Shown: positions 1 to 64,000 of the stretch, piece after piece
How positions within the stretch are numbered: position 1 is the stretch's first letter
How the letters are laid out: each line of letters opens with the position of its first letter
Origin: an uncultured Lachnospiraceae bacterium
Lineage (GTDB): Bacteria; Bacillota; Clostridia; Lachnospirales; Lachnospiraceae
DNA length: 64,000 bases
Assembly: GCA_949840805.1 (NCBI GenBank)
Contig: CATKXR010000002.1
Coordinates: 62,001 to 126,000, forward strand
Direction of reading: 5' to 3'
Made by a program: the position numbers and the translations under genes
Notes under the pieces: model-generated
The model's database searches: none
The model's input: the letters and a program-made list of their open reading frames with translations, nothing else
What the model was told of the DNA's origin: nothing

Positions 1-42
1 GGAAAAAAGCTGTCCGTGGCGCGGCGGTCCGGAAATGAATAA
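1..42 (+). CDS. 3' end of an upstream gene (partial)
   Basis: One frame is open from the first base to a TAA at 40-42 and ends 9 bases before the Fur-family start, as expected for the tail of an upstream gene in the same operon. The 13 visible residues (GKKLSVARRSGNE) are too few to identify a family. It could equally be untranslated leader. Confidence 0.3.
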   Translation, partial: GKKLSVARRSGNE

Positions 43-51
43 GGGAGAAGC

Positions 52-516
52 ATGGAACAGGATTGTTTTAAAAAAGTATTGCGGGAACGCGGGCTGAAAG
101 TAACCAACCAGCGTTTGTTAGTGTTAGAAACCATTGCAGGCCATCCGGGGGAGCATCTGACGGCGGAAGAGATCCATGGATTGGCAAGGGACAGGTATCC
201 GGAGATCGGACTGGCTACAATCTACCGTACCCTGCAGGTATTGGTGGAACTGGATGTGATCGATAAAGTGAGTTTTGACGATGGATTCGTGCGTTATGAG
301 CTGGGGGACGCCAAAAAAGAGAAGCGCCATCACCATCATCATGCCATCTGCAGAAAGTGCGGCAAGGTGATTTCCTTTGAAGGGGATCTTCTGGAGACTC
401 TGGAGGAGGCCCTTTACGATACGGAAGGGTTTATCGTGACGGATCATGAGGTGAAGCTGACCGGCTACTGCAGGGATTGCGCAAAAGAAAAACAGGAGGA
501 CGGAAGGAGCCTGTGA
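52..516 (+). CDS. Fur/PerR-family metal-dependent repressor
   Basis: The 154-residue product has the full Fur-family layout: an N-terminal winged helix (residues about 10-85, including TIYRTLQVL of the recognition helix) and a C-terminal dimerisation and metal domain. Metal-site signatures are visible: a HHHHH run followed by AICRKCGK, and a second CxxC near the end (YCRDCAKE), which probably binds structural zinc. Family members repress iron-uptake, zinc-uptake or peroxide-defence genes when metal is bound; the subtype (Fur, PerR or Zur) cannot be decided here. A GGGAGAAGC ribosome site precedes the ATG. It sits 77 nt upstream of the RNase J gene on the same strand. Confidence 0.9.
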   Translation: MEQDCFKKVLRERGLKVTNQRLLVLETIAGHPGEHLTAEEIHGLARDRYPEIGLATIYRTLQVLVELDVIDKVSFDDGFVRYELGDAKKEKRHHHHHAICRKCGKVISFEGDLLETLEEALYDTEGFIVTDHEVKLTGYCRDCAKEKQEDGRSL

Positions 517-593
517 CGGCAGCGGCCTGAGACGTATCCGGATAGCTGTCTGAGCGAGAAAGCGACAGGAAAGGAAAGCATGGAGGAAATGAA

Positions 594-2480
594 TTGAGAA
601 CAGAAAATCATAGAGACGGGAAGAATCAGAACGGAAACCAGAATGGAAACCAGAACGGGAAAAATCAGAAGAACGGAAAAAGCCAGAAAGACACGCGGGA
701 TTTCAGGGAGCACAAGGAGATTAAGGATACAAAAGAACACAGGAATATGCGGGAAAGCACGGAGCCGCGGGACAACAGGAACGTGAAGGAGCAGAAAAAA
801 GGAGAAAAAGTCCAGGCAGGCGGCGAAGAACCCAGAATAAAGATTATTCCCCTGGGCGGGTTAGAACAGATTGGCATGAATATCACCGCCTTTGAATACG
901 AAGACAGTATTATGGTGGTGGACTGCGGGCTTTCATTCCCCACGGATGATATGTTGGGAATCGACCTGGTGATCCCGGATGTGACTTATCTGGAGCAAAA
1001 TATAGATAAAGTGAAGGGGTTTGTGATCACCCACGGACATGAAGACCATATCGGGGCCCTGCCTTATATCCTGCAGAAGATCAACGTGCCGGTATACGGC
1101 ACAAAGCTGACTATCGGCCTGATTGAGAACAAATTAAAAGAACATAATTTGATGAAATCCACCAAGAGAAAGGTGGTACGTCACGGGCAGTCCATCAATC
1201 TGGGCTGTTTCCGGGTGGAATTTATCAAGATGAACCACAGTATTGCCGATGCGGCGGCCCTGGCAATCTTTACTCCGGCGGGGGTGATCGTCCACACGGG
1301 AGATTTTAAGATTGATTACACGCCGGTGTTCGGGGACGCGGCGGATCTTCAGCGGTTTGCGGAACTGGGGAAAAAGGGCGTCCTGGCCCTGATGAGCGAT
1401 TCCACCAACGCCATCCGGACGGGGTTCACTGCCTCGGAGCGGACGGTGGGAAAGACTTTTGACGCGATTTTTGCAGAGCATAAAGCCAACCGGATCATAG
1501 TGGCCACCTTTGCCTCCAATGTGGACCGGGTCCAGCAGATCATTAATTCCGCTTACAAATACGGAAGGAAAGTAGTGGTGGAAGGCCGCAGCATGGTCAA
1601 CGTGATCGGCACGGCCAGCGAGCTGGGGTATATCAACATTCCTGACGGTACCCTGATCGATATAGAGGAACTCAAAAACTACACGGATGAACAGACTGTG
1701 TTAATCACCACCGGAAGCCAGGGAGAATCCATGGCAGCCTTATCCCGGATGGCTTCCAACCTGCACCGGAAAGTGTCCATTAAGCCCAATGATGTGGTGA
1801 TTTTCAGTTCCACGCCGATTCCCGGCAATGAGAAGGCGGTTTCCAAGGTGATTAACGAGCTGTCCCAGAAGGGGGCGGAGGTGATCTTCCAGGATACCCA
1901 TGTGTCGGGGCATGCCTGCCAGGAAGAGATCAAGCTTATGTACGCTCTGCTCCATCCCAGATATGCCCTTCCGGTTCATGGCGAATATCGCCATCTGGTG
2001 GCAAACAGGGGGATCGCCCTCACGATGGGAGTTCCCAAGGAAAATATCCTCTTGATGTCTTCCGGAGACGTGGTGGAGATCGGGGCGGATGTCTGCCGGG
2101 TTACAGGCCATGTCCAGTCCGGCGGCATTCTTGTGGACGGGCTCGGTGTGGGCGATGTGGGCAATATTGTGCTTCGGGACCGGCAGAACCTAGCCCAGAA
2201 CGGTATTATCATCGTGGTACTGACCCTGGAAAAATACAGCAACCAGCTTTTGTCAGGCCCGGACATCGTATCACGGGGATTTGTCTATGTGCGGGAGTCG
2301 GAGGATCTTCTGGATGAGGCGAAGCGGGTGGTAGACGAGGCGGTGACGGACTGCCTGGACCGCCATCTTACGGACTGGGGCAAGATGAAGAATATTATCC
2401 GGGACAGTCTAAGCGATTTTTTGTGGAAGCGCATGAAGCGCAATCCTATGATCCTGCCAATCATTATGGAGGTTGAATAG
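594..2480 (+). CDS. rnj: Ribonuclease J (metallo-beta-lactamase/beta-CASP RNase)
   Basis: RNase J carries out 5'-3' exonucleolytic and endonucleolytic mRNA decay and rRNA maturation in Firmicutes. The signature HGHEDHIGALPY metal site lies near residue 150, followed by the HTGDFKID and SDSTNA motifs, the beta-CASP region and the C-terminal domain. The start is TTG at 594, set by GGAGG at 582-586 with 7-nt spacing; no better-placed ATG lies in frame. The first 80 or so residues are an odd low-complexity extension rich in Asn, Gln, Lys, Glu and Arg with NGNQNG repeats, before the conserved IKIIPLGGLEQIG start of the fold. Total 628 residues, against about 555 for typical bacterial RNase J, the excess being this tail. 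Confidence 0.95.
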   Translation: MRTENHRDGKNQNGNQNGNQNGKNQKNGKSQKDTRDFREHKEIKDTKEHRNMRESTEPRDNRNVKEQKKGEKVQAGGEEPRIKIIPLGGLEQIGMNITAFEYEDSIMVVDCGLSFPTDDMLGIDLVIPDVTYLEQNIDKVKGFVITHGHEDHIGALPYILQKINVPVYGTKLTIGLIENKLKEHNLMKSTKRKVVRHGQSINLGCFRVEFIKMNHSIADAAALAIFTPAGVIVHTGDFKIDYTPVFGDAADLQRFAELGKKGVLALMSDSTNAIRTGFTASERTVGKTFDAIFAEHKANRIIVATFASNVDRVQQIINSAYKYGRKVVVEGRSMVNVIGTASELGYINIPDGTLIDIEELKNYTDEQTVLITTGSQGESMAALSRMASNLHRKVSIKPNDVVIFSSTPIPGNEKAVSKVINELSQKGAEVIFQDTHVSGHACQEEIKLMYALLHPRYALPVHGEYRHLVANRGIALTMGVPKENILLMSSGDVVEIGADVCRVTGHVQSGGILVDGLGVGDVGNIVLRDRQNLAQNGIIIVVLTLEKYSNQLLSGPDIVSRGFVYVRESEDLLDEAKRVVDEAVTDCLDRHLTDWGKMKNIIRDSLSDFLWKRMKRNPMILPIIMEVE

Positions 2481-2550
2481 CAGCCGCTTACGGGTTATGG
2501 ATACCGCTGCGGGCGGCAGCATAAGCAGGAGGAAAGGCGGTAGAGGTGAC

Positions 2551-3060
2551 ATGAGCCAGATTACAAAGGAGATTAATGCCATAACCGGGACGATTATCGG
2601 GATTTCGGGAAAGCTTATCGTATACGCGCTGGTGATCCTTTTGCTGGTGGAGGGAATGAGCAGGGGGTATGCCTTCGGCCATGAGGTGTTTTATGCCACG
2701 GCCATGGAGCCGGAGCCGGGAACCCGGTATTCGCTGACGATTCCCGAGGACCAGAAGCCGGCGGATGTGGCAAAGCTTTTAAAGGATACGGGACTGATCC
2801 GTAACGAGTATGCGGTCCGGATCCAGATGCGGTTTTATGATTATAAGATCTACCCGGGTACTTATGAGCTGAATACTTCCATGACGTCCAAGGAGATCCT
2901 GCAGGTTTTGAATACGAAGCCGGAAAAAGAAGAAAAGGACGAGTCCCCGGCGTCCGGCGCTTTAGAGGAAGAAACGCCGGAGAGTCGGGATATCCCTCAG
3001 GACGACGGCTCCGGAGAGCCTGAGGAGGAGCTTTGGCTGGGAGACGAGGGAGAGGGCTAG
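2551..3060 (+). CDS. Short MltG/YceG-like membrane protein lacking the catalytic domain
   Basis: A 169-residue protein with one N-terminal membrane segment (LIVYALVILLLVEG) followed by a domain resembling the N-terminal LysM-like subdomain of the endolytic transglycosylase MltG: SLTIPEDQKPADVAKLLKDT, then YPGTYELNTSMTSKEILQVL. MltG itself is 330-400 residues and cuts nascent glycan strands with a glutamate in its second half; that part is absent here and is replaced by a very acidic tail. The ATG at 2551 with GAGGTG just upstream is preferred over an in-frame start at 2473 that overlaps the RNase J stop. The gene follows rnj by 70 nt. The role may be in cell-wall growth, but enzymatic activity is unlikely. 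Confidence 0.7.
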   Translation: MSQITKEINAITGTIIGISGKLIVYALVILLLVEGMSRGYAFGHEVFYATAMEPEPGTRYSLTIPEDQKPADVAKLLKDTGLIRNEYAVRIQMRFYDYKIYPGTYELNTSMTSKEILQVLNTKPEKEEKDESPASGALEEETPESRDIPQDDGSGEPEEELWLGDEGEG

Positions 3061-3115
3061 TGCAGCGATGTACTAGAGCCTTCCTTAAAAAGACGGCGGG
3101 AAGGCAGGATATTTT

Positions 3116-3769
3116 ATGGCAGATACAGGGCGGATCGTGGATTATATTCTTTCTTTGGAGCAGGGACACGGAAAGCTGTGTGATGAGATCGGGCGAAAAG
3201 CCAGGGAAGGCCATGTGCCGGTGATCCGCCCGGAGACAGCGGCTTTTTTAAAGACCATGGTGGCTGCGGTCCGTCCCGGGAAGATTCTGGAGGTGGGAAC
3301 CGCGGTGGGCTACTCTGCTCTTTTAATGGCACAGGTTATGCCAAAGGACGGCAGGATCACGACGATTGAGAATTATGGGCCGCGGATTATGCTGGCACGG
3401 GAGCATTTTTGCCGGGCGAATATGGAAGACAGGATTACTCTGATAGAAGGAGACGCGGGGAAGGTGATTTTGGAGCTTTCCGATACCTTCGGGTTTGTGT
3501 TCATGGATGCCGCCAAAGGACAGTACCTTTCCTGGCTTCCCGGAATATTGAATCGGATGGAGCCGGGGGCGGTGTTGTTTTCGGACAATGTGTTTCAGGA
3601 CGGAGATATTTTCGAATCACGTTTTGCGGTGGAGAGGAGAGACCGGACTATCCATGGGAGAATGAGGGAGTATCTCTATGAGCTGAAACACAGGCCGGAG
3701 CTGGAGACTTCCATCGTACCCATCGGGGACGGGGTGGCGCTCAGCGTAAAGCGCGGATGTGAAGGTTAG
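3116..3769 (+). CDS. SAM-dependent O-methyltransferase (COMT-like, YrrM type)
   Basis: A 217-residue class I methyltransferase of the family that includes plant caffeoyl-CoA O-methyltransferase and Bacillus YrrM. The SAM-binding motif I is ILEVGTAVGYSALLMA (about residues 59-74), followed by the acidic motif II (TIENYG) and FMDAAKGQY, matching the metal and substrate Asp of the family. In Firmicutes this gene commonly precedes U32 peptidase genes of the tRNA hydroxylation (TrhP) type, which is the arrangement here. The substrate is not evident from sequence. Confidence 0.87.
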   Translation: MADTGRIVDYILSLEQGHGKLCDEIGRKAREGHVPVIRPETAAFLKTMVAAVRPGKILEVGTAVGYSALLMAQVMPKDGRITTIENYGPRIMLAREHFCRANMEDRITLIEGDAGKVILELSDTFGFVFMDAAKGQYLSWLPGILNRMEPGAVLFSDNVFQDGDIFESRFAVERRDRTIHGRMREYLYELKHRPELETSIVPIGDGVALSVKRGCEG

Positions 3770-3854
3770 AAGCCTTTTGCCGGCCGGCGGAGGGCTTTTT
3801 GCCTTTTCCGGGCGTGGGGGACGACAAACAGGACAGATGAGGAGAGACAGAGGC

Positions 3855-5102
3855 GTGAAAAAGGTTGAACTTTTGATTCCGGCGGGGAGCCTGGATATCC
3901 TAAAGACGGCCGTGGTTTACGGCGCGGACGCGGTATACTTAGGGGGAGAGGCTTTCGGGCTGCGTGCCAAGGCAAAGAATTTTACCGGCGAGGAGATACG
4001 CCAGGGAATTGCTTTTGCCCACAGCCGTGGAGTCCGGGTATATATTACAGCCAACATCCTGGCCCATAACGAGGATCTGGAAGGGGCCAGGGAATATTTT
4101 CTGGAGCTGAAGAAATACGGGCCGGACGGGCTTATTATCTCCGATCCGGGAATCTTTTCCATCGCGAGGGAGACAGTGCCGGAGATCGATATCCATATCA
4201 GCACCCAGGCCAACAATACAAATTACGGAACCTATCGGTTCTGGTACGGGCTGGGGGCGAAGCGGGTGGTATCGGCGCGGGAGCTGTCCCTGGAGGAGAT
4301 CCGCCGGATCCGCGAAAAGATTCCGGAGGATATGGAGATTGAGAGTTTTGTCCACGGGGCCATGTGCATCTCTTATTCCGGGAGATGTCTGCTCAGCAGC
4401 TTTCTGGCAGGCCGGGACGCCAACCGGGGAGCCTGTACCCACCCCTGCAGGTGGAGCTACAGCCTGATGGAGGAGACCCGCCCGGGAGAATATATGCCGG
4501 TGTTTGAAAACGAAAGAGGAACTTTTATCTTTAATTCAAAGGATCTGTGTATGATTGAACATATCCCGGAGATGATATCAGCAGGGATCAACAGCTTTAA
4601 AGTGGAGGGAAGGATGAAGACGGCCCTCTATGTGGCGGTGGTGACGCGGGCCTATCGGAAGGCTTTGGACGACTACCTGGAGGATCCCGGGAAATATAAA
4701 GAGAACCTGGGGTGGTACCGGGAGGAGATTGACAAGTGCACGAACCGGCAGTTTACTACAGGGTTTTATTTCGGGAAGCCGGATGAAAGCGCTCAGATTT
4801 ACGGAAGCAGCACATACCGGAAAAACTATACCTATTTAGGCACGATCGAGCAGGTTCTGCCAGACGGAAAAGGCAGGATTGAGCAGAAAAATAAGTTCTG
4901 GGCCGGGGAAGAGATTGAGGTGATGAAGCCGGACGGCAGGAACCTTCCGGTCCGTGTCCTTGGCATTACCGATGAAGAAGGGGCGCCTATGGACAGCGCT
5001 CCCCACGCCCGCCAGACGTTGTATGTGGATCTGGGGGTTGAGCTTGAGGAATACGATATTCTGCGGAGGGCGGAGACGGGGACGATGCCGGAAAGAGAGT
5101 GA
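3855..5102 (+). CDS. U32 family peptidase (collagenase-like, TrhP/YrrN-O type)
   Basis: The product matches peptidase family U32: ELLIPAGSLDILKTAV at the N terminus, a central signature FVHGAMCISYSGRCLLSSFL, then GACTHPCRW and the radical-like cysteine set, and a C-terminal domain. Relatives (TrhP in E. coli, YrrN/YrrO in Bacillus) act in prephenate-dependent hydroxylation of tRNA uridine 34; others are annotated as proteases. The open frame begins at 3759, overlapping the methyltransferase, but homology starts at VKKVELL, so the GTG at 3855 preceded by GGAGAG is chosen; ATG 3837 is an alternative. About 415 residues. Confidence 0.88.
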   Translation: MKKVELLIPAGSLDILKTAVVYGADAVYLGGEAFGLRAKAKNFTGEEIRQGIAFAHSRGVRVYITANILAHNEDLEGAREYFLELKKYGPDGLIISDPGIFSIARETVPEIDIHISTQANNTNYGTYRFWYGLGAKRVVSARELSLEEIRRIREKIPEDMEIESFVHGAMCISYSGRCLLSSFLAGRDANRGACTHPCRWSYSLMEETRPGEYMPVFENERGTFIFNSKDLCMIEHIPEMISAGINSFKVEGRMKTALYVAVVTRAYRKALDDYLEDPGKYKENLGWYREEIDKCTNRQFTTGFYFGKPDESAQIYGSSTYRKNYTYLGTIEQVLPDGKGRIEQKNKFWAGEEIEVMKPDGRNLPVRVLGITDEEGAPMDSAPHARQTLYVDLGVELEEYDILRRAETGTMPERE

Positions 5103-5144
5103 CAAAGGAAAAACGGAAATGAAAAAAGAACAGGAGGGATGAGG

Positions 5145-5981
5145 ATGCTGGCCTGGATTCTCGCGGCAGGGGCAGTGATCTGCCTTGTTTATTTTATTGT
5201 GCTTCTGGTGTATTCGGGCGTGGGGACAGCCTATGCGTTTATCTGGCTTTTGTTTGCAGGAGGGCTGGGGGCCACGGCATGGTGTGTCAGGTATTATCAG
5301 AAATATCCCAAAAGGCTGCCCCTCCGCCTGCCGGTTTCCCTTGTGACCCTGTGCGGGCTGGGAGTGGTGGTCATGGTCCTGCTCCAGGTGCTGATCATAG
5401 GCAAAGTGCCTCAGGTGGCGGAAGCAGGGCTGGAATATGTGATCGTGCTGGGAGCGGCGGTAAAGGGGGAAGCGCCGGGAAAGACCCTGAGGCTGCGGCT
5501 TGACAAGGCGGCAGAGTATGTTCTGCAGAATCCGGAGACTACCCTGATCCTTTCAGGAGGCCGGCCGGGGGACGGACAGACGGTGGAGGCTGTGGCCATG
5601 CAGCAGTATTTGCTGGAAAAAGGGGTGCCGGATGACAGGATGCTCCTGGAGACCCGGTCCTTAAGCACGGTGGAGAACATTGCTTACAGCCGCCTTTTGA
5701 TTGAGGACATGCGGAATCGGAAAAAGGAGGAGAATCTTCAGGACGAGAGGGCTCTTCCGGTTTATCTCCCGTCCGTTATGGGGCCGGAGCATAAAAGGAC
5801 CCATCAGATCGGGATCCTTACCAGTAATTTCCATCTTTTCCGAGCCATGGAAATTGCAAAGAGGCAGGGGATGGAGGATATCTGCGGGATTGCGTCTCCA
5901 TCGGACAGGATTTTATTCGTGCATCTGTGCTTCCGGGACGGCCTGGCAGTCTTAAAAGAGAGGCTGGCAGGGAATCTGTAG
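5145..5981 (+). CDS. YdcF/SanA-like DUF218 membrane protein
   Basis: A 278-residue protein with three hydrophobic segments in the first 85 residues, then a DUF218 domain: YVIVLGAAVKGEAPGKTL, RLDKAAEYVL, LILSGGRPGDG and a late TSNFHLFRAMEIA stretch that carries the conserved His of the family. DUF218 proteins (YdcF, SanA, ElyC) are linked to envelope barrier function and possibly lipid-carrier metabolism; the reaction is unproven. The ATG at 5145 is favoured because AGGAGG at 5132-5137 is 7 nt away, whereas the in-frame ATG at 5139 is too close to it. Confidence 0.82.
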   Translation: MLAWILAAGAVICLVYFIVLLVYSGVGTAYAFIWLLFAGGLGATAWCVRYYQKYPKRLPLRLPVSLVTLCGLGVVVMVLLQVLIIGKVPQVAEAGLEYVIVLGAAVKGEAPGKTLRLRLDKAAEYVLQNPETTLILSGGRPGDGQTVEAVAMQQYLLEKGVPDDRMLLETRSLSTVENIAYSRLLIEDMRNRKKEENLQDERALPVYLPSVMGPEHKRTHQIGILTSNFHLFRAMEIAKRQGMEDICGIASPSDRILFVHLCFRDGLAVLKERLAGNL

Positions 5982-6058
5982 GAAGAAGAACAGGCTGTTG
6001 CCTACAGGCAGGGATTTTTTATCAGAGGAAAGAAAAAAGAGAAAAAGGAGAACCATAC

Positions 6059-9013
6059 ATGGAGCATGGACAGAGCAGTCAGTTGGAGCGGTTGGAAAAG
6101 CTTGAGGCCTACCGGATAACCGATCACCGGGAGATTGAGGAAATACAGTCGCAGGGAATCGTGCTGGAGCATAAGAAGACAGGGGCAAGGGTGTTTTTGA
6201 TTTCCAATGACGATGAGAACAAGGTGTTCTGCATCGGTTTTCGCACCCCGCCGGAGGATAACACGGGTCTGCCCCATATTCTGGAGCACAGCGTGCTTTG
6301 CGGGTCGGAAAAATTCCCCTTAAAGGACCCGTTTGTGGAGCTGGTGAAGGGATCGTTAAACACGTTTTTAAACGCCATGACTTACCCGGACAAGACGATT
6401 TATCCGGTGGCAAGCTGCAACGATAAGGATTTCCAGAACCTTATGGACGTGTATATGGACGCGGTGCTTCATCCCAATATTTATAAGGAAGAGAAGATCT
6501 TCCGGCAGGAGGGCTGGCATTATGAACTGGAAGATGAGGATTCCCCGCTGATCTATAACGGGGTGGTATACAACGAGATGAAGGGGGCTTATTCATCGCC
6601 GGAGGGGATGCTGGACCGGCATATCCAGGGCGCCCTGTTTCCCGATAATTGCTACGGGAAGGATTCGGGGGGAGACCCGGAAGCGATCCCTGAGCTGACC
6701 TATGAAAAATTCCTTGATTTCCACAGGACTTATTACCATCCGTCCAACAGCTATATCTATCTCTACGGCGACATGGATATGGCAGAGAAGCTTGCCTGGC
6801 TGGACGCGGAATATTTAAGCCGTTACGACAGGCGGCAGGTGGATTCGCGGATCCCAAAACAGCAGCCTTTTAAAAAGCCGGAGGAGAGGGAGATTTTCTA
6901 TTCCATCACAGAAGAGGAGCCAAAGGAAAATAAAACATATCTTTCTCTCAGTACTGTTGTGGGGACGGATCTGGACCCAATGCTGTATGTGGCTTTTCAG
7001 ATTCTTGAGTACACGCTTCTCGGGACCCCGGGGGCGCCTCTCAAGCAGGCGCTGATTGATGCCGGGATCGGGAAAGACGTGCTGGGCGGATATGAGAGCG
7101 GGATTTTACAGCCTTATTTTACCGTGATAGCCAAGGATGCCAACCGGGAGCAGAGAGGGGAATTTCTGGCGGTGGTGAAAGGCACGCTCCGCAAGCTGGC
7201 TGATCAGGGGATCAATAAAAAGAGCCTGAAGGCTGGGATGAATTATTATGAGTTTAAATACCGGGAGGCGGACTACGGTTCTACGCCCAAAGGACTTATG
7301 TGGGGCATACAAAGCCTGGACAGCTGGCTCTATGACGGGGACCCGATGATGCATCTGGAATACCAGCATACGTTTGACGAACTGAAAAAACTGGTTGATG
7401 AAGGATATTTCGAGAATCTGATCCGGGACTATCTGCTCGATAATCCCTTTGAGGCCGTGGTGGTCTTAAGCCCGAAGACGAACCTTACGGCAATACAGGA
7501 GGAGAAGACGGCCGGGATTCTTGCCGACTACAAGGCTTCTCTAAGCAAAGAGCAGGTCCGGGAGCTTGTGAGGGCCAATAAGGAGCTGGAATTGTATCAG
7601 GATACGCCTTCATCGCCGGAAGAACTGGCAAAAATACCGCTGCTTACAAGGGAGGATATCGGGAAGGAGGCAGAGAAGCTTCATTGGACCGAGAAGAACG
7701 AGAACGGAATCCTGGTGCTTCACCACAATCTCTTTACTTCGGGCATCGGTTATCTGAAGGTGCTCTTTAAGACGGATGTGATTCCCCAGGAAGACCTCTA
7801 TTATGTGGGTCTGTTAAAGTCGGTGCTGGGGGGGATGGATACGGAACATTACAGCTATGCCGACCTGACAAGCGAGATTCATTTAAACAGCGGCGGCGTG
7901 GACTTTTCCGTGGCATCTTACGGAAACTTAAAGGAGCCGGAGCATTTTACGGGGGCTTTCGTGGCGTCTGCAAGGGTATTGTATGACCGGCTGGATTTTG
8001 GGTTCGGGATCCTGGAAGAAATACTGTGCCGGTCGGTTTTTGGGAATGAAAAGCGTCTCCGGGAGGTTCTCTGGGAAACTTGTTCCCGGGCGAAGATGAA
8101 GCTGGAGAATGCAGGCCACAGCACGGCGGTTTCCCGGGCCACCTCCTATTTCTCTCCCACGGCTTATTTTAACGAGATGGTGGGAGGAACGTCCTATTTC
8201 CGGTTCCTGGAGGATGCGTGCCGGAATTTTGAACAGGAGAAGGACAACCTGATCGGCAAGCTGGAGGAAGTGGGCAGAAAGCTGTTTACCCGCTCCAATA
8301 TGCTGGTCAGCTATACGGCAGATGAGGAAGGGTACAAAAAGCTGCCGGATGCCATGAAAAAGCTGACAGGCAGCCTGCCGGAGGGAAGCGGGGAGCGGTA
8401 TGGTTTTGTCCATCCGAAGGAGAATAAAAACGAGGGGCTTAAAACCTCCTCCCAGGTCAATTACGTGGCCAGGTGCGGCAATTTCCGCAGCAAGGGCTTT
8501 GAATACACGGGGGCGCTGAAAATCCTCCAGGTGATTTTAAGCTATGATTATCTGTGGCTGAATATTCGGGTGAAGGGCGGCGCTTACGGATGTATGAGCG
8601 GGTTTGGACGGTCCGGAGAAGGGTATCTGGTATCCTACCGTGACCCGAATATAAGGGAGACCGACCAGGTATACGAAGGGATCGTAAAGTATCTGGAAGA
8701 CTTTGACCCGGATGAGCGGGATATGACAAAATATGTGATTGGCGCTGTCAGCAACTTAGACACGCCGCTTACCCCGTCCGTTAAGGGAAGCCGGGCCCTT
8801 TCCGCATATCTGTTGGAGGTGACGGAGGAGATGCTTCAGGAAGAGCGGGACCAGATCTTAAGCGCGGGCAAGGAAGACATCCGGGCGCTCTCCAGGCTGG
8901 TCCGGGCCGTCTTAGATACGGGGAGCTTCTGCGTGGTGGGAAACGAGGACAAGATCGAGGCCGGCCGGGAGCTGTTCGGGGAGGTGAAAAACCTTTCGAG
9001 AGGCATAGGGTGA
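6059..9013 (+). CDS. M16C family zinc metalloprotease (presequence-protease-like)
   Basis: A 984-residue insulinase-superfamily peptidase. The inverted zinc motif HxxEH is seen as HILEHSVLCGSEKFPLKDPF, and the protein has the two-lobe length (about 970-1000) of the M16C group that includes organellar presequence protease PreP and many Firmicute proteins. It should degrade short unstructured peptides in the cytoplasm; no signal peptide is present. Homology starts at MEHGQSSQLERLEKL, so the ATG at 6059 (GGAG 9 nt upstream) is used instead of the open frame from 5927, which would overlap the previous gene. Confidence 0.92.
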   Translation: MEHGQSSQLERLEKLEAYRITDHREIEEIQSQGIVLEHKKTGARVFLISNDDENKVFCIGFRTPPEDNTGLPHILEHSVLCGSEKFPLKDPFVELVKGSLNTFLNAMTYPDKTIYPVASCNDKDFQNLMDVYMDAVLHPNIYKEEKIFRQEGWHYELEDEDSPLIYNGVVYNEMKGAYSSPEGMLDRHIQGALFPDNCYGKDSGGDPEAIPELTYEKFLDFHRTYYHPSNSYIYLYGDMDMAEKLAWLDAEYLSRYDRRQVDSRIPKQQPFKKPEEREIFYSITEEEPKENKTYLSLSTVVGTDLDPMLYVAFQILEYTLLGTPGAPLKQALIDAGIGKDVLGGYESGILQPYFTVIAKDANREQRGEFLAVVKGTLRKLADQGINKKSLKAGMNYYEFKYREADYGSTPKGLMWGIQSLDSWLYDGDPMMHLEYQHTFDELKKLVDEGYFENLIRDYLLDNPFEAVVVLSPKTNLTAIQEEKTAGILADYKASLSKEQVRELVRANKELELYQDTPSSPEELAKIPLLTREDIGKEAEKLHWTEKNENGILVLHHNLFTSGIGYLKVLFKTDVIPQEDLYYVGLLKSVLGGMDTEHYSYADLTSEIHLNSGGVDFSVASYGNLKEPEHFTGAFVASARVLYDRLDFGFGILEEILCRSVFGNEKRLREVLWETCSRAKMKLENAGHSTAVSRATSYFSPTAYFNEMVGGTSYFRFLEDACRNFEQEKDNLIGKLEEVGRKLFTRSNMLVSYTADEEGYKKLPDAMKKLTGSLPEGSGERYGFVHPKENKNEGLKTSSQVNYVARCGNFRSKGFEYTGALKILQVILSYDYLWLNIRVKGGAYGCMSGFGRSGEGYLVSYRDPNIRETDQVYEGIVKYLEDFDPDERDMTKYVIGAVSNLDTPLTPSVKGSRALSAYLLEVTEEMLQEERDQILSAGKEDIRALSRLVRAVLDTGSFCVVGNEDKIEAGRELFGEVKNLSRGIG

Positions 9014-9035
9014 ACCTGTTTTCTTCCGCTGTGCA

Positions 9036-10403
9036 TTATTTTTTCCTGGTTTTATAAAAATAGAAGGGTACTTCCACCAGAAGCATGGCGCTCCAGCCGA
9101 TGGCACAGGCTATGGCAATTCCTGCGATACCCAGCCGGGGCGCCAGTATCCAGGAAGCGGCCACCCGCAGGCTGGTCTGGATAAAGGTACACAGAAGGGT
9201 CGTTTTCATCATGCCCATGCCCCGGAAGAAGCCCTGAAAACCGTTGGTAAAGGCCGGATAAAGGTAGAACAGCGCCATCAGGGCCAGATACCGGCTTCCC
9301 TGAGCCACGATTTTTTCGGCTCCTTCCCCGGTTACAAACCATCCGACGATGTGCTTTCTGAGGAACAGCACCACGATGCAGATACACGCCCAGTACCCGA
9401 ATTCCAGAATCAGGCCCCGGCCAAAGCCTCTGCGCGTCCGGTCTTCTTTCCCAGCGCCCCGGTTCTGGGCGACAAAGGTGGTGATCCCATGGGAGATGCT
9501 CTGTTCCGGCATGCAGGCAAAATCGTCTACCCGGCCGACTGCGTTGAAGGCGGCAATCACATCCAGGCCAAGCCCGTTGACGGCTCCCTGGATCAGCAGT
9601 TTCCCTACCGGCTGGCAGGATTGCTGCAACGCGGTCACGGAGCCGTACTGCAGGGTGGTTTTCAGCAGGCCTTTGTCGACCTTAAACTCTCCCCGCCGCA
9701 ACTGCAGCAGAGGAACGCGATGGTATACATACCAGACGGAAAGGCCAGCGGACACGGCTTCGGCCACGACGGTGGTTACGGCGGAGCAGACGATGCCGAA
9801 GCCTAACAGGCCGATAAAAACCAGATCCAGCAGCCCGTTCAGAAGAGAGGAGAACATTAAAAATTTTAAAGGAGTTTTGGAGTCTCCCACGCTTTTCAGG
9901 GCAGATGCCAGCGCGTTGTAAAAATATGTAAAAGGCGCCCCCAGAAAGATAATCCGCAGATACCGGGACGTCATTTCCAGCAATTCCTCCGGCACGCATA
10001 AAGCCTGAAGCAGCATCGGCGTTGCCGCAATTCCCACAATAATCACGGCCAGGGAAAAGAAGAATCCAAATAAAACGGCCGTGGACATTTCTTTTTTCAA
10101 ATTATCATATTCTTTAGCTCCATAGAATCCGCTCATCAATACGCCGGCTCCCATACAGATGCCGGATATTCCCAAAATCACCAGATTCATCACCGGCCCC
10201 GCCATTCCTTCCGCAGCCAGCGCCTCCCTTCCGATAAAGCGGCCGGCTATCATGGAGTCTACGGCATGATAAGTAAGCTGGAATACATTGCCCAGCACCA
10301 GGGGAACCGAATATTGTAGCAAATGCCTGGTGATACTGCCTTCTGTCATATCTGTTGCTGCCATGTCCTGTTTTATCCTTTTTTGCATTTTTTTGGTATC
10401 CAT
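9036..10403 (-). CDS. MATE family efflux transporter
   Basis: A 455-residue membrane protein with about 12 hydrophobic segments and MATE hallmarks: LVLGNVFQLTYHAVDSMIAG near the N terminus and a symmetrical second half. MATE proteins export drugs or metabolites using sodium or proton gradients. It is convergent with the M16C peptidase (22 nt between stops). The start is uncertain: a TATAAT-like element on this strand overlaps the first ATG (10403), so translation may begin at the ATG at 10388 or at 10364 (MAATDMTEGS), which has an AAGGAT about 10 nt upstream. Confidence 0.9.
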   Translation of the reverse strand: MDTKKMQKRIKQDMAATDMTEGSITRHLLQYSVPLVLGNVFQLTYHAVDSMIAGRFIGREALAAEGMAGPVMNLVILGISGICMGAGVLMSGFYGAKEYDNLKKEMSTAVLFGFFFSLAVIIVGIAATPMLLQALCVPEELLEMTSRYLRIIFLGAPFTYFYNALASALKSVGDSKTPLKFLMFSSLLNGLLDLVFIGLLGFGIVCSAVTTVVAEAVSAGLSVWYVYHRVPLLQLRRGEFKVDKGLLKTTLQYGSVTALQQSCQPVGKLLIQGAVNGLGLDVIAAFNAVGRVDDFACMPEQSISHGITTFVAQNRGAGKEDRTRRGFGRGLILEFGYWACICIVVLFLRKHIVGWFVTGEGAEKIVAQGSRYLALMALFYLYPAFTNGFQGFFRGMGMMKTTLLCTFIQTSLRVAASWILAPRLGIAGIAIACAIGWSAMLLVEVPFYFYKTRKK

Positions 10404-10643
10404 TATACTATAAAAAGCCGGTTCGGGGAAGGCGTCCGGACGTGCTTTTTTGCGGGTTTTATGTTATTGTTTACGGGAGGGGTCCACAGGACTTTGCCCG
10501 GGCCGTTACCGGTTTGTCTTACAGACAGCGGCAAATTTATGGGGAGTTTTGTCGAAAAGTGGAAAAAAATTTTGGAATTTCGGTTCTTAAAGATTAAAAA
10601 AACATATTTTTTACAGGAAAGTGGGAGAAATGCGGTTAAAATT

Positions 10644-10672
10644 TTGCTATTTTTGGGAATATGTGGTATACT
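10644..10672 (+). promoter_or_regulatory. Predicted sigma-A promoter of the DUF4015 lipoprotein gene
   Basis: TTGCTA at 10644-10649 and TATACT at 10667-10672 are separated by exactly 17 nt, about 60 nt upstream of the lipoprotein start. The surrounding stretch 10404-10732 is AT-rich, lies between divergent genes and shows no other convincing gene. Confidence 0.65.
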
Positions 10673-10732
10673 ACACCTATAAGGAACTTAAGAACAGACA
10701 AATATCGAAGACAAGACCGAGGACAGAAAATC

Positions 10733-12163
10733 ATGAAAAGGATAGGGAGACTGTTTCTTCTGTGCCTGACGCTTCTGGCCGTCATCCTTGCCGGGTGCGG
10801 GAGGCTGGATGAGATGAACCGGCTTTCCACCACTCCGGCGCCTGTGGTAGTCGAACAGGGGGAGACCGTGGAGGAAGAGACAGGGCAGGGAGACAGCGAG
10901 ACAGAGCCGGAGCTGCAGATCGGGGAGATCGTCATTGATACGGAGCAGGAGCGGATGCCGGTAAAAGTAAAAGGAATTTATATTTCTGCCTACGTGGCAG
11001 GCACGCCTAACATGGTGGACAGCCTGCTGGAGCAGATCGAGCAGACAGAGATCAATACCCTGGTGATCGACCTGAAGGATGATTTCGGGCGGGTGGCCTG
11101 TGAGATGGATTCCCCGCTGGTAAAGGAGATCGGTTCCGTGAAGGTTCATATCCGGGATATGGAGGGGCTGATGGAGAAGCTCCGGGAGAGGAATATCTAT
11201 ACCATCGCCCGGATTCCGGCTTTTCGGGACTCCCATCTTGGAAGGGCGCGCCCGGAATGGTGCGTCAAGTACCCGGACGGCTCCTTATTTACGGACAGGG
11301 ACGGAAATACCTGGGTGAATCCTTATAAGGAAGAGGCGTGGGACTATCTGGTGGAGATCGGGATCCAGGCAAAGAAGCTGGGGTTCCAGGAAGTGCAGTT
11401 TGACTATCTCCGGTTTTGCACGGAGACATCCATGAAGGATGTGGTATTTGACGAGGCGGACACCAGGGGACGTTCCCGGACAGACGTAATCTGTGAGTTT
11501 ATGGAGTATGCTTACAGGAAGCTGAAGGCCAAGGGGCTGTTTGTGTCCGCGGACGTATACGGGTCTATCATTAACAGCAGTGTGAATGCCAACGCGGTAG
11601 GGCAGATCTATGGGGAACTGGCAAAGCATGTGGACTATATCAGCCCCATGATTTATCCTTCTCATTACGGGGACGGGTATTACGGGATTGATTATCCGGA
11701 TACCCATCCTTACAAGGTGATTACCGCGGCGCTTCAGGATTCCCGCCGGGAGCTGTACTTTGCCAGGGAGGGGCAGGAACACATGGCTGTGGTCAGGCCC
11801 TGGCTTCAGGATTTTACGGCTTCCTGGCTGAAGCATTATATTCCCTATGGCCCGGATCAGGTCAGGGAACAGATTCAGGCCACTTATGACGCAGGGTATG
11901 ACGAGTGGCTTTTGTGGGACGCCTCCTGCCGGTATGACTGGAGCGGGCTTTTGTCGCCGGAGGATGCGAGGGCGGAGGCAGACTGGATCGCCCAGTCACG
12001 GGCGGCCTTGCCGGAAAGTGAATTCACGCCGGAGCCGGCCGCCGCTGCGCCTACCCAGACGGCGGTGCCGTCGGACGGAGTGAGGATCCCTGAGACCAAG
12101 GGAGGAGCGGTGCCTACCGGTTCGGCAGGGCCTACGGTGGGCGCTTATGTGGGAGATGGATGA
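10733..12163 (+). CDS. Lipoprotein with putative glycoside hydrolase domain (DUF4015)
   Basis: The product starts with a lipoprotein signal (MKRIGRLFLLCLTLLAVILAGCG; lipobox LAGC), then a Thr/Glu-rich linker, then a TIM-barrel domain of the DUF4015 type: VKGIYISAYVAG, LVIDLKDDFGRVAC, RIPAFRDSHL and WVNPYKEEAWDYLVEI. The family is related to GH13/GH-like putative glycosidases, but no substrate is established. The tail is Pro/Ala/Thr-rich, perhaps wall-spanning. ATG 10733 is chosen because the upstream 24 codons of the frame overlap the promoter. It ends in an ATGA overlap with the next gene, so the two are probably cotranslated. Confidence 0.82.
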   Translation: MKRIGRLFLLCLTLLAVILAGCGRLDEMNRLSTTPAPVVVEQGETVEEETGQGDSETEPELQIGEIVIDTEQERMPVKVKGIYISAYVAGTPNMVDSLLEQIEQTEINTLVIDLKDDFGRVACEMDSPLVKEIGSVKVHIRDMEGLMEKLRERNIYTIARIPAFRDSHLGRARPEWCVKYPDGSLFTDRDGNTWVNPYKEEAWDYLVEIGIQAKKLGFQEVQFDYLRFCTETSMKDVVFDEADTRGRSRTDVICEFMEYAYRKLKAKGLFVSADVYGSIINSSVNANAVGQIYGELAKHVDYISPMIYPSHYGDGYYGIDYPDTHPYKVITAALQDSRRELYFAREGQEHMAVVRPWLQDFTASWLKHYIPYGPDQVREQIQATYDAGYDEWLLWDASCRYDWSGLLSPEDARAEADWIAQSRAALPESEFTPEPAAAAPTQTAVPSDGVRIPETKGGAVPTGSAGPTVGAYVGDG

Positions 12164-12723
12164 GGTTTATGGAAGAATACGGGAAGACGGATGAAAGGAA
12201 GGCGCCGATGGAGAGAAAGGTCTGTCCGGGAGAGATATACCGGCATTTTAAGGGAAAGCTGTACCAGATTGTGGCGGTGGCCAGGCATTCGGAGACAGGA
12301 GAGGCTATGGTGGTGTACCAGGCGCTTTACGGGGATTTCGGAGTGTATGTCAGGCCTTTTGACATGTTTGTCGGCCCGGTGGACCGGGAAAAATATCCGG
12401 ATGCCACGCAGCAGTACCGGTTTGAGAGGGCGGTAACAGAAGGAGAGAAGGCACAGGACGGTTTTGTCGGCAGCGTGGAGATACGGGAGGAGGGGGAGGA
12501 AGAGCCAAACCCGGCGTTGATGGAATTTTTGGAGGCCAGAGGCGCGCAGGAGCGGATGGAGTGCCTGCGCAAGAACAAGGGCGTTTTGACACAGGCGGAT
12601 CTGGAAAGCATTTACGTGGTTCTGGATATGAAACCTCAAAGGGGGACGATTGCGGAACAGATTGACGGAGTGCAGAGCTTTCTGGGGATGCAGAAGCACT
12701 ATGAAGGGGCGAGGCTGCGCTGA
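12160..12723 (+). CDS. DUF1653 domain protein
   Basis: Residues about 20-85 match DUF1653: EIYRHFKGKLYQIVAVARHS, MVVYQALYGDFGVYVRPFDM and PVDREKYPDATQQYRF. Proteins of this family are small and cytoplasmic and have no proven role. The C-terminal 100 residues form a separate region, including RKNKGVLTQADLESIYVVLDMKP, which recurs in Lachnospiraceae homologues as far as I recall. The start overlaps the upstream lipoprotein stop (ATGA). 187 residues. Confidence 0.8.
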   Translation: MRFMEEYGKTDERKAPMERKVCPGEIYRHFKGKLYQIVAVARHSETGEAMVVYQALYGDFGVYVRPFDMFVGPVDREKYPDATQQYRFERAVTEGEKAQDGFVGSVEIREEGEEEPNPALMEFLEARGAQERMECLRKNKGVLTQADLESIYVVLDMKPQRGTIAEQIDGVQSFLGMQKHYEGARLR

Positions 12724-12828
12724 AGGCCCCATTGCGGGACGGATAAGAGACAGATAAGGCAGGGCCGCGATGAGAGCGGTTTGGGAAGGGACAAAGGATA
12801 TGAGGGATACCGGAAAGGGGAAGAGGCT

Positions 12829-14700
12829 GTGTTTGATATTGAGGAGGAATTAAAAAAGCTGCCTGCCCAGCCAGGGGTCTATCTTATGCATGACAAGAGG
12901 GACGAGATTATTTATGTGGGAAAGGCCATCAGCCTGAAAAACCGGGTGAGACAGTATTTCCAGAGCAGCCGTAATAAGACGGCAAAGATTGAGCAGATGG
13001 TTTCCCGCATAGCCAGATTTGAGTATATCGTCACGGACTCGGAACTGGAAGCCCTGGTGCTTGAGTGCAACCTGATTAAGGAACATCGTCCCCGGTACAA
13101 TACCATGCTGAAGGACGATAAGGCATATCCGTACATTAAGGTGACGGTGGCGGAGGATTTTCCGAGGGTTCTGGTTGCGCGTACCATGAAGAAGGATAAA
13201 AATAAGTATTTTGGCCCATATACCAGCGCGGGGGCAGTGAAGGATACCATCGACCTGATCCATAAGATATACAAGATCCGGACGTGCAGCCGGGTCCTGC
13301 CCCGGGATGTGGGAAAGGAGAGGCCCTGCCTCAATTATCACATTAAACAGTGCGGGGCCCCCTGCCAGGGGTATGTGGGGCGGGACGCCTACCGGGAGAA
13401 TATTGACCAGGTGCTTGATTTTTTAAACGGGCATTATGATAAGGTGCTTTCCCTTTTGGAAGAGAAGATGACGGCGGCTTCCCGGGAGATGGATTTTGAA
13501 AAGGCTATTGAGTACCGGGAACTGCTTTCCAGTGTGAAAAAGGTGGCGCAGAAGCAGAAAATCACCAGCAGCAGCACACAGGACCGGGATATTATCGCTT
13601 TGGCAAGAGACGAGGAGGATGCGGTAGTACAGGTGTTTTTTGTGCGGGAGGGCAAGCTTATCGGGCGGGAGCATTTTCATATGGCAGCGGCCACGGCGGA
13701 AGATACGGGACAGATTCTCTCCGGTTTTATAAAGCAGTTTTACGCGGGAACTCCTTTCCTGCCCAAGGAATTGTGGGTCCAGACAGAGCCGGAGGATTCG
13801 GAGATTATCTGCCGCTGGCTCAGTGCCAGAAAAGGCCAGAAGGTTCACGTGATTGTGCCGAAGAAGGGGGAGAAGGAGCGTCTGGTGGAACTGGCGGAAA
13901 AGAACGCTGCCCTGGTGCTTTCCCAGGATAAGGAAAAGATTAAGAGGGAGGAGCTTCGGACGATCGGGGCCATGAACCAGGTGGCCGGATGGCTGGGCAT
14001 GGACAGGGTGCGCCGGGTGGAAGCTTTTGATATTTCCAATATCTCCGGGTACGAATCCGTGGGCTCCATGGTAGTGTACGAGGACGGGAAGCCCAAGAGG
14101 AATGATTACCGGAAGTTTAAGATACGGACCGTCACCGGCGCAAACGACTATGCGTCTATGAGGGAAGTGCTGACGCGGCGGTTTTCCCATGGCCTGGAGG
14201 AGAAAAGCAGGCTGAGGGAGACAGGGGTGGAGGAGGAATTTGGAAGTTTTACCCGGTTTCCTGACCTTTTAATGATGGACGGGGGGAAGGGACAGGTAAA
14301 TATCGCCCTGGACGTGATGAAGGAGCTGGGGCTTTCCATTCCGGTCTGCGGGATGGTAAAGGACGATAACCACCGGACCCGCGGCCTCTACTATCAGAAT
14401 GTGGAGATTCCCGTTGACCGGCACTCGGAAGGGTTCCGGCTGATCACCAGGATCCAGGATGAAGCCCACCGGTTTGCCATAGAGTACCACCGGAGCCTGC
14501 GGGGAAAGGACCAGGTCAAGTCGGTCCTGGATGACATTCCGGGTATCGGCGATACCAGGAGAAAGGCTCTGATGAGACATTTTAAATCCCTGGAGGCCAT
14601 AAGGGACGCAGAGGTGGAAGAGCTTTTAAAGGCGCCGGGGATGAACCGGGCGGCGGCGGAGAGCGTGTACGGATTTTTCAGGAAAGAAGCAGGGCCCTGA
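12829..14700 (+). CDS. uvrC: Excinuclease ABC subunit C
   Basis: UvrC makes both incisions in nucleotide excision repair with UvrAB. The N-terminal GIY-YIG nuclease is seen as [20 protein letters not shown], a UVR motif lies near residue 205-235 ([17 protein letters not shown]), the RNase H-like C-terminal endonuclease follows ([31 protein letters not shown]) and a helix-hairpin-helix ends the protein ([17 protein letters not shown]). Homology begins at [15 protein letters not shown], so GTG 12829, preceded by GGGGAAGAGG, is chosen over the TTG at 12781. 623 residues, normal length. Confidence 0.97.
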
Positions 14701-14728
14701 TGGCAGACCGGGAAGGCCCTGCTTTTTT
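14689..14728 (+). terminator. Rho-independent terminator of uvrC
   Basis: GCAGGGCC at 14689-14696 pairs perfectly with GGCCCTGC at 14715-14722, followed directly by six T. The left arm overlaps the uvrC stop codon. The stretch 14729-15001 that follows holds only the leader of hprK; a possible -10 (TATGAT, near 14828) has no convincing -35. Confidence 0.88.
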
Positions 14729-15001
14729 GCCGCGGATCTTTCGGGGCATGTTTGAAGAACCGCCCTGTCACCAGAAAACAAAGTTTGGTAATGAATCATA
14801 ATGACAATTATTGCCGAATGTGTTAGTATGATAGAGAGAAGGCAGGCAAAACGGATACGAAGACATCCGTTAGCCGGGACATGGCAAAAAAGGCGGATGC
14901 AGGCGGAACGGCATAAGGACAATTACGAATAAACAACGGGGAACAATGAATAATATACTGCAGGAAGAACAGCAGAGGAAAAAGAATAAAGGAGCCGGAT
15001 T

Positions 15002-15931
15002 ATGTATGGAGTTACGATAACGGAACTGATTCAGAAAATGGAGCTGCGCAATATTATCCCGGAGATCGATACGGACAAGGTAGTGTTGTCCCATCCGGAT
15101 GTGAACCGCCCGGCGCTGCAGCTCGCAGGTTTTTTCGACCATTTTGATAAAGAGCGGGTTCAGATCATCGGGTTTGTGGAACATGAGTATATTAAGACCT
15201 TGAGCAGAGACCGGAAGGTGCAGGTGTATGAGAAGCTTCTGTCCTGTGAGATTCCCTGCCTGGTGTACAGCCGCAGCCAGATGCCGGATGAGGATATGCA
15301 GGATCTGTGCCGTCATTATCAGGTACCCTGTATGGTTTCCGACAAGACCACATCCGATCTGATGGCCGAGATAATCCGCTGGCTGAACGTAAAGCTGGCT
15401 CCCTGCATCAGTATCCATGGAGTTTTGGTGGACGTGTTCGGCGAAGGCGTTCTGATCATGGGGGAGAGCGGGATCGGCAAAAGCGAAGCGGCCCTGGAGC
15501 TTATCAAGCGGGGACACCGTCTGGTGACGGACGATGTGGTGGAGATCCGCCGGGTCAGCGATGATACCCTCATCGGCAGCGCACCGGATATTACCAAGCA
15601 TTTCATTGAACTGAGAGGTATCGGGATCATTGATGTGAAAGCCCTGTTCGGGGTGGAAAGCGTGAAGGAGACCCAGTCGATCAATATGGTGATCAAGCTG
15701 GAAGACTGGAACCGGGATAAGGAGTATGACCGGCTGGGCATGGAAGACCAGTATACGGAGTTTTTGGGGAACCGGGTGGTTTGCCACAATATCCCCATCC
15801 GCCCGGGACGGAACCTTGCCATTATCGTGGAATCGGCAGCAGTAAATTTCCGCCAGAAAAAGATGGGATACAACGCGGCGCGGGAACTGTACAACCGGGT
15901 GCAGGCAAATCTGGGGCGGGCTTCTGAGTAA
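15002..15931 (+). CDS. hprK: HPr kinase/phosphorylase
   Basis: HPrK/P phosphorylates Ser46 of HPr and Crh and reverses this with phosphate, driving CcpA-mediated carbon catabolite control. The Walker A loop GESGIGKS is at residues 154-161, and the C-terminal family signature IRGIGII-type sequence (ELRGIGIIDVKALFGVESVK) follows. 309 residues, standard length. It is the first of a run hprK-murB-rapZ-whiA-crh-like, so its probable target is encoded 2.8 kb downstream. Confidence 0.97.
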   Translation: MYGVTITELIQKMELRNIIPEIDTDKVVLSHPDVNRPALQLAGFFDHFDKERVQIIGFVEHEYIKTLSRDRKVQVYEKLLSCEIPCLVYSRSQMPDEDMQDLCRHYQVPCMVSDKTTSDLMAEIIRWLNVKLAPCISIHGVLVDVFGEGVLIMGESGIGKSEAALELIKRGHRLVTDDVVEIRRVSDDTLIGSAPDITKHFIELRGIGIIDVKALFGVESVKETQSINMVIKLEDWNRDKEYDRLGMEDQYTEFLGNRVVCHNIPIRPGRNLAIIVESAAVNFRQKKMGYNAARELYNRVQANLGRASE

Positions 15932-15942
15932 CGGAGGATCGG

Positions 15943-16851
15943 ATGAGTGATTTTCTTCAGATGTTAGGTCAGGTTCTGAGGGCGGAGCAGATCCGCGTCC
16001 ATGAGCCTATGAGCCGCCATACTACCTTTCGGGTTGGCGGGCCGGCCGATTATTATGTGGAGCCGGAGACAAAGGAGGAGCTTGCGGCCGTGCTGGCATT
16101 GTGCCGGCGGCAGAAGATACCTTATTATATGCTGGGAAACGGCAGCAACCTTTTAGTAGGCGATAAGGGCTACAGGGGAGCCATGGTGGCCCTCCCTAAG
16201 GCGTGGGCGCAGGTAAGGGCAGAGGGATGCCGGATTCATGCCGGCGCGGGCGCTCTTTTGGCGTCGGCGGCAAAGCTTGCCCTTAAAGAATCCCTGACAG
16301 GGATGGAATTTGCCTCAGGGATTCCCGGCACCGTAGGCGGGGCCGTGGTGATGAATGCCGGCGCGTATGGTTCTGAGCTGGCCGATATTCTGGCCTCTGT
16401 GGCCGTCATGACCCCGGAAGGGCAGGTACATAGGCTCAAGGCAAAGGAGCTGGAGCTTGGGTATCGGGCCAGTTGCATCGGCCGCAGAGGGCTGGTGGTG
16501 CTGGAAGCCGAGTTTGCCCTGGCCCCCGGGGACGCAGGGCAGATCCGGGAGCGCATGGAGGAGCTTGCGGCCAGGAGAAAGGAAAAACAGCCTTTGGAGT
16601 ATCCCAGCGCCGGAAGCACTTTTAAGCGTCCTCCGGGACATTTTGCCGGGAAGCTGATCCAGGAGGCAGGGCTTCGTGGATTTTCCGTAGGCGGCGCCCA
16701 GGTGTCCCAAAAGCATTGCGGGTTTGTGATCAACCGGGGGGAGGCAGACGCGGCGGATATACTGAAGCTCTGCCGGGAGGTGCAAAAGAGGGTCCTTGAG
16801 CATTCAGGGGTAGAACTGGAGCTGGAGGTGAAAGTACTGGGAGAGTTTTAA
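15943..16851 (+). CDS. murB: UDP-N-acetylenolpyruvoylglucosamine reductase
   Basis: MurB reduces the enolpyruvyl group of UDP-GlcNAc-enolpyruvate to give UDP-MurNAc in peptidoglycan synthesis. FAD-binding motifs are seen (HTTFRVGGPADYYVEP; MLGNGSNLLVGDKGYRGAMV; ASGIPGTVGGAVVMNAGAYG) and the catalytic Ser region YPSAGSTFKRP is of the Gram-positive type IIb form. 302 residues; GGAGG precedes the ATG and the gene lies 11 nt after hprK. Confidence 0.97.
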   Translation: MSDFLQMLGQVLRAEQIRVHEPMSRHTTFRVGGPADYYVEPETKEELAAVLALCRRQKIPYYMLGNGSNLLVGDKGYRGAMVALPKAWAQVRAEGCRIHAGAGALLASAAKLALKESLTGMEFASGIPGTVGGAVVMNAGAYGSELADILASVAVMTPEGQVHRLKAKELELGYRASCIGRRGLVVLEAEFALAPGDAGQIRERMEELAARRKEKQPLEYPSAGSTFKRPPGHFAGKLIQEAGLRGFSVGGAQVSQKHCGFVINRGEADAADILKLCREVQKRVLEHSGVELELEVKVLGEF

Positions 16852-16867
16852 ACGGGAGGAAAGATAC

Positions 16868-17758
16868 GTGAAGCTGGTGATTGTGACAGGGATGTCAGGG
16901 GCAGGGAAAACCATTGCCCTGAAGATGTTGGAGGACTTGGGATTTTATTGTGTGGATAATCTGCCTATTCCGCTTATGGAGCCGTTTGCCCAGCTTGCCG
17001 TGCAGAAGCCGGTAAACCATGAACGGGTGGCCTTGGGGATTGATATCCGCAGCGGGAAAGAACTGCCTCAGCTTCTCCATGTGCTGGAAGACTGGAAACA
17101 GAATGACATGCCGTACCAGATCCTGTTTTTGGACGCAAAAGACGAGACGTTGGTTAAGCGCTACAAGGAAACAAGACGTTCCCATCCCCTGTCAGGCCGG
17201 GGACGGGTGGATGTGGGGATCCGCCAGGAGCGGGAAAGGCTGGGATTTTTAAAGCAGGAGGCGGATTTTATCATTGATACCAGCAAGCTTTTGACAAGGG
17301 AGCTGAGGCAGGAGTTGGAAAAGATCTTCATGGGAGACAAGGATTACGGCAATCTTTTCATAACCGTCCTGTCTTTCGGTTTTAAGTATGGGATCCCGTC
17401 GGACGCGGATCTGGTGTTTGACGTGCGTTTTCTTCCCAATCCCTACTATGTGGAGAACCTGAGGCAGCACACGGGGCAGGAAGAGGAGGTCCAGGCATAC
17501 GTCCGTCAGGGAGGGACAGCCGATACCTTTATGAAGAAGCTTTATGACATGCTGGAATTTCTCATTCCCAATTACGTGTTAGAGGGCAAGAACCAGCTTG
17601 TGATCGGGGTGGGCTGCACGGGAGGCAAACACCGGTCCGTGACTGTGGCAGGGGCGCTTTACCAATATCTGAGCCACCATGAGGAGTTCGGGCTGAAGCT
17701 TGAGCACAGGGATATAGACAAGGACAGGGATGAAAAATGTCATTTTCTTCAAGTGTAA
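16868..17758 (+). CDS. rapZ: RNase adapter / nucleotide-binding protein RapZ (YvcJ)
   Basis: A P-loop protein with Walker A GMSGAGKT at residues 8-15 and a C-terminal domain containing GVGCTGGKHRSVTVA. In E. coli RapZ directs RNase E to the GlmZ small RNA; the Firmicute orthologue YvcJ binds and hydrolyses GTP/ATP and affects competence genes. The start is GTG with GGGAGGAAAG upstream. The last 22 nt overlap whiA. Unlike B. subtilis, no yvcK/glmR gene lies between rapZ and whiA. Confidence 0.95.
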   Translation: MKLVIVTGMSGAGKTIALKMLEDLGFYCVDNLPIPLMEPFAQLAVQKPVNHERVALGIDIRSGKELPQLLHVLEDWKQNDMPYQILFLDAKDETLVKRYKETRRSHPLSGRGRVDVGIRQERERLGFLKQEADFIIDTSKLLTRELRQELEKIFMGDKDYGNLFITVLSFGFKYGIPSDADLVFDVRFLPNPYYVENLRQHTGQEEEVQAYVRQGGTADTFMKKLYDMLEFLIPNYVLEGKNQLVIGVGCTGGKHRSVTVAGALYQYLSHHEEFGLKLEHRDIDKDRDEKCHFLQV

Positions 17759-18702
17759 AAGAGGAGCTTTCCAGGCAGCTTAGTCCGGCAAGGCACTGTC
17801 AGATCGCGGAGATTGCCGCTATTATCAGCCTTTGCGGGCGGATTCAGATTTCGGAGCATGACAGGTTCTGCATAAAAATCCATACGGAAAATTCGGCTGT
17901 TGCAAGAAAGTACTTTACATTATTGAAAAAAACATTTAATATAAATACGGATGTTTCAATCCGTCAGGGAATGAGAGTCCGGACGAGCCGAACCTACACC
18001 GTGGGGATCCGAAGGCATGAGGACGCGCTTCGGGTTCTGCGTGCTTCCAAGCTTTTGGACCAGCATGGGGAGGCTCCGGAGGATTTATTTCCGGCGAGTA
18101 ATGTGGTCATTCAGCAGAACTGCTGCAGGCGCGCCTTTATCCGGGGAGCGTTTTTGGCAGCAGGTTCGATCAGTGACCCGGAGAGATTTTATCATTTTGA
18201 AATTGCCTGTGCCACAGAAGGCAAGGCGGTGCAGCTGCAAGGGCTGATCCGTTCCTTTGGTCTGGATGCACGCATCATACAGAGAAAAAAGTATCATGTG
18301 GTGTATATCAAGGAGGGCAGCCAGATTGTAGATATCCTGAACGTGATGGAGGCGCCGGTCTCCCTGATGGAACTGGAGAATATCCGGATTCTCAAGGAAA
18401 TGCGGGGGAGCGTCAACCGGCAGGTGAACTGTGAGACGGCGAATATCAACAAGACGGTATCCGCGGCAGTCAGGCAGGTGGAAGATATCACCTTGATCAG
18501 GGACAGGACAGGTTTTGAGGGATTGCCGGAAAATCTGCGTCAGATCGCGCGGCTTCGCCTGGCAAGACCAGAGGCAACATTGAAAGAGCTTGGGGAAGCC
18601 CTTGACCCGCCAGTGGGAAAGTCCGGGGTGAATCACCGTCTGCGCAGGCTTAGCAGCATGGCGGAGAAACTTCGGGACGGCAGACCAGGTACAGAGGCGT
18701 GA
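17737..18702 (+). CDS. whiA: Sporulation/cell-division regulator WhiA
   Basis: WhiA combines a LAGLIDADG-like N-terminal domain (residues about 15-215; RAFIRGAFLAAGSISDP) with a C-terminal helix-turn-helix (LRLARPEATLKELGEAL and SGVNHRLRRLSSMAEKL). It is a DNA-binding regulator of sporulation septation in actinomycetes and influences division and chromosome segregation in Bacillus. 321 residues. It starts inside the rapZ 3' end, so translation is likely coupled. Confidence 0.96.
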   Translation: MSFSSSVKEELSRQLSPARHCQIAEIAAIISLCGRIQISEHDRFCIKIHTENSAVARKYFTLLKKTFNINTDVSIRQGMRVRTSRTYTVGIRRHEDALRVLRASKLLDQHGEAPEDLFPASNVVIQQNCCRRAFIRGAFLAAGSISDPERFYHFEIACATEGKAVQLQGLIRSFGLDARIIQRKKYHVVYIKEGSQIVDILNVMEAPVSLMELENIRILKEMRGSVNRQVNCETANINKTVSAAVRQVEDITLIRDRTGFEGLPENLRQIARLRLARPEATLKELGEALDPPVGKSGVNHRLRRLSSMAEKLRDGRPGTEA

Positions 18703-18733
18703 GGATACGCCTAAAGAAATGAGGAGGATTATT

Positions 18734-18991
18734 ATGTTAAAAAAGACCATCACCATCGGACTTTCATCCGGGCTTGAAGCCAGACCGATAGCAATGCTGG
18801 TGCAGATTGCCAGCCAGTATGAGAGCGTGATCTATGTGGAGAGCCAGAACGCCCGTGTCAACGCAAAAAGTATCATGGGCATGATGACTCTCGGCATGGG
18901 GACTGGTGAGCAGCTAACGATTTCAGCGGATGGCGCCGATGAAACGGCTGCTATGGAGGGGATTGAGAATTATCTGTTGGGTACGGCTTGA
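18734..18991 (+). CDS. Crh-like HPr paralogue with Glu at the His15 position
   Basis: An 85-residue HPr-fold protein. The catalytic-site sequence that in HPr reads GxHARP is GLEARP here, so residue 15 is Glu and the protein cannot accept phosphate from Enzyme I. The regulatory Ser46 is kept (KSIMGMM). This is the Crh pattern: Bacillus Crh has Gln15 and Ser46 and acts only as a CcpA corepressor after phosphorylation by HPrK. The position directly after whiA is the same as Bacillus crh. ATG 18734 with GAGGAGG upstream is preferred over the earlier ATG at 18719. PTS transport would need a separate HPr elsewhere. Confidence 0.9.
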   Translation: MLKKTITIGLSSGLEARPIAMLVQIASQYESVIYVESQNARVNAKSIMGMMTLGMGTGEQLTISADGADETAAMEGIENYLLGTA

Positions 18992-19086
18992 CGGCTCGTC
19001 CTGCCAGGGGTGTTTGGCAGTTTTGGGGGATGACAACGTCTGTAAATATAGGAATGGGGCAGCTTTGCGGCTTTTCGTAAGAGAGG

Positions 19087-19107
19087 CAGGAGGCTGTCCT
19101 GTTTTTT
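19087..19107 (+). terminator. Weak terminator-like hairpin after the crh-like gene
   Basis: CAGGA at 19087-19091 pairs with TCCTG at 19097-19101, then six T. A five-pair stem is short, so efficiency is doubtful. Confidence 0.4.
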
Positions 19108-19127
19108 GTTTCACGGAGGCTGCCTCT

Positions 19128-19160
19128 GTTACTATTCACAGTGCAGCCGTGAACAGTAAC
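19128..19160. repeat. 12-bp inverted repeat upstream of luxS
   Basis: GTTACTATTCAC at 19128-19139 and GTGAACAGTAAC at 19149-19160 are reverse complements at 11 of 12 positions with a 9-nt loop. It lies about 40 nt upstream of the luxS promoter. It may be an operator, an RNA hairpin or a copy of a dispersed element. Confidence 0.6.
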
Positions 19161-19199
19161 CTGCGTCTGCCGATGGACGGCGGCATGAAAATCTGCTTC

Positions 19200-19228
19200 T
19201 TGTATTTATAAGGCAAATGCCATATAAT
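19200..19228 (+). promoter_or_regulatory. Predicted sigma-A promoter of luxS
   Basis: TTGTAT at 19200-19205 and a perfect TATAAT at 19223-19228 are 17 nt apart, 73 nt before the luxS ATG. I see no SAM riboswitch in the 310-nt gap before luxS. Confidence 0.7.
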
Positions 19229-19301
19229 GTACCATAGGATTTTAAAAGTGCAAATTTAATCCCATTCACAACTTCAAACAAAACAGGGAAAGGAATGCCT
19301 T

Positions 19302-19784
19302 ATGGAAAAAATAACAAGCTTTACCATCAACCATTTAAAACTTCTTCCGGGAGTCTATGTATCCCGGAAAGATAAGGCCGGAGACCATGTTGTCACCACC
19401 TTTGATATCCGGATGACACGGCCCAATTTTGAGCCGGTCATGAATACGGCGGAAGTCCATACCTTAGAGCATTTAGGCGCGACTTATCTGCGGAACCGGG
19501 AAGATTATTCCGGCCAGGTATTGTATTTCGGCCCCATGGGCTGCCGGACAGGCTTTTATCTGCTGCTGGCAGGGGACTATGAGTCAAAGGACATTGTGCC
19601 TCTGATGGTGGATATGTTTACCTTCATCCGTGATTTTGAAGGGGATGTGCCGGGGGCGGCAGCACGGGACTGCGGCAATTATCTGGACATGAACCTGCCC
19701 ATGACGAAATATCTGGCAGGGCGTTTCCTGGAGGGCACGCTGCTTCAGATTGACGATGCGAGGCTCAATTATCCGGAGGACTGA
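19302..19784 (+). CDS. luxS: S-ribosylhomocysteine lyase (AI-2 synthesis)
   Basis: LuxS cleaves S-ribosylhomocysteine to homocysteine and DPD, the precursor of the AI-2 signal. The iron/zinc ligands are present: HTLEH gives His53 and His57, and ARDCGNY gives Cys124. The catalytic Cys81 lies in FGPMGCRTGFYL. 160 residues, normal. It is transcribed from its own promoter and is followed 26 nt later by the sigma-like gene. Confidence 0.97.
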   Translation: MEKITSFTINHLKLLPGVYVSRKDKAGDHVVTTFDIRMTRPNFEPVMNTAEVHTLEHLGATYLRNREDYSGQVLYFGPMGCRTGFYLLLAGDYESKDIVPLMVDMFTFIRDFEGDVPGAAARDCGNYLDMNLPMTKYLAGRFLEGTLLQIDDARLNYPED

Positions 19785-19810
19785 GATTTTTTGCAGGAGG
19801 AAATACCGTA

Positions 19811-20332
19811 ATGCATGATGATATTTATCAGATGTATCTGGAGGAGGTAAAGAGGATCCCCGTCTGCACCTGTGAAGAGGAGAGGGAGCTGCTTGCGCGT
19901 GTCCGGGCAGGCAATAAGGCGGCGCGGGAAAGGCTTTTGGAAGGAACGCTCCGCTATGTGCTGGAGCTGGCAGGAAAGTACCGGGGGCGGGGGCTTGCGG
20001 CCGGGGATCTGGTCCAGGAGGCCAATATGGCGCTGCTTCTGGCCCTGGAAGGATATGAAGGCGGAGATTTCAGGGAGCAGATAAAAGCACTGGCATCCGA
20101 ACGGCTGGAAGCGGCCATTGAGGCACAAAAACGGGAAAAGCAGGCGGAAGAAGAAGTGGCGGCCAGAGTCAACGTCCTGAAAGATATTTCCAAGATGATG
20201 GCAGAGGAGCTGGGCAGGGAGGCCACGGTGGAGGAACTTGCCGAAAAGATGAAGATGACCCGGGAGGAGATCAAGGATATTATGAAGGTGACTCTGGATG
20301 CCATGAGCGTCAGTCCGGATGTGGAGTTCTAG
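19811..20332 (+). CDS. Sigma-70-like protein without regions 2.4 and 4
   Basis: The 173-residue product aligns by eye to primary-type sigma factors in region 1.2 (DIYQMYLEEVKRIPVCT), region 2.1-2.2 (ARERLLEGTLRYVLELAGKYRGRGLAAGDLVQEAN) and region 3 (EELGREATVEELAEKMKMTREEIKDIM). The region 2.3-2.4 equivalent has lost its aromatic DNA-melting residues, and the protein ends before any region 4 helix-turn-helix. It may bind core polymerase without promoter recognition, acting as a modulator, or be a decaying sigma gene. GGAGG precedes the ATG. No anti-sigma gene is nearby. Confidence 0.75.
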   Translation: MHDDIYQMYLEEVKRIPVCTCEEERELLARVRAGNKAARERLLEGTLRYVLELAGKYRGRGLAAGDLVQEANMALLLALEGYEGGDFREQIKALASERLEAAIEAQKREKQAEEEVAARVNVLKDISKMMAEELGREATVEELAEKMKMTREEIKDIMKVTLDAMSVSPDVEF

Positions 20333-20373
20333 AATTTTGCGGAAGACGAGAAAAGCCAAGGGAGGGATGTAAG

Positions 20374-21180
20374 GTGGAATATACCTATAAGTTTGGATTT
20401 ATCGGAGCGGGAAATATGGGATTCGCCATCATGAAAGGGCTTGTGAGGACGTTTGAGCCGGGACAGGTTGCTTTTTATGAAAAAAATCAAAAAAGGGCAG
20501 AAGACGTTGCGGCTGCCACAGGGGCGAAGGCGGCAAAAAGCGGGGCCATCCTGGCGGCTTCCTCGGAATACGTGATCCTGGCAGTGAAGCCCCAGCAGCT
20601 AAGGGCGGCGGCAGAGGAGATAAGGAACGGGATCTCCGGCAGGCAGATCTTGATTTCTATTGTCCCGGGAGTCACGATCCATGATTTGAAGGGAATTTTT
20701 GGACAGGACTGCAGGGTGGTCCGTGCCATGCCGAATACTCCCGCCCTGGTAGGGGAAGGGATGAGCGGGGTCTGCTATGAGGAGACGTTGTTTTCGGAGG
20801 AGGAAAGGGAGACAATCCGGCGTTTCTTTGAATCTTTCGGGAAGATGGCTCTGGTGGAAGAAAAGCTGATCAACGCAGTAGTCTGTGTCAGCGGCAGTTC
20901 CCCTGCCTATGTGTATATGTTTTTGGAGGCATTGGCGGACAGCGGGGTGAAATACGGGCTTTCCAGGGACCTGGCCTATGAGATGGCGGCCCAGGCCGTG
21001 CTTGGAAGTGCAAAGATGATGCTGGAGACTAAGGAGCATCCCGGCAGGCTGAAAGACCAGGTGTGCTCTCCCGGGGGTACTACGATTGCGGCAGTGGCGG
21101 CTCTGGAGGAACACGGGCTGCGCAACGCGGTGATGAAGGGCTGTGACGCATGTTACGGAAAGTGTGAAAATATCAGATAA
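20374..21180 (+). CDS. proC: Pyrroline-5-carboxylate reductase
   Basis: ProC catalyses the last step of proline synthesis with NAD(P)H. The N-terminal Rossmann motif is FIGAGNMGFAIMKG, followed by VRAMPNTPALVGEGMSG and the C-terminal family signature LKDQVCSPGGTTIAAVAALEE. 268 residues. The start is GTG with GGGAGG 8 nt upstream. Confidence 0.96.
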   Translation: MEYTYKFGFIGAGNMGFAIMKGLVRTFEPGQVAFYEKNQKRAEDVAAATGAKAAKSGAILAASSEYVILAVKPQQLRAAAEEIRNGISGRQILISIVPGVTIHDLKGIFGQDCRVVRAMPNTPALVGEGMSGVCYEETLFSEEERETIRRFFESFGKMALVEEKLINAVVCVSGSSPAYVYMFLEALADSGVKYGLSRDLAYEMAAQAVLGSAKMMLETKEHPGRLKDQVCSPGGTTIAAVAALEEHGLRNAVMKGCDACYGKCENIR

Positions 21181-21237
21181 GAGAGGCACGGCCGCGGGCA
21201 GAGACAGCAGAAGGCCGGGAAAGGAAGGAATAAAGCT

Positions 21238-21813
21238 ATGGGAAAAGAAGAAAACAGGGATCAGGAAAAGAAGGCGGTTATTGAACCTGTAATCCGTCTT
21301 GACCGTCAGTTAAAGTATACAGGCACGATCCTGAAATTATACGAGGATACGGTGATTGCCAACGGCCATGAAGCCCGCTGGGATTTTATCCATCATGACG
21401 GGGCGGCGGCCGTGATTCCGGTGACGGACGATGGAAAGATCCTGATGGTACGTCAGTACCGCAATGCGCTGAACAGGGAGACACTGGAGATTCCGGCAGG
21501 AAAAAGGGATGACCCGGAAGAACCGACCATTAACTGCGCTTATCGGGAGCTTGAGGAGGAGACCGGCTACCGCTGTGAGAAATTGGAGTATCTGATGAGC
21601 ATGAACACCACCGTGGCATTCTGCGATGAGTTCATTGATATTTATGTGGCAAGAAACCTGATTCCCTCCCATCAGCATCTGGATGAGGATGAAGTGATCT
21701 ATGTGGAGGAATGGGCCATAGAGGATTTGGAGGAGCTGATTTATTCGGGAAAGATGACGGACGCGAAGACAGCCGCGGCAATACTTGCTTATGACAGGAA
21801 ATACCTGAAGTAA
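21238..21813 (+). CDS. nudF: NUDIX hydrolase (ADP-ribose pyrophosphatase, NudF type)
   Basis: The Nudix box is intact in the stretch GKRDDPEEPTINC-AYRELEEETGY. The upstream sequence TILKLYEDTV and DGAAAVIPVTDDGKILMVRQYR is typical of the ADP-ribose pyrophosphatase group, which splits ADP-ribose to AMP and ribose 5-phosphate. 191 residues. The order NUDIX-spoIIM-xerD recalls the Bacillus nudF-spoIIM-xerD (ripX) neighbourhood. Confidence 0.88.
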   Translation: MGKEENRDQEKKAVIEPVIRLDRQLKYTGTILKLYEDTVIANGHEARWDFIHHDGAAAVIPVTDDGKILMVRQYRNALNRETLEIPAGKRDDPEEPTINCAYRELEEETGYRCEKLEYLMSMNTTVAFCDEFIDIYVARNLIPSHQHLDEDEVIYVEEWAIEDLEELIYSGKMTDAKTAAAILAYDRKYLK

Positions 21814-21897
21814 GGCTCTTCTTATATCCGCAAAAAGTCATAGGATTGTCTGTCAGCGCGTAAACTGAAGAAAGCGTATAGAAAAGCGGTGGCAGGC

Positions 21898-22434
21898 ATG
21901 AGAAAAAGAAACCAGGGGGTGTATCTGCTTTTTTGGATCGGCCTGGGGATGGCGGCGGCGACCATAGGGGCCAACAGGATGTTTGCTTCCGGCCTGGTGG
22001 ATTACCGCCTGCTGTATGAGTATCTGCAGGAAGGATGGCGGAACACGGCGGCAGGAGACTGGAAAAGCGTGTGCCGGATTTTACTGGTCCGGGTGGCCGA
22101 GACGGCTGTCATTGAGCTGCTGTGCAGAAGCCGTTTTCACCGGCTGTCAGTCCCTCTGCTTTTGATATGGGCAGGATGCGGCATAGGGATGTCTTTGGTG
22201 CTTATGACATGGCATCAGGGTTTTTGGGGACTGTTTGTGTTCCTGGCATCGATTTTTCCTCATCAGCTTTTTTACGGTACGGCATGGGGAATCCTGCTGA
22301 TTAAATGCCTGTCAGGGTATGAGGCCCGCAGGCGCCGGTTCTGGGGTGCGGTGACGGCCCTGCTGCTTTTTGGAATTTTGCTGGAAGTCCATGTGAATGC
22401 AAAGATGCTTTCGTTTTTTTCTTTTTGCGGGTGA
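21898..22434 (+). CDS. spoIIM: SpoIIM-like membrane protein
   Basis: A 178-residue protein with four to five hydrophobic segments. Weak family features are visible, notably FPHQLFYGTAWGIL, recalling the PHG motif of the SpoIIM (DUF95) family. The stronger argument is its place between a NudF-type NUDIX gene and xerD, as in Bacillus. SpoIIM is part of the SpoIIDMP machine that thins peptidoglycan during engulfment in sporulation. The frame opens at a GTG (21889); ATG 21898 is equally likely. Confidence 0.6.
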   Translation: MRKRNQGVYLLFWIGLGMAAATIGANRMFASGLVDYRLLYEYLQEGWRNTAAGDWKSVCRILLVRVAETAVIELLCRSRFHRLSVPLLLIWAGCGIGMSLVLMTWHQGFWGLFVFLASIFPHQLFYGTAWGILLIKCLSGYEARRRRFWGAVTALLLFGILLEVHVNAKMLSFFSFCG

Positions 22435-22512
22435 AGAGGGGGAGCGCGGGCAGGTTATGTATGGGAGCCAGGCTGCTTTCCTGGCAGGCGTGGCAGCGGC
22501 GGAAATTTATGT

Positions 22513-22541
22513 TTGATTTTTCGGGAAAATAAAGATATAAT
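22513..22541 (+). promoter_or_regulatory. Predicted sigma-A promoter of xerD
   Basis: TTGATT at 22513-22518 and perfect TATAAT at 22536-22541, spacer 17 nt, lie 45 nt upstream of the xerD ATG. Confidence 0.7.
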
Positions 22542-22586
22542 AAACAACACTTGGCATTTCGGGTATTATTGCTGAAGGGACAGGGT

Positions 22587-23474
22587 ATGACGGAGGAGAT
22601 TGAGGCTTTTATAGAATATTTGGAAACGGTTAAAGGAGCATCGAAAAATACGGTGGTTTCTTATCGCAGGGATTTGCTGCAGCTTGCGGATTATCTGGAA
22701 AAACAGGGGATCCGGGACCTTTCCAGAGTCACGCAGACCAGCCTGAATTCTTATGTGCTGGCCTTAGAGGGCAGCAAAAAGGCGGCGTCTACGATTTCCC
22801 GTATGATCGCGTCTGTAAAGGGATTTTTTTCTTATGAGGCCGGAAAGGGGAAGGTGAAGACGGACCCTTCCGGCGGGTTAAAGGCCCCAAAGGCGGAGAA
22901 AAAGGCGCCGGTCATTTTGACAGTGGAAGAGGTAGGGCGTTTTCTGAGCCAGCCAGACGGGGACACGCCAAAGGAGATCCGGGATAAGGCAATGCTGGAA
23001 CTTTTGTATGCTACGGGAATCCGGGTGTCAGAGCTTGTAGGCCTTAAGCTGGAGGATGTGAATGTACCCATCGGCTTTCTTACCTGCAGGGACGGGCAGA
23101 GGGAGCGGACGGTTCCCTTCGGGAAAAATGCCGGCCTCGCCCTGCGTCATTACCTGGAGCATGCGAGGGAGGCGCTGCTAAAGGGCAGGGAATCTTCCTG
23201 GCTGTTTACCAACTGCAACGGGGAGCCTATGTCGCGTCAGGGTTTTTGGAAGATCGTAAAGGACTATGGCAGGAAAGCGGGAATCGTGACGGATATTACT
23301 CCCCACAGCCTCCGCCATTCTTTTGCCGTGCATCTGATCAGCGGCGGGGCTGACCTGCATACGGTCAGTTCCATGCTGGGGCATGCGGATTTTGCCACTG
23401 CCCAGATGTATATGGAATGTATGAAAAAGGAAGCATTGCGTGCGGCGTATTCCGGGGCGCGTTCAGAGGAATAA
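22587..23474 (+). CDS. xerD: Site-specific tyrosine recombinase XerD
   Basis: A 295-residue tyrosine recombinase with a SAM-like N-terminal core-binding domain (GASKNTVVSYRRDL) and a C-terminal catalytic domain. Catalytic residues are visible: Arg in YATGIRVSELVGL, the HSLRHSFAVHL box, the GHADFATAQMYM stretch holding the second His and the Tyr nucleophile. XerD with XerC resolves chromosome dimers at dif. ATG 22587 is used because the 12 preceding codons of the open frame overlap the promoter leader. The context favours the housekeeping enzyme rather than a phage integrase. Confidence 0.93.
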   Translation: MTEEIEAFIEYLETVKGASKNTVVSYRRDLLQLADYLEKQGIRDLSRVTQTSLNSYVLALEGSKKAASTISRMIASVKGFFSYEAGKGKVKTDPSGGLKAPKAEKKAPVILTVEEVGRFLSQPDGDTPKEIRDKAMLELLYATGIRVSELVGLKLEDVNVPIGFLTCRDGQRERTVPFGKNAGLALRHYLEHAREALLKGRESSWLFTNCNGEPMSRQGFWKIVKDYGRKAGIVTDITPHSLRHSFAVHLISGGADLHTVSSMLGHADFATAQMYMECMKKEALRAAYSGARSEE

Positions 23475-23477
23475 TAC

Positions 23478-25547
23478 ATGGGAAAATCATTATACATAGC
23501 GGAGAAGCCCAGCGTGGCCCAGCAGTTTGCGGCGGCTCTTAAGATTGCGGGCAGAAGGGCGGACGGTTACATAGAATCAGACACGGCAATTGTTACCTGG
23601 TGCGTGGGGCATCTGATCACCATGAGCTATCCGGAAAGTTATAATCCGGCCTATAAGAGATGGAGCCTGGAGACGCTGCCGTTTCTTCCCAAAGAATTTA
23701 AGTATCAGGTCATAGAGAATGTGTCAAAGCAGTTTGGCATTGTTAAAGGGCTTCTGAACCGGAAGGATGTGGACACCATCTATATCTGTACGGACTCGGG
23801 AAGGGAAGGGGAATATATATACCGGCTTGTCGCCCAGATGGCGGGAGTGGACGGGAAAAAGCACAAGCGGGTCTGGATTGATTCTCAGACAGAGGAGGAA
23901 ATCCTGCGGGGAATCAAAAATGCCAGAGATTGGAAGGATTATGACAACCTGGCGGCGTCCGCCTACCTCCGGGCAAAAGAGGATTATCTGATGGGAATTA
24001 ATTTTTCCCGTCTTCTGACTTTAAAGTACGGGCCGTCTGTTTCCCGTTACATGAAGACAGAGCGGACCGTCCTGTCCGTGGGCCGGGTGATGACCTGTGT
24101 GCTCGGGATGGTGGTGCGCCGGGAGAGGGAGAACCGTGATTTTGTCAAGACGCCCTTTTACCGGGTGATCGGAGGATTTCAGTCCGCGGGTATGGATTTT
24201 GACGGAGAATGGCGCAGCGCGGAGGGCTCCCGGTATTTTCAGTCGCCTTATCTGTACAAGGATAACGGATTTAAGGAGAAAAAATACGCGGAAGAATTGA
24301 TTACGGCCCTGCAGAAAAACGTTCCTTTGACGGCAGTCCTTAAAAAGATGGAGAAGAAGAAAGAAACAAAGAATCCGCCTCTTCTCTACAATCTGGCGGA
24401 GCTGCAGAACGACTGCTCCAGGCTTTTTAAAATCAGCCCGGATGAGACCCTGCGGATCGCCCAGGAATTGTATGAAAAAAAGCTGGTCACGTATCCTCGT
24501 ACAGATGCCAGGGTTCTATCTACGGCCGTGGCGAAGGAGATTTATAAAAATATCGGAGGGCTCCGGAATTTTGGGCCGGTTCAGCCATATGCAGAGGAGA
24601 TTATGGCCCGGAAAGCTTTTCAAAATATCGGAAAGAGCCGTTATGTCAATGATAAACAGATTACGGACCATTATGCCATTATCCCTACGGGACAGGGATT
24701 CGGAGCCTTGAGGAGCCTGGCGCCTCTGGCCGTAAAAGTGTATGAGCGGATTGCGAGGCGTTTTCTCTCTGTTTTTTATCCTGCTGCCGTGTATCAGCGA
24801 TACATGCTGGAACTGGAGGCGGACCGGGAGCATTTTTTTGCCGGTTTCAAGGTCCTGGCGGAGCAGGGATACCTGAAGGTGGCAGACGTATCCCAGGCTG
24901 GGAAGCAGAATGCGGCTTTGGCGGAAAAGGGCAGGGAGGACAAAGGGAAAGACGATCCGAAAAAGACCGGCCAGGAAAGGGAGGAATCGGAGCTGAACCG
25001 GAAGAACCAGGAAAATCCGGCATTTATCGCCATGTTAAATACCTTGAGAAAGGGAAGTATTCTGCCCCTGAAGAGCCTGACCATCAAAGAAGGGGAAACT
25101 TCGCCGCCTAAACGTTATTCTTCCGGTTCCATGATTCTGGCCATGGAAAATGCAGGGCAGCTTATTGAAGACGAGGAACTGCGGGCGCAGATCAAGGGAA
25201 GCGGGATCGGAACCAGCGCCACCCGGGCGGAGATCCTGAAAAAACTGGTAAACATCGGATACCTGTCTTTAAATGGCAAGACCCAGATCATTACGCCGAC
25301 TTTGCTGGGAGAGCTGATTTTTGAAGTGGTAAACGGGTCGATCCGTCAGCTTTTGAATCCGGAACTGACGGCAAGCTGGGAAAAAGGGCTGGCCTATGTG
25401 GCGGAGGGAACCATCACGCCGGAGGAATATATGCAGAAGCTGGAACATTTTGTGGCGGGGCGCACCTATGGGGTGTTAAGGCTGAATAATCAGAGCCAGC
25501 TTCAGGAATGTTTTGAGAAGGCGGGGAAAAACTATAAGGGAAAGTAA
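23478..25547 (+). CDS. topB: DNA topoisomerase III (type IA)
   Basis: A 689-residue type IA topoisomerase. The N-terminal TOPRIM domain begins SLYIAEKPSVAQQF and includes CTDSGREGEYIYR; the active-site Tyr339 lies in LVTYPRTDARVL. The C-terminal GSGIGTSATRAEILKKL motif is also typical. A charged Lys/Glu/Asp-rich insert (near residues 475-515, encoded about 24900-25020) interrupts the fold between conserved blocks. No zinc finger follows. Starts 3 nt after xerD, so probably in the same transcript. Confidence 0.94.
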   Translation: MGKSLYIAEKPSVAQQFAAALKIAGRRADGYIESDTAIVTWCVGHLITMSYPESYNPAYKRWSLETLPFLPKEFKYQVIENVSKQFGIVKGLLNRKDVDTIYICTDSGREGEYIYRLVAQMAGVDGKKHKRVWIDSQTEEEILRGIKNARDWKDYDNLAASAYLRAKEDYLMGINFSRLLTLKYGPSVSRYMKTERTVLSVGRVMTCVLGMVVRRERENRDFVKTPFYRVIGGFQSAGMDFDGEWRSAEGSRYFQSPYLYKDNGFKEKKYAEELITALQKNVPLTAVLKKMEKKKETKNPPLLYNLAELQNDCSRLFKISPDETLRIAQELYEKKLVTYPRTDARVLSTAVAKEIYKNIGGLRNFGPVQPYAEEIMARKAFQNIGKSRYVNDKQITDHYAIIPTGQGFGALRSLAPLAVKVYERIARRFLSVFYPAAVYQRYMLELEADREHFFAGFKVLAEQGYLKVADVSQAGKQNAALAEKGREDKGKDDPKKTGQEREESELNRKNQENPAFIAMLNTLRKGSILPLKSLTIKEGETSPPKRYSSGSMILAMENAGQLIEDEELRAQIKGSGIGTSATRAEILKKLVNIGYLSLNGKTQIITPTLLGELIFEVVNGSIRQLLNPELTASWEKGLAYVAEGTITPEEYMQKLEHFVAGRTYGVLRLNNQSQLQECFEKAGKNYKGK

Positions 25548-25565
25548 CAGGAAAGGAAGAAGATT

Positions 25566-26243
25566 ATGAAAAAGAATGAGATGAAAATCACGGAGCTGTA
25601 CAGTTTGGAGAATACCATGGCAAAGCCTCTACTGGAAGAGTATGAGTATCCGTGGGAGGTTCTGCCCCATATCGGAGAATTTATAAAGGAGCTGGGGGCA
25701 AAGCTTCCGAAAAAGGAGTATGATTGTCCGGCGAATGGGATGTGGATCCACAAGACCGCCAAAATCGCGCCTACGGCGGGGATTATCGGCCCGGTTATCA
25801 TCGGCCCGGCGGCGGAGATCCGGCATTGTGCCTATATCCGTGGGAAGGTGATTGTCGGGGCCGGAGCCGTGGTGGGCAACTCTACGGAGCTTAAAAACGT
25901 GATCTTGTTTGACCAGGTGCAGGTGCCTCATTATAATTATGTGGGAGATTCGATTTTGGGATTTAAGGCTCATATGGGAGCTGGTTCTATCACTTCCAAT
26001 GTGAAGTCGGATAAGCAATTGGTAATGGTCCATGGGGAAGACGGGGATATTGAGACCGGAATGAAGAAGTTCGGGGCCATGATCGGTGACGGTGTAGAGG
26101 TGGGGTGCGGTTCTGTGCTGAATCCCGGAACGGTGATTGGGAAGAATACTAATATTTATCCTCTTTCCAGTGTGCGCGGGTGCGTGGATAAGAATTCTAT
26201 TTATAAGAATCAGGGTGAGGTGGCTTTAAAGAGAGAGTCCTGA
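25566..26243 (+). CDS. Left-handed beta-helix (hexapeptide-repeat) protein, GlmU C-terminal-like
   Basis: A 225-residue protein whose residues about 60-210 form hexapeptide repeats (IIGPVIIGPAAEIRHCAYI; VIVGAGAVVGNSTELKN; MIGDGVEVGCGSVLNPGTVIGKNTNIYPLSSVRG). It resembles the acyltransferase half of GlmU and similar sugar-nucleotide proteins but has no nucleotidyltransferase domain. The substrate is unknown. It follows topB by 18 nt with GGAAAGGAAG before the ATG. Confidence 0.75.
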   Translation: MKKNEMKITELYSLENTMAKPLLEEYEYPWEVLPHIGEFIKELGAKLPKKEYDCPANGMWIHKTAKIAPTAGIIGPVIIGPAAEIRHCAYIRGKVIVGAGAVVGNSTELKNVILFDQVQVPHYNYVGDSILGFKAHMGAGSITSNVKSDKQLVMVHGEDGDIETGMKKFGAMIGDGVEVGCGSVLNPGTVIGKNTNIYPLSSVRGCVDKNSIYKNQGEVALKRES

Positions 26244-26292
26244 GAAGATGGGATGCGGCAGGAAGGGCGTTTATAGTTGTTCCGGAAGGTCC

Positions 26293-26438
26293 GCCCGGCC
26301 TGTTACCCATCCCCCGGAAAATGCGCTCCCGCTCCGTGAAGAACGTAGCGGACGCTAAATTCACCGGGAAAACCATCCCGGCTCATTAAGCGCCGACGTT
26401 CTTCGAGGGTTTCCCGGGGGATGGGTAACAGGCCGGGC
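26293..26438. repeat. 146-nt near-palindromic element between convergent genes
   Basis: Outer arms of 25 nt, 26293-26317 and 26414-26438, are perfect reverse complements (core TGTTACCCATCCCCCGG). Inside, GAAGAACGT at 26338-26346 pairs with ACGTTCTTC at 26396-26404, and CCGGGA at 26364-26369 pairs with TCCCGG at 26376-26381. The whole can fold as one long interrupted hairpin. There is no open frame and no U tract on either side. It sits between the beta-helix gene and upp, which converge. Confidence 0.88.
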
Positions 26439-26456
26439 TGTGTTATGGGCAATTCC

Positions 26457-26483
26457 TGTGGCAGGGGCGGATGCCCTGCCACA
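26457..26483 (-). terminator. 10-bp perfect hairpin beyond upp
   Basis: TGTGGCAGGG at 26457-26466 and CCCTGCCACA at 26474-26483 are perfect reverse complements with a 7-nt loop, 20 nt past the upp stop. No T run follows on either strand, so termination is plausible but not demonstrated. Confidence 0.45.
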
Positions 26484-26502
26484 GTATGAAGGACAAAAGA
26501 AA

Positions 26503-27132
26503 TCAGCGGGTGCCGAAGATCCGGTCGCCGGCATCGCCCAGTCCGGGGCAGATGTAGGCGTTCTCGTTGAGGCAGCGGTCCAGGTGGCCGATGTAGAGCT
26601 GGATGTCGGGGTGGGCTTCCTGGAGGCGTTTTACGCCTTCCGGGGCGGCGATGATGGACATAAATTTGATGTTCCGGCCTCCGTGTTGTTTGATGAAGTC
26701 CACGGCTGCCACGGCGGAGCCGCCGGTGGCGAGCATCGGGTCGGTGACTACAATGGTCCTCAGCTCAATGGGAGTGGGAAGCTTACAGTAGTATTCGTGG
26801 GGTTCATGTGTTTTTTCGTCCCGGTACAGACCGATGTGGCCTACTTTTGCGCTGGGAACCAGGGCGAGGATGCCGTTCACCATGCCAAGGCCTGCCCTGA
26901 GGATCGGAACCACTGCCAGTTTTTTGCCGGCGATCATGGGAGTCATACAGGTCTCAATCGGTGTTTCGACTTGGACATCTTCAACAGGAAGGTCCCGGAG
27001 GGCCTCATAGCCCATAAGCATGGCGATCTCCTCGATCAGGGAACGGAATTCGTTGGTGCCTGTCTTTTTGTCCCGAAGGATAGAGATCTTGTGCTGGATG
27101 AGAGGATGGCTGATAATGGTTACATTTTCCAT
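26503..27132 (-). CDS. upp: Uracil phosphoribosyltransferase
   Basis: UPRT makes UMP from uracil and PRPP in pyrimidine salvage. The PRPP loop is seen in [19 protein letters not shown], and the family sequences [13 protein letters not shown] and [14 protein letters not shown] are present. 209 residues, the normal length. AAGGA precedes the ATG. The lipoprotein gene lies 40 nt upstream on the same strand. Confidence 0.97.
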
Positions 27133-27172
27133 GATGGTAATCCTTTCTTATGTGGTAGTTTTATGAGAATCC

Positions 27173-28006
27173 CTATTTGGAATCAGGGGCGTACATAACA
27201 ATGGCATAGTCCCCAAGGGCATGAGGCACAGGGATGGAAAAGTAGATGACACCCTGATGCTCATAGCTGAAGGACTGGGGGAAGGTTCCCTCAAAGGGAA
27301 AGTCAGCTTTTGTAAACATATCTGTATAGGCTTCCAGGCTTGTCTCGTTTTTAACATCCATGAGCTGAGCTTTTAATTCTTCGTCGGCATTATAAAAGGT
27401 GCAGTCGCCGGACAGGACATAGCCTGCCATGGTGTAAGGATCGGCAAAATGGTCGAAGCCGATATCCGAGACGTTGGCTACGTCAATGGTATTGCTGTAC
27501 ATGATATTGGTCGGGTAGGCGGCGTCCTTTTTTTTCACGGTACCGGTATAAAGGACCGTGACCCGGTTCCGGTCGGCGGACAGCACTTTGCAGCTTACGT
27601 CAAGTGAATCGTCGTTTTCCTGGATATCCCATGCTTCCAATACGGACAAGGCGTTCTTTTTCAGAAGCTCATCAATGGCGGAAGCTTTTTGGGTGTCTTC
27701 CATATTAACGATGCCCGGGTAGGTGACAGAGACCTGACCGGAAGAGTAGGTGCTGGTCTCCGTGGAAATGTTTTTCGCCTTGGCGCCGGAATCGGAAGAA
27801 GTCTCCGGCGTGGTAGCCTCCGGCCGGGGGGCGGCGGTAGTTTCAGCCTTAGGCGCCATAGTCTCGGCCTCGGTGGTGTGGGTGCTGGTTAAATCGATTT
27901 TTTCCGGTGATTTTTTACAGCCGGAAACCAGGACCGCGGCGGAGAGCACGAGGACGCACAGGGAAATATTTCTGCAAAGACGCGGACTTTTCATGTGTTT
28001 TATCAT
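27173..28006 (-). CDS. Lipoprotein with a possible DUF4163/DUF3298-like domain
   Basis: A 277-residue exported lipoprotein: signal segment then lipobox VSGC (Cys about residue 30), a Thr/Glu/Ala-rich linker to about residue 85, and a globular part starting SVTYPGIVNMEDTQKASAIDEL, which resembles the start of DUF4163-type domains found in RsiV-like and PdaC-like extracellular proteins. Function unknown. AAGGAGG 8 nt before the ATG supports this start. It is on the same strand as upp, downstream of the tRNA-Leu. Confidence 0.65.
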   Translation of the reverse strand: MIKHMKSPRLCRNISLCVLVLSAAVLVSGCKKSPEKIDLTSTHTTEAETMAPKAETTAAPRPEATTPETSSDSGAKAKNISTETSTYSSGQVSVTYPGIVNMEDTQKASAIDELLKKNALSVLEAWDIQENDDSLDVSCKVLSADRNRVTVLYTGTVKKKDAAYPTNIMYSNTIDVANVSDIGFDHFADPYTMAGYVLSGDCTFYNADEELKAQLMDVKNETSLEAYTDMFTKADFPFEGTFPQSFSYEHQGVIYFSIPVPHALGDYAIVMYAPDSK

Positions 28007-28139
28007 CAGTGTTTCCTCCTTTTTGGGGTTTTGTGGGCCGGAAGGGTAAAGAGAAGCCCGGCCAGTATCGGAACTGTTATTTATTATAGCGGATTTGTGG
28101 GAAAAAGGATAGTGAAAAATAAGATCTTAAGAAAAAAGC

Positions 28140-28180
28140 AAGACCCTGGAACCTCCTTCTTCAAGGAATTCCAGGGTCTT
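28140..28180 (-). terminator. Strong (probably bidirectional) terminator after tRNA-Leu
   Basis: AAGACCCTGGAA at 28140-28151 pairs perfectly with TTCCAGGGTCTT at 28169-28180. Reading on the minus strand, a six-T run follows 2 nt later (28132-28137), directly downstream of the tRNA. A short T run also flanks the other side. Confidence 0.85.
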
Positions 28181-28197
28181 TTTGCCCCTGCCAAGGA

Positions 28198-28280
28198 TGC
28201 CGGCAGCCGGACTCGAACCGGCACGAGGTTGCCCCCGTCAGATTTTGAGTCTGATGCGTCTGCCATTCCGCCACGCCGGC
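28198..28280 (-). tRNA. tRNA-Leu (anticodon CAA)
   Basis: An 83-nt class II tRNA. The acceptor pairs GCCGGCG with TGCCGGC, the D-arm region contains GGCGGAATGGCAGACGC, the anticodon arm CAGA-CTCAAAA-TCTG gives anticodon CAA, a long variable arm follows, and the T arm is GCCGGTTCGAGTCCGGC. The 3' CCA is not encoded (TCC follows the discriminator A). Confidence 0.95.
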
Positions 28281-28299
28281 TTTCTTTCGCAACGGGTAT

Positions 28300-28328
28300 A
28301 TCATAGCATAAGATGGAGAATTTGGCAA
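28300..28328 (-). promoter_or_regulatory. Predicted promoter of tRNA-Leu
   Basis: On the minus strand TTGCCA (28323-28328) and TATGAT (28300-28305) are separated by 17 nt and lie 19 nt before the mature tRNA 5' end. Confidence 0.7.
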
Positions 28329-28409
28329 GCGTTTTTTTGGAAGATGGCAAATTTGTGGTGACAATTCAGATGGTTCTTGAACTGTTACGGGGCTTCTGCA
28401 GTTTTTGTC

Positions 28410-28438
28410 TTGCTTTCTGTATAAATAATGATTATACT
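28410..28438 (+). promoter_or_regulatory. Predicted promoter of the STAS-kinase gene
   Basis: TTGCTT at 28410-28415 and TATACT at 28433-28438, spacer 17 nt, about 60 nt before the start codon. It probably drives the STAS-kinase, MATE-HATPase and TctA genes together. Confidence 0.65.
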
Positions 28439-28498
28439 GTAGTTGCGGCCTGGGTTTTGGCGGCAGAAGACGATAACAATTAAGAGGAGGTGTTTTTT

Positions 28499-29683
28499 AT
28501 GGGTGAGAAACTGCTGGCAAAAAATATAGAGAACAATCAGTTAAGGATTCGGTTAGGGGAGCGGATCGACACGGTGAACAGTACCCAGGTGAGGAGCGAG
28601 ATTGAGGAGGCTGTTGCCGGGGCTTTCGGCGCGGCGCTGGTTCTCGATGCAGAACAGTTAAAGTACATATCCAGTGCGGGATTGAGGATGATGCTGACGC
28701 TGCAGAAGCAGAACAAAGACATGCAGGTTATTAATGTCTGCCGGGATGTGTATGATATTTTTGAGATGACAGGTTTTACAAGCCTTTTGAATATCACAAA
28801 GGCTTACAGGCAGTATTCGGTGGAGGGGCTTTCCATGATCGGATGGGGAACCTGCGGCAAGGTGTACCGCCTGGATGAAGAAACGATCATCAAAGTGTTT
28901 AACCCGGGCTTTGATCTTGACAAGATCACAAAGGAACAGAACAGCGCCAGGACGGCTTTCGTCAACGGGATTGATACGGCCATTTCCTATGATGTGGTGA
29001 AGGCAGGGGATTGCTTCGGGATTGTATATGAAATGCTGGAAGCGGACACGATCCGGAGCTGTATGAAGAAGGAGCCGGATAAGCTGGAATATTATATCGG
29101 GATCTATGCAGGCTTTATGAAGAATATGCATCATACGCATTTCGGGAAGGACGCGCTGCCGGAAGTGAAAAACAGGTGGATCCCGTGTATCGATTCCATG
29201 GGGCGTTTTTTTGACGATTCTGAGAAGGCTCTGGTTAAGAAGATGTTTGAGGATATTCCGGACAGGGATACCTTTATCCACGGGGATTATAACATCGGAA
29301 ACCTGATGTGCCAGAATGGAAAAGGGATCCTGATCGATATGGGTGACGCCAGCACGGGGCATCCGATTTATGACCTGCTGGGGGTGTATCTTGGCTTCAA
29401 GCTGTTTCCGGAGCTTATGCCTCCGGAGGGATGCGTCCAAATGACGGGGTTTGGCAAAGAAGAAAATGACAGGATGTGGGAGGCGTTCTGCAGGGAATAT
29501 TTTGACATCCGTGACGAGGCGGGAAGGAAGGCCATAGAGGAGGAGATCCGGCCCTATTCAGCTTTCCGGGTGCTTCAGGCGGCCCTGACCGTGAATGTGT
29601 TCCCAGAAAAAATGCTGGATGCCTGCAGGAAAATCCTGATGGAGGCGGCAGGGAATGATGGCAGAAAAGCTCTGAGCTTTTAG
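28499..29683 (+). CDS. STAS domain fused to an APH-like phosphotransferase
   Basis: A 394-residue two-domain protein. Residues 1-100 form a STAS (anti-anti-sigma) domain with the phosphorylatable-serine motif YISSAGLRMML (Ser58/Ser59). Residues about 115-390 form an aminoglycoside-phosphotransferase/choline-kinase-like domain: GWGTCGKVYRL near the ATP loop, the catalytic HGDYNIGNLM (His261) and the metal-binding LIDMGD (Asp280). The substrate may be a sugar or small molecule and is not evident. The start is ATG 28499, set by GAGGAGG 8 nt upstream. The next gene, 17 nt on, carries an RsbW-like ATPase domain, the usual partner of STAS proteins. Confidence 0.88.
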   Translation: MGEKLLAKNIENNQLRIRLGERIDTVNSTQVRSEIEEAVAGAFGAALVLDAEQLKYISSAGLRMMLTLQKQNKDMQVINVCRDVYDIFEMTGFTSLLNITKAYRQYSVEGLSMIGWGTCGKVYRLDEETIIKVFNPGFDLDKITKEQNSARTAFVNGIDTAISYDVVKAGDCFGIVYEMLEADTIRSCMKKEPDKLEYYIGIYAGFMKNMHHTHFGKDALPEVKNRWIPCIDSMGRFFDDSEKALVKKMFEDIPDRDTFIHGDYNIGNLMCQNGKGILIDMGDASTGHPIYDLLGVYLGFKLFPELMPPEGCVQMTGFGKEENDRMWEAFCREYFDIRDEAGRKAIEEEIRPYSAFRVLQAALTVNVFPEKMLDACRKILMEAAGNDGRKALSF

Positions 29684-29700
29684 ATGGGATCTTGGATAAT

Positions 29701-31485
29701 ATGAACAGGAAAAATGATTATATCGTAAAATCCGTATACCGTTCCTTTGTCTTTGTTTCCATCATGACGGCCATTGTGGCCACGGCCGGCATGATGATCG
29801 ACAATGTGGTGGTAGGGCAGTTTTTAGGGACAGAGTGCTTAAGCGCCATGGGTCTGGTAAGCCCGGTGAGCCTTGTCTTTTCCGCGGTGGGCAATATCAG
29901 CTCCAGCGGGGGAGCCACCATGGCGGCCAGAGAATTGGGGCGGGGCAATAAGGAAAAAGTGTGCAGCATTTTTTCCGTTACCATGTTGTATACCCTCGTG
30001 ACAGGAGGGATCCTGACGATCGGGGGATGGATATTCGCGCCGCAGATTGCGGTGTGGCTGGGGGCAAAGGGAGATGTAGTCCGGCCCACCATCGATTATC
30101 TGAGGGGATTTTTCCTGGGAGCCATACCGACGATCATGATGCCTGCGGTGATGGGATTTGTAAAAATGGACGGTTCTCCCAGCCTGCCGCTTTTGTCCAT
30201 GGGCGTTATGTCTGCTTTAGATGTAGTGCTTGACCTGATGATGGCCCTTGTCTTTAAAAAGGGAATGTTCGGCATGGCTCTCGCGACAACGCTCAGTTAT
30301 TTTGCGGCGGTTGCAGTGGGATTTATCCATTTTACGCGAAGCTACAATTCTCTTAGATTTGTTGCGCCGGGGGAGCTTTGGAAGGAGCTTGGCGAAATGG
30401 TGGCGACCGGCGCGCCCACGGCGGTGAACCGGATATGCGACACGATAAAAACCATTGTCTTCAACAATATGATGATCGTCATCGCCGGGACCGGGGCTGT
30501 GGCCGCTTTGAATGTGCGGACCCAGGTTTACAACCTGGTCGGCTCCCTCATTATGGGGGCGGGCCAGGCGCTTATGCCGGTTACTGCGTTGTTTTACGGG
30601 GAGGAGGATGCCGGCGCCCTGACGGGAAGCGTGAAAGAGAGCATCCGGATCGGCATGGCCTTGTGCGCGGCGGCTATGGCGGTGCTGCTTTTGAATCCAT
30701 CGTTTTTTTCTGATATTTTAGGCGTCAAAGAGGATTCCATCCGGATGATGGCAGATGTGGGGATCCGTTTTTTTGCCGTCAGTATGCCGGTGCGGCTGAT
30801 GAACGTTTTATGTATTTCCTTTTACCAGAGCACGGAGCGCAATACCCACGCCATGACGGCCAGCGTTTTTCAGGCGTTTGCCTTTACGGTTGCCGCCGCC
30901 GTCATATTAGTGAAACCCTTTGGGGTAGATGGTATTTTTGCATCGTTTTTGGTTGGGGAGATCCTGACCTTTGCCTACCTGGCTTTCTATGCGGGCAGGA
31001 AGCAGGGAAAGTTTTGCCTGAAAATTCCTGATTATATGCTTCTGCCGGAGAAGTTCGGACAGAACGTCTTGAAAAGATGGGAGATGTCCATTGGAAATGA
31101 CATGGGAGAGGTAATGGCGCTGTCCTCCAAAATCACGGAGCGGGCCAGGGAAGAGAACCTCCGGCCCGGTTTCGCCAATACCATTGCCTTGTGTGTGGAG
31201 GAAATGGCAGGAAACGTCGTCCGACATGCCTTTAAGCCCGGGGAAAAGAAGTGGTTTGATGTATTGATCCTGGAAAAAGAGCATGAGTTTATTGTCAGGA
31301 TGCGGGATAACGGGAAAATGTTTGACCCTCTGAAATATTTTCATGAAAACGCGGATGATAAAGATACGGAACATATGGGGATTAAACTGGTCTTAAAGAT
31401 GGCAAAGGACGTGCAGTACAGCAGGAGTATCGGGCTGAATAACCTGATCGTTACGGTTGAAAAGGGAGATTGCGGGCCGGGATAA
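29701..31485 (+). CDS. MATE transporter fused to RsbW-like HATPase domain
   Basis: Residues about 1-445 are a MATE exporter (SIMTAIVATAGMMIDNVVVGQFLG and about 12 membrane segments). The soluble C-terminal 140 residues form a GHKL ATPase of the RsbW/SpoIIAB type: N box CVEEMAGNVVRHAF, G1 box MRDNGKMFDP and G2 box HMGIKLVLKMA are all present. Such domains phosphorylate STAS proteins or hold sigma factors. The product therefore resembles a transporter with a built-in partner-switching kinase, encoded next to a STAS-kinase fusion. The ribosome site is weak; a TTG at 29692 is an alternative start. 594 residues. Confidence 0.9.
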   Translation: MNRKNDYIVKSVYRSFVFVSIMTAIVATAGMMIDNVVVGQFLGTECLSAMGLVSPVSLVFSAVGNISSSGGATMAARELGRGNKEKVCSIFSVTMLYTLVTGGILTIGGWIFAPQIAVWLGAKGDVVRPTIDYLRGFFLGAIPTIMMPAVMGFVKMDGSPSLPLLSMGVMSALDVVLDLMMALVFKKGMFGMALATTLSYFAAVAVGFIHFTRSYNSLRFVAPGELWKELGEMVATGAPTAVNRICDTIKTIVFNNMMIVIAGTGAVAALNVRTQVYNLVGSLIMGAGQALMPVTALFYGEEDAGALTGSVKESIRIGMALCAAAMAVLLLNPSFFSDILGVKEDSIRMMADVGIRFFAVSMPVRLMNVLCISFYQSTERNTHAMTASVFQAFAFTVAAAVILVKPFGVDGIFASFLVGEILTFAYLAFYAGRKQGKFCLKIPDYMLLPEKFGQNVLKRWEMSIGNDMGEVMALSSKITERAREENLRPGFANTIALCVEEMAGNVVRHAFKPGEKKWFDVLILEKEHEFIVRMRDNGKMFDPLKYFHENADDKDTEHMGIKLVLKMAKDVQYSRSIGLNNLIVTVEKGDCGPG

Positions 31486-31528
31486 ACCAGGGCCGAAAAA
31501 ATAGGATGATGTTTCGGGAGGTGGAAAA

Positions 31529-33049
31529 GTGTTTTCCATATTGTTTGCCGGCTTAAAAATGATTTTTGTGCCGTCCGTCTTTGCGCTGGTCACGGCCGGA
31601 ACCATATTGGGAGTGATTTTCGGGGCAATGCCGGGAGTGGGCGCTTCCATGGCAGTGGCCCTGGCCCTGCCTTTTGCCTACGAGATGGCTCCTGAGACGG
31701 CAATCGGATTTTTGGCGGCCGTGTATTCGGCATCAGTAACGGGCGGCGGGATTACCGCTGTTTTGTACCGGGTTCCCGGCACGCCTTCCAGCGCCCCGAC
31801 CATCTTTGACGGCTATCCCATGGCCAGGCGGGGAGAGGCGGGAAAAGCGCTGGGATTTTCCCTGATTGCTTCTGCCATAGGAGGGATGGCCGGGGCGTTT
31901 GCCATGGTGCTTCTCTGCCCCCACTTCTCGGCGGTAGCCGGAAGGTTCGGATATTCCGAACTGTTTGCCATATGTGTCCTGGGGCTGTGCCTGCTGCCCT
32001 GCTTAGACAGAGGAAATATTGTAAAGACTCTGATTTCCGTTCTTTTAGGGCTGCTTCTTGCATGTATGGGGATGGATCCCGTTTTAAAGCTGCCACGGTT
32101 TGGCTGGAGTGATTCCGTGTTTTTTTCGGAGATTGAGATGATTCCGGTTATGATCGGCCTGTTCGTGGTGGCGGAGGTGCTGAAACAGACCGAGAAACGG
32201 GGGAAATCCGGCCTTGCCGGAAAATCCGGGGAAGATAAGGGAATGAAAACCTTGCTTCCCAGACCTGGGGAGGTGTGGCAGACAAGGATTACCATGCTGC
32301 GTTCTTCCGTCATAGGGCTGGTGGTGGGAATTCTGCCCGGAGCCGGGGCAACGGTCGCCTCGTTTTTGTCTTACGCGGTTGAAAAGAGAGTGTCAAAACA
32401 TCCTGAGCTTATGGGGACAGGGATTGCGGAGGGAATCGTGGCCTCGGAAGCTGCCAACAATGCCGCCACGGGCGGTTCCATGGTGCCTCTTTTATCTCTT
32501 GGCATTCCGGGAGGCAACGCGGCAGCTATCATGATGACCATCCTGCTGGTAAAAGATGTCCGGCCGGGGCCGGAGCTCATCCAGGTATGGCCGGAGTATC
32601 TGGCCAGTGTGTTCGGATCCATGTTTTTGACGAATATTCTCATGGTCATTGTGGCCATCCTATTGGTACGGATGTCTGTAAAGCTTTTGCGGATACCATA
32701 CAGCGTCTTAGGGCCTGGGATCATGATGCTGGCGGCAGTCGGGGCTTACGGGCTGAACCAGAGATTTTGGGACGTGCTTTTGATGGCCGGGGCCGGAGTG
32801 GCGGGATATTGGTTTATCCGGCTGGGTTATAATTCGGCTGCCCTGGTACTGGGGATGGTCATGGGCCAGGCCAGTGAGATGAATCTTCGCCATGCCTATG
32901 TGCTGTGCGGCGGAAGCCTGGCCGGGGTGCTGGCAAAACCGGTGACGGCTGTGATCATGGCAGGATGCGCGGGGATGTTAACATATTCTTTTGTGAGATG
33001 CCATGTGGTGAGGCGGAAGGATAGGCAGGATGTTATGGAGGAAGATTAA
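31529..33049 (+). CDS. Tripartite tricarboxylate transporter permease, TctA family (orphan)
   Basis: A 506-residue, about 12-segment membrane protein with TctA hallmarks: GVIFGAMPGVGASMAVALALPF, YSASVTGGGITAVLYRVPGTP, and later GILPGAGATVASFLSYAVEK and EAANNAATGGSMVPLLSLGIPG. TctA normally works with the small TctB subunit and a periplasmic or lipoprotein TctC binding protein; neither gene is adjacent. The start is GTG with GGGAGG upstream. It follows the MATE-HATPase gene by 43 nt. The ligand (a di- or tricarboxylate in known systems) cannot be told. Confidence 0.88.
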   Translation: MFSILFAGLKMIFVPSVFALVTAGTILGVIFGAMPGVGASMAVALALPFAYEMAPETAIGFLAAVYSASVTGGGITAVLYRVPGTPSSAPTIFDGYPMARRGEAGKALGFSLIASAIGGMAGAFAMVLLCPHFSAVAGRFGYSELFAICVLGLCLLPCLDRGNIVKTLISVLLGLLLACMGMDPVLKLPRFGWSDSVFFSEIEMIPVMIGLFVVAEVLKQTEKRGKSGLAGKSGEDKGMKTLLPRPGEVWQTRITMLRSSVIGLVVGILPGAGATVASFLSYAVEKRVSKHPELMGTGIAEGIVASEAANNAATGGSMVPLLSLGIPGGNAAAIMMTILLVKDVRPGPELIQVWPEYLASVFGSMFLTNILMVIVAILLVRMSVKLLRIPYSVLGPGIMMLAAVGAYGLNQRFWDVLLMAGAGVAGYWFIRLGYNSAALVLGMVMGQASEMNLRHAYVLCGGSLAGVLAKPVTAVIMAGCAGMLTYSFVRCHVVRRKDRQDVMEED

Positions 33050-33060
33050 AAAATAAAGTA

Positions 33061-33097
33061 CTGAGTGCAACACAAGCTGTAATTGTGTTGCACTCAG
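33061..33097. terminator. 15-bp perfect hairpin after the TctA gene
   Basis: CTGAGTGCAACACAA at 33061-33075 and TTGTGTTGCACTCAG at 33083-33097 are perfect reverse complements with a 7-nt loop, 11 nt after the TctA stop. On the + strand no T run follows; on the minus strand a T-rich stretch follows. Confidence 0.5.
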
Positions 33098-33226
33098 ATT
33101 GCTCCATAATAATAGTACTGTTTTATCTATGCAGGTATCTGGGCCGTTAAAATTTTGTGTTCATCAAATTGTGAGATGTCAGTATAGTATAACGAATTTT
33201 ATCATGAAGCAAAAATTCAAGTCTGA

Positions 33227-33484
33227 TTATACTTCCAATGTTCTGATTTTAAGAAACAATACTTATTTTCTCCATATTATATCACTTTTCTACTGCATAA
33301 GCCACCAGATTATTTTCCAGTGGCACGACAAACGCATGAATATCCTTCCCAATTCCCGATTGATTTAACAGGGGTTTCAGGATATAATGGAATTGAGGTT
33401 ATGGTTAATGGATACGGAAATAGCGGATTTTATAGCGCACATAGTATCCCGGCATCCGCAAAAGCCGGGAGAAAGAAGGAGTAA
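33227..33484 (+). pseudogene. Possible decayed gene fragment upstream of exoA
   Basis: An 85-codon frame is open from just after a TGA (33224-33226) to TAA 33482-33484 but has no start codon near its beginning. Its second half reads like ordinary protein (PIDLTGVSGYNGIEVMV; NGYGNSGFYSAHSIP). The 33050-33490 gap is distinctly AT-rich compared with its neighbours. It may be the 3' remnant of a lost gene; alternatively it is chance. Nothing else is seen in this gap except the hairpin at 33061 and a small stem CCCGGC/GCCGGG near 33450-33470. Confidence 0.3.
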
Positions 33485-33490
33485 AAGCAG

Positions 33491-34249
33491 ATGAAACGAT
33501 TGTATTCATGGAACGTCAACGGCCTGCGGGCCTGTATAAATAAAGGATTTTTGGATTTTATGAAAGAAGAGGACCCGGACGTGCTGTGCCTGCAGGAGAC
33601 AAAGATGCAGCCGGAGCAGGCGGATTTTGAGTTTCCGGGGTATCACCTGTACTGGAACAGCGCGGCAAAAAAAGGATATTCCGGGACGCTGGTGCTGACA
33701 AAGGAGAAGCCGCTGTCAGCATTCAATGATCTTGGCCTGGACCGGCACAATACGGAGGGGCGGGCGATCACGCTGGAATACCCGGAATATTACCTGGTCA
33801 ATGTCTATGTGCCGAATGCTCAGAATGAGCTGGCACGTCTGGATTACCGGATGCAGTGGGAAGATGATTTCAGGAGCTACCTGGGAGGCTTAAAGGCGAA
33901 AAAACCGGTGATCGTGACCGGTGATTTTAATGTGGCCAAGGAAGAGATCGATTTAAAGAATCCTAAGAGCAACCGGGGAAATGCCGGCTTTTCCGATGAG
34001 GAGCGGGAGAAGATGAGAGAGCTTCTGGCTTCCGGCTTCGTGGATTCTTTCCGGTATCTGTATCCGGACCGGGAGGATGCCTACAGTTGGTGGTCATACC
34101 GGTTTAAGGCGCGTGAGAGAAATGCCGGATGGCGGATCGACTATTTTCTGGTGTCAAAAGGGTATGAGGGGCAGATTGAGGACAGCAGGATTCTGGCAGA
34201 TCGGACGGGAAGCGACCATTGCCCGGTGGAGCTGATCTTAAAGGGCTGA
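33491..34249 (+). CDS. exoA: Exodeoxyribonuclease III
   Basis: A 252-residue AP endonuclease/exonuclease III acting in base excision repair. Family motifs include SWNVNGLRACINKGF, CLQETKMQPEQ, VTGDFNVAKEEIDL, YSWWSYRFKARERNAGWRIDYFLVS and the terminal GSDHCPVEL with the catalytic Asp-His. AGAAGGAG precedes the ATG. It is intact although it lies inside AT-rich DNA on both sides. Confidence 0.95.
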   Translation: MKRLYSWNVNGLRACINKGFLDFMKEEDPDVLCLQETKMQPEQADFEFPGYHLYWNSAAKKGYSGTLVLTKEKPLSAFNDLGLDRHNTEGRAITLEYPEYYLVNVYVPNAQNELARLDYRMQWEDDFRSYLGGLKAKKPVIVTGDFNVAKEEIDLKNPKSNRGNAGFSDEEREKMRELLASGFVDSFRYLYPDREDAYSWWSYRFKARERNAGWRIDYFLVSKGYEGQIEDSRILADRTGSDHCPVELILKG

Positions 34250-34284
34250 CAGCTAATAATGATACAGAAATTACTCATTCGGAA

Positions 34285-34503
34285 ATGTTACCAGACGGAA
34301 GAGTAAAGGTATATATAGAAACTCCTGATTTAAAAGATGGATTTCATAATGCAACATGCTATTTACCAGAATATTCTTGGGAAGATGTGAATGGATATTC
34401 TGATGCTGAGATGAATTATTTAAAAAAATTTGTCCGTAATAATGCTCATTTCATGATTGAGTTTTCCAGAGAGGGTGGTATCTTAAATGCCTCAAATTTT
34501 TAG
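34285..34503 (+). pseudogene. Truncated or remnant gene after exoA
   Basis: A frame open through the exoA stop encodes a plausible small domain (MLPDGRVKVYIETPDLKDG; CYLPEYSWEDVNGYSDAEM; KKFVRNNAHFMIEFSREGG) and stops at 34503. It lacks a ribosome site before its first ATG at 34285, and the same frame continues upstream across the exoA end, as if a 5' part is missing. Base composition is much more AT-rich than exoA. I do not recognise the family. It may be a fragment of a mobile cargo gene. Confidence 0.45.
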
Positions 34504-34650
34504 GATTAGTTCATATATCATTTACTTCTGGTCAAATGAAAATAATCCACTTCCCTGAACTGTCACCCCGAAATAACATTCATCGAAAAGAACCCGATAT
34601 AATATCTTGAAAAATTCCGGAACTTGTTGTATATTATTAAAAGAAGTGAA

Positions 34651-34676
34651 GGCGCTCTGATTTATTTTGGGCGCTC
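34651..34676 (+). terminator. Terminator-like hairpin with six-T tail
   Basis: GGCGCTC at 34651-34657 folds with GGGCGCTC from 34669 using two G-U pairs, followed by a T run (from 34677). The gap 34504-34821 otherwise shows only AT-rich sequence and the leader of the ATP-grasp gene. Confidence 0.55.
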
Positions 34677-34821
34677 TTTTTTATAAACGCCCATATTGTA
34701 ACCGGGATTGTTTCCCTTCATTTGGTTCGGAACAACATTTGCTGCAGCGTGAGTTGGGAATGGAATAGAACGGTTTGTGGGTTTTAGCTGCTGCAATGGA
34801 ACGGAGAGAGAGGTACTGCTG

Positions 34822-36135
34822 ATGAGGGATATGGTAGAACATATGGAGGGCATTAACCGGCTGATGGCCAGATACGGGGTCAAGTTCGGAATATATAAGA
34901 ACGGGGAATTTCACGAACAGATTTTCCCTTTTGACCCGCTGCCCAGGGTCATTTCCGCGGAAGAATTTGAATATCTGGAAAAGGGGCTTTCCCAGCGGGT
35001 GGATGCGCTGAACTGTTTTCTCGGGGATGTGTATGGTGACAAAAAGATCATAAAAGACGGGGTGATTCCGGAAGATTTTATTTTTTCTTCCAAAGGGTAT
35101 CTGCCCCAATGCGAGGGAATGAAGCCGCCCAAGGGGATTTACAGCCATATTTCCGGCATCGACCTGGTGCAGGCAAAGGATGGGACATGGTACATTTTAG
35201 AGGATAACCTCAGGATCCCTTCCGGAGCGTCCTATCCCATGATTGCCAGGGAGCTGACCAGGCAGGCGTCGCCCCGGACCTTTATGCGGAACCATGTGAC
35301 GGATAACCGGAACTATGCGGGAATGTTAAAAGAGGTCATGGAAAATGTCAACACAGGCGGCATTCATGTGGTGCTGACGCCGGGACGTTACAATGCGGCG
35401 TTTTTTGAACATTCCTACCTGGCGGAACGTTCCGGAGCGGTTCTTGCCATGCCGCAGGACCTCTATGTGGAGGGGAACCGGCTGTATTACCGTCAGTACC
35501 AGGGCAGGCAGCAGCAGGTGGGAACCGTCTACAGGAGGATTTCGGACGAGTACCTGGATCCGCTGTGCTTTGAACCGGAGTCCCTGATCGGAGTGCCGGG
35601 GCTTATGGATGTGTACCGCAGCGGCAATGTGGCGCTGGTCAATGCCCCGGGCAACGGGGTGGCGGACGATAAGGGAATTTATTATTTTGTCCCCCATATG
35701 GTGAAATATTATCTGGGAGAGGAAGCAATCTTAAAGAACGCGCCTACTTATCTGGCATTTTATGAGAAGGACCGCAAGTATATCTTAGAGAACCTTGAAC
35801 GTCTGGTGGTGAAAGACGTGTCGGAGGCAGGGGGCTACGGAGTGGTCTTCGGCAGCGGTCTGACGAAAGAAGAGCTGGAGAAGCTAAGGCATGTTATAGA
35901 AGGGGAGCCCAGGAGATTTATCGCCCAGGAAGTTATCGATTTTATTGACCTGAATATTGTGGAGGGAGACGGGGGCGTTCCCAGAAAGGCGGATCTGCGG
36001 GCTTTCGTCCTGAGCGGAAAAACCACCCGGGTATGGGCCAGCGGCCTGACAAGATTTTCCAGGAACCCGGATTCATTTGTCGTCAACTCATCGCAGGGAG
36101 GAGGATTTAAGGATACATGGGTATTATCTCGATAG
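34822..36135 (+). CDS. Circularly permuted ATP-grasp protein (COG2308)
   Basis: A 437-residue member of the circularly permuted ATP-grasp type 2 family, predicted to form peptide or amide bonds. Characteristic stretches are GVKFGIYKNGEFHEQIFPFDPLPR-type opening, CEGMKPPKGIYSHISGIDL, GTWYILEDNLRIPSGASYP and late VVKDVSEAGGYGVVFG with ADLRAFVLSGKTTRVWASG. ATG 34822 is chosen (GAGAGAGG 9 nt upstream) over the open-frame start at 34777. It is the first of five overlapping genes; known genomes pair this family with alpha-E and transglutaminase-like proteins, as here. Confidence 0.9.
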   Translation: MRDMVEHMEGINRLMARYGVKFGIYKNGEFHEQIFPFDPLPRVISAEEFEYLEKGLSQRVDALNCFLGDVYGDKKIIKDGVIPEDFIFSSKGYLPQCEGMKPPKGIYSHISGIDLVQAKDGTWYILEDNLRIPSGASYPMIARELTRQASPRTFMRNHVTDNRNYAGMLKEVMENVNTGGIHVVLTPGRYNAAFFEHSYLAERSGAVLAMPQDLYVEGNRLYYRQYQGRQQQVGTVYRRISDEYLDPLCFEPESLIGVPGLMDVYRSGNVALVNAPGNGVADDKGIYYFVPHMVKYYLGEEAILKNAPTYLAFYEKDRKYILENLERLVVKDVSEAGGYGVVFGSGLTKEELEKLRHVIEGEPRRFIAQEVIDFIDLNIVEGDGGVPRKADLRAFVLSGKTTRVWASGLTRFSRNPDSFVVNSSQGGGFKDTWVLSR

Positions 36136-36791
36136 AAAAGGCGGACCATCTTTTTTGGCTGGGAAGGTACACGGAGCGGGTATTTACCACCATGCGGATG
36201 TTTTTTAAATATTTTGACCGGATGCTGGATATGGATGACAAGGCGTATGTGAATTTTTGCGAAGAGCTGGCAATCCCCGTGATTTATAAGGATATGGATG
36301 ATTTTATTGACAAATATCTGTTTTCCGGGGAGGATCCCAACTCCATCTACAGCAATATGATGCGGGCTCTTGACAACGGAGTGATTTTGCGGGACGAGCT
36401 GAGCAGCGATGCATTGTCCTACATCCAGCTTACCCTTGACTGCATCGAGCATGTGAAGGCTCACGGCAACGCGCTGGCCTATGATTTGCAGCCGGTGAAG
36501 GACTATCTTTTTGCCTTCTGGGGCTGCCTGGATGATAATATGGAGGATGAAGAAGGGCGTAATATCATCAAATGCGGCAAGTACCTGGAGCGGCTGGATC
36601 TGTATATACGGCTCCATATTCCCTATCCATATGTGGAGAAGGAGTTCCGTAAATTTTCAAACCGGCTTGACAGGATCCATATCAGCTATAACGCGGCGGA
36701 GGTGGAACGGCTCACAGAAATCATCAATCAGAAAGAAGAATGGACAACAAGGCGTCAGGATGCCCTGAATGCTCTGTGGAATATTTTTTGA
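36117..36791 (+). CDS. Alpha-E domain protein (COG2307)
   Basis: A 224-residue, mostly helical protein matching the alpha-E family: MGIISIEKADHLFWLGRYTERVF at the start and SNRLDRIHISYN near the end. Members always occur with circularly permuted ATP-grasp proteins, sometimes fused to them, and may be a subunit of a peptide ligase. The start overlaps the ATP-grasp gene by 19 nt. No catalytic residues are recognisable. Confidence 0.88.
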   Translation: MGIISIEKADHLFWLGRYTERVFTTMRMFFKYFDRMLDMDDKAYVNFCEELAIPVIYKDMDDFIDKYLFSGEDPNSIYSNMMRALDNGVILRDELSSDALSYIQLTLDCIEHVKAHGNALAYDLQPVKDYLFAFWGCLDDNMEDEEGRNIIKCGKYLERLDLYIRLHIPYPYVEKEFRKFSNRLDRIHISYNAAEVERLTEIINQKEEWTTRRQDALNALWNIF

Positions 36792-36802
36792 GGTGACTGG
36801 AT

Positions 36803-37654
36803 TTGAAAAGACTGGGTTTCCGATATGGGCTGCAGGTGAAATTTGACCAGATGGTGTGGGACCATCATTTTCTGATCCGCTGCTGTCCCATGGAGGGCGG
36901 GAGGCAGCACAAAGAAAAAATGCAGGTCCGGGTAGAACCGGCAGACACCCTGGATAAGGTCCGGGACGGCTTTGGAAATGACGGGTATGCCGGGGCAATC
37001 CGTGACCGGCATGACAGGCTGTGTGTGGAAGCAGAGGGGATCGTGCAGGTAGATCTGTCCGGAGAGACAGAGCCGTTTCATCCCATGTACCGTTTTTTTT
37101 CTGCTTATACCTTGCCGGACGATGGGATCCGGCAGTTTCTTAAGGAGACGATAGAGGAACTGGACGGGGGAGCCTGCCTGTCCGGAAAATCCGGCTCCCT
37201 AACTGTCTGTCCTGGCGGCCCTGCCCGGAAATGTGAGAGAAGATTTGACAGAAAAGATCTGGAATATATGATGAACCGTCTGTATGGACGGTTCGTTTAT
37301 TCGCCGGGGGCGACTACCGTGCGGACCACGGCGGCGGAGGCGCTGGCGATGGGCAGGGGGGTCTGCCAGGATTACGCCCATGTGTTTATCAGCCTGTGCC
37401 GCCTGGCCGGGGTTCCGGCACGTTATACGGCGGGGATGATGCTGGGGGAAGGAGCCAGCCATGCCTGGGCGGAGGTCTGGCTTGACGGGGAGTGGGTCGG
37501 CATGGATCCCACCAACAACCGCCTGGTGGACGAGACTTACATTAAGCTGACCCACGGGCGGGATTTCGGGGATGGCGCCATTGACCGGGGAAGATTTCTG
37601 GGATTTGCCGGCCAGAGCCAGGAAATATCGGTAAAGGTGGAGGAGATTTTATGA
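36803..37654 (+). CDS. Transglutaminase-like cysteine protease (COG1305)
   Basis: A 283-residue protein with an N-terminal beta-rich region and a C-terminal transglutaminase-like core. The catalytic triad is visible: Cys188 in GRGVCQDYAHVFISLCRLAG, His220 in GASHAWAEVWL and Asp235 in GMDPTNN. It is probably a peptidase or amidase acting on the product of the ATP-grasp partner. The start is TTG, set by GAGGTG 8 nt upstream. It overlaps the next gene by 4 nt. Confidence 0.9.
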   Translation: MKRLGFRYGLQVKFDQMVWDHHFLIRCCPMEGGRQHKEKMQVRVEPADTLDKVRDGFGNDGYAGAIRDRHDRLCVEAEGIVQVDLSGETEPFHPMYRFFSAYTLPDDGIRQFLKETIEELDGGACLSGKSGSLTVCPGGPARKCERRFDRKDLEYMMNRLYGRFVYSPGATTVRTTAAEALAMGRGVCQDYAHVFISLCRLAGVPARYTAGMMLGEGASHAWAEVWLDGEWVGMDPTNNRLVDETYIKLTHGRDFGDGAIDRGRFLGFAGQSQEISVKVEEIL

Positions 37655-38589
37655 TAAAAGAGGTAGTTTCTGTCGGCCTGGCAGTGGACGAGCGCCTTCG
37701 TGTCAGAAAAAACGTGCTGCAGCCCCGGGTCCTGACAGGAGAGGAAAAAAGAATCTGTATTGTGACGGGAACCCACGGCGACGAGCTGGAAGGGCAGTAT
37801 GTGTGCTATGAGATCAACTGGATAATCAAGGAAAATCCCGATTGCTTAAAAGGAATCGTGGAGATTTATCCGGCTTTAAACCCGCTGGGAGTGGATTCCA
37901 TTTCCCGGGGGATCCCCATGTTTGACCTGGATATGAACCGGATATTTCCGGGAGATGAGAACGGGGCCGTGGCAGAACACGTGGCGGCGAGGATCATCCA
38001 GGATATCGCGGGGGCGGATCTGTGCATTGACATCCATGCCAGCAATATTTTCCTGCGGGAGATTCCCCAGGCCAGGGTGAATGTGAATATGGCCAGGCAG
38101 CTTGTGCCTTTTGCCCGCCGGCTGAACCTGGATTTCGTGTGGGTCCACGCGGCGGCTACGGTATTGGAGTCAACCCTTGCCCACAGCTTAAACAGCATCG
38201 GCGTTCCCACCGTGGTGGTAGAGATGGGGGTGGGGATGCGGATCACGGAGGAGTTCTGCCATCAACTGACAGACGGGATTTTCTGCGTCATGAAGGATAT
38301 GGGAATCTGGGACGGGGAGGTGGTCGCTCCCAAGGAACCGATCATTTCCCAGGACGGGGAGGTAGGCTTTGTCAACGCCGAGGCCCCGGGGATTTTTGTG
38401 CCTTGTGTGGAGCACTGGAGGAACGTGGCCAAGGGGGAGAGGATCGGGAGAATCCTCAATTCCCTGGAGGGAGAAGTGGCGCAGGATGTCCGCGCGCCGA
38501 TCCACGGCATGGTTTTCACATTGCGGGAATATCCGGTGGTGTCCTGCGGTTCCCTGATCGCCCGGGTGCTGGGAGGTGATTACGAATGA
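37651..38589 (+). CDS. M14/aspartoacylase-like zinc hydrolase (intact site)
   Basis: A 312-residue succinylglutamate desuccinylase/aspartoacylase-family protein. Zinc ligands are present: HGDE at residues 42-45 and His129 in CIDIHAS; NRIFPG (substrate Arg region) is also present, and the C-terminal barrel (APIHGMVFTLREYPVVSCGSL) resembles biotinyl/lipoyl-type beta domains common in this family. It should cleave an N-acyl or peptide-like amide. Translation is coupled to both neighbours by 4-nt overlaps. Confidence 0.87.
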   Translation: MIKEVVSVGLAVDERLRVRKNVLQPRVLTGEEKRICIVTGTHGDELEGQYVCYEINWIIKENPDCLKGIVEIYPALNPLGVDSISRGIPMFDLDMNRIFPGDENGAVAEHVAARIIQDIAGADLCIDIHASNIFLREIPQARVNVNMARQLVPFARRLNLDFVWVHAAATVLESTLAHSLNSIGVPTVVVEMGVGMRITEEFCHQLTDGIFCVMKDMGIWDGEVVAPKEPIISQDGEVGFVNAEAPGIFVPCVEHWRNVAKGERIGRILNSLEGEVAQDVRAPIHGMVFTLREYPVVSCGSLIARVLGGDYE

Positions 38590-39521
38590 AAAAAGAGTGC
38601 ATATACACATTGAAAAACCAGTACCGGGATGATCTGAATATCTATGGATACCGGTTCGGCAGAGGGGAGAAAGCGGCGTGTATCGTAGGGGCCATACGGG
38701 GGAATGAAGTGCAGCAGCTCTATATCTGCTCCCAACTGGTAAAATCTTTAAAACGGCTAGAGGAGAAGGGAGCTATAATAGGGCAGAATGAGATCCTGGT
38801 AATCCCGTCGGTCAACCACAGCTCCATGAACATCAGCAAACGTTTCTGGGCTACGGATAATACGGATATCAACCGGATGTTTCCCGGATATAACGCCGGG
38901 GAGACCACCCAGCGGATCGCGGCAGGGCTGTTTGACGCCATTCAGGGCTACAGCTACGGGATCCAGTTCCCCAGCTTCTATCTCCCGGGAGATTTTGTGC
39001 CCCATGTGCGGATGATGGAGACCGGGTTCCAAAGCCCCAGCCTGGCCAATCTGTTCGGGATGCCTTATGTGGTGATCCGCAAACCAAAGCCTATCGACAC
39101 CACTACTTTGAATTATAACTGGCAGATCTGGAATACAAACGCTTTTTCTTTGTATACCAGCGCCACAGACTATATGGACGAGGCTTCGGCCAGGCAGGCG
39201 GTAGCTTCCGTGCTGCGGTTTCTGACACGGATGGGAATCTTACGGTATACCAGCCACAGCGGATACTTAGCCAGCGTCATCCGGGAAGAAGATCTCACTA
39301 ATGTAAAGACGGAATATGCCGGGATCTACCGGAGAATTGCAAGTCCGGGAGAAGAGGTACATAGAGGGCAGGTTCTGGCTTTTGTGATGGATCCCATGGA
39401 AGGGGAAGTTTTGGGGAAGATTTTGTCGCCTACGGACGGGATCATCTTTTTTGCCCATAAGGCGCCTCTTGTGATGGAAGGGACCGTGATATTTAAGATT
39501 ATCAGACGGCTTCATGAATAA
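38586..39521 (+). CDS. M14/aspartoacylase-like paralogue with lost zinc ligands
   Basis: A 311-residue paralogue of the preceding gene with the same domain order, including NRMFPG and a C-terminal barrel (SPTDGIIFFAHKAPLVMEG). However, the zinc motif HGDE is RGNE here (Arg38) and the third ligand region DIHAS is GIQFPS (Gln127), so two metal His are absent. It is likely a pseudo-enzyme that regulates or scaffolds its active neighbour. It ends the operon, followed by a terminator 16 nt later. Confidence 0.85.
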   Translation: MKKECIYTLKNQYRDDLNIYGYRFGRGEKAACIVGAIRGNEVQQLYICSQLVKSLKRLEEKGAIIGQNEILVIPSVNHSSMNISKRFWATDNTDINRMFPGYNAGETTQRIAAGLFDAIQGYSYGIQFPSFYLPGDFVPHVRMMETGFQSPSLANLFGMPYVVIRKPKPIDTTTLNYNWQIWNTNAFSLYTSATDYMDEASARQAVASVLRFLTRMGILRYTSHSGYLASVIREEDLTNVKTEYAGIYRRIASPGEEVHRGQVLAFVMDPMEGEVLGKILSPTDGIIFFAHKAPLVMEGTVIFKIIRRLHE

Positions 39522-39537
39522 AAAGAATAAACAACAT

Positions 39538-39581
39538 AGGCTGCGGCAATCCTGGCAGACAGGCTGCCGCAGCCTGTTTTT
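39538..39581 (+). terminator. Rho-independent terminator of the ATP-grasp operon
   Basis: AGGCTGCGGCA at 39538-39548 pairs perfectly with TGCCGCAGCCT at 39565-39575, followed by G and five T. Confidence 0.88.
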
Positions 39582-39598
39582 GCACGGCTGGATGTGCT

Positions 39599-39658
39599 GT
39601 CTGTAAAAAAGAATGCACGGCCGGGCGCTCCGTCTGCAAAAAAGAATGCATGGCCGGC
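39599..39658. repeat. Two-copy 27-bp direct repeat
   Basis: Units 39599-39625 and 39632-39658 differ at few positions (core TAAAAAAGAATGCACGGCC versus CAAAAAAGAATGCATGGCC) and repeat with a 33-nt period; a third decayed partial unit may follow (GGCAGTAAAAAGG). It lies in the gap between the operon terminator and the GntR promoter. Confidence 0.7.
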
Positions 39659-39762
39659 AATGACGGCAGTAAAAAGGAAGTTACCAGAAGCCTGCACAGA
39701 AAACAAAGAATTGTGCAGAATATATAATAACACTGTTAATTTTAAAAAAGAAATAATGTAGA

Positions 39763-39791
39763 TTGACAGAACCCTATAACTGTGGTATGGT
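39763..39791 (+). promoter_or_regulatory. Predicted promoter of the GntR gene
   Basis: A perfect TTGACA at 39763-39768 with TATGGT at 39786-39791, spacer 17 nt, preceded by TG one base before the -10 (extended -10 character). Confidence 0.6.
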
Positions 39792-39829
39792 TAAAATATA
39801 TAATACGTGACGGAAAGCGGGAACATAAT

Positions 39830-40513
39830 ATGGCTGACAAAATCAAAAGAATACCGCTTCAGTCGGAGATTATCCGATACATACAGGAATATATCGAAGA
39901 GAACCATCTGAAGGCAGGAGACCGGCTTCCTTCCCAGGGTCAGCTGATCCAGATGATGGGAGTGAGCAGGACCTCTCTGCGAGAGGCCATGAAGACTCTG
40001 GAAGCCAGGGGAATTATCAAGGTGCGAAACGGCAAGGGCATCTATGTGAGCGAGGGGGAAGGCAGCGCCATACCGATTCTTCTTGATTTTACCAGGGAGA
40101 AGGAACGGCTTTTGGATATACTGGAAGTCCGGAAGGTGCTGGAGAAAGAGATTCTCCGGATGGTTATCCACAGGGCGGAACCGGAGGAGATTCAGGAGTT
40201 AGGGGAGATCACCGCCGTTTTGATGGAGAAGTATCACAGGGGAGAGCAGCAGACTATGGAGGATAAAAAATTCCACTATACCATCTACCGTCTTTCCCAC
40301 AATCAGGTAATGTACGAGATGATCTTGTCCATCAGCAACGTTATGGACCGGTTCTGGGAGTTTCCGCTGGATATGGAGGACCCTTTTTTGAAGAGCCTGC
40401 CTCTCCATGAAAAGCTTTATCAGGCCATTTGTGAGAAAAACGTAAAAAAAGCCCAGGCGATCAATGAAAAGCTTTTGAATGCGATCTATCAGGATATCCG
40501 GAATCAGAGATAA
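39830..40513 (+). CDS. GntR-family transcriptional regulator (FadR/FCD type)
   Basis: A 227-residue regulator. The N-terminal winged helix spans residues about 5-75 (LKAGDRLPSQGQLIQMMGVSRTSLREAMKTLEARGIIKV), and the C-terminal helical FCD ligand domain includes ILEVRKVLEKEILRM and HYTIYRLSHN. Family members sense acids or other small metabolites. It lies directly upstream of the PLP enzyme gene and may control it. ATG 39830 is used because homology starts at MADKIKRIPLQ. Confidence 0.9.
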   Translation: MADKIKRIPLQSEIIRYIQEYIEENHLKAGDRLPSQGQLIQMMGVSRTSLREAMKTLEARGIIKVRNGKGIYVSEGEGSAIPILLDFTREKERLLDILEVRKVLEKEILRMVIHRAEPEEIQELGEITAVLMEKYHRGEQQTMEDKKFHYTIYRLSHNQVMYEMILSISNVMDRFWEFPLDMEDPFLKSLPLHEKLYQAICEKNVKKAQAINEKLLNAIYQDIRNQR

Positions 40514-40627
40514 AGAGATATCCTGATTAGACGGGATAATTTAAGTGACCTATCATACAGCATACAGCATATAGAGTATAGGGAAAAGACAGGAGAGAAA
40601 GCATATCCGTACAGAAAGGAGCAGGCC

Positions 40628-41818
40628 ATGTCTGATCAGAGCCAGTATTTAAAAAGCAGCCGGCTGATTACAGCCCATTACGGTGAGGAGTACGAGCATT
40701 ATTATAATGCCGTTGTACCGCCGGTCTTTATGAATTCGTTAAATGTGTTCGAGAGTTTGGATGATTACTATGAATTTGACAGGAGGGATAAGCACAAATA
40801 CTGTTATGGAAGGGTGCAGAACCCTACGGTCCGAATCCTGGAGGATAAGATCGGCGCGCTGGAACATGGGATCGGGGCCCTGGCTTTTGCGTCCGGCATG
40901 GCGGCGGCTACCACGGCGGTCCTGTCGGTCTGCAGGGCAGGATGCCATGTGGTCTGTGTCCACAATGCCTATGGCCCCCTGAAAGCTTTTCTTGACGGAT
41001 ATTGCAGGGAACACATGGATATTTCCACTACATATGTGGAGGGCGACCGGCTGGAGGAGTTTGAAAACGCGGTCACGGACAATACGAGCCTGATTATTCT
41101 GGAGAGCCCTTCTTCGGTTATCTTTTCCCTTCAGGATATCCGCGGAGTGAAGAAAATCGCAGAAGAGTGCAATGCTAAAATTTATATTGACAACACTTTT
41201 TGTACGCCCATCTATCAGCAGCCTTTGGATCTGGGGGCGGACATCGTCATGCACACCACCTCCAAATATATCGGAGGCCACAGCGATGTGATCGGCGGCA
41301 TGCTGGCGGTAAAGGATCCGGAGCTGATGGAAAAGTTTCTGGCCTACCGGGAGCTGTTCGGCGGGATTGTGGGTCCCATGGAAGCATGGCTGATGATACG
41401 GGGGCTGCGCACCATGGAGGTGCGGATTGCAAAGCACCAGGAGACAGCCATGGAAGTGGCCAGGTTTTTGGAAGGCCATCCCAAAGTGAGAAAAGTGAAT
41501 TATCCGGGCCTGCCTTCCCATCCCCAGTATGAGCTGATGAAACGGCAGCAGAGCGGCAATACAGGTCTTTTAAGCTTTGAGATAGACGGCACGGCAAAAC
41601 AGGCGGCAGAGCTGGCGGAAAGCCTGAAAATATTCAAGATCGGAGTTTCCTGGGGCGGTTTTGAAAGCCTGGTATTCCTGCCTCATGCCAGACAGACTCC
41701 CGAGAACTGCCGGGTCTTGCGGGGAGACCAGAATATCATTCGGATCCATTGCGGGCTGGAGGGAACAGACGCCCTGATCTCTGATCTGGAATCCGCTTTT
41801 GCCCGTTTGTTCCCGTAA
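40628..41818 (+). CDS. Cys/Met metabolism PLP enzyme (cystathionine gamma-synthase/methionine gamma-lyase family)
   Basis: A 396-residue fold-type I PLP enzyme. Lys213 in HTTSKYIGGHSDVIGG binds PLP; YCYGRVQNPTVRILEDKIGALE and ALAFASGMAAATTAVL are typical. The substrate could be methionine, cystathionine, O-acyl-homoserine or a related compound; the sequence alone does not decide. GAAAGGAGC lies before the ATG. It follows the GntR gene by 114 nt, and the gap contains the repeat-like CATACAGCATACAGCATAT with no clear hairpin. Confidence 0.9.
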   Translation: MSDQSQYLKSSRLITAHYGEEYEHYYNAVVPPVFMNSLNVFESLDDYYEFDRRDKHKYCYGRVQNPTVRILEDKIGALEHGIGALAFASGMAAATTAVLSVCRAGCHVVCVHNAYGPLKAFLDGYCREHMDISTTYVEGDRLEEFENAVTDNTSLIILESPSSVIFSLQDIRGVKKIAEECNAKIYIDNTFCTPIYQQPLDLGADIVMHTTSKYIGGHSDVIGGMLAVKDPELMEKFLAYRELFGGIVGPMEAWLMIRGLRTMEVRIAKHQETAMEVARFLEGHPKVRKVNYPGLPSHPQYELMKRQQSGNTGLLSFEIDGTAKQAAELAESLKIFKIGVSWGGFESLVFLPHARQTPENCRVLRGDQNIIRIHCGLEGTDALISDLESAFARLFP

Positions 41819-41874
41819 AACGGCAGCGGCCTGAATCATGAAACGGAGGCCTGAAATAAGGATACTCTCACAAA

Positions 41875-41899
41875 TCGGAATATTAAGGTTTCCGAGAGT
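41875..41899. promoter_or_regulatory. Small inverted repeats before the sugar-binding-protein gene
   Basis: TCGGAA at 41875-41880 pairs with TTCCGA at 41890-41895, and the flanking ACTCTC (41864-41869) can pair with GAGAGT (41894-41899). These two pairings are mutually exclusive at the right side. They may be an operator or an RNA structure. Confidence 0.35.
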
Positions 41900-41930
41900 G
41901 ATCACATAATAAAAACAAGGAGGAGAACAC

Positions 41931-43304
41931 ATGAAGAAGAAAAGAATTGCGGCAATGGCGCTGGCGGCAGTGATGCTGACAGGATGCGGCGGTGGCGGAG
42001 GGCAGGCGGCCAGCCAGGCTCCCGCAGGCGGCGGGGACAATGCAGCTCCGGCCGGGACTGCGGCGGCTTCCGGGGAGGCAGTCACCATCACCCTGGTGGA
42101 ATCCCTGACCAGCCCGGAGCGCACAGCAGTGCTGCGGGAGATTGCGGACAAATACCAGGCAGACCATCCCAATGTCACCATTGAGATCATTTCCCCGCCT
42201 CTGGAGAATGCAGATTCCAAGATCACCCAGATGCTGATGAACGGGAGCGGGGCCGATATCGTGGAGGTTCGTGATTCCACCATCACCCAGTATGCCACCA
42301 ACGGCTGGATTGCGGATCTGCAGCAGTATATTGATGCCTGGGACGAGAAGGATACCTTGACGGAGTCGGCTGACGAGGTCATCCACTATTTCCAGAATAC
42401 AGCCTATATGATGCCATACGGCTTCTATCAGAGAGGACTTTTCTACCGCGCCGACTGGTTTGAGGAGAAGGGCCTGGATAAGCCGGAGACATGGCAGGAT
42501 CTCTACGATGCCGGCGTGGCTATTACCGACCCGGCAAACAGCCGGTTTGGCTATTCCTTCCGGGGAGGCACAAGCGGATACCAGTATGCGGACACGATTT
42601 ACTGGAGCTGGCTGGGGACGGATAAGATTGCGGATCCCACGGCAGGATATTTCCTGAAAGACGGAAACGGCGCTACCATCTTTACTCTTCCCGAGGTTAA
42701 GGAAGCCCTTCATTTTTATAAGGACCTCTTTAAGAACACCTGCCCCACAGACTCCATCGCCTGGGGATTCTCCGAGATGGTGCAGGGCTTTGTGGGAGGC
42801 ACCACAGCCATGCTGATCCAGGATCCGGAAGTAATCGCGACCTGTTCTGCAGACATGGGAGACGACGAGTGGGCTTTGGTTCCGTTCCCCAAGGGACCGT
42901 CCGGACAGGCTGTGTTCCCCAACGGATTTGCGGGATGGGGCATGACTTCCTTTACGGAGCATCCGGCGGAAGCGGCTGATTTCCTGCTGTTCTTATCCAA
43001 CTCCGAGAACAACACGTACTTTGCCAAGAATTATTCCACCATCCCGATTCACAGCAATGCCGCGGAGAAGGATACTTATTTCTCGGAGGGACGTTTTGCC
43101 ATGTACATGGATATGGCGGCGGAGCCGGATGTGTACCGCCATGCGGCATATCCTCAGATGTATGAGGCGTTTGCCACTTACAAGACAGAAGTGGACGTGA
43201 TGTACCAGAAATATCTTACCGATGAGATTTCAGACGACGAACTTTTAACCTGGCTGGATGAGTTCTGGACCAAGGCTTATGAGGATGAAGGACAGAAGTG
43301 GTAA
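41931..43304 (+). CDS. Sugar ABC transporter substrate-binding lipoprotein
   Basis: A 457-residue family 1 extracellular solute-binding protein. The signal ends in a lipobox LTGC followed by a Gly run and an Ala/Pro/Gly linker. The mature part has the binding-protein pattern (VTITLVESLTSPERTAVLREIADKYQADHP-type opening; ADIVEVRDSTITQYATNGWI; GGTTAMLIQDPEV; NGFAGWGM). It delivers an oligosaccharide to the permeases encoded next. AAGGAGGAG lies 7 nt before the ATG. The likely sugars are those cut by the downstream GH38/GH13/GH36 enzymes, which is inference from context. Confidence 0.92.
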   Translation: MKKKRIAAMALAAVMLTGCGGGGGQAASQAPAGGGDNAAPAGTAAASGEAVTITLVESLTSPERTAVLREIADKYQADHPNVTIEIISPPLENADSKITQMLMNGSGADIVEVRDSTITQYATNGWIADLQQYIDAWDEKDTLTESADEVIHYFQNTAYMMPYGFYQRGLFYRADWFEEKGLDKPETWQDLYDAGVAITDPANSRFGYSFRGGTSGYQYADTIYWSWLGTDKIADPTAGYFLKDGNGATIFTLPEVKEALHFYKDLFKNTCPTDSIAWGFSEMVQGFVGGTTAMLIQDPEVIATCSADMGDDEWALVPFPKGPSGQAVFPNGFAGWGMTSFTEHPAEAADFLLFLSNSENNTYFAKNYSTIPIHSNAAEKDTYFSEGRFAMYMDMAAEPDVYRHAAYPQMYEAFATYKTEVDVMYQKYLTDEISDDELLTWLDEFWTKAYEDEGQKW

Positions 43305-43332
43305 GATGAACTGAAGTATTATGACACATGAC

Positions 43333-43354
43333 CGGGCGCCCATCCGGGCGCCCG
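43333..43354 (+). other. GC-rich hairpin between binding protein and permease genes
   Basis: CGGGCGCCC at 43333-43341 and GGGCGCCCG at 43346-43354 form a perfect 9-bp stem with a 4-nt loop, followed by three T. Hairpins at this position in ABC operons often protect the upstream mRNA or attenuate transcription, raising binding-protein output over permease. Confidence 0.7.
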
Positions 43355-43376
43355 TTTGGGAAGAGGAGGGTATGGA

Positions 43377-44282
43377 GTGAAACAAAAATCAAAACTGCGG
43401 ATAAGACGGATACGGTTCATATTTTTAATGGTTCTTCCTGCCGTCATTATTCCGATGATATTTACCTATTATCCCATGCTGAAGGGTTCTATGATGGCAT
43501 TCCAGAGCTATAACCTGATGAATGTAAAGAACATCAAATGGGTCGGGCTGGAGAATTTCCAAAAACTGTTTTCCCACAGCGCCAGCAATTCTTTCTACAC
43601 CACCATGTTTAACACGGTAAAATGGGTGGGGCTGTCTCTGTTTTTCCAGTTTACTATGGGATTTGGCATTGCTTTGATGCTGAAAAAGAAGTTTAAGGGA
43701 GCCAGCATTTACCAGGCCCTGATCTTCTTCCCCTGGGCGGTGTCAGGATTTATTATCGGTATTATGTGGCGCTGGATGTTCAACGGCACCTCGGGCGTGA
43801 TCAATGATATTCTGATCAAGGCGCATCTGATCAGCCAGCCGGTAGGATGGCTGGCAGAAAAAGGGATAGCGCTGTACGCCTGTATTGCTGCCAATATCTG
43901 GTATGGGATTCCTTATTTTACGATCATGATTACGGCGGCTTTAAGAGGCGTGTCAGAGGATCTGTATGAGGCTGCGGACGTGGACGGGGCAAGCGCGTTC
44001 CAGAAGTTTACCAATATTACGGTACCCTGCATCCGTTCCGTATTGCTTCTGACGGTGCTCTTGCGGGTGATCTGGATTTTCAACTTCCCGGATTTGATCT
44101 ATTCCATGACACAGGGAGGTCCGGCCGGTTCCTCCAACATTGTCACATCGTATATGATGCAGCTGGTCCAAAGCCTGGATTACGGGCTGGCTTCCGCGGT
44201 AGGCGTGCTGTGTATCGTATTTTTGGTATCCTTTGTAGTGATTTATATGTCCATAACGAAATATGCACAGGAGGAGGCGTAA
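43377..44282 (+). CDS. Sugar ABC transporter permease (MalF/UgpA type)
   Basis: A 301-residue membrane protein with about six segments and the EAA loop EDLYEAADVDGASAFQKF that docks the ATPase. Its start is GTG 43377, set by GAGGAGG 7 nt upstream; the open frame begins earlier at a TTG. It is followed by the second permease with a one-base gap. Confidence 0.93.
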   Translation: MKQKSKLRIRRIRFIFLMVLPAVIIPMIFTYYPMLKGSMMAFQSYNLMNVKNIKWVGLENFQKLFSHSASNSFYTTMFNTVKWVGLSLFFQFTMGFGIALMLKKKFKGASIYQALIFFPWAVSGFIIGIMWRWMFNGTSGVINDILIKAHLISQPVGWLAEKGIALYACIAANIWYGIPYFTIMITAALRGVSEDLYEAADVDGASAFQKFTNITVPCIRSVLLLTVLLRVIWIFNFPDLIYSMTQGGPAGSSNIVTSYMMQLVQSLDYGLASAVGVLCIVFLVSFVVIYMSITKYAQEEA

Positions 44283-44283
44283 T

Positions 44284-45126
44284 ATGACAGCAAAAAGTAA
44301 GAAAAATTTAGTTATCGTAACGAAAGTTGTCCTGTTGGGAATCTTCCTGATTGTGGTTATGTTTCCTTTCGTGTGGATGCTGCTGACTTCCCTGAAGGGG
44401 TCTCAGGGAGAGATCTACGCCTTTCCGGTGAAATATCTGCCGAATCCCGTGTCCTTTGTGAACTATGTGGAGATGCTGTGGAAGGGAAGTTTTGCCAGAT
44501 ATATGCTCAATTCCCTGCTCTGCTCTTCGGTGGCGGCATGTTGTTCGGTATTCATTGCGATTCTGGCCAGCTACGTGATCAGTCGGTTCCGTTTCCGGTT
44601 TAAAGGGGCTTTGCTGCTTTTTTTCCTGATTACACAGATGATTCCCATGTTTATCATGCTTGCGCCTCTTTACCAGATGCTGGCAAAGGCAAAGATGCTT
44701 AATAACCTGTGGAGCCTGGCATTTTTGTATACCAATATGATGATTCCGTTTTCCGTTGTTACCTTGTGCGGATTTTTCGACAATGTGCCGAAGTCCCTGG
44801 AAGAGGCGGCATGGATTGACGGCTGCGGATATCTGTCCGCCTTGTTCAAGGTGGCGGTTCCGGTGATTAAGCCAGGGATTGCGGCAAGCATTATTTTCTC
44901 CTTTATCAATTCCTGGAACGAACTGTTTATGGCGGTTATGTTTATTGACGTGGACAAATATAAGACCATACCGGTAGGGCTTAATGGCCTGATCTTAAAA
45001 TACGATATCAAATGGGGAGAGATGGCGGCGGGGACCATTATGTCCCTGATTCCTACCATGTGTCTGTTTGCTTTCGCGCAGAAATATATGATTGAGGGAC
45101 TGACTGCAGGAGCCGTTAAAGGTTAA
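44284..45126 (+). CDS. Sugar ABC transporter permease (MalG/UgpE type)
   Basis: A 280-residue membrane protein with six segments and the EAA-type loop SLEEAAWIDGCGYLSALFKVAVPVIKPG. AGGAGG 8 nt upstream sets the ATG at 44284 rather than the in-frame ATG at 44263. No ATP-binding subunit gene lies in the cluster, so a shared MsmK-like ATPase encoded elsewhere is expected. The gap 45127-45340 after it contains a purine-rich stretch near 45190 that can pair partly with CCTCCTTCTTT near 45243-45254; no gene is seen there. Confidence 0.93.
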   Translation: MTAKSKKNLVIVTKVVLLGIFLIVVMFPFVWMLLTSLKGSQGEIYAFPVKYLPNPVSFVNYVEMLWKGSFARYMLNSLLCSSVAACCSVFIAILASYVISRFRFRFKGALLLFFLITQMIPMFIMLAPLYQMLAKAKMLNNLWSLAFLYTNMMIPFSVVTLCGFFDNVPKSLEEAAWIDGCGYLSALFKVAVPVIKPGIAASIIFSFINSWNELFMAVMFIDVDKYKTIPVGLNGLILKYDIKWGEMAAGTIMSLIPTMCLFAFAQKYMIEGLTAGAVKG

Positions 45127-45340
45127 TATGTGGAAGACGCATGGCCGAATGGTTGTAATATAGGTTGTATGTTGCTTTAGCTTTTAAAGGAAGAGGAGGT
45201 ATTGCCGGACTGGCTGGGAAAAAAATTGCCATGTTCAGCGCTGCCTCCTTCTTTGTAACTGCGGACCCTTCGGGAGTTTCTTGCCTAATACTCGCGCGCT
45301 TAAGGGCTGTATGTTGGAAAAATCGAAGAAGGAGAATGGG

Positions 45341-48300
45341 ATGAGTATCTTATTTGAATTGGAACGGATGGAACGTCTGGTCGCGGATTTGGATGAACTT
45401 CGGAGGCCGGGAAAGCTTCCGGTGACAGAATATTTCCGGCGGGAGGGGAAGGAAGCGGACGCTGTCGGTTCCCTGGAAGGATGGGAGAAATGTAATATAG
45501 AGGAACCCTGGAAGACATTGGAGAGCCATCGCTGGTATCGGACGACTGTTACGATTCCAAGGGAATATGACGGTTGCCATGTGGAATTTCGGATTACCAC
45601 CGGAAGGGAAGGCCAGTGGGATGCCACCAATCCTCAGATGTTGTTTTATCTGAACGGCAAAATCGTCCAGGGGGTGGACGTAAACCATCGGGAGATCCGC
45701 ATCAGCCCGTCCGCTGCGGCAGGCGATGTATATGAGATCGCTATTTTTGCCTTCAGCGGAAGCGTGCCCGGAGATCTGATCATCCATACGGACCTGGTGA
45801 CAGTGGACGACCGGGTCGAGAGGGCATACTATGATTTTTTGGTGCCGGTCAAGACAGCCCGCCTGTTGAAAAAACCGGATCCGGAGAATTACCGTCGTAT
45901 TCTGGAGAAGCTGGGTCCGGCAGCGGACGTTCTGGACCTGCGGCAGCCTTATTCGGAAAGATTTTACGCTTCCCTGGAGAAGATGGGGGAGATCCTTAAG
46001 AGGGAATTCTATACCCGGGTGCGGGAGGAAGGGCCAAAGGTCAGCGGGGTGGGGCATACCCATATTGACATTGCGTGGCTTTGGACCGTGGAGCAGACCA
46101 GGGAGAAGGCAGTGCGCAGTTTTTCAACGGTGCTGGAGCTGATGGACCGCTATCCGGACTATCGTTTTATGTCCAGCCAGCCTGTTCTTTATCAGTTTGT
46201 GAAGGAGCAGGAGCCGGAACTTTATGAGAAGATCAAAGAGAAGGTGAAAGAGGGACGCTGGGAAGTGGACGGGGCCATGTGGCTGGAGGCGGACTGCAAT
46301 CTTCCTTCCGGTGAGTCCCTGGTGCGGCAGATTTTGAAAGGAGAGCAGTTTTTCCAGGAAGAGTTTGGCATAAGCAGCCGGTGCCTGTGGCTTCCGGATG
46401 TGTTCGGATATTCGGCTGCCATTCCCCAGATATTGAAAAAATGCGGGATCCCCTATTTCCTTACTACGAAGATCGCCTGGAACCAGTTTAACCAGCTTCC
46501 CAACGATACTTTTCTTTGGAAGGGGATTGACGGAAGCCAGGTTTTCGTGTTCATGCCTACGGCATGTGACTTTGACAAGACGCTCGGGTTAAATGTGTCT
46601 TTTACCGACACCCGGAATACCACAACCTATACGGGAATCGTGAATCCTAACATGGTCCTTGGGACTTTTAAACGTTTTCAGAACCGGGATTTGACGGAAG
46701 ACACCCTGATGCTGTTTGGATTCGGAGACGGAGGCGGCGGCCCGACGAAAGAGATGCTGGAAGAGGCCAGGCGCCTTGAGTACGGCATGCCAGGGATTCC
46801 GCGGCTGGTGCAGGAGCCGGAACGGGAGTTCTTTGACCGGACTTATGAAAAGATAGGGAATATGCCGGGAATGCCCATGTGGGACGGGGAACTGTATTTT
46901 GAATATCACAGGGGTACTCTGACTTCCATGGGGAAGAACAAACGGTATAACCGGAAAAGCGAGATCCTGTACGGACAACTGGAGATCCTTGGGGTTATGG
47001 CGGAATTGGGAGGGTATGCTTATCCCCGGGACGTGATCGGCCGCGGATGGGACGTGATCCTGCAAAACCAGTTCCACGATATTATCCCGGGCAGCGCCAT
47101 CGGGCCGGTGTATGAGCAGACGGACCGGGAATATGAGGAGATTCTGGCAGAAGGCGCGAAGCAGGCAAAGGCGCTGGCAGAGAATCTGGCAGGCATGTCC
47201 CGGCAGATTTGTGCCGGGCGGGCAGCAGAGGGGGCGTCCGGACAGGATAATCAGAAGGAACGTGCCTCTGCAATTGTGATCAATACTCTGGGATTTGTAA
47301 GGGACGATGTGGCGTGCCTTCCCGGGGCGGACCCGGATATCTGCAGGATTCTGGACGGAGAGGGAAACACATGTCCCATGCAGATAGCAAGTGACGGCAG
47401 CCTTCTGTTCTTTGCCAGCCGGCTTCCCTCGGCAGGATACCGTGTATACAGTCTGGAGAAGGGAAAAGAGAAAGAAAACGGACAGCCGGTATGCGATGGG
47501 CGGCAGGACGGGAATCCTTTCCCGGCAGAATGGGCGGGAGTCTTTGAAAACGCCTGGTACAGGGCAGAGTTCAACGAGAAGATGGAACTTGTCTCCCTGA
47601 CGGAAAAAGAGAGCGGATGCCAGCTTTTAAAAGAGGGGCGTGTGGGGAATCAGCTCCTGACTTATGAGGACCGTCCCATGAATTGGGATAACTGGGATGT
47701 GGATCTGTTTTATCAGCGCAAGCCTTACGGGCCGGACCGGGTGACGGCGCCAGTTTTAAAGGAATCCGGGCCGGTGCGCACGGTGGTTTCCGTCAGCCTG
47801 GAATTTGCGGATTCGGTGGTGGAACAGGACATTGTGCTGTATCCGTCGCTGCCCCGGATTGATTTTGTCAGCCGTGCCGTCTGGAAGAACCCCCATGTGC
47901 TTCTGCGGGTGAACTTTCCGGTAAATATCAATGCCACCAAGGCTTCTTATGAAATTCAGTTCGGAAACGTAGAGCGTGAGACCACCAGCAACCATAGCTG
48001 GGATACGGCAAAATTTGAGGTCTGCGCCCATAAATGGGCGGATCTTTCAGAAAACGGCCTGGGCGTCAGCCTGCTCAATGACTGTAAATACGGCCACAGC
48101 ATCAAAAACGGCGAGATGGGGCTGACCCTGATCAAGGCCGGTACTTATCCCAATACAAAAGCAGATATGGGGAACCATGAATTTACTTATTCTATTTATC
48201 CCCACCGGGGCCGCTGGCAGGAGGCAAAGACAGTGGAACTGGCCTACGGCCTGAATGTGCCGCTGGTGACGGCGGTGACGGCAGGAGAAGAGGCCGGGGA

Positions 48301-48604
48301 GACATGGAAGGCCGAAAAAGACGAAAAATTTAAGGATACCTGGAGCCTGCTTTCCATTGACCGGCCCAACTGTTTTTTCGAGACGATCAAGAAGGCGGAA
48401 GACGGGGACGGTTATATAGTGAGAATCTACGAGAACCGCAATATCAGAACGTGGATGGAAGTCCATCTCGGCTTTCCGGCCGTAACGGTAGAGGAATGCG
48501 ACCTTCTGGAACAGCCTTTGAGGAAGGTGGAATTTAAGAAGGACGGGTTTAAGGATTTCATAAAGCCTTATGAGATTAAGACGTACCGAATCCGGACGGA
48601 ATAG
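45341..48604 (+). CDS. Alpha-mannosidase, glycoside hydrolase family 38
   Basis: A 1087-residue GH38 enzyme. The zinc motif HTHID is at residues 239-243 followed by IAWLWTVEQTREKAVRSFSTVL; the catalytic nucleophile Asp353 lies in WLPDVFGYSA. GH38 members remove alpha-mannose from N-glycans or mannosides. No signal peptide is visible, so it acts on imported oligosaccharides. The start is ATG 45341 with AAGGAG 8 nt upstream. Confidence 0.95.
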   Translation: MSILFELERMERLVADLDELRRPGKLPVTEYFRREGKEADAVGSLEGWEKCNIEEPWKTLESHRWYRTTVTIPREYDGCHVEFRITTGREGQWDATNPQMLFYLNGKIVQGVDVNHREIRISPSAAAGDVYEIAIFAFSGSVPGDLIIHTDLVTVDDRVERAYYDFLVPVKTARLLKKPDPENYRRILEKLGPAADVLDLRQPYSERFYASLEKMGEILKREFYTRVREEGPKVSGVGHTHIDIAWLWTVEQTREKAVRSFSTVLELMDRYPDYRFMSSQPVLYQFVKEQEPELYEKIKEKVKEGRWEVDGAMWLEADCNLPSGESLVRQILKGEQFFQEEFGISSRCLWLPDVFGYSAAIPQILKKCGIPYFLTTKIAWNQFNQLPNDTFLWKGIDGSQVFVFMPTACDFDKTLGLNVSFTDTRNTTTYTGIVNPNMVLGTFKRFQNRDLTEDTLMLFGFGDGGGGPTKEMLEEARRLEYGMPGIPRLVQEPEREFFDRTYEKIGNMPGMPMWDGELYFEYHRGTLTSMGKNKRYNRKSEILYGQLEILGVMAELGGYAYPRDVIGRGWDVILQNQFHDIIPGSAIGPVYEQTDREYEEILAEGAKQAKALAENLAGMSRQICAGRAAEGASGQDNQKERASAIVINTLGFVRDDVACLPGADPDICRILDGEGNTCPMQIASDGSLLFFASRLPSAGYRVYSLEKGKEKENGQPVCDGRQDGNPFPAEWAGVFENAWYRAEFNEKMELVSLTEKESGCQLLKEGRVGNQLLTYEDRPMNWDNWDVDLFYQRKPYGPDRVTAPVLKESGPVRTVVSVSLEFADSVVEQDIVLYPSLPRIDFVSRAVWKNPHVLLRVNFPVNINATKASYEIQFGNVERETTSNHSWDTAKFEVCAHKWADLSENGLGVSLLNDCKYGHSIKNGEMGLTLIKAGTYPNTKADMGNHEFTYSIYPHRGRWQEAKTVELAYGLNVPLVTAVTAGEEAGETWKAEKDEKFKDTWSLLSIDRPNCFFETIKKAEDGDGYIVRIYENRNIRTWMEVHLGFPAVTVEECDLLEQPLRKVEFKKDGFKDFIKPYEIKTYRIRTE

Positions 48605-48673
48605 GGAAGAGAAACAAAAATACGGAAATATCAGCAAAAATCCGGCAAAACACAGGAAAGAAAGGGAATTCGT

Positions 48674-50347
48674 ATGGAAAAGAAACGAGAATGGTGGAAA
48701 GACAGCCTGGTGTACCAGATTTATCCCCGGAGCTTTCAGGACAGCAACGGGGACGGAATCGGAGATCTGGGCGGGATACGCCAAAGGCTTCCGTATCTGA
48801 AAGAACTGGGGGTGGATGTGATCTGGCTGTCTCCGGTGTATCGTTCTCCCAATGACGACAATGGCTATGATATCAGCGATTACCAGGCGATTATGGAAGA
48901 ATTCGGCACTATGGAGGATTTTGACGCAATGCTGGATGAAATTCATGGGCTGGGAATGAAGCTGGTGATGGATCTGGTGGTAAACCACACATCGGATGAG
49001 CACCCCTGGTTTTTGGAAAGCAGAAAGAACCGGGAGAATGCATACAGGGATTTTTATATATGGAAGGAACCGGAAGACGGACAGGCTCCCAACAACTGGG
49101 CGTCCCGGTTCAGAGGATCGGCATGGACCCTGGATGAAGGGACCGGCATGTATTACCTTCATATTTTTTCAAAAAAGCAACCGGATCTGAACTGGGAAAA
49201 CCCGGCGGTGAGGCAAAAGATTTATGATATGATGACATGGTGGGGAAAGAAGGGGATTGACGGCTTCCGTATGGACGTGATTTCCATGCTTTCGAAAGAC
49301 CCGTCCTATCCGGACGGAGAAAAAAAAGACGGAAATCCTTTTGGGGACGGCCAGCCCTATTATACCAACGGCCCCCGGATCCATGAGTTTTTAAAGGAGA
49401 TGAACCGGGAGGTCCTGTCCCGTTTTGACTGGATGACCGTGGGAGAAGGCGTGGGCGTGGGAACGAAAGAAGCGCTGGATTATGCCGGATATGATTCCGG
49501 GGAACTGAATATGATGTTTCATTTTGAGCATATGGAGTTATGTCCGGGGCCTTACGGAAAATGGAACCAGAACCGGGTGGAGCTGGTGCAGCTAAAAGAG
49601 GTGTTAAGCCGATGGCAGCAGGAGTTGGCGGGAAAAGCCTGGAACAGCCTGTTCTGGGAAAACCACGACTATCCGAGAGCCGTATCCCGGTTTGGAGACG
49701 ACACTCCTTTGTATCGGGAATTGTCGGCGAAAATGCTGGCCATGTGCCTTTATCTCATGAAAGGGACGCCCTATCTCTATCAGGGGCAGGAACTTGCCAT
49801 GACCAACTGTGATTTTGAAAAGCTGGAGGATTTCCGTGATATTGAGATCCATCAGGTGTATCAGGAAATGGTCGGGCAGGGCAGGATCGGCCACGAAGAA
49901 ATGATGGCCTACATTCATCACACCGGCCGGGATAATGCCCGCACGCCTATGCAGTGGGATGATTCTGCCAACGGGGGATTTACAGACGGAACCCCCTGGA
50001 TCAAAGTAAATGAAAATTACCGTGCCGTCAATGCCAGAGAACAGATGGGCCGTGAAGATTCTGTTTTTGCATTTTATAAGAAGCTGTTCGGGATGCGGAA
50101 ACAATCACGGCTGATTACGGAAGGAACCTACCGGCTTCTTCTTCCCGATCATCCAGGGCTGTTTGTGTACGAAAGGCGCTTGGAGGGAAAACGGATGCTG
50201 GTGGCATGCAATTTTACGGATAAACAGCAGGAATTGAACCTGCAGGAATGGCCGTGGAAAGAAGCAAAGTTATGGATGGGGAATTATGGGGATGATCCAA
50301 ACCCGTCTGGCCTGCGTCCCTACGAAGGAGCGGCGTGGGAAGCTTGA
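48674..50347 (+). CDS. Alpha-glucosidase / oligo-1,6-glucosidase, GH13
   Basis: A 557-residue cytoplasmic GH13 enzyme of the oligo-1,6-glucosidase/trehalose-6-phosphate hydrolase group: WWKDSLVYQIYPRSFQDSNGDGIGDL, nucleophile Asp201 in GFRMDVISML, acid/base Glu258 in MTVGEGVG, and the late NHDYPRAVSRFG motif. It should release glucose from imported alpha-glucosides. Confidence 0.94.
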   Translation: MEKKREWWKDSLVYQIYPRSFQDSNGDGIGDLGGIRQRLPYLKELGVDVIWLSPVYRSPNDDNGYDISDYQAIMEEFGTMEDFDAMLDEIHGLGMKLVMDLVVNHTSDEHPWFLESRKNRENAYRDFYIWKEPEDGQAPNNWASRFRGSAWTLDEGTGMYYLHIFSKKQPDLNWENPAVRQKIYDMMTWWGKKGIDGFRMDVISMLSKDPSYPDGEKKDGNPFGDGQPYYTNGPRIHEFLKEMNREVLSRFDWMTVGEGVGVGTKEALDYAGYDSGELNMMFHFEHMELCPGPYGKWNQNRVELVQLKEVLSRWQQELAGKAWNSLFWENHDYPRAVSRFGDDTPLYRELSAKMLAMCLYLMKGTPYLYQGQELAMTNCDFEKLEDFRDIEIHQVYQEMVGQGRIGHEEMMAYIHHTGRDNARTPMQWDDSANGGFTDGTPWIKVNENYRAVNAREQMGREDSVFAFYKKLFGMRKQSRLITEGTYRLLLPDHPGLFVYERRLEGKRMLVACNFTDKQQELNLQEWPWKEAKLWMGNYGDDPNPSGLRPYEGAAWEA

Positions 50348-50381
50348 GAGAAGGCCGGAAATGAGAAATGGGGGCTGATAT

Positions 50382-52604
50382 ATGGGAATTATCATACATG
50401 AAGAGACGGGAGTATTTCATCTATGCAATGATAAAATCAGTTATATTATCAAAAAAATGCCGGATGGACATATGGGACAGCTTTATTACGGGAGCCGCGT
50501 CCGGGACCGGGAGGATTTTCCCCATCTTCTGGAGCTGGCACATCGGGATATGGCGCCCTGTGTGTTTCCGGGAGACACGACTTTTTCGCTGGAACATCTA
50601 AAACAGGAGTATCCGGCCTTCGGCACCGGCGACATGCGTTATCCTGCCTATGAGATCAGCAGGGAAAACGGAAGCCGCATCACAAGCTTCTGTTATCGGG
50701 GATTTCGCGTCATTCCCGGGAAGCCGGCGCTTCCCGGCCTTCCGGCCGTGTATGTGGAGGAAGACAGGGAAGCGGTCACGCTGGAGATCCGGCTGGAAGA
50801 TCCGGTGATTTGCGGGGAGCTGACACTCCTGTACACGATTTTTGAGGAACTGCCGGTGATTATCCGCAGCGCCCGTTTCCAGAATGGCGGGGAAATCCCC
50901 TGGAAGCTGGAGCGGGCTATGAGCGTCAGCCTGGACCTGCCGGACTGTAAGTATGAAATGCTCGACCTGGCCGGAGCTTCCCTGCGGGAGCGATATGTGG
51001 ATTTTCACCGCCTTCATCCCGGAGTCCAGAGCATCCACAGCATGAGGGGCCACAGCAGCCACCAGTTTAATCCGTTTCTGGCCCTGAAAAGGGAGAATGC
51101 CGACGAACATTCCGGGGAGGTGATTGGTGTCAGCCTGGTTTACAGCGGAAATTTTCTGGCCCAGGCGGAGGTGGATACCATGGGAACGGTCCGAGTCATG
51201 GCAGGTATCCATCCGGAGGGTTTTTGCTGGCCTCTTCAGAAAGGGGAAGAGTTCCAGACGCCGGAGGCGGTCCTGGTGTATTCCGATGAGGGTTTAAACG
51301 GCATGAGCCAGGTATATCACAGGCTGTACCGAAAAAGGCTGGCAAGGGGATACTGGAGAGACCGGGAGCGACCGATTCTCGTCAACAACTGGGAAGCCAC
51401 TTATATGAAGTTTAATGAGGAAAGCATTTACGCCATTGCAAAGAAGGCGAAGGAGCTGGGGATCGAGCTGTTTGTCCTGGACGACGGATGGTTTGGGAAA
51501 CGGGACGACGACACCTCATCCCTGGGGGACTGGACGCCTGATCTGGATAAGCTTCCCGGAGGGATCGAGGGGATAGCCAGGTCTGTCACCGAGTTGGGAA
51601 TGCAGTTTGGGCTCTGGTTCGAGCCGGAGATGGTCAGCCCGAAAAGCGATCTTTATGAGGCCCATCCGGACTGGATCTTAGGAAATGACGACAGGGAAAA
51701 CTGCCTGGGAAGGCACCAGTATGTCCTTGATTTTTCCAAGGATGAGGTGGTGGATTATATCGGAGACAGAATGGAGGAGATCTTAAAGACAAGCCCCATT
51801 ACCTATATAAAGTGGGACATGAACCGGAGCATCTCAGACCTGTTTTCCGTGGGAAAGGGCAAGGAGTATCAGGGGACCGTGTACCATCGCCAGATTTTGG
51901 GGATCTACCGGCTGTATGACCGTCTCACAAAGACATTTCCCCAGGTGCTTTTTGAGTCCTGCGCCAGCGGCGGCGGCCGTTTTGATCCGGGGATCCTCTA
52001 CTATGCGCCTCAGGGATGGCTTTCGGACGACACGGACGGCATGGAGCGGGTGAAGATTCAATATGGGACCTCCTATGTATACCCGGTCAGCAGTATGGGA
52101 AACCATGTATCCGCCGTACCCAACCACCAGACCTTCCGGAAAGTGCCGCTGGCCACCAGGGCGGCCTGCGCCTGTTTCGGGGCTTTTGGGTATGAACTGG
52201 ATCTGGGCCTTCTGACGGAGGAAGAACAAAAGGAGGTAAAGGAACAGGTGCGTTTTGTGAAGAAACACCGGAAATTCCTTCATACAGGGACTTTCTATCG
52301 TCTGAGAAGCCCCTTTGAGGAAAACGAGGCGGCCTGGATGGTAGTATCCCCGGATAGAAACGAGGCGCTGCTGGCCGTATTCCGCTTCCGCCAGCCGGTG
52401 AACCGGGGCTATGACCGGCTGAAGCTTGCCGGGCTCTCTCCGGATCGGGAATATGAAATCAGCGACAGGGATTACAGATGTTTCGGCGATGAACTGATGA
52501 ACGTGGGGCTGATTCTGTCCGACCGGGCCAGCGGTGTCTTAAAGGCAGAGGCTGTACAGGGCGACGACACGGCGCGGCTGATCTGGGTGAGGGCAGTCGG
52601 ATGA
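50382..52604 (+). CDS. Alpha-galactosidase, GH36
   Basis: A 740-residue GH36 enzyme. The nucleophile Asp479 lies in YIKWDMNRSISD, the acid/base Asp549 in WLSDDTDGMERV, and LFVLDDGWFGKRDDD and FGLWFEPEMVSP are family stretches. It acts on raffinose, melibiose or similar galactosides. It follows the GH13 gene by 34 nt, so the three glycosidases probably form one operon. Confidence 0.95.
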   Translation: MGIIIHEETGVFHLCNDKISYIIKKMPDGHMGQLYYGSRVRDREDFPHLLELAHRDMAPCVFPGDTTFSLEHLKQEYPAFGTGDMRYPAYEISRENGSRITSFCYRGFRVIPGKPALPGLPAVYVEEDREAVTLEIRLEDPVICGELTLLYTIFEELPVIIRSARFQNGGEIPWKLERAMSVSLDLPDCKYEMLDLAGASLRERYVDFHRLHPGVQSIHSMRGHSSHQFNPFLALKRENADEHSGEVIGVSLVYSGNFLAQAEVDTMGTVRVMAGIHPEGFCWPLQKGEEFQTPEAVLVYSDEGLNGMSQVYHRLYRKRLARGYWRDRERPILVNNWEATYMKFNEESIYAIAKKAKELGIELFVLDDGWFGKRDDDTSSLGDWTPDLDKLPGGIEGIARSVTELGMQFGLWFEPEMVSPKSDLYEAHPDWILGNDDRENCLGRHQYVLDFSKDEVVDYIGDRMEEILKTSPITYIKWDMNRSISDLFSVGKGKEYQGTVYHRQILGIYRLYDRLTKTFPQVLFESCASGGGRFDPGILYYAPQGWLSDDTDGMERVKIQYGTSYVYPVSSMGNHVSAVPNHQTFRKVPLATRAACACFGAFGYELDLGLLTEEEQKEVKEQVRFVKKHRKFLHTGTFYRLRSPFEENEAAWMVVSPDRNEALLAVFRFRQPVNRGYDRLKLAGLSPDREYEISDRDYRCFGDELMNVGLILSDRASGVLKAEAVQGDDTARLIWVRAVG

Positions 52605-52659
52605 GAGGCAGGCGCTGAAGTCCGATGGTTTTGCAATCTATATTTAAGAGGAGATTACT

Positions 52660-53790
52660 ATGACAGAACATCCAGGCCTTTCATTTAATTCTGACGGAAC
52701 TTTTAAAATCATGATTATTACGGATATACAAGACAGTGTCCATGTGTCTCCCTATACGATAGAGCTGATCACAAAGTCTTTGGAGCGTGAAAAACCGGAT
52801 CTGGTCATTTTCGGAGGAGATAATATATGCGGCTTTGCCCCGTCTCTGAATTACAGCTCCCAAAATGTCAAAAAGAGCATTTCGACCTTTTTAAAACCTG
52901 TTACAGACCGAAAAATTCCTTTTTGTGTCGTGTTTGGAAATCATGATGCAAACCGGGCCATGTCAAAGACGGAACAACTGGAATATTATTTAAGTTTTGA
53001 CAACTGCTTTGCGCAATATGGGACTATTTCAGACAGGGTGGGCAATTATAACCTGCTGCTAAAAGACAGCCATAACGAAAAGGATATCTTCAACCTTTGG
53101 TTTGTGGATTCCGGCCAGTATGCCAACGACAGGGTTTCCGACGGCTATGCCTGGGTGACGGACGAACAGATCTCCTGGTATGAAGAGAAAGCCGGAGAAC
53201 TCAGAGAACAGAACGAGGGAAATCCTGTGCCGTCCCTGCTTTTCCAGCATATACCCGTACCGGAAATATACGAGGTATTGTCTCCTGTCACAAAAGAAAC
53301 GGCAGGGGCTGTGCGCGGGCATCGCACGTACAAGGACAAGTATTATGTAATGAGCCGTGAGCTCGTGACAGAGGGAACCATGGAAGAAGCGCCGTGTCCT
53401 CCCGACATCAATAACGGGCAATTTGAAAGCTGGAAAAAACAGGGAGACATATTGGCTGCCTTTTTCGGCCATGACCACGTAAATGACTTTAATGGCGTTT
53501 ATGACGGCATCCATCTGATCTATACTCCCGGGGCGGGATTTTATTCTTACGGCAAAAGGGGAGGGCATGGTGTACGGATAGTCGAGCTGGACGAAAATGA
53601 CCTGCTTCATTTCAAGACAAGAATGGTCTGTTTCAGCGATGTGTCAGAACGGAATATTCCATGGTATCTGGAGCGGATAGGAATGCAGATTACTTCCGTG
53701 ACGGCAGGCCTCTTCCTGATCTTATTTGTCTTCTTTGTCATTGCGAATCGGAAAAAATTAAAACATTTACGGATTACCCGCAGGAGATAA
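52660..53790 (+). CDS. Metallophosphoesterase with C-terminal membrane anchor
   Basis: A 376-residue calcineurin-like phosphoesterase: IITDIQDS, VIFGGDNICG, FGNHDANR and FGHDHVNDF supply metal ligands, although the first motif is DIQ rather than the usual DxH, so the site is slightly atypical. A single hydrophobic helix (ITSVTAGLFLILFVFFVIA) near the C terminus is followed by a basic tail, placing the enzyme domain outside the cytoplasm only if the N terminus is exported; no signal peptide is seen, so orientation is unclear. GAGGAG precedes the ATG. The substrate is unknown. Confidence 0.85.
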   Translation: MTEHPGLSFNSDGTFKIMIITDIQDSVHVSPYTIELITKSLEREKPDLVIFGGDNICGFAPSLNYSSQNVKKSISTFLKPVTDRKIPFCVVFGNHDANRAMSKTEQLEYYLSFDNCFAQYGTISDRVGNYNLLLKDSHNEKDIFNLWFVDSGQYANDRVSDGYAWVTDEQISWYEEKAGELREQNEGNPVPSLLFQHIPVPEIYEVLSPVTKETAGAVRGHRTYKDKYYVMSRELVTEGTMEEAPCPPDINNGQFESWKKQGDILAAFFGHDHVNDFNGVYDGIHLIYTPGAGFYSYGKRGGHGVRIVELDENDLLHFKTRMVCFSDVSERNIPWYLERIGMQITSVTAGLFLILFVFFVIANRKKLKHLRITRRR

Positions 53791-53806
53791 CGGATCCTCC
53801 ATACAA

Positions 53807-53836
53807 ATGCCACCGCAGAAAAATCTGCGGTGGCAT
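53807..53836. terminator. 13-bp perfect hairpin between convergent genes
   Basis: ATGCCACCGCAGA at 53807-53819 and TCTGCGGTGGCAT at 53824-53836 are perfect reverse complements with an AAAA loop. It separates the phosphoesterase gene from the convergent NACHT gene (stop at 53848). Neither flank has a full T run. Confidence 0.6.
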
Positions 53837-53847
53837 AGATATAGACG

Positions 53848-56800
53848 TTACGGTTCTTCACGGTATAATACGCCCGATTCATAAAATAATTCTTTTACGC
53901 TTTCGCTTCTGCAGGCGTTCAGCCATTGTCCGTTAATATAAAAATCCTTGCATACCATCCTTAAATACTGCTTCTGGCCTTCGCTTGTCTTAAATTTCAT
54001 AAACAGGTTTAAGTCGGCGATATTTTCCTGCTGTTCTTTTTTTTCAATTTCTTTCAGGATTCTGCGGTCTGCCGTCATTTTTGTTTTTGCATTGTTTCCT
54101 ATGGAAAATACCGTAACCGTCACCGTAAAAGCAAACGACAAAGTAATAAATATCTTAATTTTCAGGTACTCACAAGACAAGGTAAAGATTGCCCCGGCTG
54201 CCAGGAGCGAAAAAATCAGGCACAGGGATTTGAGCATCAGGGCCAGACATGCACGATCTTCTGAAATCCGGCGCGTTTCATTCCGGCCGTTCGCTTCTTT
54301 CTGCCTGTTACGGTCTGTCTGGTGTTTTTGGGCAATCGAGAGATATCTGTAATCTGTAATTGGTATCCACATAACAAGGATCGCGGCGGCGGCAAAAATA
54401 CAATGGAACCACTGTACGGACGGGAAAACCAAATTCGGCCATATTAAGAGCAGCATCATGGAAAGCAAAATAATAACAGACGGCCTTACCCTTACCCAGT
54501 CTGATAAAATCGGCAAAAATTCACCGAGGCTTCCGTTTCCTGCCGCTTTAAAAAAGCTTTTGAACAGACAGACATTCCTGTTTTCAGCCAGCATGTCAAT
54601 CAGTTCTTTTATGGTCATCCACCGGGATGCCCTGCCAAATATCTCAAGATACACGTCCCCGGAATATCTGCATTGTTCAATCCATGCTTTGAAAGAACCC
54701 GCAAAAATAAGGAAGCCTATAACTTTCACAGCGGAAAATACAAGCATTGCCTTCGAGAAATTGCTGTTCATGCACAAGGAAATAATATTTAATCCAAAGA
54801 GAAAAAGGAAAAAAATATATAATACCCATGTCATCGCGATGTCAAAATATCTGCATTTTATGAAACCGTATAATCGCCTTCCGGCGTTTCCCTTCATACC
54901 TTTAAACAGTTTTTTATAAAAGGTTTTATTCTCATACATGTCAGATATATACTGGGTTAAGAAATATTTTTTTACCTGCAGTTCCATCGAAGACTGACGT
55001 GAGAATTCCGAATTTTTTTCACAAGAATCAAAGGAATATTCCAGGGCTTTCTGGAAGAGGCAAACGCCGTCATTTTTCAGCGCGTAGCTGCTTAGCAGGT
55101 TCTTTTTTAACCACTCTGATTCGCCATGAAAAATTTTTTCCATGATTTGCCTTTGGGTCTCCGGATTACAATAGCATATAACTTTTACCCACAAAATTTT
55201 GATCCGGAAGTCGTTTTTGTCTCTGTGTTTCCTGAAAAAGTCGTCCAGCATAGATTGGCTGGAAAAAGCCTGGCCATGTTCCGTAAAGCATTTGTGTTCC
55301 GGCAAAAAAGAGAGAAGATGGTCCGCAATGTATTCAAACAGGGTTAGCTGGTCGTTATAGTCCGCGTCATGGTAACATTGATAACAATCCTGCAGAAAAC
55401 ATTGAAGCTGTCCCGGCACACCGGATAAGTACATGGCGAGAATCGGCGCGAGATCGGTATTTTTCGCAATTTTTATGGGATCCGGGCGGTCCGCCCGCAG
55501 GCCGCGCTCAGAGGATAACGTGACAAAATGGGTCCAATAGCCCCCTTTTTCCATGTGGCCTGAATTTTTACATCCCAATGCCATAAAAAAGCGCCAGTAC
55601 CAGTCGTGATAAAAGCTGATTTCTTCTCCGGCCTTTATTTTCAGAATCTTCAGAGAAAGGAGCAGTCTCTTAAGATCCTGGCCTGCCTCTGTTTTAAATA
55701 TTTCATCCTGGCCGGATAACCGGTCATTTACCATGTGGTTTTCTTTATAAGAATGATATACGGCCCTTGACAATTTTTTTATGGCTTCCTGTTCCATATC
55801 GCAATCTGCTTTCTGCAGATTTGAAGATATATACTTTTCCATTAATTCGTAGGGATGCTTTTCACAAACATTGTCGGAAGGAGAATAAGTTTCTTTCAAT
55901 CGGATAATGATTCCTAAAAAGAAAGGATATTCCACAATCGGTTTTTTGTATATTTCTTTTTCTTCGATATGAAAAACTTTCAGCAGTTTTTTTAGGCTGT
56001 ATTTGTCTAAACTGCTTATTTGATAACTTTTCAATATCCCTGTATGTGTGCCAAAATCCGTATCCACAGGTGTTGTCGTCAGGACACACAGATTGTTTTC
56101 TACCGCCATGTGGAGGATACGGAGAAATCTTCGTATCTCATCGCCTGTGGATAAAAAACTTACTTCATTTATCCCATCCAGCAAAAAAAACAGTTTTCCG
56201 CTGCTGCGCAGGTCTGTCAGCTTTTTTTCCAGGTTTTTGTCAATACTTTCTGCGCCTAATGCATATAAGAAAAATTCATGCCAGAATTTTGAGAGCCATA
56301 TATCTTTTTCGGACCCTTCACTGAAGGCAGCGTCATCGGACAATACGTCCTTCAGCGTCTTTATTTCAGACAGCCTGGCATAGACGGGAATTTTTGGCAT
56401 AGTCCGGGTGAAAAATTTCCATCCTTTAAAGGAGTCCGTATATTTTAAGGGAAAGGGGATAAAACGCAGGGCAAGGGTAAGGAGAGCCAGGCTTTTTCCC
56501 ATTCCTGATTTGCCTGTTACCAATATGAGATTGTCGTCATAATTTCTTGTTTTGGCAGGACGATGTAAACTTTTGGCCAGATTATGTATGGTTTTTACTA
56601 ATAAGACTGGATTTTCGGGACTTTTTGTGACGTGATGCCTGTCATATTCTTTTGCAAGGACTTTCGCCAGCCGGTATCGCCGTTTTTGCTTTATCTCATT
56701 GTTATTCAGATTGCCGTATCGGTAGATTTTTTTAATATTTAAGGCAATCTTATAATAGAAACAATAAATGTCATCATCATAAGGCCCCATGAATTTTTCG

Positions 56801-57189
56801 AGGAGGCAAACCGTACAAAATATCTGGACTAGACATATGGCAAGCTCTTGAAAAGATATGGCCTTTGGCGGAATCGCCCTGTTCTGCCCGGATTCTATAT
56901 AGATATGATAATTCCGGATATCAAAAAATAAATCTTCGATATGCTGTAAATATTGTATAAATTGTTTTAAATCAAAGCTTGCTATGCAGGCAATCAGGAT
57001 TACGGCAAATCCGTATTTTGAGAATTTATTTTTATGTTCCGGGATACCGGAGGAGCGGCGGTATAGCCAGATCACAAACGCAAATGCGGTAATCAACATA
57101 AACTGCCAGAGATTTCCGAGATAAAAGATATTGGCAAGAACCGTGACAATCAGGACGGCAGATAAAAAAATTATTTGGAACTGCCCCAT
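53848..57189 (-). CDS. Large membrane-embedded NACHT-like STAND ATPase
   Basis: A 1113-residue protein. Four hydrophobic segments lie in the first 130 residues (about 5-22, 27-43, 59-73, 113-130), then a STAND/NACHT-type ATPase: Walker A GKSGMGKS at 226-233 and Walker B LFFLLDGINE at 333-342, with the NACHT-like small residue after the acidic position. A helical region without clear repeats follows, and a cluster of membrane segments occupies the C-terminal third (from about residue 770, MTWVLYIFFLFLFGLNI onwards). ATG 57189 is set by AAAGGAG 8 nt upstream; a longer frame from 57270 lies within the promoter. The gene is solitary, AT-rich unlike its neighbours, and probably acquired. NACHT proteins in bacteria can be phage-defence sensors; this function is inference. 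Confidence 0.83.
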   Translation of the reverse strand: MGQFQIIFLSAVLIVTVLANIFYLGNLWQFMLITAFAFVIWLYRRSSGIPEHKNKFSKYGFAVILIACIASFDLKQFIQYLQHIEDLFFDIRNYHIYIESGQNRAIPPKAISFQELAICLVQIFCTVCLLEKFMGPYDDDIYCFYYKIALNIKKIYRYGNLNNNEIKQKRRYRLAKVLAKEYDRHHVTKSPENPVLLVKTIHNLAKSLHRPAKTRNYDDNLILVTGKSGMGKSLALLTLALRFIPFPLKYTDSFKGWKFFTRTMPKIPVYARLSEIKTLKDVLSDDAAFSEGSEKDIWLSKFWHEFFLYALGAESIDKNLEKKLTDLRSSGKLFFLLDGINEVSFLSTGDEIRRFLRILHMAVENNLCVLTTTPVDTDFGTHTGILKSYQISSLDKYSLKKLLKVFHIEEKEIYKKPIVEYPFFLGIIIRLKETYSPSDNVCEKHPYELMEKYISSNLQKADCDMEQEAIKKLSRAVYHSYKENHMVNDRLSGQDEIFKTEAGQDLKRLLLSLKILKIKAGEEISFYHDWYWRFFMALGCKNSGHMEKGGYWTHFVTLSSERGLRADRPDPIKIAKNTDLAPILAMYLSGVPGQLQCFLQDCYQCYHDADYNDQLTLFEYIADHLLSFLPEHKCFTEHGQAFSSQSMLDDFFRKHRDKNDFRIKILWVKVICYCNPETQRQIMEKIFHGESEWLKKNLLSSYALKNDGVCLFQKALEYSFDSCEKNSEFSRQSSMELQVKKYFLTQYISDMYENKTFYKKLFKGMKGNAGRRLYGFIKCRYFDIAMTWVLYIFFLFLFGLNIISLCMNSNFSKAMLVFSAVKVIGFLIFAGSFKAWIEQCRYSGDVYLEIFGRASRWMTIKELIDMLAENRNVCLFKSFFKAAGNGSLGEFLPILSDWVRVRPSVIILLSMMLLLIWPNLVFPSVQWFHCIFAAAAILVMWIPITDYRYLSIAQKHQTDRNRQKEANGRNETRRISEDRACLALMLKSLCLIFSLLAAGAIFTLSCEYLKIKIFITLSFAFTVTVTVFSIGNNAKTKMTADRRILKEIEKKEQQENIADLNLFMKFKTSEGQKQYLRMVCKDFYINGQWLNACRSESVKELFYESGVLYREEP

Positions 57190-57241
57190 GATTCTTCTCC
57201 TTTGTATGTTCATGATAATCCGTTGATTGAATCGTAATTGT

Positions 57242-57270
57242 ATTATAAAATATTTACAATTATCTGTCAA
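57242..57270 (-). promoter_or_regulatory. Perfect-consensus sigma-A promoter of the NACHT gene
   Basis: On the minus strand TTGACA (57265-57270) and TATAAT (57242-57247) are both perfect with a 17-nt spacer, about 53 nt before the start codon. Confidence 0.82.
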
Positions 57271-57448
57271 ATATCCGACAGGTGTTCCGGATGACTTTTA
57301 TAGCATATTATGGTATATTTATAGAAAAACCGGTTTGCCGCAAGCAGTCTCGGATCATTCAGGGTGGAGCGGCACAGGCCTGACGAAAACAGGACACCAA
57401 AAAAGGACAGGAGTATTATTCAGATAACGTAAAAAATGCAAAAACAGC

Positions 57449-57477
57449 TTGAAATTTCCACCATATCATTATACAAT
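57449..57477 (+). promoter_or_regulatory. Predicted promoter of the carboxyltransferase operon
   Basis: TTGAAA at 57449-57454 and TACAAT at 57472-57477, spacer 17 nt, about 100 nt upstream of the first gene. The gap 57271-57448 between the divergent promoters shows no gene. Confidence 0.55.
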
Positions 57478-57574
57478 TAAAATCGGCAGAAATTGGAGTT
57501 ACTATGCGGCTGGCTGTCAAAAATTTAACGATTTTAGGCAAAGCCGTGAATATTTTAAAATGGAGGATTGCAAA

Positions 57575-59029
57575 ATGAGTAATTCAGCACAAACGTCAGC
57601 GGGCAGCAGAATCAGCGCTTTGCTTGATGAAAACAGTTTTGTTGAAGTGGGTTCTTACATTACTGCAAGAGCCACAGACTTTAACATGGCTGACAAGGAA
57701 ACTCCAGCAGATGGTGTGATTACCGGCTACGGGACCATTGATGGAAGCCTTGTGTACGTGTACAGCCAGGATGCCGCCGTTTTGGGCGGGTCAGTGGGCG
57801 AGATGCACGCAAAAAAGATTTCCCACATTTATTCAATGGCAATGAAGATGGGCGCGCCGGTGATCGGGCTTATTGACTGCGCCGGGCTGCGTCTGCAGGA
57901 GGCGACTGATGCGCTCAATGGTTTTGGCGAGCTGTATTTGAGCCAGGCTATGGCGTCCGGGGTGATCCCGCAGATCGCGGCGGTGTTCGGCACCTGCGGC
58001 GGCGGGATGGCAGTGTCTTCTGCCATGGCGGACTTCATCTTTATGGAGGAGAAGAAAGGGAAGCTTTTTGTCAATTCTCCCAATGTCCTTGAAGGCAACC
58101 GTATTGAGAAATGTGATACTTCAAGCGCGGCCTTCCAGAGCGGGGAAACGGGCCTTGTGGATTTCACGGGAGACGAGGAGAGCATTCTCAGCCAGATCCG
58201 CAGCCTGATTGCGATTCTTCCTGCTAATAACGAGGATGATATGTCCTACAGCGAGTGTGAGGATGATTTAAACAGAGTTTGTGCCAGCCTGGAGAACTGC
58301 GTGGGGGCAACCGATATCGCCCTGGCCCAGATCTCTGACAACGGATTTTTCATGGAGGTGAAAAAAGCCTATGACCCGTCCATGGTGACAGGCTTTATCC
58401 GTTTGAACGGGACTACGGTCGGCTGTGTGGCCAACCGGACGGAAGTATATGGGGAGAACGGCGTGAAGGATAAAGAGTACGAGCCGGTCCTGACTTCCCA
58501 CGGCTGTGAGAAGGCGGAGAAATTTGTCTCATTCTGTGACGCTTTCAATATCCCGATCCTGACCCTGGTCAATGTAAAAGGATACAAGGCCAGCAAATGT
58601 ACGGAGCGCAAGATTGCCAAGACGGCAGGCCGCCTTACCTACGCTTTTGCAAGCGCCACGGTTCCCAAGGTGTCCGTGATCGTGGGAGAGGCTTACGGCA
58701 CGGCATATCTGACCATGAACAGCAAGTCCATCGGGGCGGATATCGTCTATGCGTGGCCGTCCGCCGTCATCGGCATGATGGACCCGTCTGCGGCAGTGAA
58801 GATCATGTATGCGGACGAGCTTTCCGGGGCGGATGACAGCTTAAGCATGATCAACGAAAAGGCCGGCCAGTACAGGGAGCTTCAGTCCAGCGCGGTGGCT
58901 GCGGCGAAGAGAGGTTATGTAGATGATATTATTGAGGCATGCGATACCAGAAAGCGCGTGATTGCTGCGTTTGAGATGCTGTTTACCAAGAGAGAGGACC
59001 GTCCGGACAGAAAACACGGAACGGTCTAG
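57575..59029 (+). CDS. mmdA: Biotin-dependent acyl-CoA carboxyltransferase subunit (MmdA / transcarboxylase 12S type)
   Basis: A 484-residue carboxyltransferase of the acyl-CoA carboxylase/methylmalonyl-CoA decarboxylase alpha family, with both crotonase-like halves: GSLVYVYSQDAAVLGGSVGEMHAKK, GLIDCAGLRLQEAT, FGTCGGGMAVSSAMADF, and in the second half IPILTLVNVKGYKASK and VIVGEAYGTAYLTMNSKSIGAD. It is somewhat shorter than the usual 510-530. ATG 57575, set by GGAGG 8 nt upstream, starts at MSNSAQTSAG; the longer frame reaches into the promoter. It transfers carboxyl between an acyl-CoA and carboxybiotin. Confidence 0.9.
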   Translation: MSNSAQTSAGSRISALLDENSFVEVGSYITARATDFNMADKETPADGVITGYGTIDGSLVYVYSQDAAVLGGSVGEMHAKKISHIYSMAMKMGAPVIGLIDCAGLRLQEATDALNGFGELYLSQAMASGVIPQIAAVFGTCGGGMAVSSAMADFIFMEEKKGKLFVNSPNVLEGNRIEKCDTSSAAFQSGETGLVDFTGDEESILSQIRSLIAILPANNEDDMSYSECEDDLNRVCASLENCVGATDIALAQISDNGFFMEVKKAYDPSMVTGFIRLNGTTVGCVANRTEVYGENGVKDKEYEPVLTSHGCEKAEKFVSFCDAFNIPILTLVNVKGYKASKCTERKIAKTAGRLTYAFASATVPKVSVIVGEAYGTAYLTMNSKSIGADIVYAWPSAVIGMMDPSAAVKIMYADELSGADDSLSMINEKAGQYRELQSSAVAAAKRGYVDDIIEACDTRKRVIAAFEMLFTKREDRPDRKHGTV

Positions 59030-59046
59030 GATGAGGTGACGTGTAT

Positions 59047-59811
59047 ATGAAACAGAATATAAGACGATTATGGTTAATGGTATGCGTGGCATTCAGCCTG
59101 TTTGCCCTGTCGGCATGTACGGCGGCGGAAGATTCATCCGAGAACCTGGATGAAGTCCTTTCCGATGTATTGTGTACGGCCACGGAAGAAATCCTGAAGA
59201 GTTATACGGGGCTTTCCGCGGAGGAGATCGACGAACAGGAAGCGATTGCCCTCAAACAGAAGGATAACGTGTCTGCAGGCTTATTTGCGGCATGGAAGGG
59301 CGTCAGGGAGGATACGGGCGCTTTTGTGGAAGTTCTTTCCAGCAGGGCTTTTGCAACGGATGATGGTTATGAGTGTATTGTGTCCGCCAACTTTGCCGAG
59401 CGCAAAGTGGAGTTTAAGGCATTTTATGAGGACGGTTCAATGGGGATGCCCGTTCCCACATCTTTTTCCTTCACTCCGGAGTACAGCACCGGGGAGAAAC
59501 TGGCAAAGGCCGGCATGAATACCGTGATGGGTATGGGAACCGTATTTTTGGTGCTGATTTTCATCAGCCTGATTATCAGTTGTTTTAAATTTATCAACAC
59601 GTTTGAGAACCGGGCAAGGAAAGCGGCCCCGGCGGCGCCCGCGCCTGCACCGGCTCCCGTGGCGGCCGTGGAGGAAGAGGAGCTTTCAGACGATCTGGAG
59701 CTGGTGGCCGTGATCACCGCCGCCATCGCAGCATATGACAATACGTCCGCCGACGGCCTGGTGGTCCGTTCCATCAAGAGGGCATCCGGCGCCAAGTGGA
59801 AAAGAGCATAA
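59047..59811 (+). CDS. OadG/MmdD-like gamma (delta) subunit with extracytoplasmic extension
   Basis: The last 110 residues match the small decarboxylase membrane subunit: one membrane helix (VFLVLIFISLIISCFKFI), an Ala/Pro linker, and the conserved end LELVAVITAAIAAYD with VRSIKR. Unusually, about 150 residues come before it, starting with a signal-like segment ending in SACTAAE (possible lipobox Cys) and an unrecognised domain. Standard OadG is about 80-140 residues. The ATG at 59047 has GAGGTG 8 nt upstream; a GTG at 59041 is less well placed. Confidence 0.85.
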   Translation: MKQNIRRLWLMVCVAFSLFALSACTAAEDSSENLDEVLSDVLCTATEEILKSYTGLSAEEIDEQEAIALKQKDNVSAGLFAAWKGVREDTGAFVEVLSSRAFATDDGYECIVSANFAERKVEFKAFYEDGSMGMPVPTSFSFTPEYSTGEKLAKAGMNTVMGMGTVFLVLIFISLIISCFKFINTFENRARKAAPAAPAPAPAPVAAVEEEELSDDLELVAVITAAIAAYDNTSADGLVVRSIKRASGAKWKRA

Positions 59812-59859
59812 AAGCATACGCAATCTATAAGTAAACAGGAAAACAGGAGGATTTCTATC

Positions 59860-60231
59860 ATGAAGAATTATACAATTACAGTCAATGGTAATGTTTACGA
59901 TGTAACTGTGGAAGAAGGGGCATCCACCGGGGCTCCGGCAGCAGCGGCGCCGAAGGCGGCTCCCAAGGCAGCGCCGAAAGCGGCTCCCAAGGCAGCGGCT
60001 CCGGCAGGGGCACAGGGCGCGGTGGCCGTGAGCGCCCCCATGCCTGGCAAGATCCTTGCCGTGAAGGCAAGCGCCGGGCAGGCCGTGAAGAAGGGCGATG
60101 TGATCATGGTTTTAGAGGCCATGAAGATGGAGAACGATATTGTGGCTCCCCAGGACGGGACCATTGCCACCATCAATGTCGGAGTGGGCGATTCCGTAGA
60201 ACCGGGAACTGCTCTTGCCACTATGAATTAG
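59860..60231 (+). CDS. mmdC: Biotin carboxyl carrier protein (decarboxylase subunit)
   Basis: A 123-residue biotinyl carrier. The biotin site is Lys89 in VLEAMKMENDIVAP. A linker of APKA-type repeats (residues about 25-48) connects a short N-terminal segment to the carrier domain, allowing it to swing between carboxyltransferase and the sodium pump. AGGAGG lies just upstream. It is encoded between the gamma and beta subunits. Confidence 0.94.
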   Translation: MKNYTITVNGNVYDVTVEEGASTGAPAAAAPKAAPKAAPKAAPKAAAPAGAQGAVAVSAPMPGKILAVKASAGQAVKKGDVIMVLEAMKMENDIVAPQDGTIATINVGVGDSVEPGTALATMN

Positions 60232-60307
60232 TCTGCTGATCGATTACAGGTGGCAGCCGTGATTTTTTGGCTGTTACGATACTATCATTCCACATGGAGG
60301 GATTAAA

Positions 60308-61456
60308 ATGGATTATATTGCAACGACAATGTCTAATCTTCTTCAGCAGACAGCATTTTGCAACCTTACCTTTGGAAATTTCCTGATGATCGGCGTGGCG
60401 CTGGTGTTTTTGCTGCTTGCCATCAAATTCGGGTTTGAACCGCTTCTTTTGGTTCCGATTGCATTCGGTATGCTGCTTGTCAATATCTATCCGGATATTA
60501 TGGCAAGGCCTGAAGATATGTCAAACGGTGTGGGCGGACTGCTCCATTATTTCTTTCTGTTAGATGAGTGGAGTATTTTACCGTCCCTGATCTTCATGGG
60601 CGTGGGAGCCATGACAGACTTTGGCCCCCTGATTGCCAATCCCAAGAGCTTTCTTTTAGGGGCGGCCGCCCAGTTCGGTATTTATGCTGCTTATTTTATG
60701 GCGATCTTTATGGGATTCAACGACAAGGCCGCCGCCGCCATCTCCATCATCGGCGGAGCGGACGGCCCTACCTCCATCTTCCTGGCAGGAAAGCTGGGCC
60801 AGGCTGAGTTTATGGGTCCGATTGCGGTTGCCGCTTATTCCTATATGGCCCTGGTGCCGATCATCCAGCCGCCGATTATGAAGCTCATGACCTCGGAGGA
60901 GGAGAGAAAGATCAAGATGGAACAGCTTCGCCCGGTTTCCAAGCTGGAGAAGATTTTGTTCCCGATCATCGTTACCATCGTAGTCTGCCTGATCCTGCCG
61001 ACCACGGCTCCTCTGGTAGGCATGCTGATGCTTGGCAACCTGTTCCGGGAGTCCGGCGTGGTGAAGCAGCTCCAGGAAACAGCAAGCAATGCCCTGATGT
61101 ATATCGTGGTAATCCTGCTTGGCACGTCCGTGGGGGCAAGCACCAGCGCGGAGGCCTTTTTGAAGGTGACTACTCTGCAGATCGTGGCCCTGGGCCTGAT
61201 TGCGTTTGCTTTCGGCACGGCTGCAGGCGTGTTTTTCGGAAAGATTATGTGCAAGATGACCGGCGGCAAGGTGAATCCGCTGATTGGTTCTGCCGGCGTG
61301 TCGGCGGTGCCTATGGCAGCCCGTGTATCCCAGAAGGTGGGGGCTGAGGCCGACCCGACCAATTTCCTGCTGATGCATGCCATGGGTCCCAATGTGGCCG
61401 GCGTAATCGGCACTGCAGTGGCCGCGGGAACCTTTATGGCAATCTTTGGGGTATAG
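60308..61456 (+). CDS. oadB: Sodium-pumping decarboxylase beta subunit (OadB/MmdB)
   Basis: A 382-residue integral membrane protein matching the beta subunit of oxaloacetate, methylmalonyl-CoA and glutaconyl-CoA decarboxylases: LLLVPIAFGMLLVNI, FMGVGAMTDFGPLIANPK, the conserved ISIIGGADGPTSIFLAGKL and GNLFRESGVVKQL. It couples decarboxylation of carboxybiotin to Na+ export. Confidence 0.95.
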   Translation: MDYIATTMSNLLQQTAFCNLTFGNFLMIGVALVFLLLAIKFGFEPLLLVPIAFGMLLVNIYPDIMARPEDMSNGVGGLLHYFFLLDEWSILPSLIFMGVGAMTDFGPLIANPKSFLLGAAAQFGIYAAYFMAIFMGFNDKAAAAISIIGGADGPTSIFLAGKLGQAEFMGPIAVAAYSYMALVPIIQPPIMKLMTSEEERKIKMEQLRPVSKLEKILFPIIVTIVVCLILPTTAPLVGMLMLGNLFRESGVVKQLQETASNALMYIVVILLGTSVGASTSAEAFLKVTTLQIVALGLIAFAFGTAAGVFFGKIMCKMTGGKVNPLIGSAGVSAVPMAARVSQKVGAEADPTNFLLMHAMGPNVAGVIGTAVAAGTFMAIFGV

Positions 61457-61493
61457 ACAGAAACAGGCTTAAAATGATTAGGAGGTAAATAAA

Positions 61494-62903
61494 ATGGCAA
61501 TAGAGAAAAAGCCGGTTAAGATCGTGGAAACCGTCCTCCGTGACGCCCACCAGTCCTTGATCGCTACAAGAATGAGTACCGAGCAGATGTTGCCCATTAT
61601 CGATAAGATGGACAAGATCGGTTATTATGCCGTGGAGTGCTGGGGCGGCGCCACTTTTGACGCATCCCTCCGTTTCCTGAAGGAAGATCCGTGGGAGCGT
61701 CTTCGGAAGCTGAAAGCAGGCTTTAAGAACACCAAGCTGCAGATGTTGTTCCGCGGCCAGAACATTTTGGGCTACAACCATTACGCGGACGATGTGGTGG
61801 AGTACTTTGTCCAGAAGTCCGTGGCCAACGGCATTGATATCATCCGTATATTCGACTGCTTAAACGACCTGCGCAACCTGCAGACTGCCGTTACGGCCGC
61901 CAATAAAGAGAAGGCTCATGCGCAGATTGCCCTGTGCTATACCTTGGGTGACGCCTATACCATGGATTATTGGAAAGATATCGCCAAGAGGATAGAGGAT
62001 ATGGGCGCGGATTCTATCTGTATCAAGGATATGGCAGGCCTTCTGACTCCTTATGCGGCACAGGAGCTGGTAGCGGCATTGAAGGAATCCACGGCTCTGC
62101 CCATTGACCTGCATACCCACTATACTTCCGGCGTGGCTTCCATGACTTATTTAAAGGCAGTGGAGTCCGGCTGTGATATTATTGATACGGCTATGTCCCC
62201 CCTGGCTCTGGGAACCAGCCAGCCGGCTACGGAAGTCATGGTGGAGACGTTCCGCGGGACGCCCTACGATACGGGCCTGGATCAGGTGAAGCTGGCAGAG
62301 ATCGCCGATTACTTTACGCCGATCCGCGAGGAAGTGTTAAAGAGCGGGCTTCTGAATCCGAAAGTGCTGGGCGTCAACATTAAGACACTTCAGTACCAGG
62401 TTCCGGGCGGCATGCTTTCCAACCTGGTCTCCCAACTGAAAGAAGCAGGCAAAGAAGACAAGTACCGTGAAGTGCTGGAGGAGATCCCGCGGGTGCGTAA
62501 GGATTTTGGCGAGCCGCCTCTTGTCACCCCGTCTTCCCAGATCGTGGGAACCCAGGCAGTGATGAACGTAATTGCCGGGGAGCGCTATAAGATGGTGCCA
62601 AAGGAGTCCAAGAAGATCATGCTGGGCGAATTCGGCCAGACCGTAAAGCCCTTCAACCCTGAAGTGCAGAAGAAGATCATCGGGGACGAGACGCCGATCA
62701 CCTGCCGTCCGGCAGACCTGATCGCTCCCCAGCTTCCTCAGTTTGAAAAAGAGTGCGCCCGCTGGAAACAGCAGGATGAGGATGTATTGTCCTATGCCCT
62801 GTTCCCCAAGGTAGCAGAAGAGTTCTTTAAGTACCGGGAGGCCCAGCAGACCAAGGTGGATTCGTCTGTGGCAGATACCAAGAGCAAGGCTTATCCGGTA
62901 TAA
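61494..62903 (+). CDS. oadA: Oxaloacetate decarboxylase alpha / transcarboxylase 5S-type carboxyltransferase
   Basis: A 469-residue HMGL-like TIM barrel carboxyltransferase: VETVLRDAHQSLIATRMST, CWGGATFDASLRFL, MLFRGQNILGYNHYADD, SICIKDMAGLLTPYAA, DLHTHYTSGVASMTYLKAVE. The length fits the carboxyltransferase domain plus post-domain without a C-terminal biotin domain, so it must use the carrier encoded at 59860. It would act on oxaloacetate/pyruvate. The ATG has AGGAGG upstream. Confidence 0.93.
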   Translation: MAIEKKPVKIVETVLRDAHQSLIATRMSTEQMLPIIDKMDKIGYYAVECWGGATFDASLRFLKEDPWERLRKLKAGFKNTKLQMLFRGQNILGYNHYADDVVEYFVQKSVANGIDIIRIFDCLNDLRNLQTAVTAANKEKAHAQIALCYTLGDAYTMDYWKDIAKRIEDMGADSICIKDMAGLLTPYAAQELVAALKESTALPIDLHTHYTSGVASMTYLKAVESGCDIIDTAMSPLALGTSQPATEVMVETFRGTPYDTGLDQVKLAEIADYFTPIREEVLKSGLLNPKVLGVNIKTLQYQVPGGMLSNLVSQLKEAGKEDKYREVLEEIPRVRKDFGEPPLVTPSSQIVGTQAVMNVIAGERYKMVPKESKKIMLGEFGQTVKPFNPEVQKKIIGDETPITCRPADLIAPQLPQFEKECARWKQQDEDVLSYALFPKVAEEFFKYREAQQTKVDSSVADTKSKAYPV

Positions 62904-62931
62904 AGATCCGTGGCAAAAACGGCATAAAAAC

Positions 62932-62974
62932 GCAAAAAAGCAGGCCCTGCAAGAAGCAGGCCCTGCTTTTTTGC
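62932..62974 (+). terminator. Rho-independent terminator of the decarboxylase operon
   Basis: The 19-nt arms 62932-62950 and 62956-62974 are complementary at 18 positions (GCAGGCCCTGC cores with A6/T6 flanks), loop AAGAA. It can act in both directions. Confidence 0.9.
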
Positions 62975-63039
62975 GTGCGGATACACAGAAATGTTTTCTT
63001 ACGAATTGAGGTTAAACTATGAACTTTTTTTGGATTTAG

Positions 63040-63069
63040 TTGACATATCCTATCCTTTATCATTATAAT
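63040..63069 (+). promoter_or_regulatory. Predicted promoter of the SH3-domain protein gene
   Basis: Perfect TTGACA at 63040-63045 and perfect TATAAT at 63064-63069, spacer 18 nt, 40 nt upstream of the ATG. Confidence 0.75.
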
Positions 63070-63109
63070 AGGGATATTGTCATAAAAGGTGAAATATTGG
63101 AGAATATAG

Positions 63110-64000
63110 ATGAAACGACAAATGTGGAAAAAAACGGCTGCAGTTTTTCTGGCACTTGTGCTTGGCATACAGGCGCCATGTGTTATTCCGGTATCCTCCG
63201 GCCAGGCTTATGCTTACACGGAATGCCAGGCAACCATCAACGCCTCTTCCCTGAATGTACGCAGCGGTCCCGGCACTTCCTACTCGCGGGTCGCCAATCT
63301 GGCAAAGGGGACGTCTGTGGTCGTGGTCAATGAGACTACAGGCAGTGACGGAAAGCAGTGGTATCAAATCCGTTTTGGTAATGGGAGCACAGGGTATGTG
63401 CTTGGGGTTTACATACGTTTTCCGGTGACTTACAACCGGGATGCCGATTTTGAAGCGTATCTTTCCTCCCAGGGATTCCCGGAAAGCTATAAGCCAGGGC
63501 TGCGGCAGCTTCACGCCCAGTACCCTAACTGGGTATTTGAGGCGCAGAAGACAGGGCTGGACTGGAATACGGCGATACAGAATGAAAGCATTATTCCCAG
63601 GAGCCTGATTCACAAAAACAGTATTTCCTCACATAAATCCATGGCGGACGGGGCGTACAACTGGGATACCGGAGTGTGGACCGGTTTTGACGGAAGCGCC
63701 TGGGTCGCGGCATCTGAAGAAATTATCCGATATTATATGGATCCGAGAAATTTTTTTGATGATGTGTTTATTTTCCAGTTTATGAACCACACTTACGACC
63801 CTTCCGTCCAGACCAGGGAGGGCCTGCAGGCTTTAGTACAGGGGACTTTTTTGGACAGCACCACTACGGGCGGAGGAACCTGGAGCAACACCGGGAATAA
63901 TAATACTGCCGTCCGGCCGGGTCCGGGAGGCGGCTCGTCCGGCGGACCAGGCGCGTCATCCTCGTCCGGCTCCTCTAATACCAGCAGAGGACCAGGCGTG
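63110..64000 (+). CDS. Exported SH3-domain protein, probable glucosaminidase (partial, runs off window)
   Basis: The frame is open from ATG 63110 (GGAG 7 nt upstream) to the window end, 297 codons. A signal peptide (VFLALVLGIQAPCVI, cleavage near QAYA) is followed by a bacterial SH3 domain at about residues 40-105 (INASSLNVRSGPGTSYSRV; WYQIRFGNGSTGYV). Then comes a region typical of Lachnospiraceae SH3-glucosaminidase proteins (SSQGFPESYKPGLRQLHAQY-type; YMDPRNFFDDVFIFQFMNH), and a Gly/Ser/Pro-rich linker at the end. It probably trims or binds peptidoglycan. The C-terminal part is outside the window. Confidence 0.8.
   Translation, partial: MKRQMWKKTAAVFLALVLGIQAPCVIPVSSGQAYAYTECQATINASSLNVRSGPGTSYSRVANLAKGTSVVVVNETTGSDGKQWYQIRFGNGSTGYVLGVYIRFPVTYNRDADFEAYLSSQGFPESYKPGLRQLHAQYPNWVFEAQKTGLDWNTAIQNESIIPRSLIHKNSISSHKSMADGAYNWDTGVWTGFDGSAWVAASEEIIRYYMDPRNFFDDVFIFQFMNHTYDPSVQTREGLQALVQGTFLDSTTTGGGTWSNTGNNNTAVRPGPGGGSSGGPGASSSSGSSNTSRGPGV

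Follow-up and report, generated by a model that had tools for sequence, protein, structure and literature searches.

Two adjacent genes on the forward strand were characterized in the window, i.e., the whole 64,000-nucleotide stretch of DNA analyzed here, which comes from an uncultured Lachnospiraceae bacterium. P0001 (28499..29683, +) encodes a 394-aa protein with a STAS domain and an APH-fold kinase, and P0002 (29701..31485, +) encodes a 594-aa MATE transporter with a HATPase_c_2 domain. The best start of P0001 was the ATG at 28499, with AGGAGGTG ahead of the start codon and a GTG at 28490 as the alternative, and P0002 starts at the ATG at 29701, 17 bases past the P0001 stop codon on the same strand, a TTG at 29692 also being possible. 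The initial annotation had described a STAS-APH kinase beside a MATE transporter carrying an RsbW-type HATPase, and the reading frames, the Pfam domains and the AlphaFold models (mean pLDDT 95.0 for P0001 and 92.5 for P0002) agreed with this description. All four Pfam families scored above their cut-offs, with E-values of 6.5e-08 (STAS, PF01740), 6.8e-10 (APH, PF01636), 7.3e-28 (MatE, PF01554), and 7.4e-12 (HATPase_c_2, PF13581). The catalytic residues that the annotation had read from both proteins were likewise intact, as detailed below.

Domains and conserved residues of P0001

The STAS domain of P0001 comprises residues 15-100 (28541..28798, +), and profile A3 matched the STAS chains 4hyl, 1th8, and 1auz. 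Ser59 in the motif YISSAGLR (28673..28675, +) is the candidate phospho-acceptor, based on its conservation and on the A3 match, in which it aligned with the first Ser of the SpoIIAA motif DSSG, which we take to be phospho-Ser58 of SpoIIAA. Both Ser58 and Ser59 were invariant in the 13 STAS-APH proteins from the whole-protein search, so that P0001 has the STAS domain and the conserved candidate acceptor of a partner-switching protein. Ser59 was also present in 65/65 rows of a larger set, a figure that is biased, as is all Ser58/Ser59 conservation in the underlying 80-locus set, since YISSAGLR was one of the two patterns used for selecting the loci. The domain scored below the cut-offs of the SpoIIAA equivalog TIGR02886 (34 vs. 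114.75 bits) and of the ant_ant_sig model TIGR00377 (49.5 vs. 53.45 bits).

The APH-fold kinase domain spans about residues 105-394 (28811..29680, +), with the catalytic HGD at H261-D263 (29279..29287, +). K132, E146, H261, D263, N268, and D280 were kept in 65/65 rows, and these residues are absent from the selection patterns. With its APH fold and HGDxxxxN motif, P0001 resembles the aminoglycoside O-phosphotransferases, and the best Foldseek matches of its model were APH(3')-Ia, APH(2''), and methylthioribose kinase. Fold and catalytic motif are common to these enzymes and P0001, which differs from them in its sequence (13-17% identity among the 50 matches listed), its N-terminal STAS domain, and the phosphatase neighbors of its relatives. 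Among the NCBIfam models, TIGR02172, presumably linked to Fibrobacter paralogues, matched the kinase domain best, at 111.1 bits, which is under the curated cut-off of 228.2. No resistance model reached its cut-off, NF033068 giving 12.2 bits against 205, and a defense system was rejected as PADLOC gave no match. The earlier proposal of a resistance system thus has no support, given these two results and the phosphatases found beside STAS-APH genes.

Domains and conserved residues of P0002

The MATE part of P0002 (residues 1-440; 29701..31020, +) superimposed on the MATE transporter 3wbn with a TM score of 0.87 by target length. The conserved acidic residue of its first membrane helix, Asp34 (29800..29802, +), aligned with the Asp of NVVDTIF in BH2163 (DinF-BH). 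The first-helix Asp of MATE transporters has a role in ion coupling, and since Asp34 was invariant in 31/31 MATE-HATPase fusions, transport seems to be preserved. P0002 thus has the family match, the fold, and the first-helix Asp of a MATE transporter, and its score for TIGR00797 was below the cut-off (114.5 vs. 147.4 bits). Fold and Asp are common to P0002, DinF-BH, and 3wbn, and P0002 differs from the other two in its cytosolic RsbW-like HATPase.

This HATPase comprises residues 470-582 (31108..31446, +). Used as a single query, it found no PDB sequence, whereas profile A5, built from 18 HATPase domains with that of P0002 as the first, matched RsbW (6m36) at 8.9e-10 and SpoIIAB at about 3e-07, these being the closest solved structures. 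Scores for the RsbW equivalogs were below the cut-offs (TIGR01924, 12.1 vs. 155.05 bits; NF003144, 13.7 vs. 145 bits). The N box contains Glu501 and Asn505 (31201..31215, +), assigned from conservation among MATE-HATPase domains, and E501, N505, D536, and G560 are all present, which gives P0002 RsbW-type N, G1, and G2 boxes. E501 was found in 31/31 fusions. Across 40 MATE-HATPase domains, the N-box Glu was kept in all 40 and the Asn in 28; the Asn was lost in the other 12, and the G1 box read DxC rather than DxG in 19/40. Accordingly, some of these tails may bind without phosphorylating, judging from their box residues.

Genomic context of the pair

The initial annotation had stated that no PP2C phosphatase or sigma factor is encoded nearby. 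The former held, as our own profile found no PP2C among the frames of the window; the latter held nearly, since a short sigma-70-like protein is encoded at 19811-20332, 8 kb upstream of the pair. The absence of PP2C is a trait of this window; in the family PP2C is common, and relatives encode it beside such genes. Outside the window, the host genome gave five SpoIIE phosphatase matches, including a weak one.

The full STAS-APH fusion was present in 0/23 other genomes of the same genus. GC content along the region showed no clear jump that would indicate horizontal insertion, and no empty site could be drawn because 10 relatives aligned only at about 34.8-37.0 kb of the stretch from 24 to 37 kb. 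Promoter-like sites numbered 11, compared with 6.1 (sd 2.7) in shuffled sequences, and terminator-like sites 8, compared with 6.7 (sd 3.1), neither difference being decisive.

Co-occurrence of the two fusions

Among 397 Lachnospiraceae genomes, at least 35 had STAS-APH, at least 54 had MATE-HATPase, and at least 21 had both (4.8 expected, Fisher 8e-12), and among 391 genomes of the class the corresponding values were at least 21, 24, and 9 (1.3 expected, 4.6e-7); these statistics ignore phylogeny, with the family sample spanning 334 genera. The fusions were read by eye from lists of limited length, no more than 3-4 candidates being scored in each genome, and the counts are lower bounds. STAS-APH was counted if the match spanned profile position ≤20 to ≥280, which dropped genomes with APH only as well as G628, whose match begins at position 60, and MATE-HATPase was counted if the match reached position 560, which dropped G125 and G225. 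MATE-HATPase was found in 47/115 genomes that matched the STAS-APH profile strongly, whether through STAS, APH, or both, and in 7/282 that did not. Rare co-occurrence would have told against the functional link proposed earlier, and at least 21 of the 35 family STAS-APH genomes carried both fusions; the other 14 had no MATE-HATPase fusion among the matches listed, three candidates being scored per genome.

In several genomes, the two genes were same-strand neighbors. The two-gene cassette recurred between different flanks in G234 (53% and 61% identity) and G598 (35% and 32% identity). The STAS-APH/MATE-HATPase pairing is recurrent in other gut and rumen bacteria.

Gene neighborhoods and triple fusions

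A related-locus search with P0001 alone confirmed no locus, and alignment A1 was used to obtain them. It gave 557 candidate STAS-APH stretches, possibly including some with STAS alone, with record titles naming Lachnospiraceae, Oscillospiraceae, Erysipelotrichaceae, Coriobacteriaceae, Treponema, and others. The two patterns yielded 80 STAS-APH loci, of which 10 without an intact STAS-APH frame were dropped, leaving 70. Around STAS-APH, there were 24 HATPase-bearing frames near vs. 2 far and 15 PP2C frames near vs. 6 far, with weak enrichment of MATE (5 vs. 2, p 0.05) and none significant for PAP2 alone (3 vs. 1, p 0.12), where frames were treated as independent and the apparent near-copies L226 and L280 were both counted. 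The STAS, HATPase, MATE, and PP2C profiles were built from other loci. A phosphatase (HD_4, Y_phosphatase3, PHP, or PAP2) lay beside STAS-APH in 23/70 loci, as counted with profiles trained on the same frames, and these neighbors point to reversible phosphorylation of a substrate. MATE-HATPase occurred within three genes of STAS-APH in 5/70 loci from the genome collection, a PP2C-HATPase or a free HATPase being the commoner partner. Two loci, L253 and L296, encoded PP2C, MATE-HATPase, STAS-APH-HATPase, and PHP in a single run, with an additional STAS in L296.

Such STAS-APH-HATPase triple fusions were found in 13/70 loci, and the four run against Pfam all had the three domains. They argue that both halves work together. 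In the APH tree, they made up 17 of the 20 leaves under one node, suggesting roughly one origin. In the HATPase tree, the nearest neighbors were of the same kind for 40/40 MATE-HATPase and 12/12 STAS-APH-HATPase domains, so that a recent derivation of the MATE tail from the HATPase of the kinase was ruled out.

The reverse survey covered 37 MATE-HATPase genes, three of its 36 loci (L114, L127, L130) giving no such frame and L303-L308 coming from genomes chosen for also having STAS-APH. Within five genes, 19/37 had no switch gene, 9/37 had a STAS gene, and 10/37 had an adenylating enzyme. Condensation and adenylation domains adjoined MATE-HATPase in L110, L111, L116, L123, and L126, and in G057 a close P0002 relative (49% identity) belonged to an NRPS-STAS-APH-MATE-HATPase run.

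Proposed mechanism and alternative readings

The co-occurrence, the recurring cassette, the triple fusions, and the clustering of HATPase and PP2C around STAS-APH make it very likely that STAS and HATPase act as partners in a switch that is joined to a kinase and an exporter rather than to a sigma factor. In this model, the cytosolic HATPase tail of P0002 would bind the STAS domain of P0001 and phosphorylate Ser59, as RsbW does RsbV, and the phosphate would be removed by a PP2C phosphatase from another part of the genome. The phosphorylation or binding state of STAS would set the activity, or the membrane recruitment, of the APH-fold kinase, which in turn would phosphorylate a small molecule or another kind of substrate; in the relatives, dedicated phosphatases would take the phosphate off again. 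We infer STAS-HATPase binding, Ser59 phosphorylation, the effect on the kinase, and the link between transport and switch, and give this partner-switching module as a whole a probability of about 0.6. The RsbW/SpoIIAB-like HATPase profile and the SiaC precedent described below also favor it. Against it stand the 14 STAS-APH genomes of the family sample in which no MATE-HATPase was listed, the 19/37 MATE-HATPase genes lacking a switch gene within five genes, the low 5/70 proximity count with its weak MATE enrichment, the 0/23 result in the genus, the altered N and G1 boxes of some tails, the lack of a PDB match for the P0002 HATPase as a single query, the nearly single origin of the triple fusions, and the disregard of phylogeny in the co-occurrence statistics. 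The pairing suggests an undescribed way of kinase control. More tentatively, and with the odds against it, STAS-APH proteins could form a partner-switched class of small-molecule kinases whose product, a phosphorylated metabolite or messenger, would be erased by a co-encoded HD_4, PHP, Y_phosphatase3, or PAP2 phosphatase, with HATPase and PP2C setting the kinase; in this branch, the HATPase built into the exporter would provide a direct readout of transport or membrane state.

The exporter might instead be the output, with unphosphorylated STAS proteins docking on the HATPase tail to open or close the MATE transporter, and with the STAS fusion serving to bring the kinase, as a substrate-modifying enzyme, to the pump. 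The free STAS genes and adenylating enzymes near MATE-HATPase, the tails lacking the N-box Asn, the invariant Asp34, and the precedent of MlaB, described in PMC7367683 as a STAS protein regulating a transporter, are consistent with this arrangement, but P0002 retains E501 and N505, and in the triple fusions the HATPase belongs to the kinase chain, which includes no transporter, so we consider it unlikely. Still less probable is a natural-product cassette in which a small NRPS peptide would be modified by the kinase and leave the cell through the MATE, timed by the switch, for self-protection or delivery. The G057 run and the five loci with condensation and adenylation domains speak for it, as does, on a different contig of the host genome, an NRPS that has a terminal reductase and precedes a STAS gene; gut NRPS enzymes reportedly make dipeptide aldehydes and pyrazinones. 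However, no NRPS adjoins P0001 and P0002 in the window, the APH of G057 falls into another subgroup than P0001, with matches to the choline- and ecdysteroid-kinase families, and the enriched neighbors of STAS-APH are switch genes and phosphatases.

The two proteins could also belong to separate circuits, the P0001 STAS being served by HATPases elsewhere and the P0002 HATPase serving other STAS proteins. The host genome does contain three stronger HATPase_c_2 matches than P0002, on short frames with lengths of 140-186 aa, no fewer than three further STAS matches, and the SpoIIE matches mentioned above, but the cassette kept between different flanks in G234 and G598 and the strong co-occurrence in the family and class samples render separate circuits improbable. 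Least probable by far is a membrane-tethered anti-sigma factor, in which the P0002 HATPase would hold a sigma factor that the P0001 STAS releases: the HATPase profile is nearest to RsbW/SpoIIAB and the window encodes the sigma-70-like protein, but that gene is 8 kb from the pair, and no sigma factor was recognized, judging from example sequences, among the 10 recurring STAS-APH neighbor clusters listed.

Relation to known systems

Partner switching is known mainly for freeing sigma factors, with few enzyme targets. The closest known systems are RsbU-RsbV-RsbW and SiaABCD. Like RsbU-RsbV-RsbW and SpoIIE-SpoIIAA-SpoIIAB, the module has a STAS domain with a conserved Ser, an RsbW-type HATPase, and PP2C beside many relatives; it differs in that STAS is fused to an APH-fold kinase, the HATPase forms part of a MATE exporter or of the kinase chain, and no sigma factor lies beside the pair. 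In SiaABCD of Pseudomonas, as described in PMC8457831, the partner switch likewise controls an enzyme rather than a sigma factor, SiaC phosphorylation stopping SiaC from activating SiaD, but that enzyme is a separate diguanylate cyclase, whereas the APH-fold kinase here lies in the STAS chain. MlaB-MlaFED similarly places a transporter under STAS control, but there the transporter is an ABC system with an ATPase outside the RsbW type (PMC7367683). No STAS-APH or MATE-HATPase system appeared among the titles and abstract openings listed in the literature searches.

With one half of the switch covalently fused to a kinase and the other to an exporter, no guesswork is needed about the targets, and the triple fusions would allow the switch to be tested within a single chain. 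As STAS-APH relatives occur across gut and rumen lineages, the substrate of one member would inform many unnamed genes. HD_4-APH fusions were also observed in L108, L109, L232, and L301; the HDxxED motif was missing from those of L108 and L232 and kept in 13 separate short HD_4 proteins. RelA/SpoT proteins have a hydrolase-plus-synthetase layout, which these fusions resemble in logic.

Domain composition and conserved residues

The gene for the 394-aa protein P0001 (28499-29683, plus strand) encodes a STAS domain (PF01740) joined to an APH-fold kinase (PF01636), and is followed after 17 bases on the same strand by the gene for the 594-aa protein P0002 (29701-31485), in which a MatE transporter (PF01554) carries an HATPase_c_2 domain (PF13581). 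All four domains scored above their Pfam cut-offs, confirming the adjacent STAS-APH and MATE-HATPase fusions of the initial annotation. The predicted structures were confident (pLDDT 95.0 for P0001 and 92.5 for P0002), the first resembling APH-fold small-molecule kinases (13-17% identity among the matches listed) and the second MATE transporters (3wbn, TM 0.87 by target length). No solved relative was found using the P0002 HATPase sequence alone, while for a profile of 18 HATPase domains including it the nearest solved structures were RsbW and SpoIIAB, which are STAS-protein kinases.

K132, E146, H261, D263, N268 and D280 of the kinase were invariant in 65 aligned STAS-APH proteins. S58 and S59 were invariant in an alignment of 13 STAS-APH proteins from a whole-protein search, and S59 also in the 65-row set, where its count is biased by the pattern YISSAGLR that helped to select the loci. 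The counterpart of S59 in SpoIIAA was the leading serine of its DSSG motif, which we take to be Ser58, the phosphorylated residue of SpoIIAA. D34 in the first helix of P0002 and the HATPase glutamate E501 were invariant in 31 MATE-HATPase fusions; since the conserved aspartate is retained, the transporter is probably a working pump. The claimed N box of P0002 also held, the glutamate being retained in 40/40 MATE-HATPase domains and the Asn in 28, P0002 among them. In the alignment, this Asn was absent from the MATE-HATPase fusions of loci L131, L132 and L134-L139, which adjoin PP2C, and for this reason their HATPase may bind without phosphorylating.

Co-occurrence and gene order of the two fusions

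In the match lists for a family sample of 397 genomes (334 genera), at least 35 genomes had the full STAS-APH fusion and at least 54 had MATE-HATPase, with both in at least 21 vs 4.8 expected (Fisher 8e-12, genomes being treated without correction for descent). A class sample of 391 genomes gave at least 21, at least 24 and at least 9 vs 1.3 expected (p = 4.6e-7, likewise uncorrected), so that the two fusions proved to be frequent companions, as the proposed coupling had implied. Among the matches listed for the family sample, MATE-HATPase occurred in 21/35 STAS-APH genomes, in 26/80 genomes that matched the STAS-APH profile strongly in some other way, and in 7/282 genomes that had no such match. 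Given this gradient, MATE-HATPase follows STAS-type partners generally. The full STAS-APH fusion was found in none of the 23 other genomes of its own genus.

The order and strand of the window pair recurred in genome G234, where the two genes (53% and 61% identity) lay ~50 bases apart between other flanks. G598 is a single-contig genome from a different family; there the two genes shared a strand, MATE-HATPase came first, and the identities were 35% and 32%. Locus L092 in genome G080 had MATE-HATPase followed by two STAS-APH genes, and in L232 (Treponema by record title) it lay two genes ahead of STAS-APH. Operon order was PP2C, MATE-HATPase, STAS-APH-HATPase, PHP in L253 and STAS, PP2C, MATE-HATPase, STAS-APH-HATPase, PHP in L296, whose gene set L297 and L298 resembled.

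Neighbors of STAS-APH and a candidate partner switch

The STAS-APH profile search yielded 80 loci, of which the 70 with an intact STAS-APH frame were analyzed and the other 10 left out. Triple STAS-APH-HATPase fusions occurred in 13/70 loci, and Pfam detected all three domains in 4/4 of those scanned. They formed nearly one clade (17/20 leaves), suggesting roughly one origin. Frames within two genes of STAS-APH (268) were compared with those further out in the same loci (509): HATPase-bearing frames numbered 24 vs 2, PP2C 15 vs 6, STAS 15 vs 5 and MATE 5 vs 2. A HATPase or PP2C neighbor or a fused HATPase was present in 34/70 loci; MATE-HATPase within three genes was rarer (5/70).

With the triple fusions and the repeated company of PP2C, the economical and most likely reading is that STAS and HATPase are two halves of one partner switch, to which the APH-fold kinase would be attached as effector. 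In the branch of the window, the HATPase is anchored to a transporter, and the state of this transporter could either act on the switch or be controlled by it.

The initial annotation had also considered a resistance role. The nearest NCBIfam model for the kinase part of P0001, TIGR02172, scored under its cut-off, and P0001 attained no NCBIfam resistance equivalog. HD_4 (10 vs 1), Y_phosphatase3 (7 vs 1), PHP (7 vs 0) and PAP2 (3 vs 1) frames were also more numerous near STAS-APH than further out, and 23/70 loci had at least one of the four. The HD_4, Y_phosphatase3 and PAP2 examples scanned were above Pfam cut-offs, the single PHP example slightly under (25.5 vs 26.4); HDxxED was present in 16/18 HD_4 matches and HCx5R in 10/10 Y_phosphatase3 matches. 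Because these phosphatase genes adjoin STAS-APH, reversible phosphorylation of some substrate is suggested rather than antibiotic inactivation, and the resistance role is disfavored. Four frames that formed one clade (L108 6040-7515, L109 5622-7202, L232 11723-13216 and L301 4720-6198) joined HD_4 to a kinase of this APH family, with HDxxED absent from those of L108 and L232.

A partner switch acting on an enzyme is already known from SiaB/SiaC/SiaD, where SiaC phosphorylated by SiaB no longer activates the diguanylate cyclase SiaD (PMC8457831). For transporters, MlaB provides a known case of a STAS protein with such a target (PMC7367683). Among the matches listed from open-licence literature, no description was found of STAS fused to an APH-fold kinase with a HATPase on a MATE exporter or on that kinase, and we rate this arrangement as a new form of partner switching.

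Other genes in the window and near MATE-HATPase

No PP2C was found in the window, in agreement with the earlier statement that none is encoded nearby; five SpoIIE-type matches, one weak, lay elsewhere in the genome. A short sigma-70-like protein (19811-20332), 8 kb upstream of the pair, had Pfam regions 2 and 3 above cut-off and regions 1.2 and 4 below. A TctA-type membrane protein with a good ribosome site (31529-33049) began 43 bases after P0002, followed by a 15-pair hairpin (33061-33097) scored as a minus-strand terminator-like site. On a second MATE-like protein (9036-10403, minus strand), our own profiles found no HATPase.

MATE-HATPase searches fetched loci with 37 such genes, six of the loci belonging to genomes that were selected because they carry STAS-APH as well. 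Within five genes, 18/37 had at least one switch gene (STAS, PP2C or another HATPase) and 19/37 had none; adenylating enzymes of NRPS, AMP-ligase or GH3-like type were present near 10/37. GH3-like enzymes stood in the partner-switch clusters of L267 (9818-11521, by Pfam GH3), L110 (7123-8865) and L124 (3420-5180), the last two by similarity. In genome G057, a P0002 relative (49% identity) lay in a run of NRPS, STAS, APH and MATE-HATPase, although the APH there belongs to a different subgroup. The genome of the window (G000) encodes an NRPS with adenylation, condensation, adenylation and terminal reductase domains (contig C7:125181-131618, equal to L143 182-6619), with a free STAS gene ~1 kb after it. 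NRPS and STAS stand together with MATE-HATPase in some relatives.
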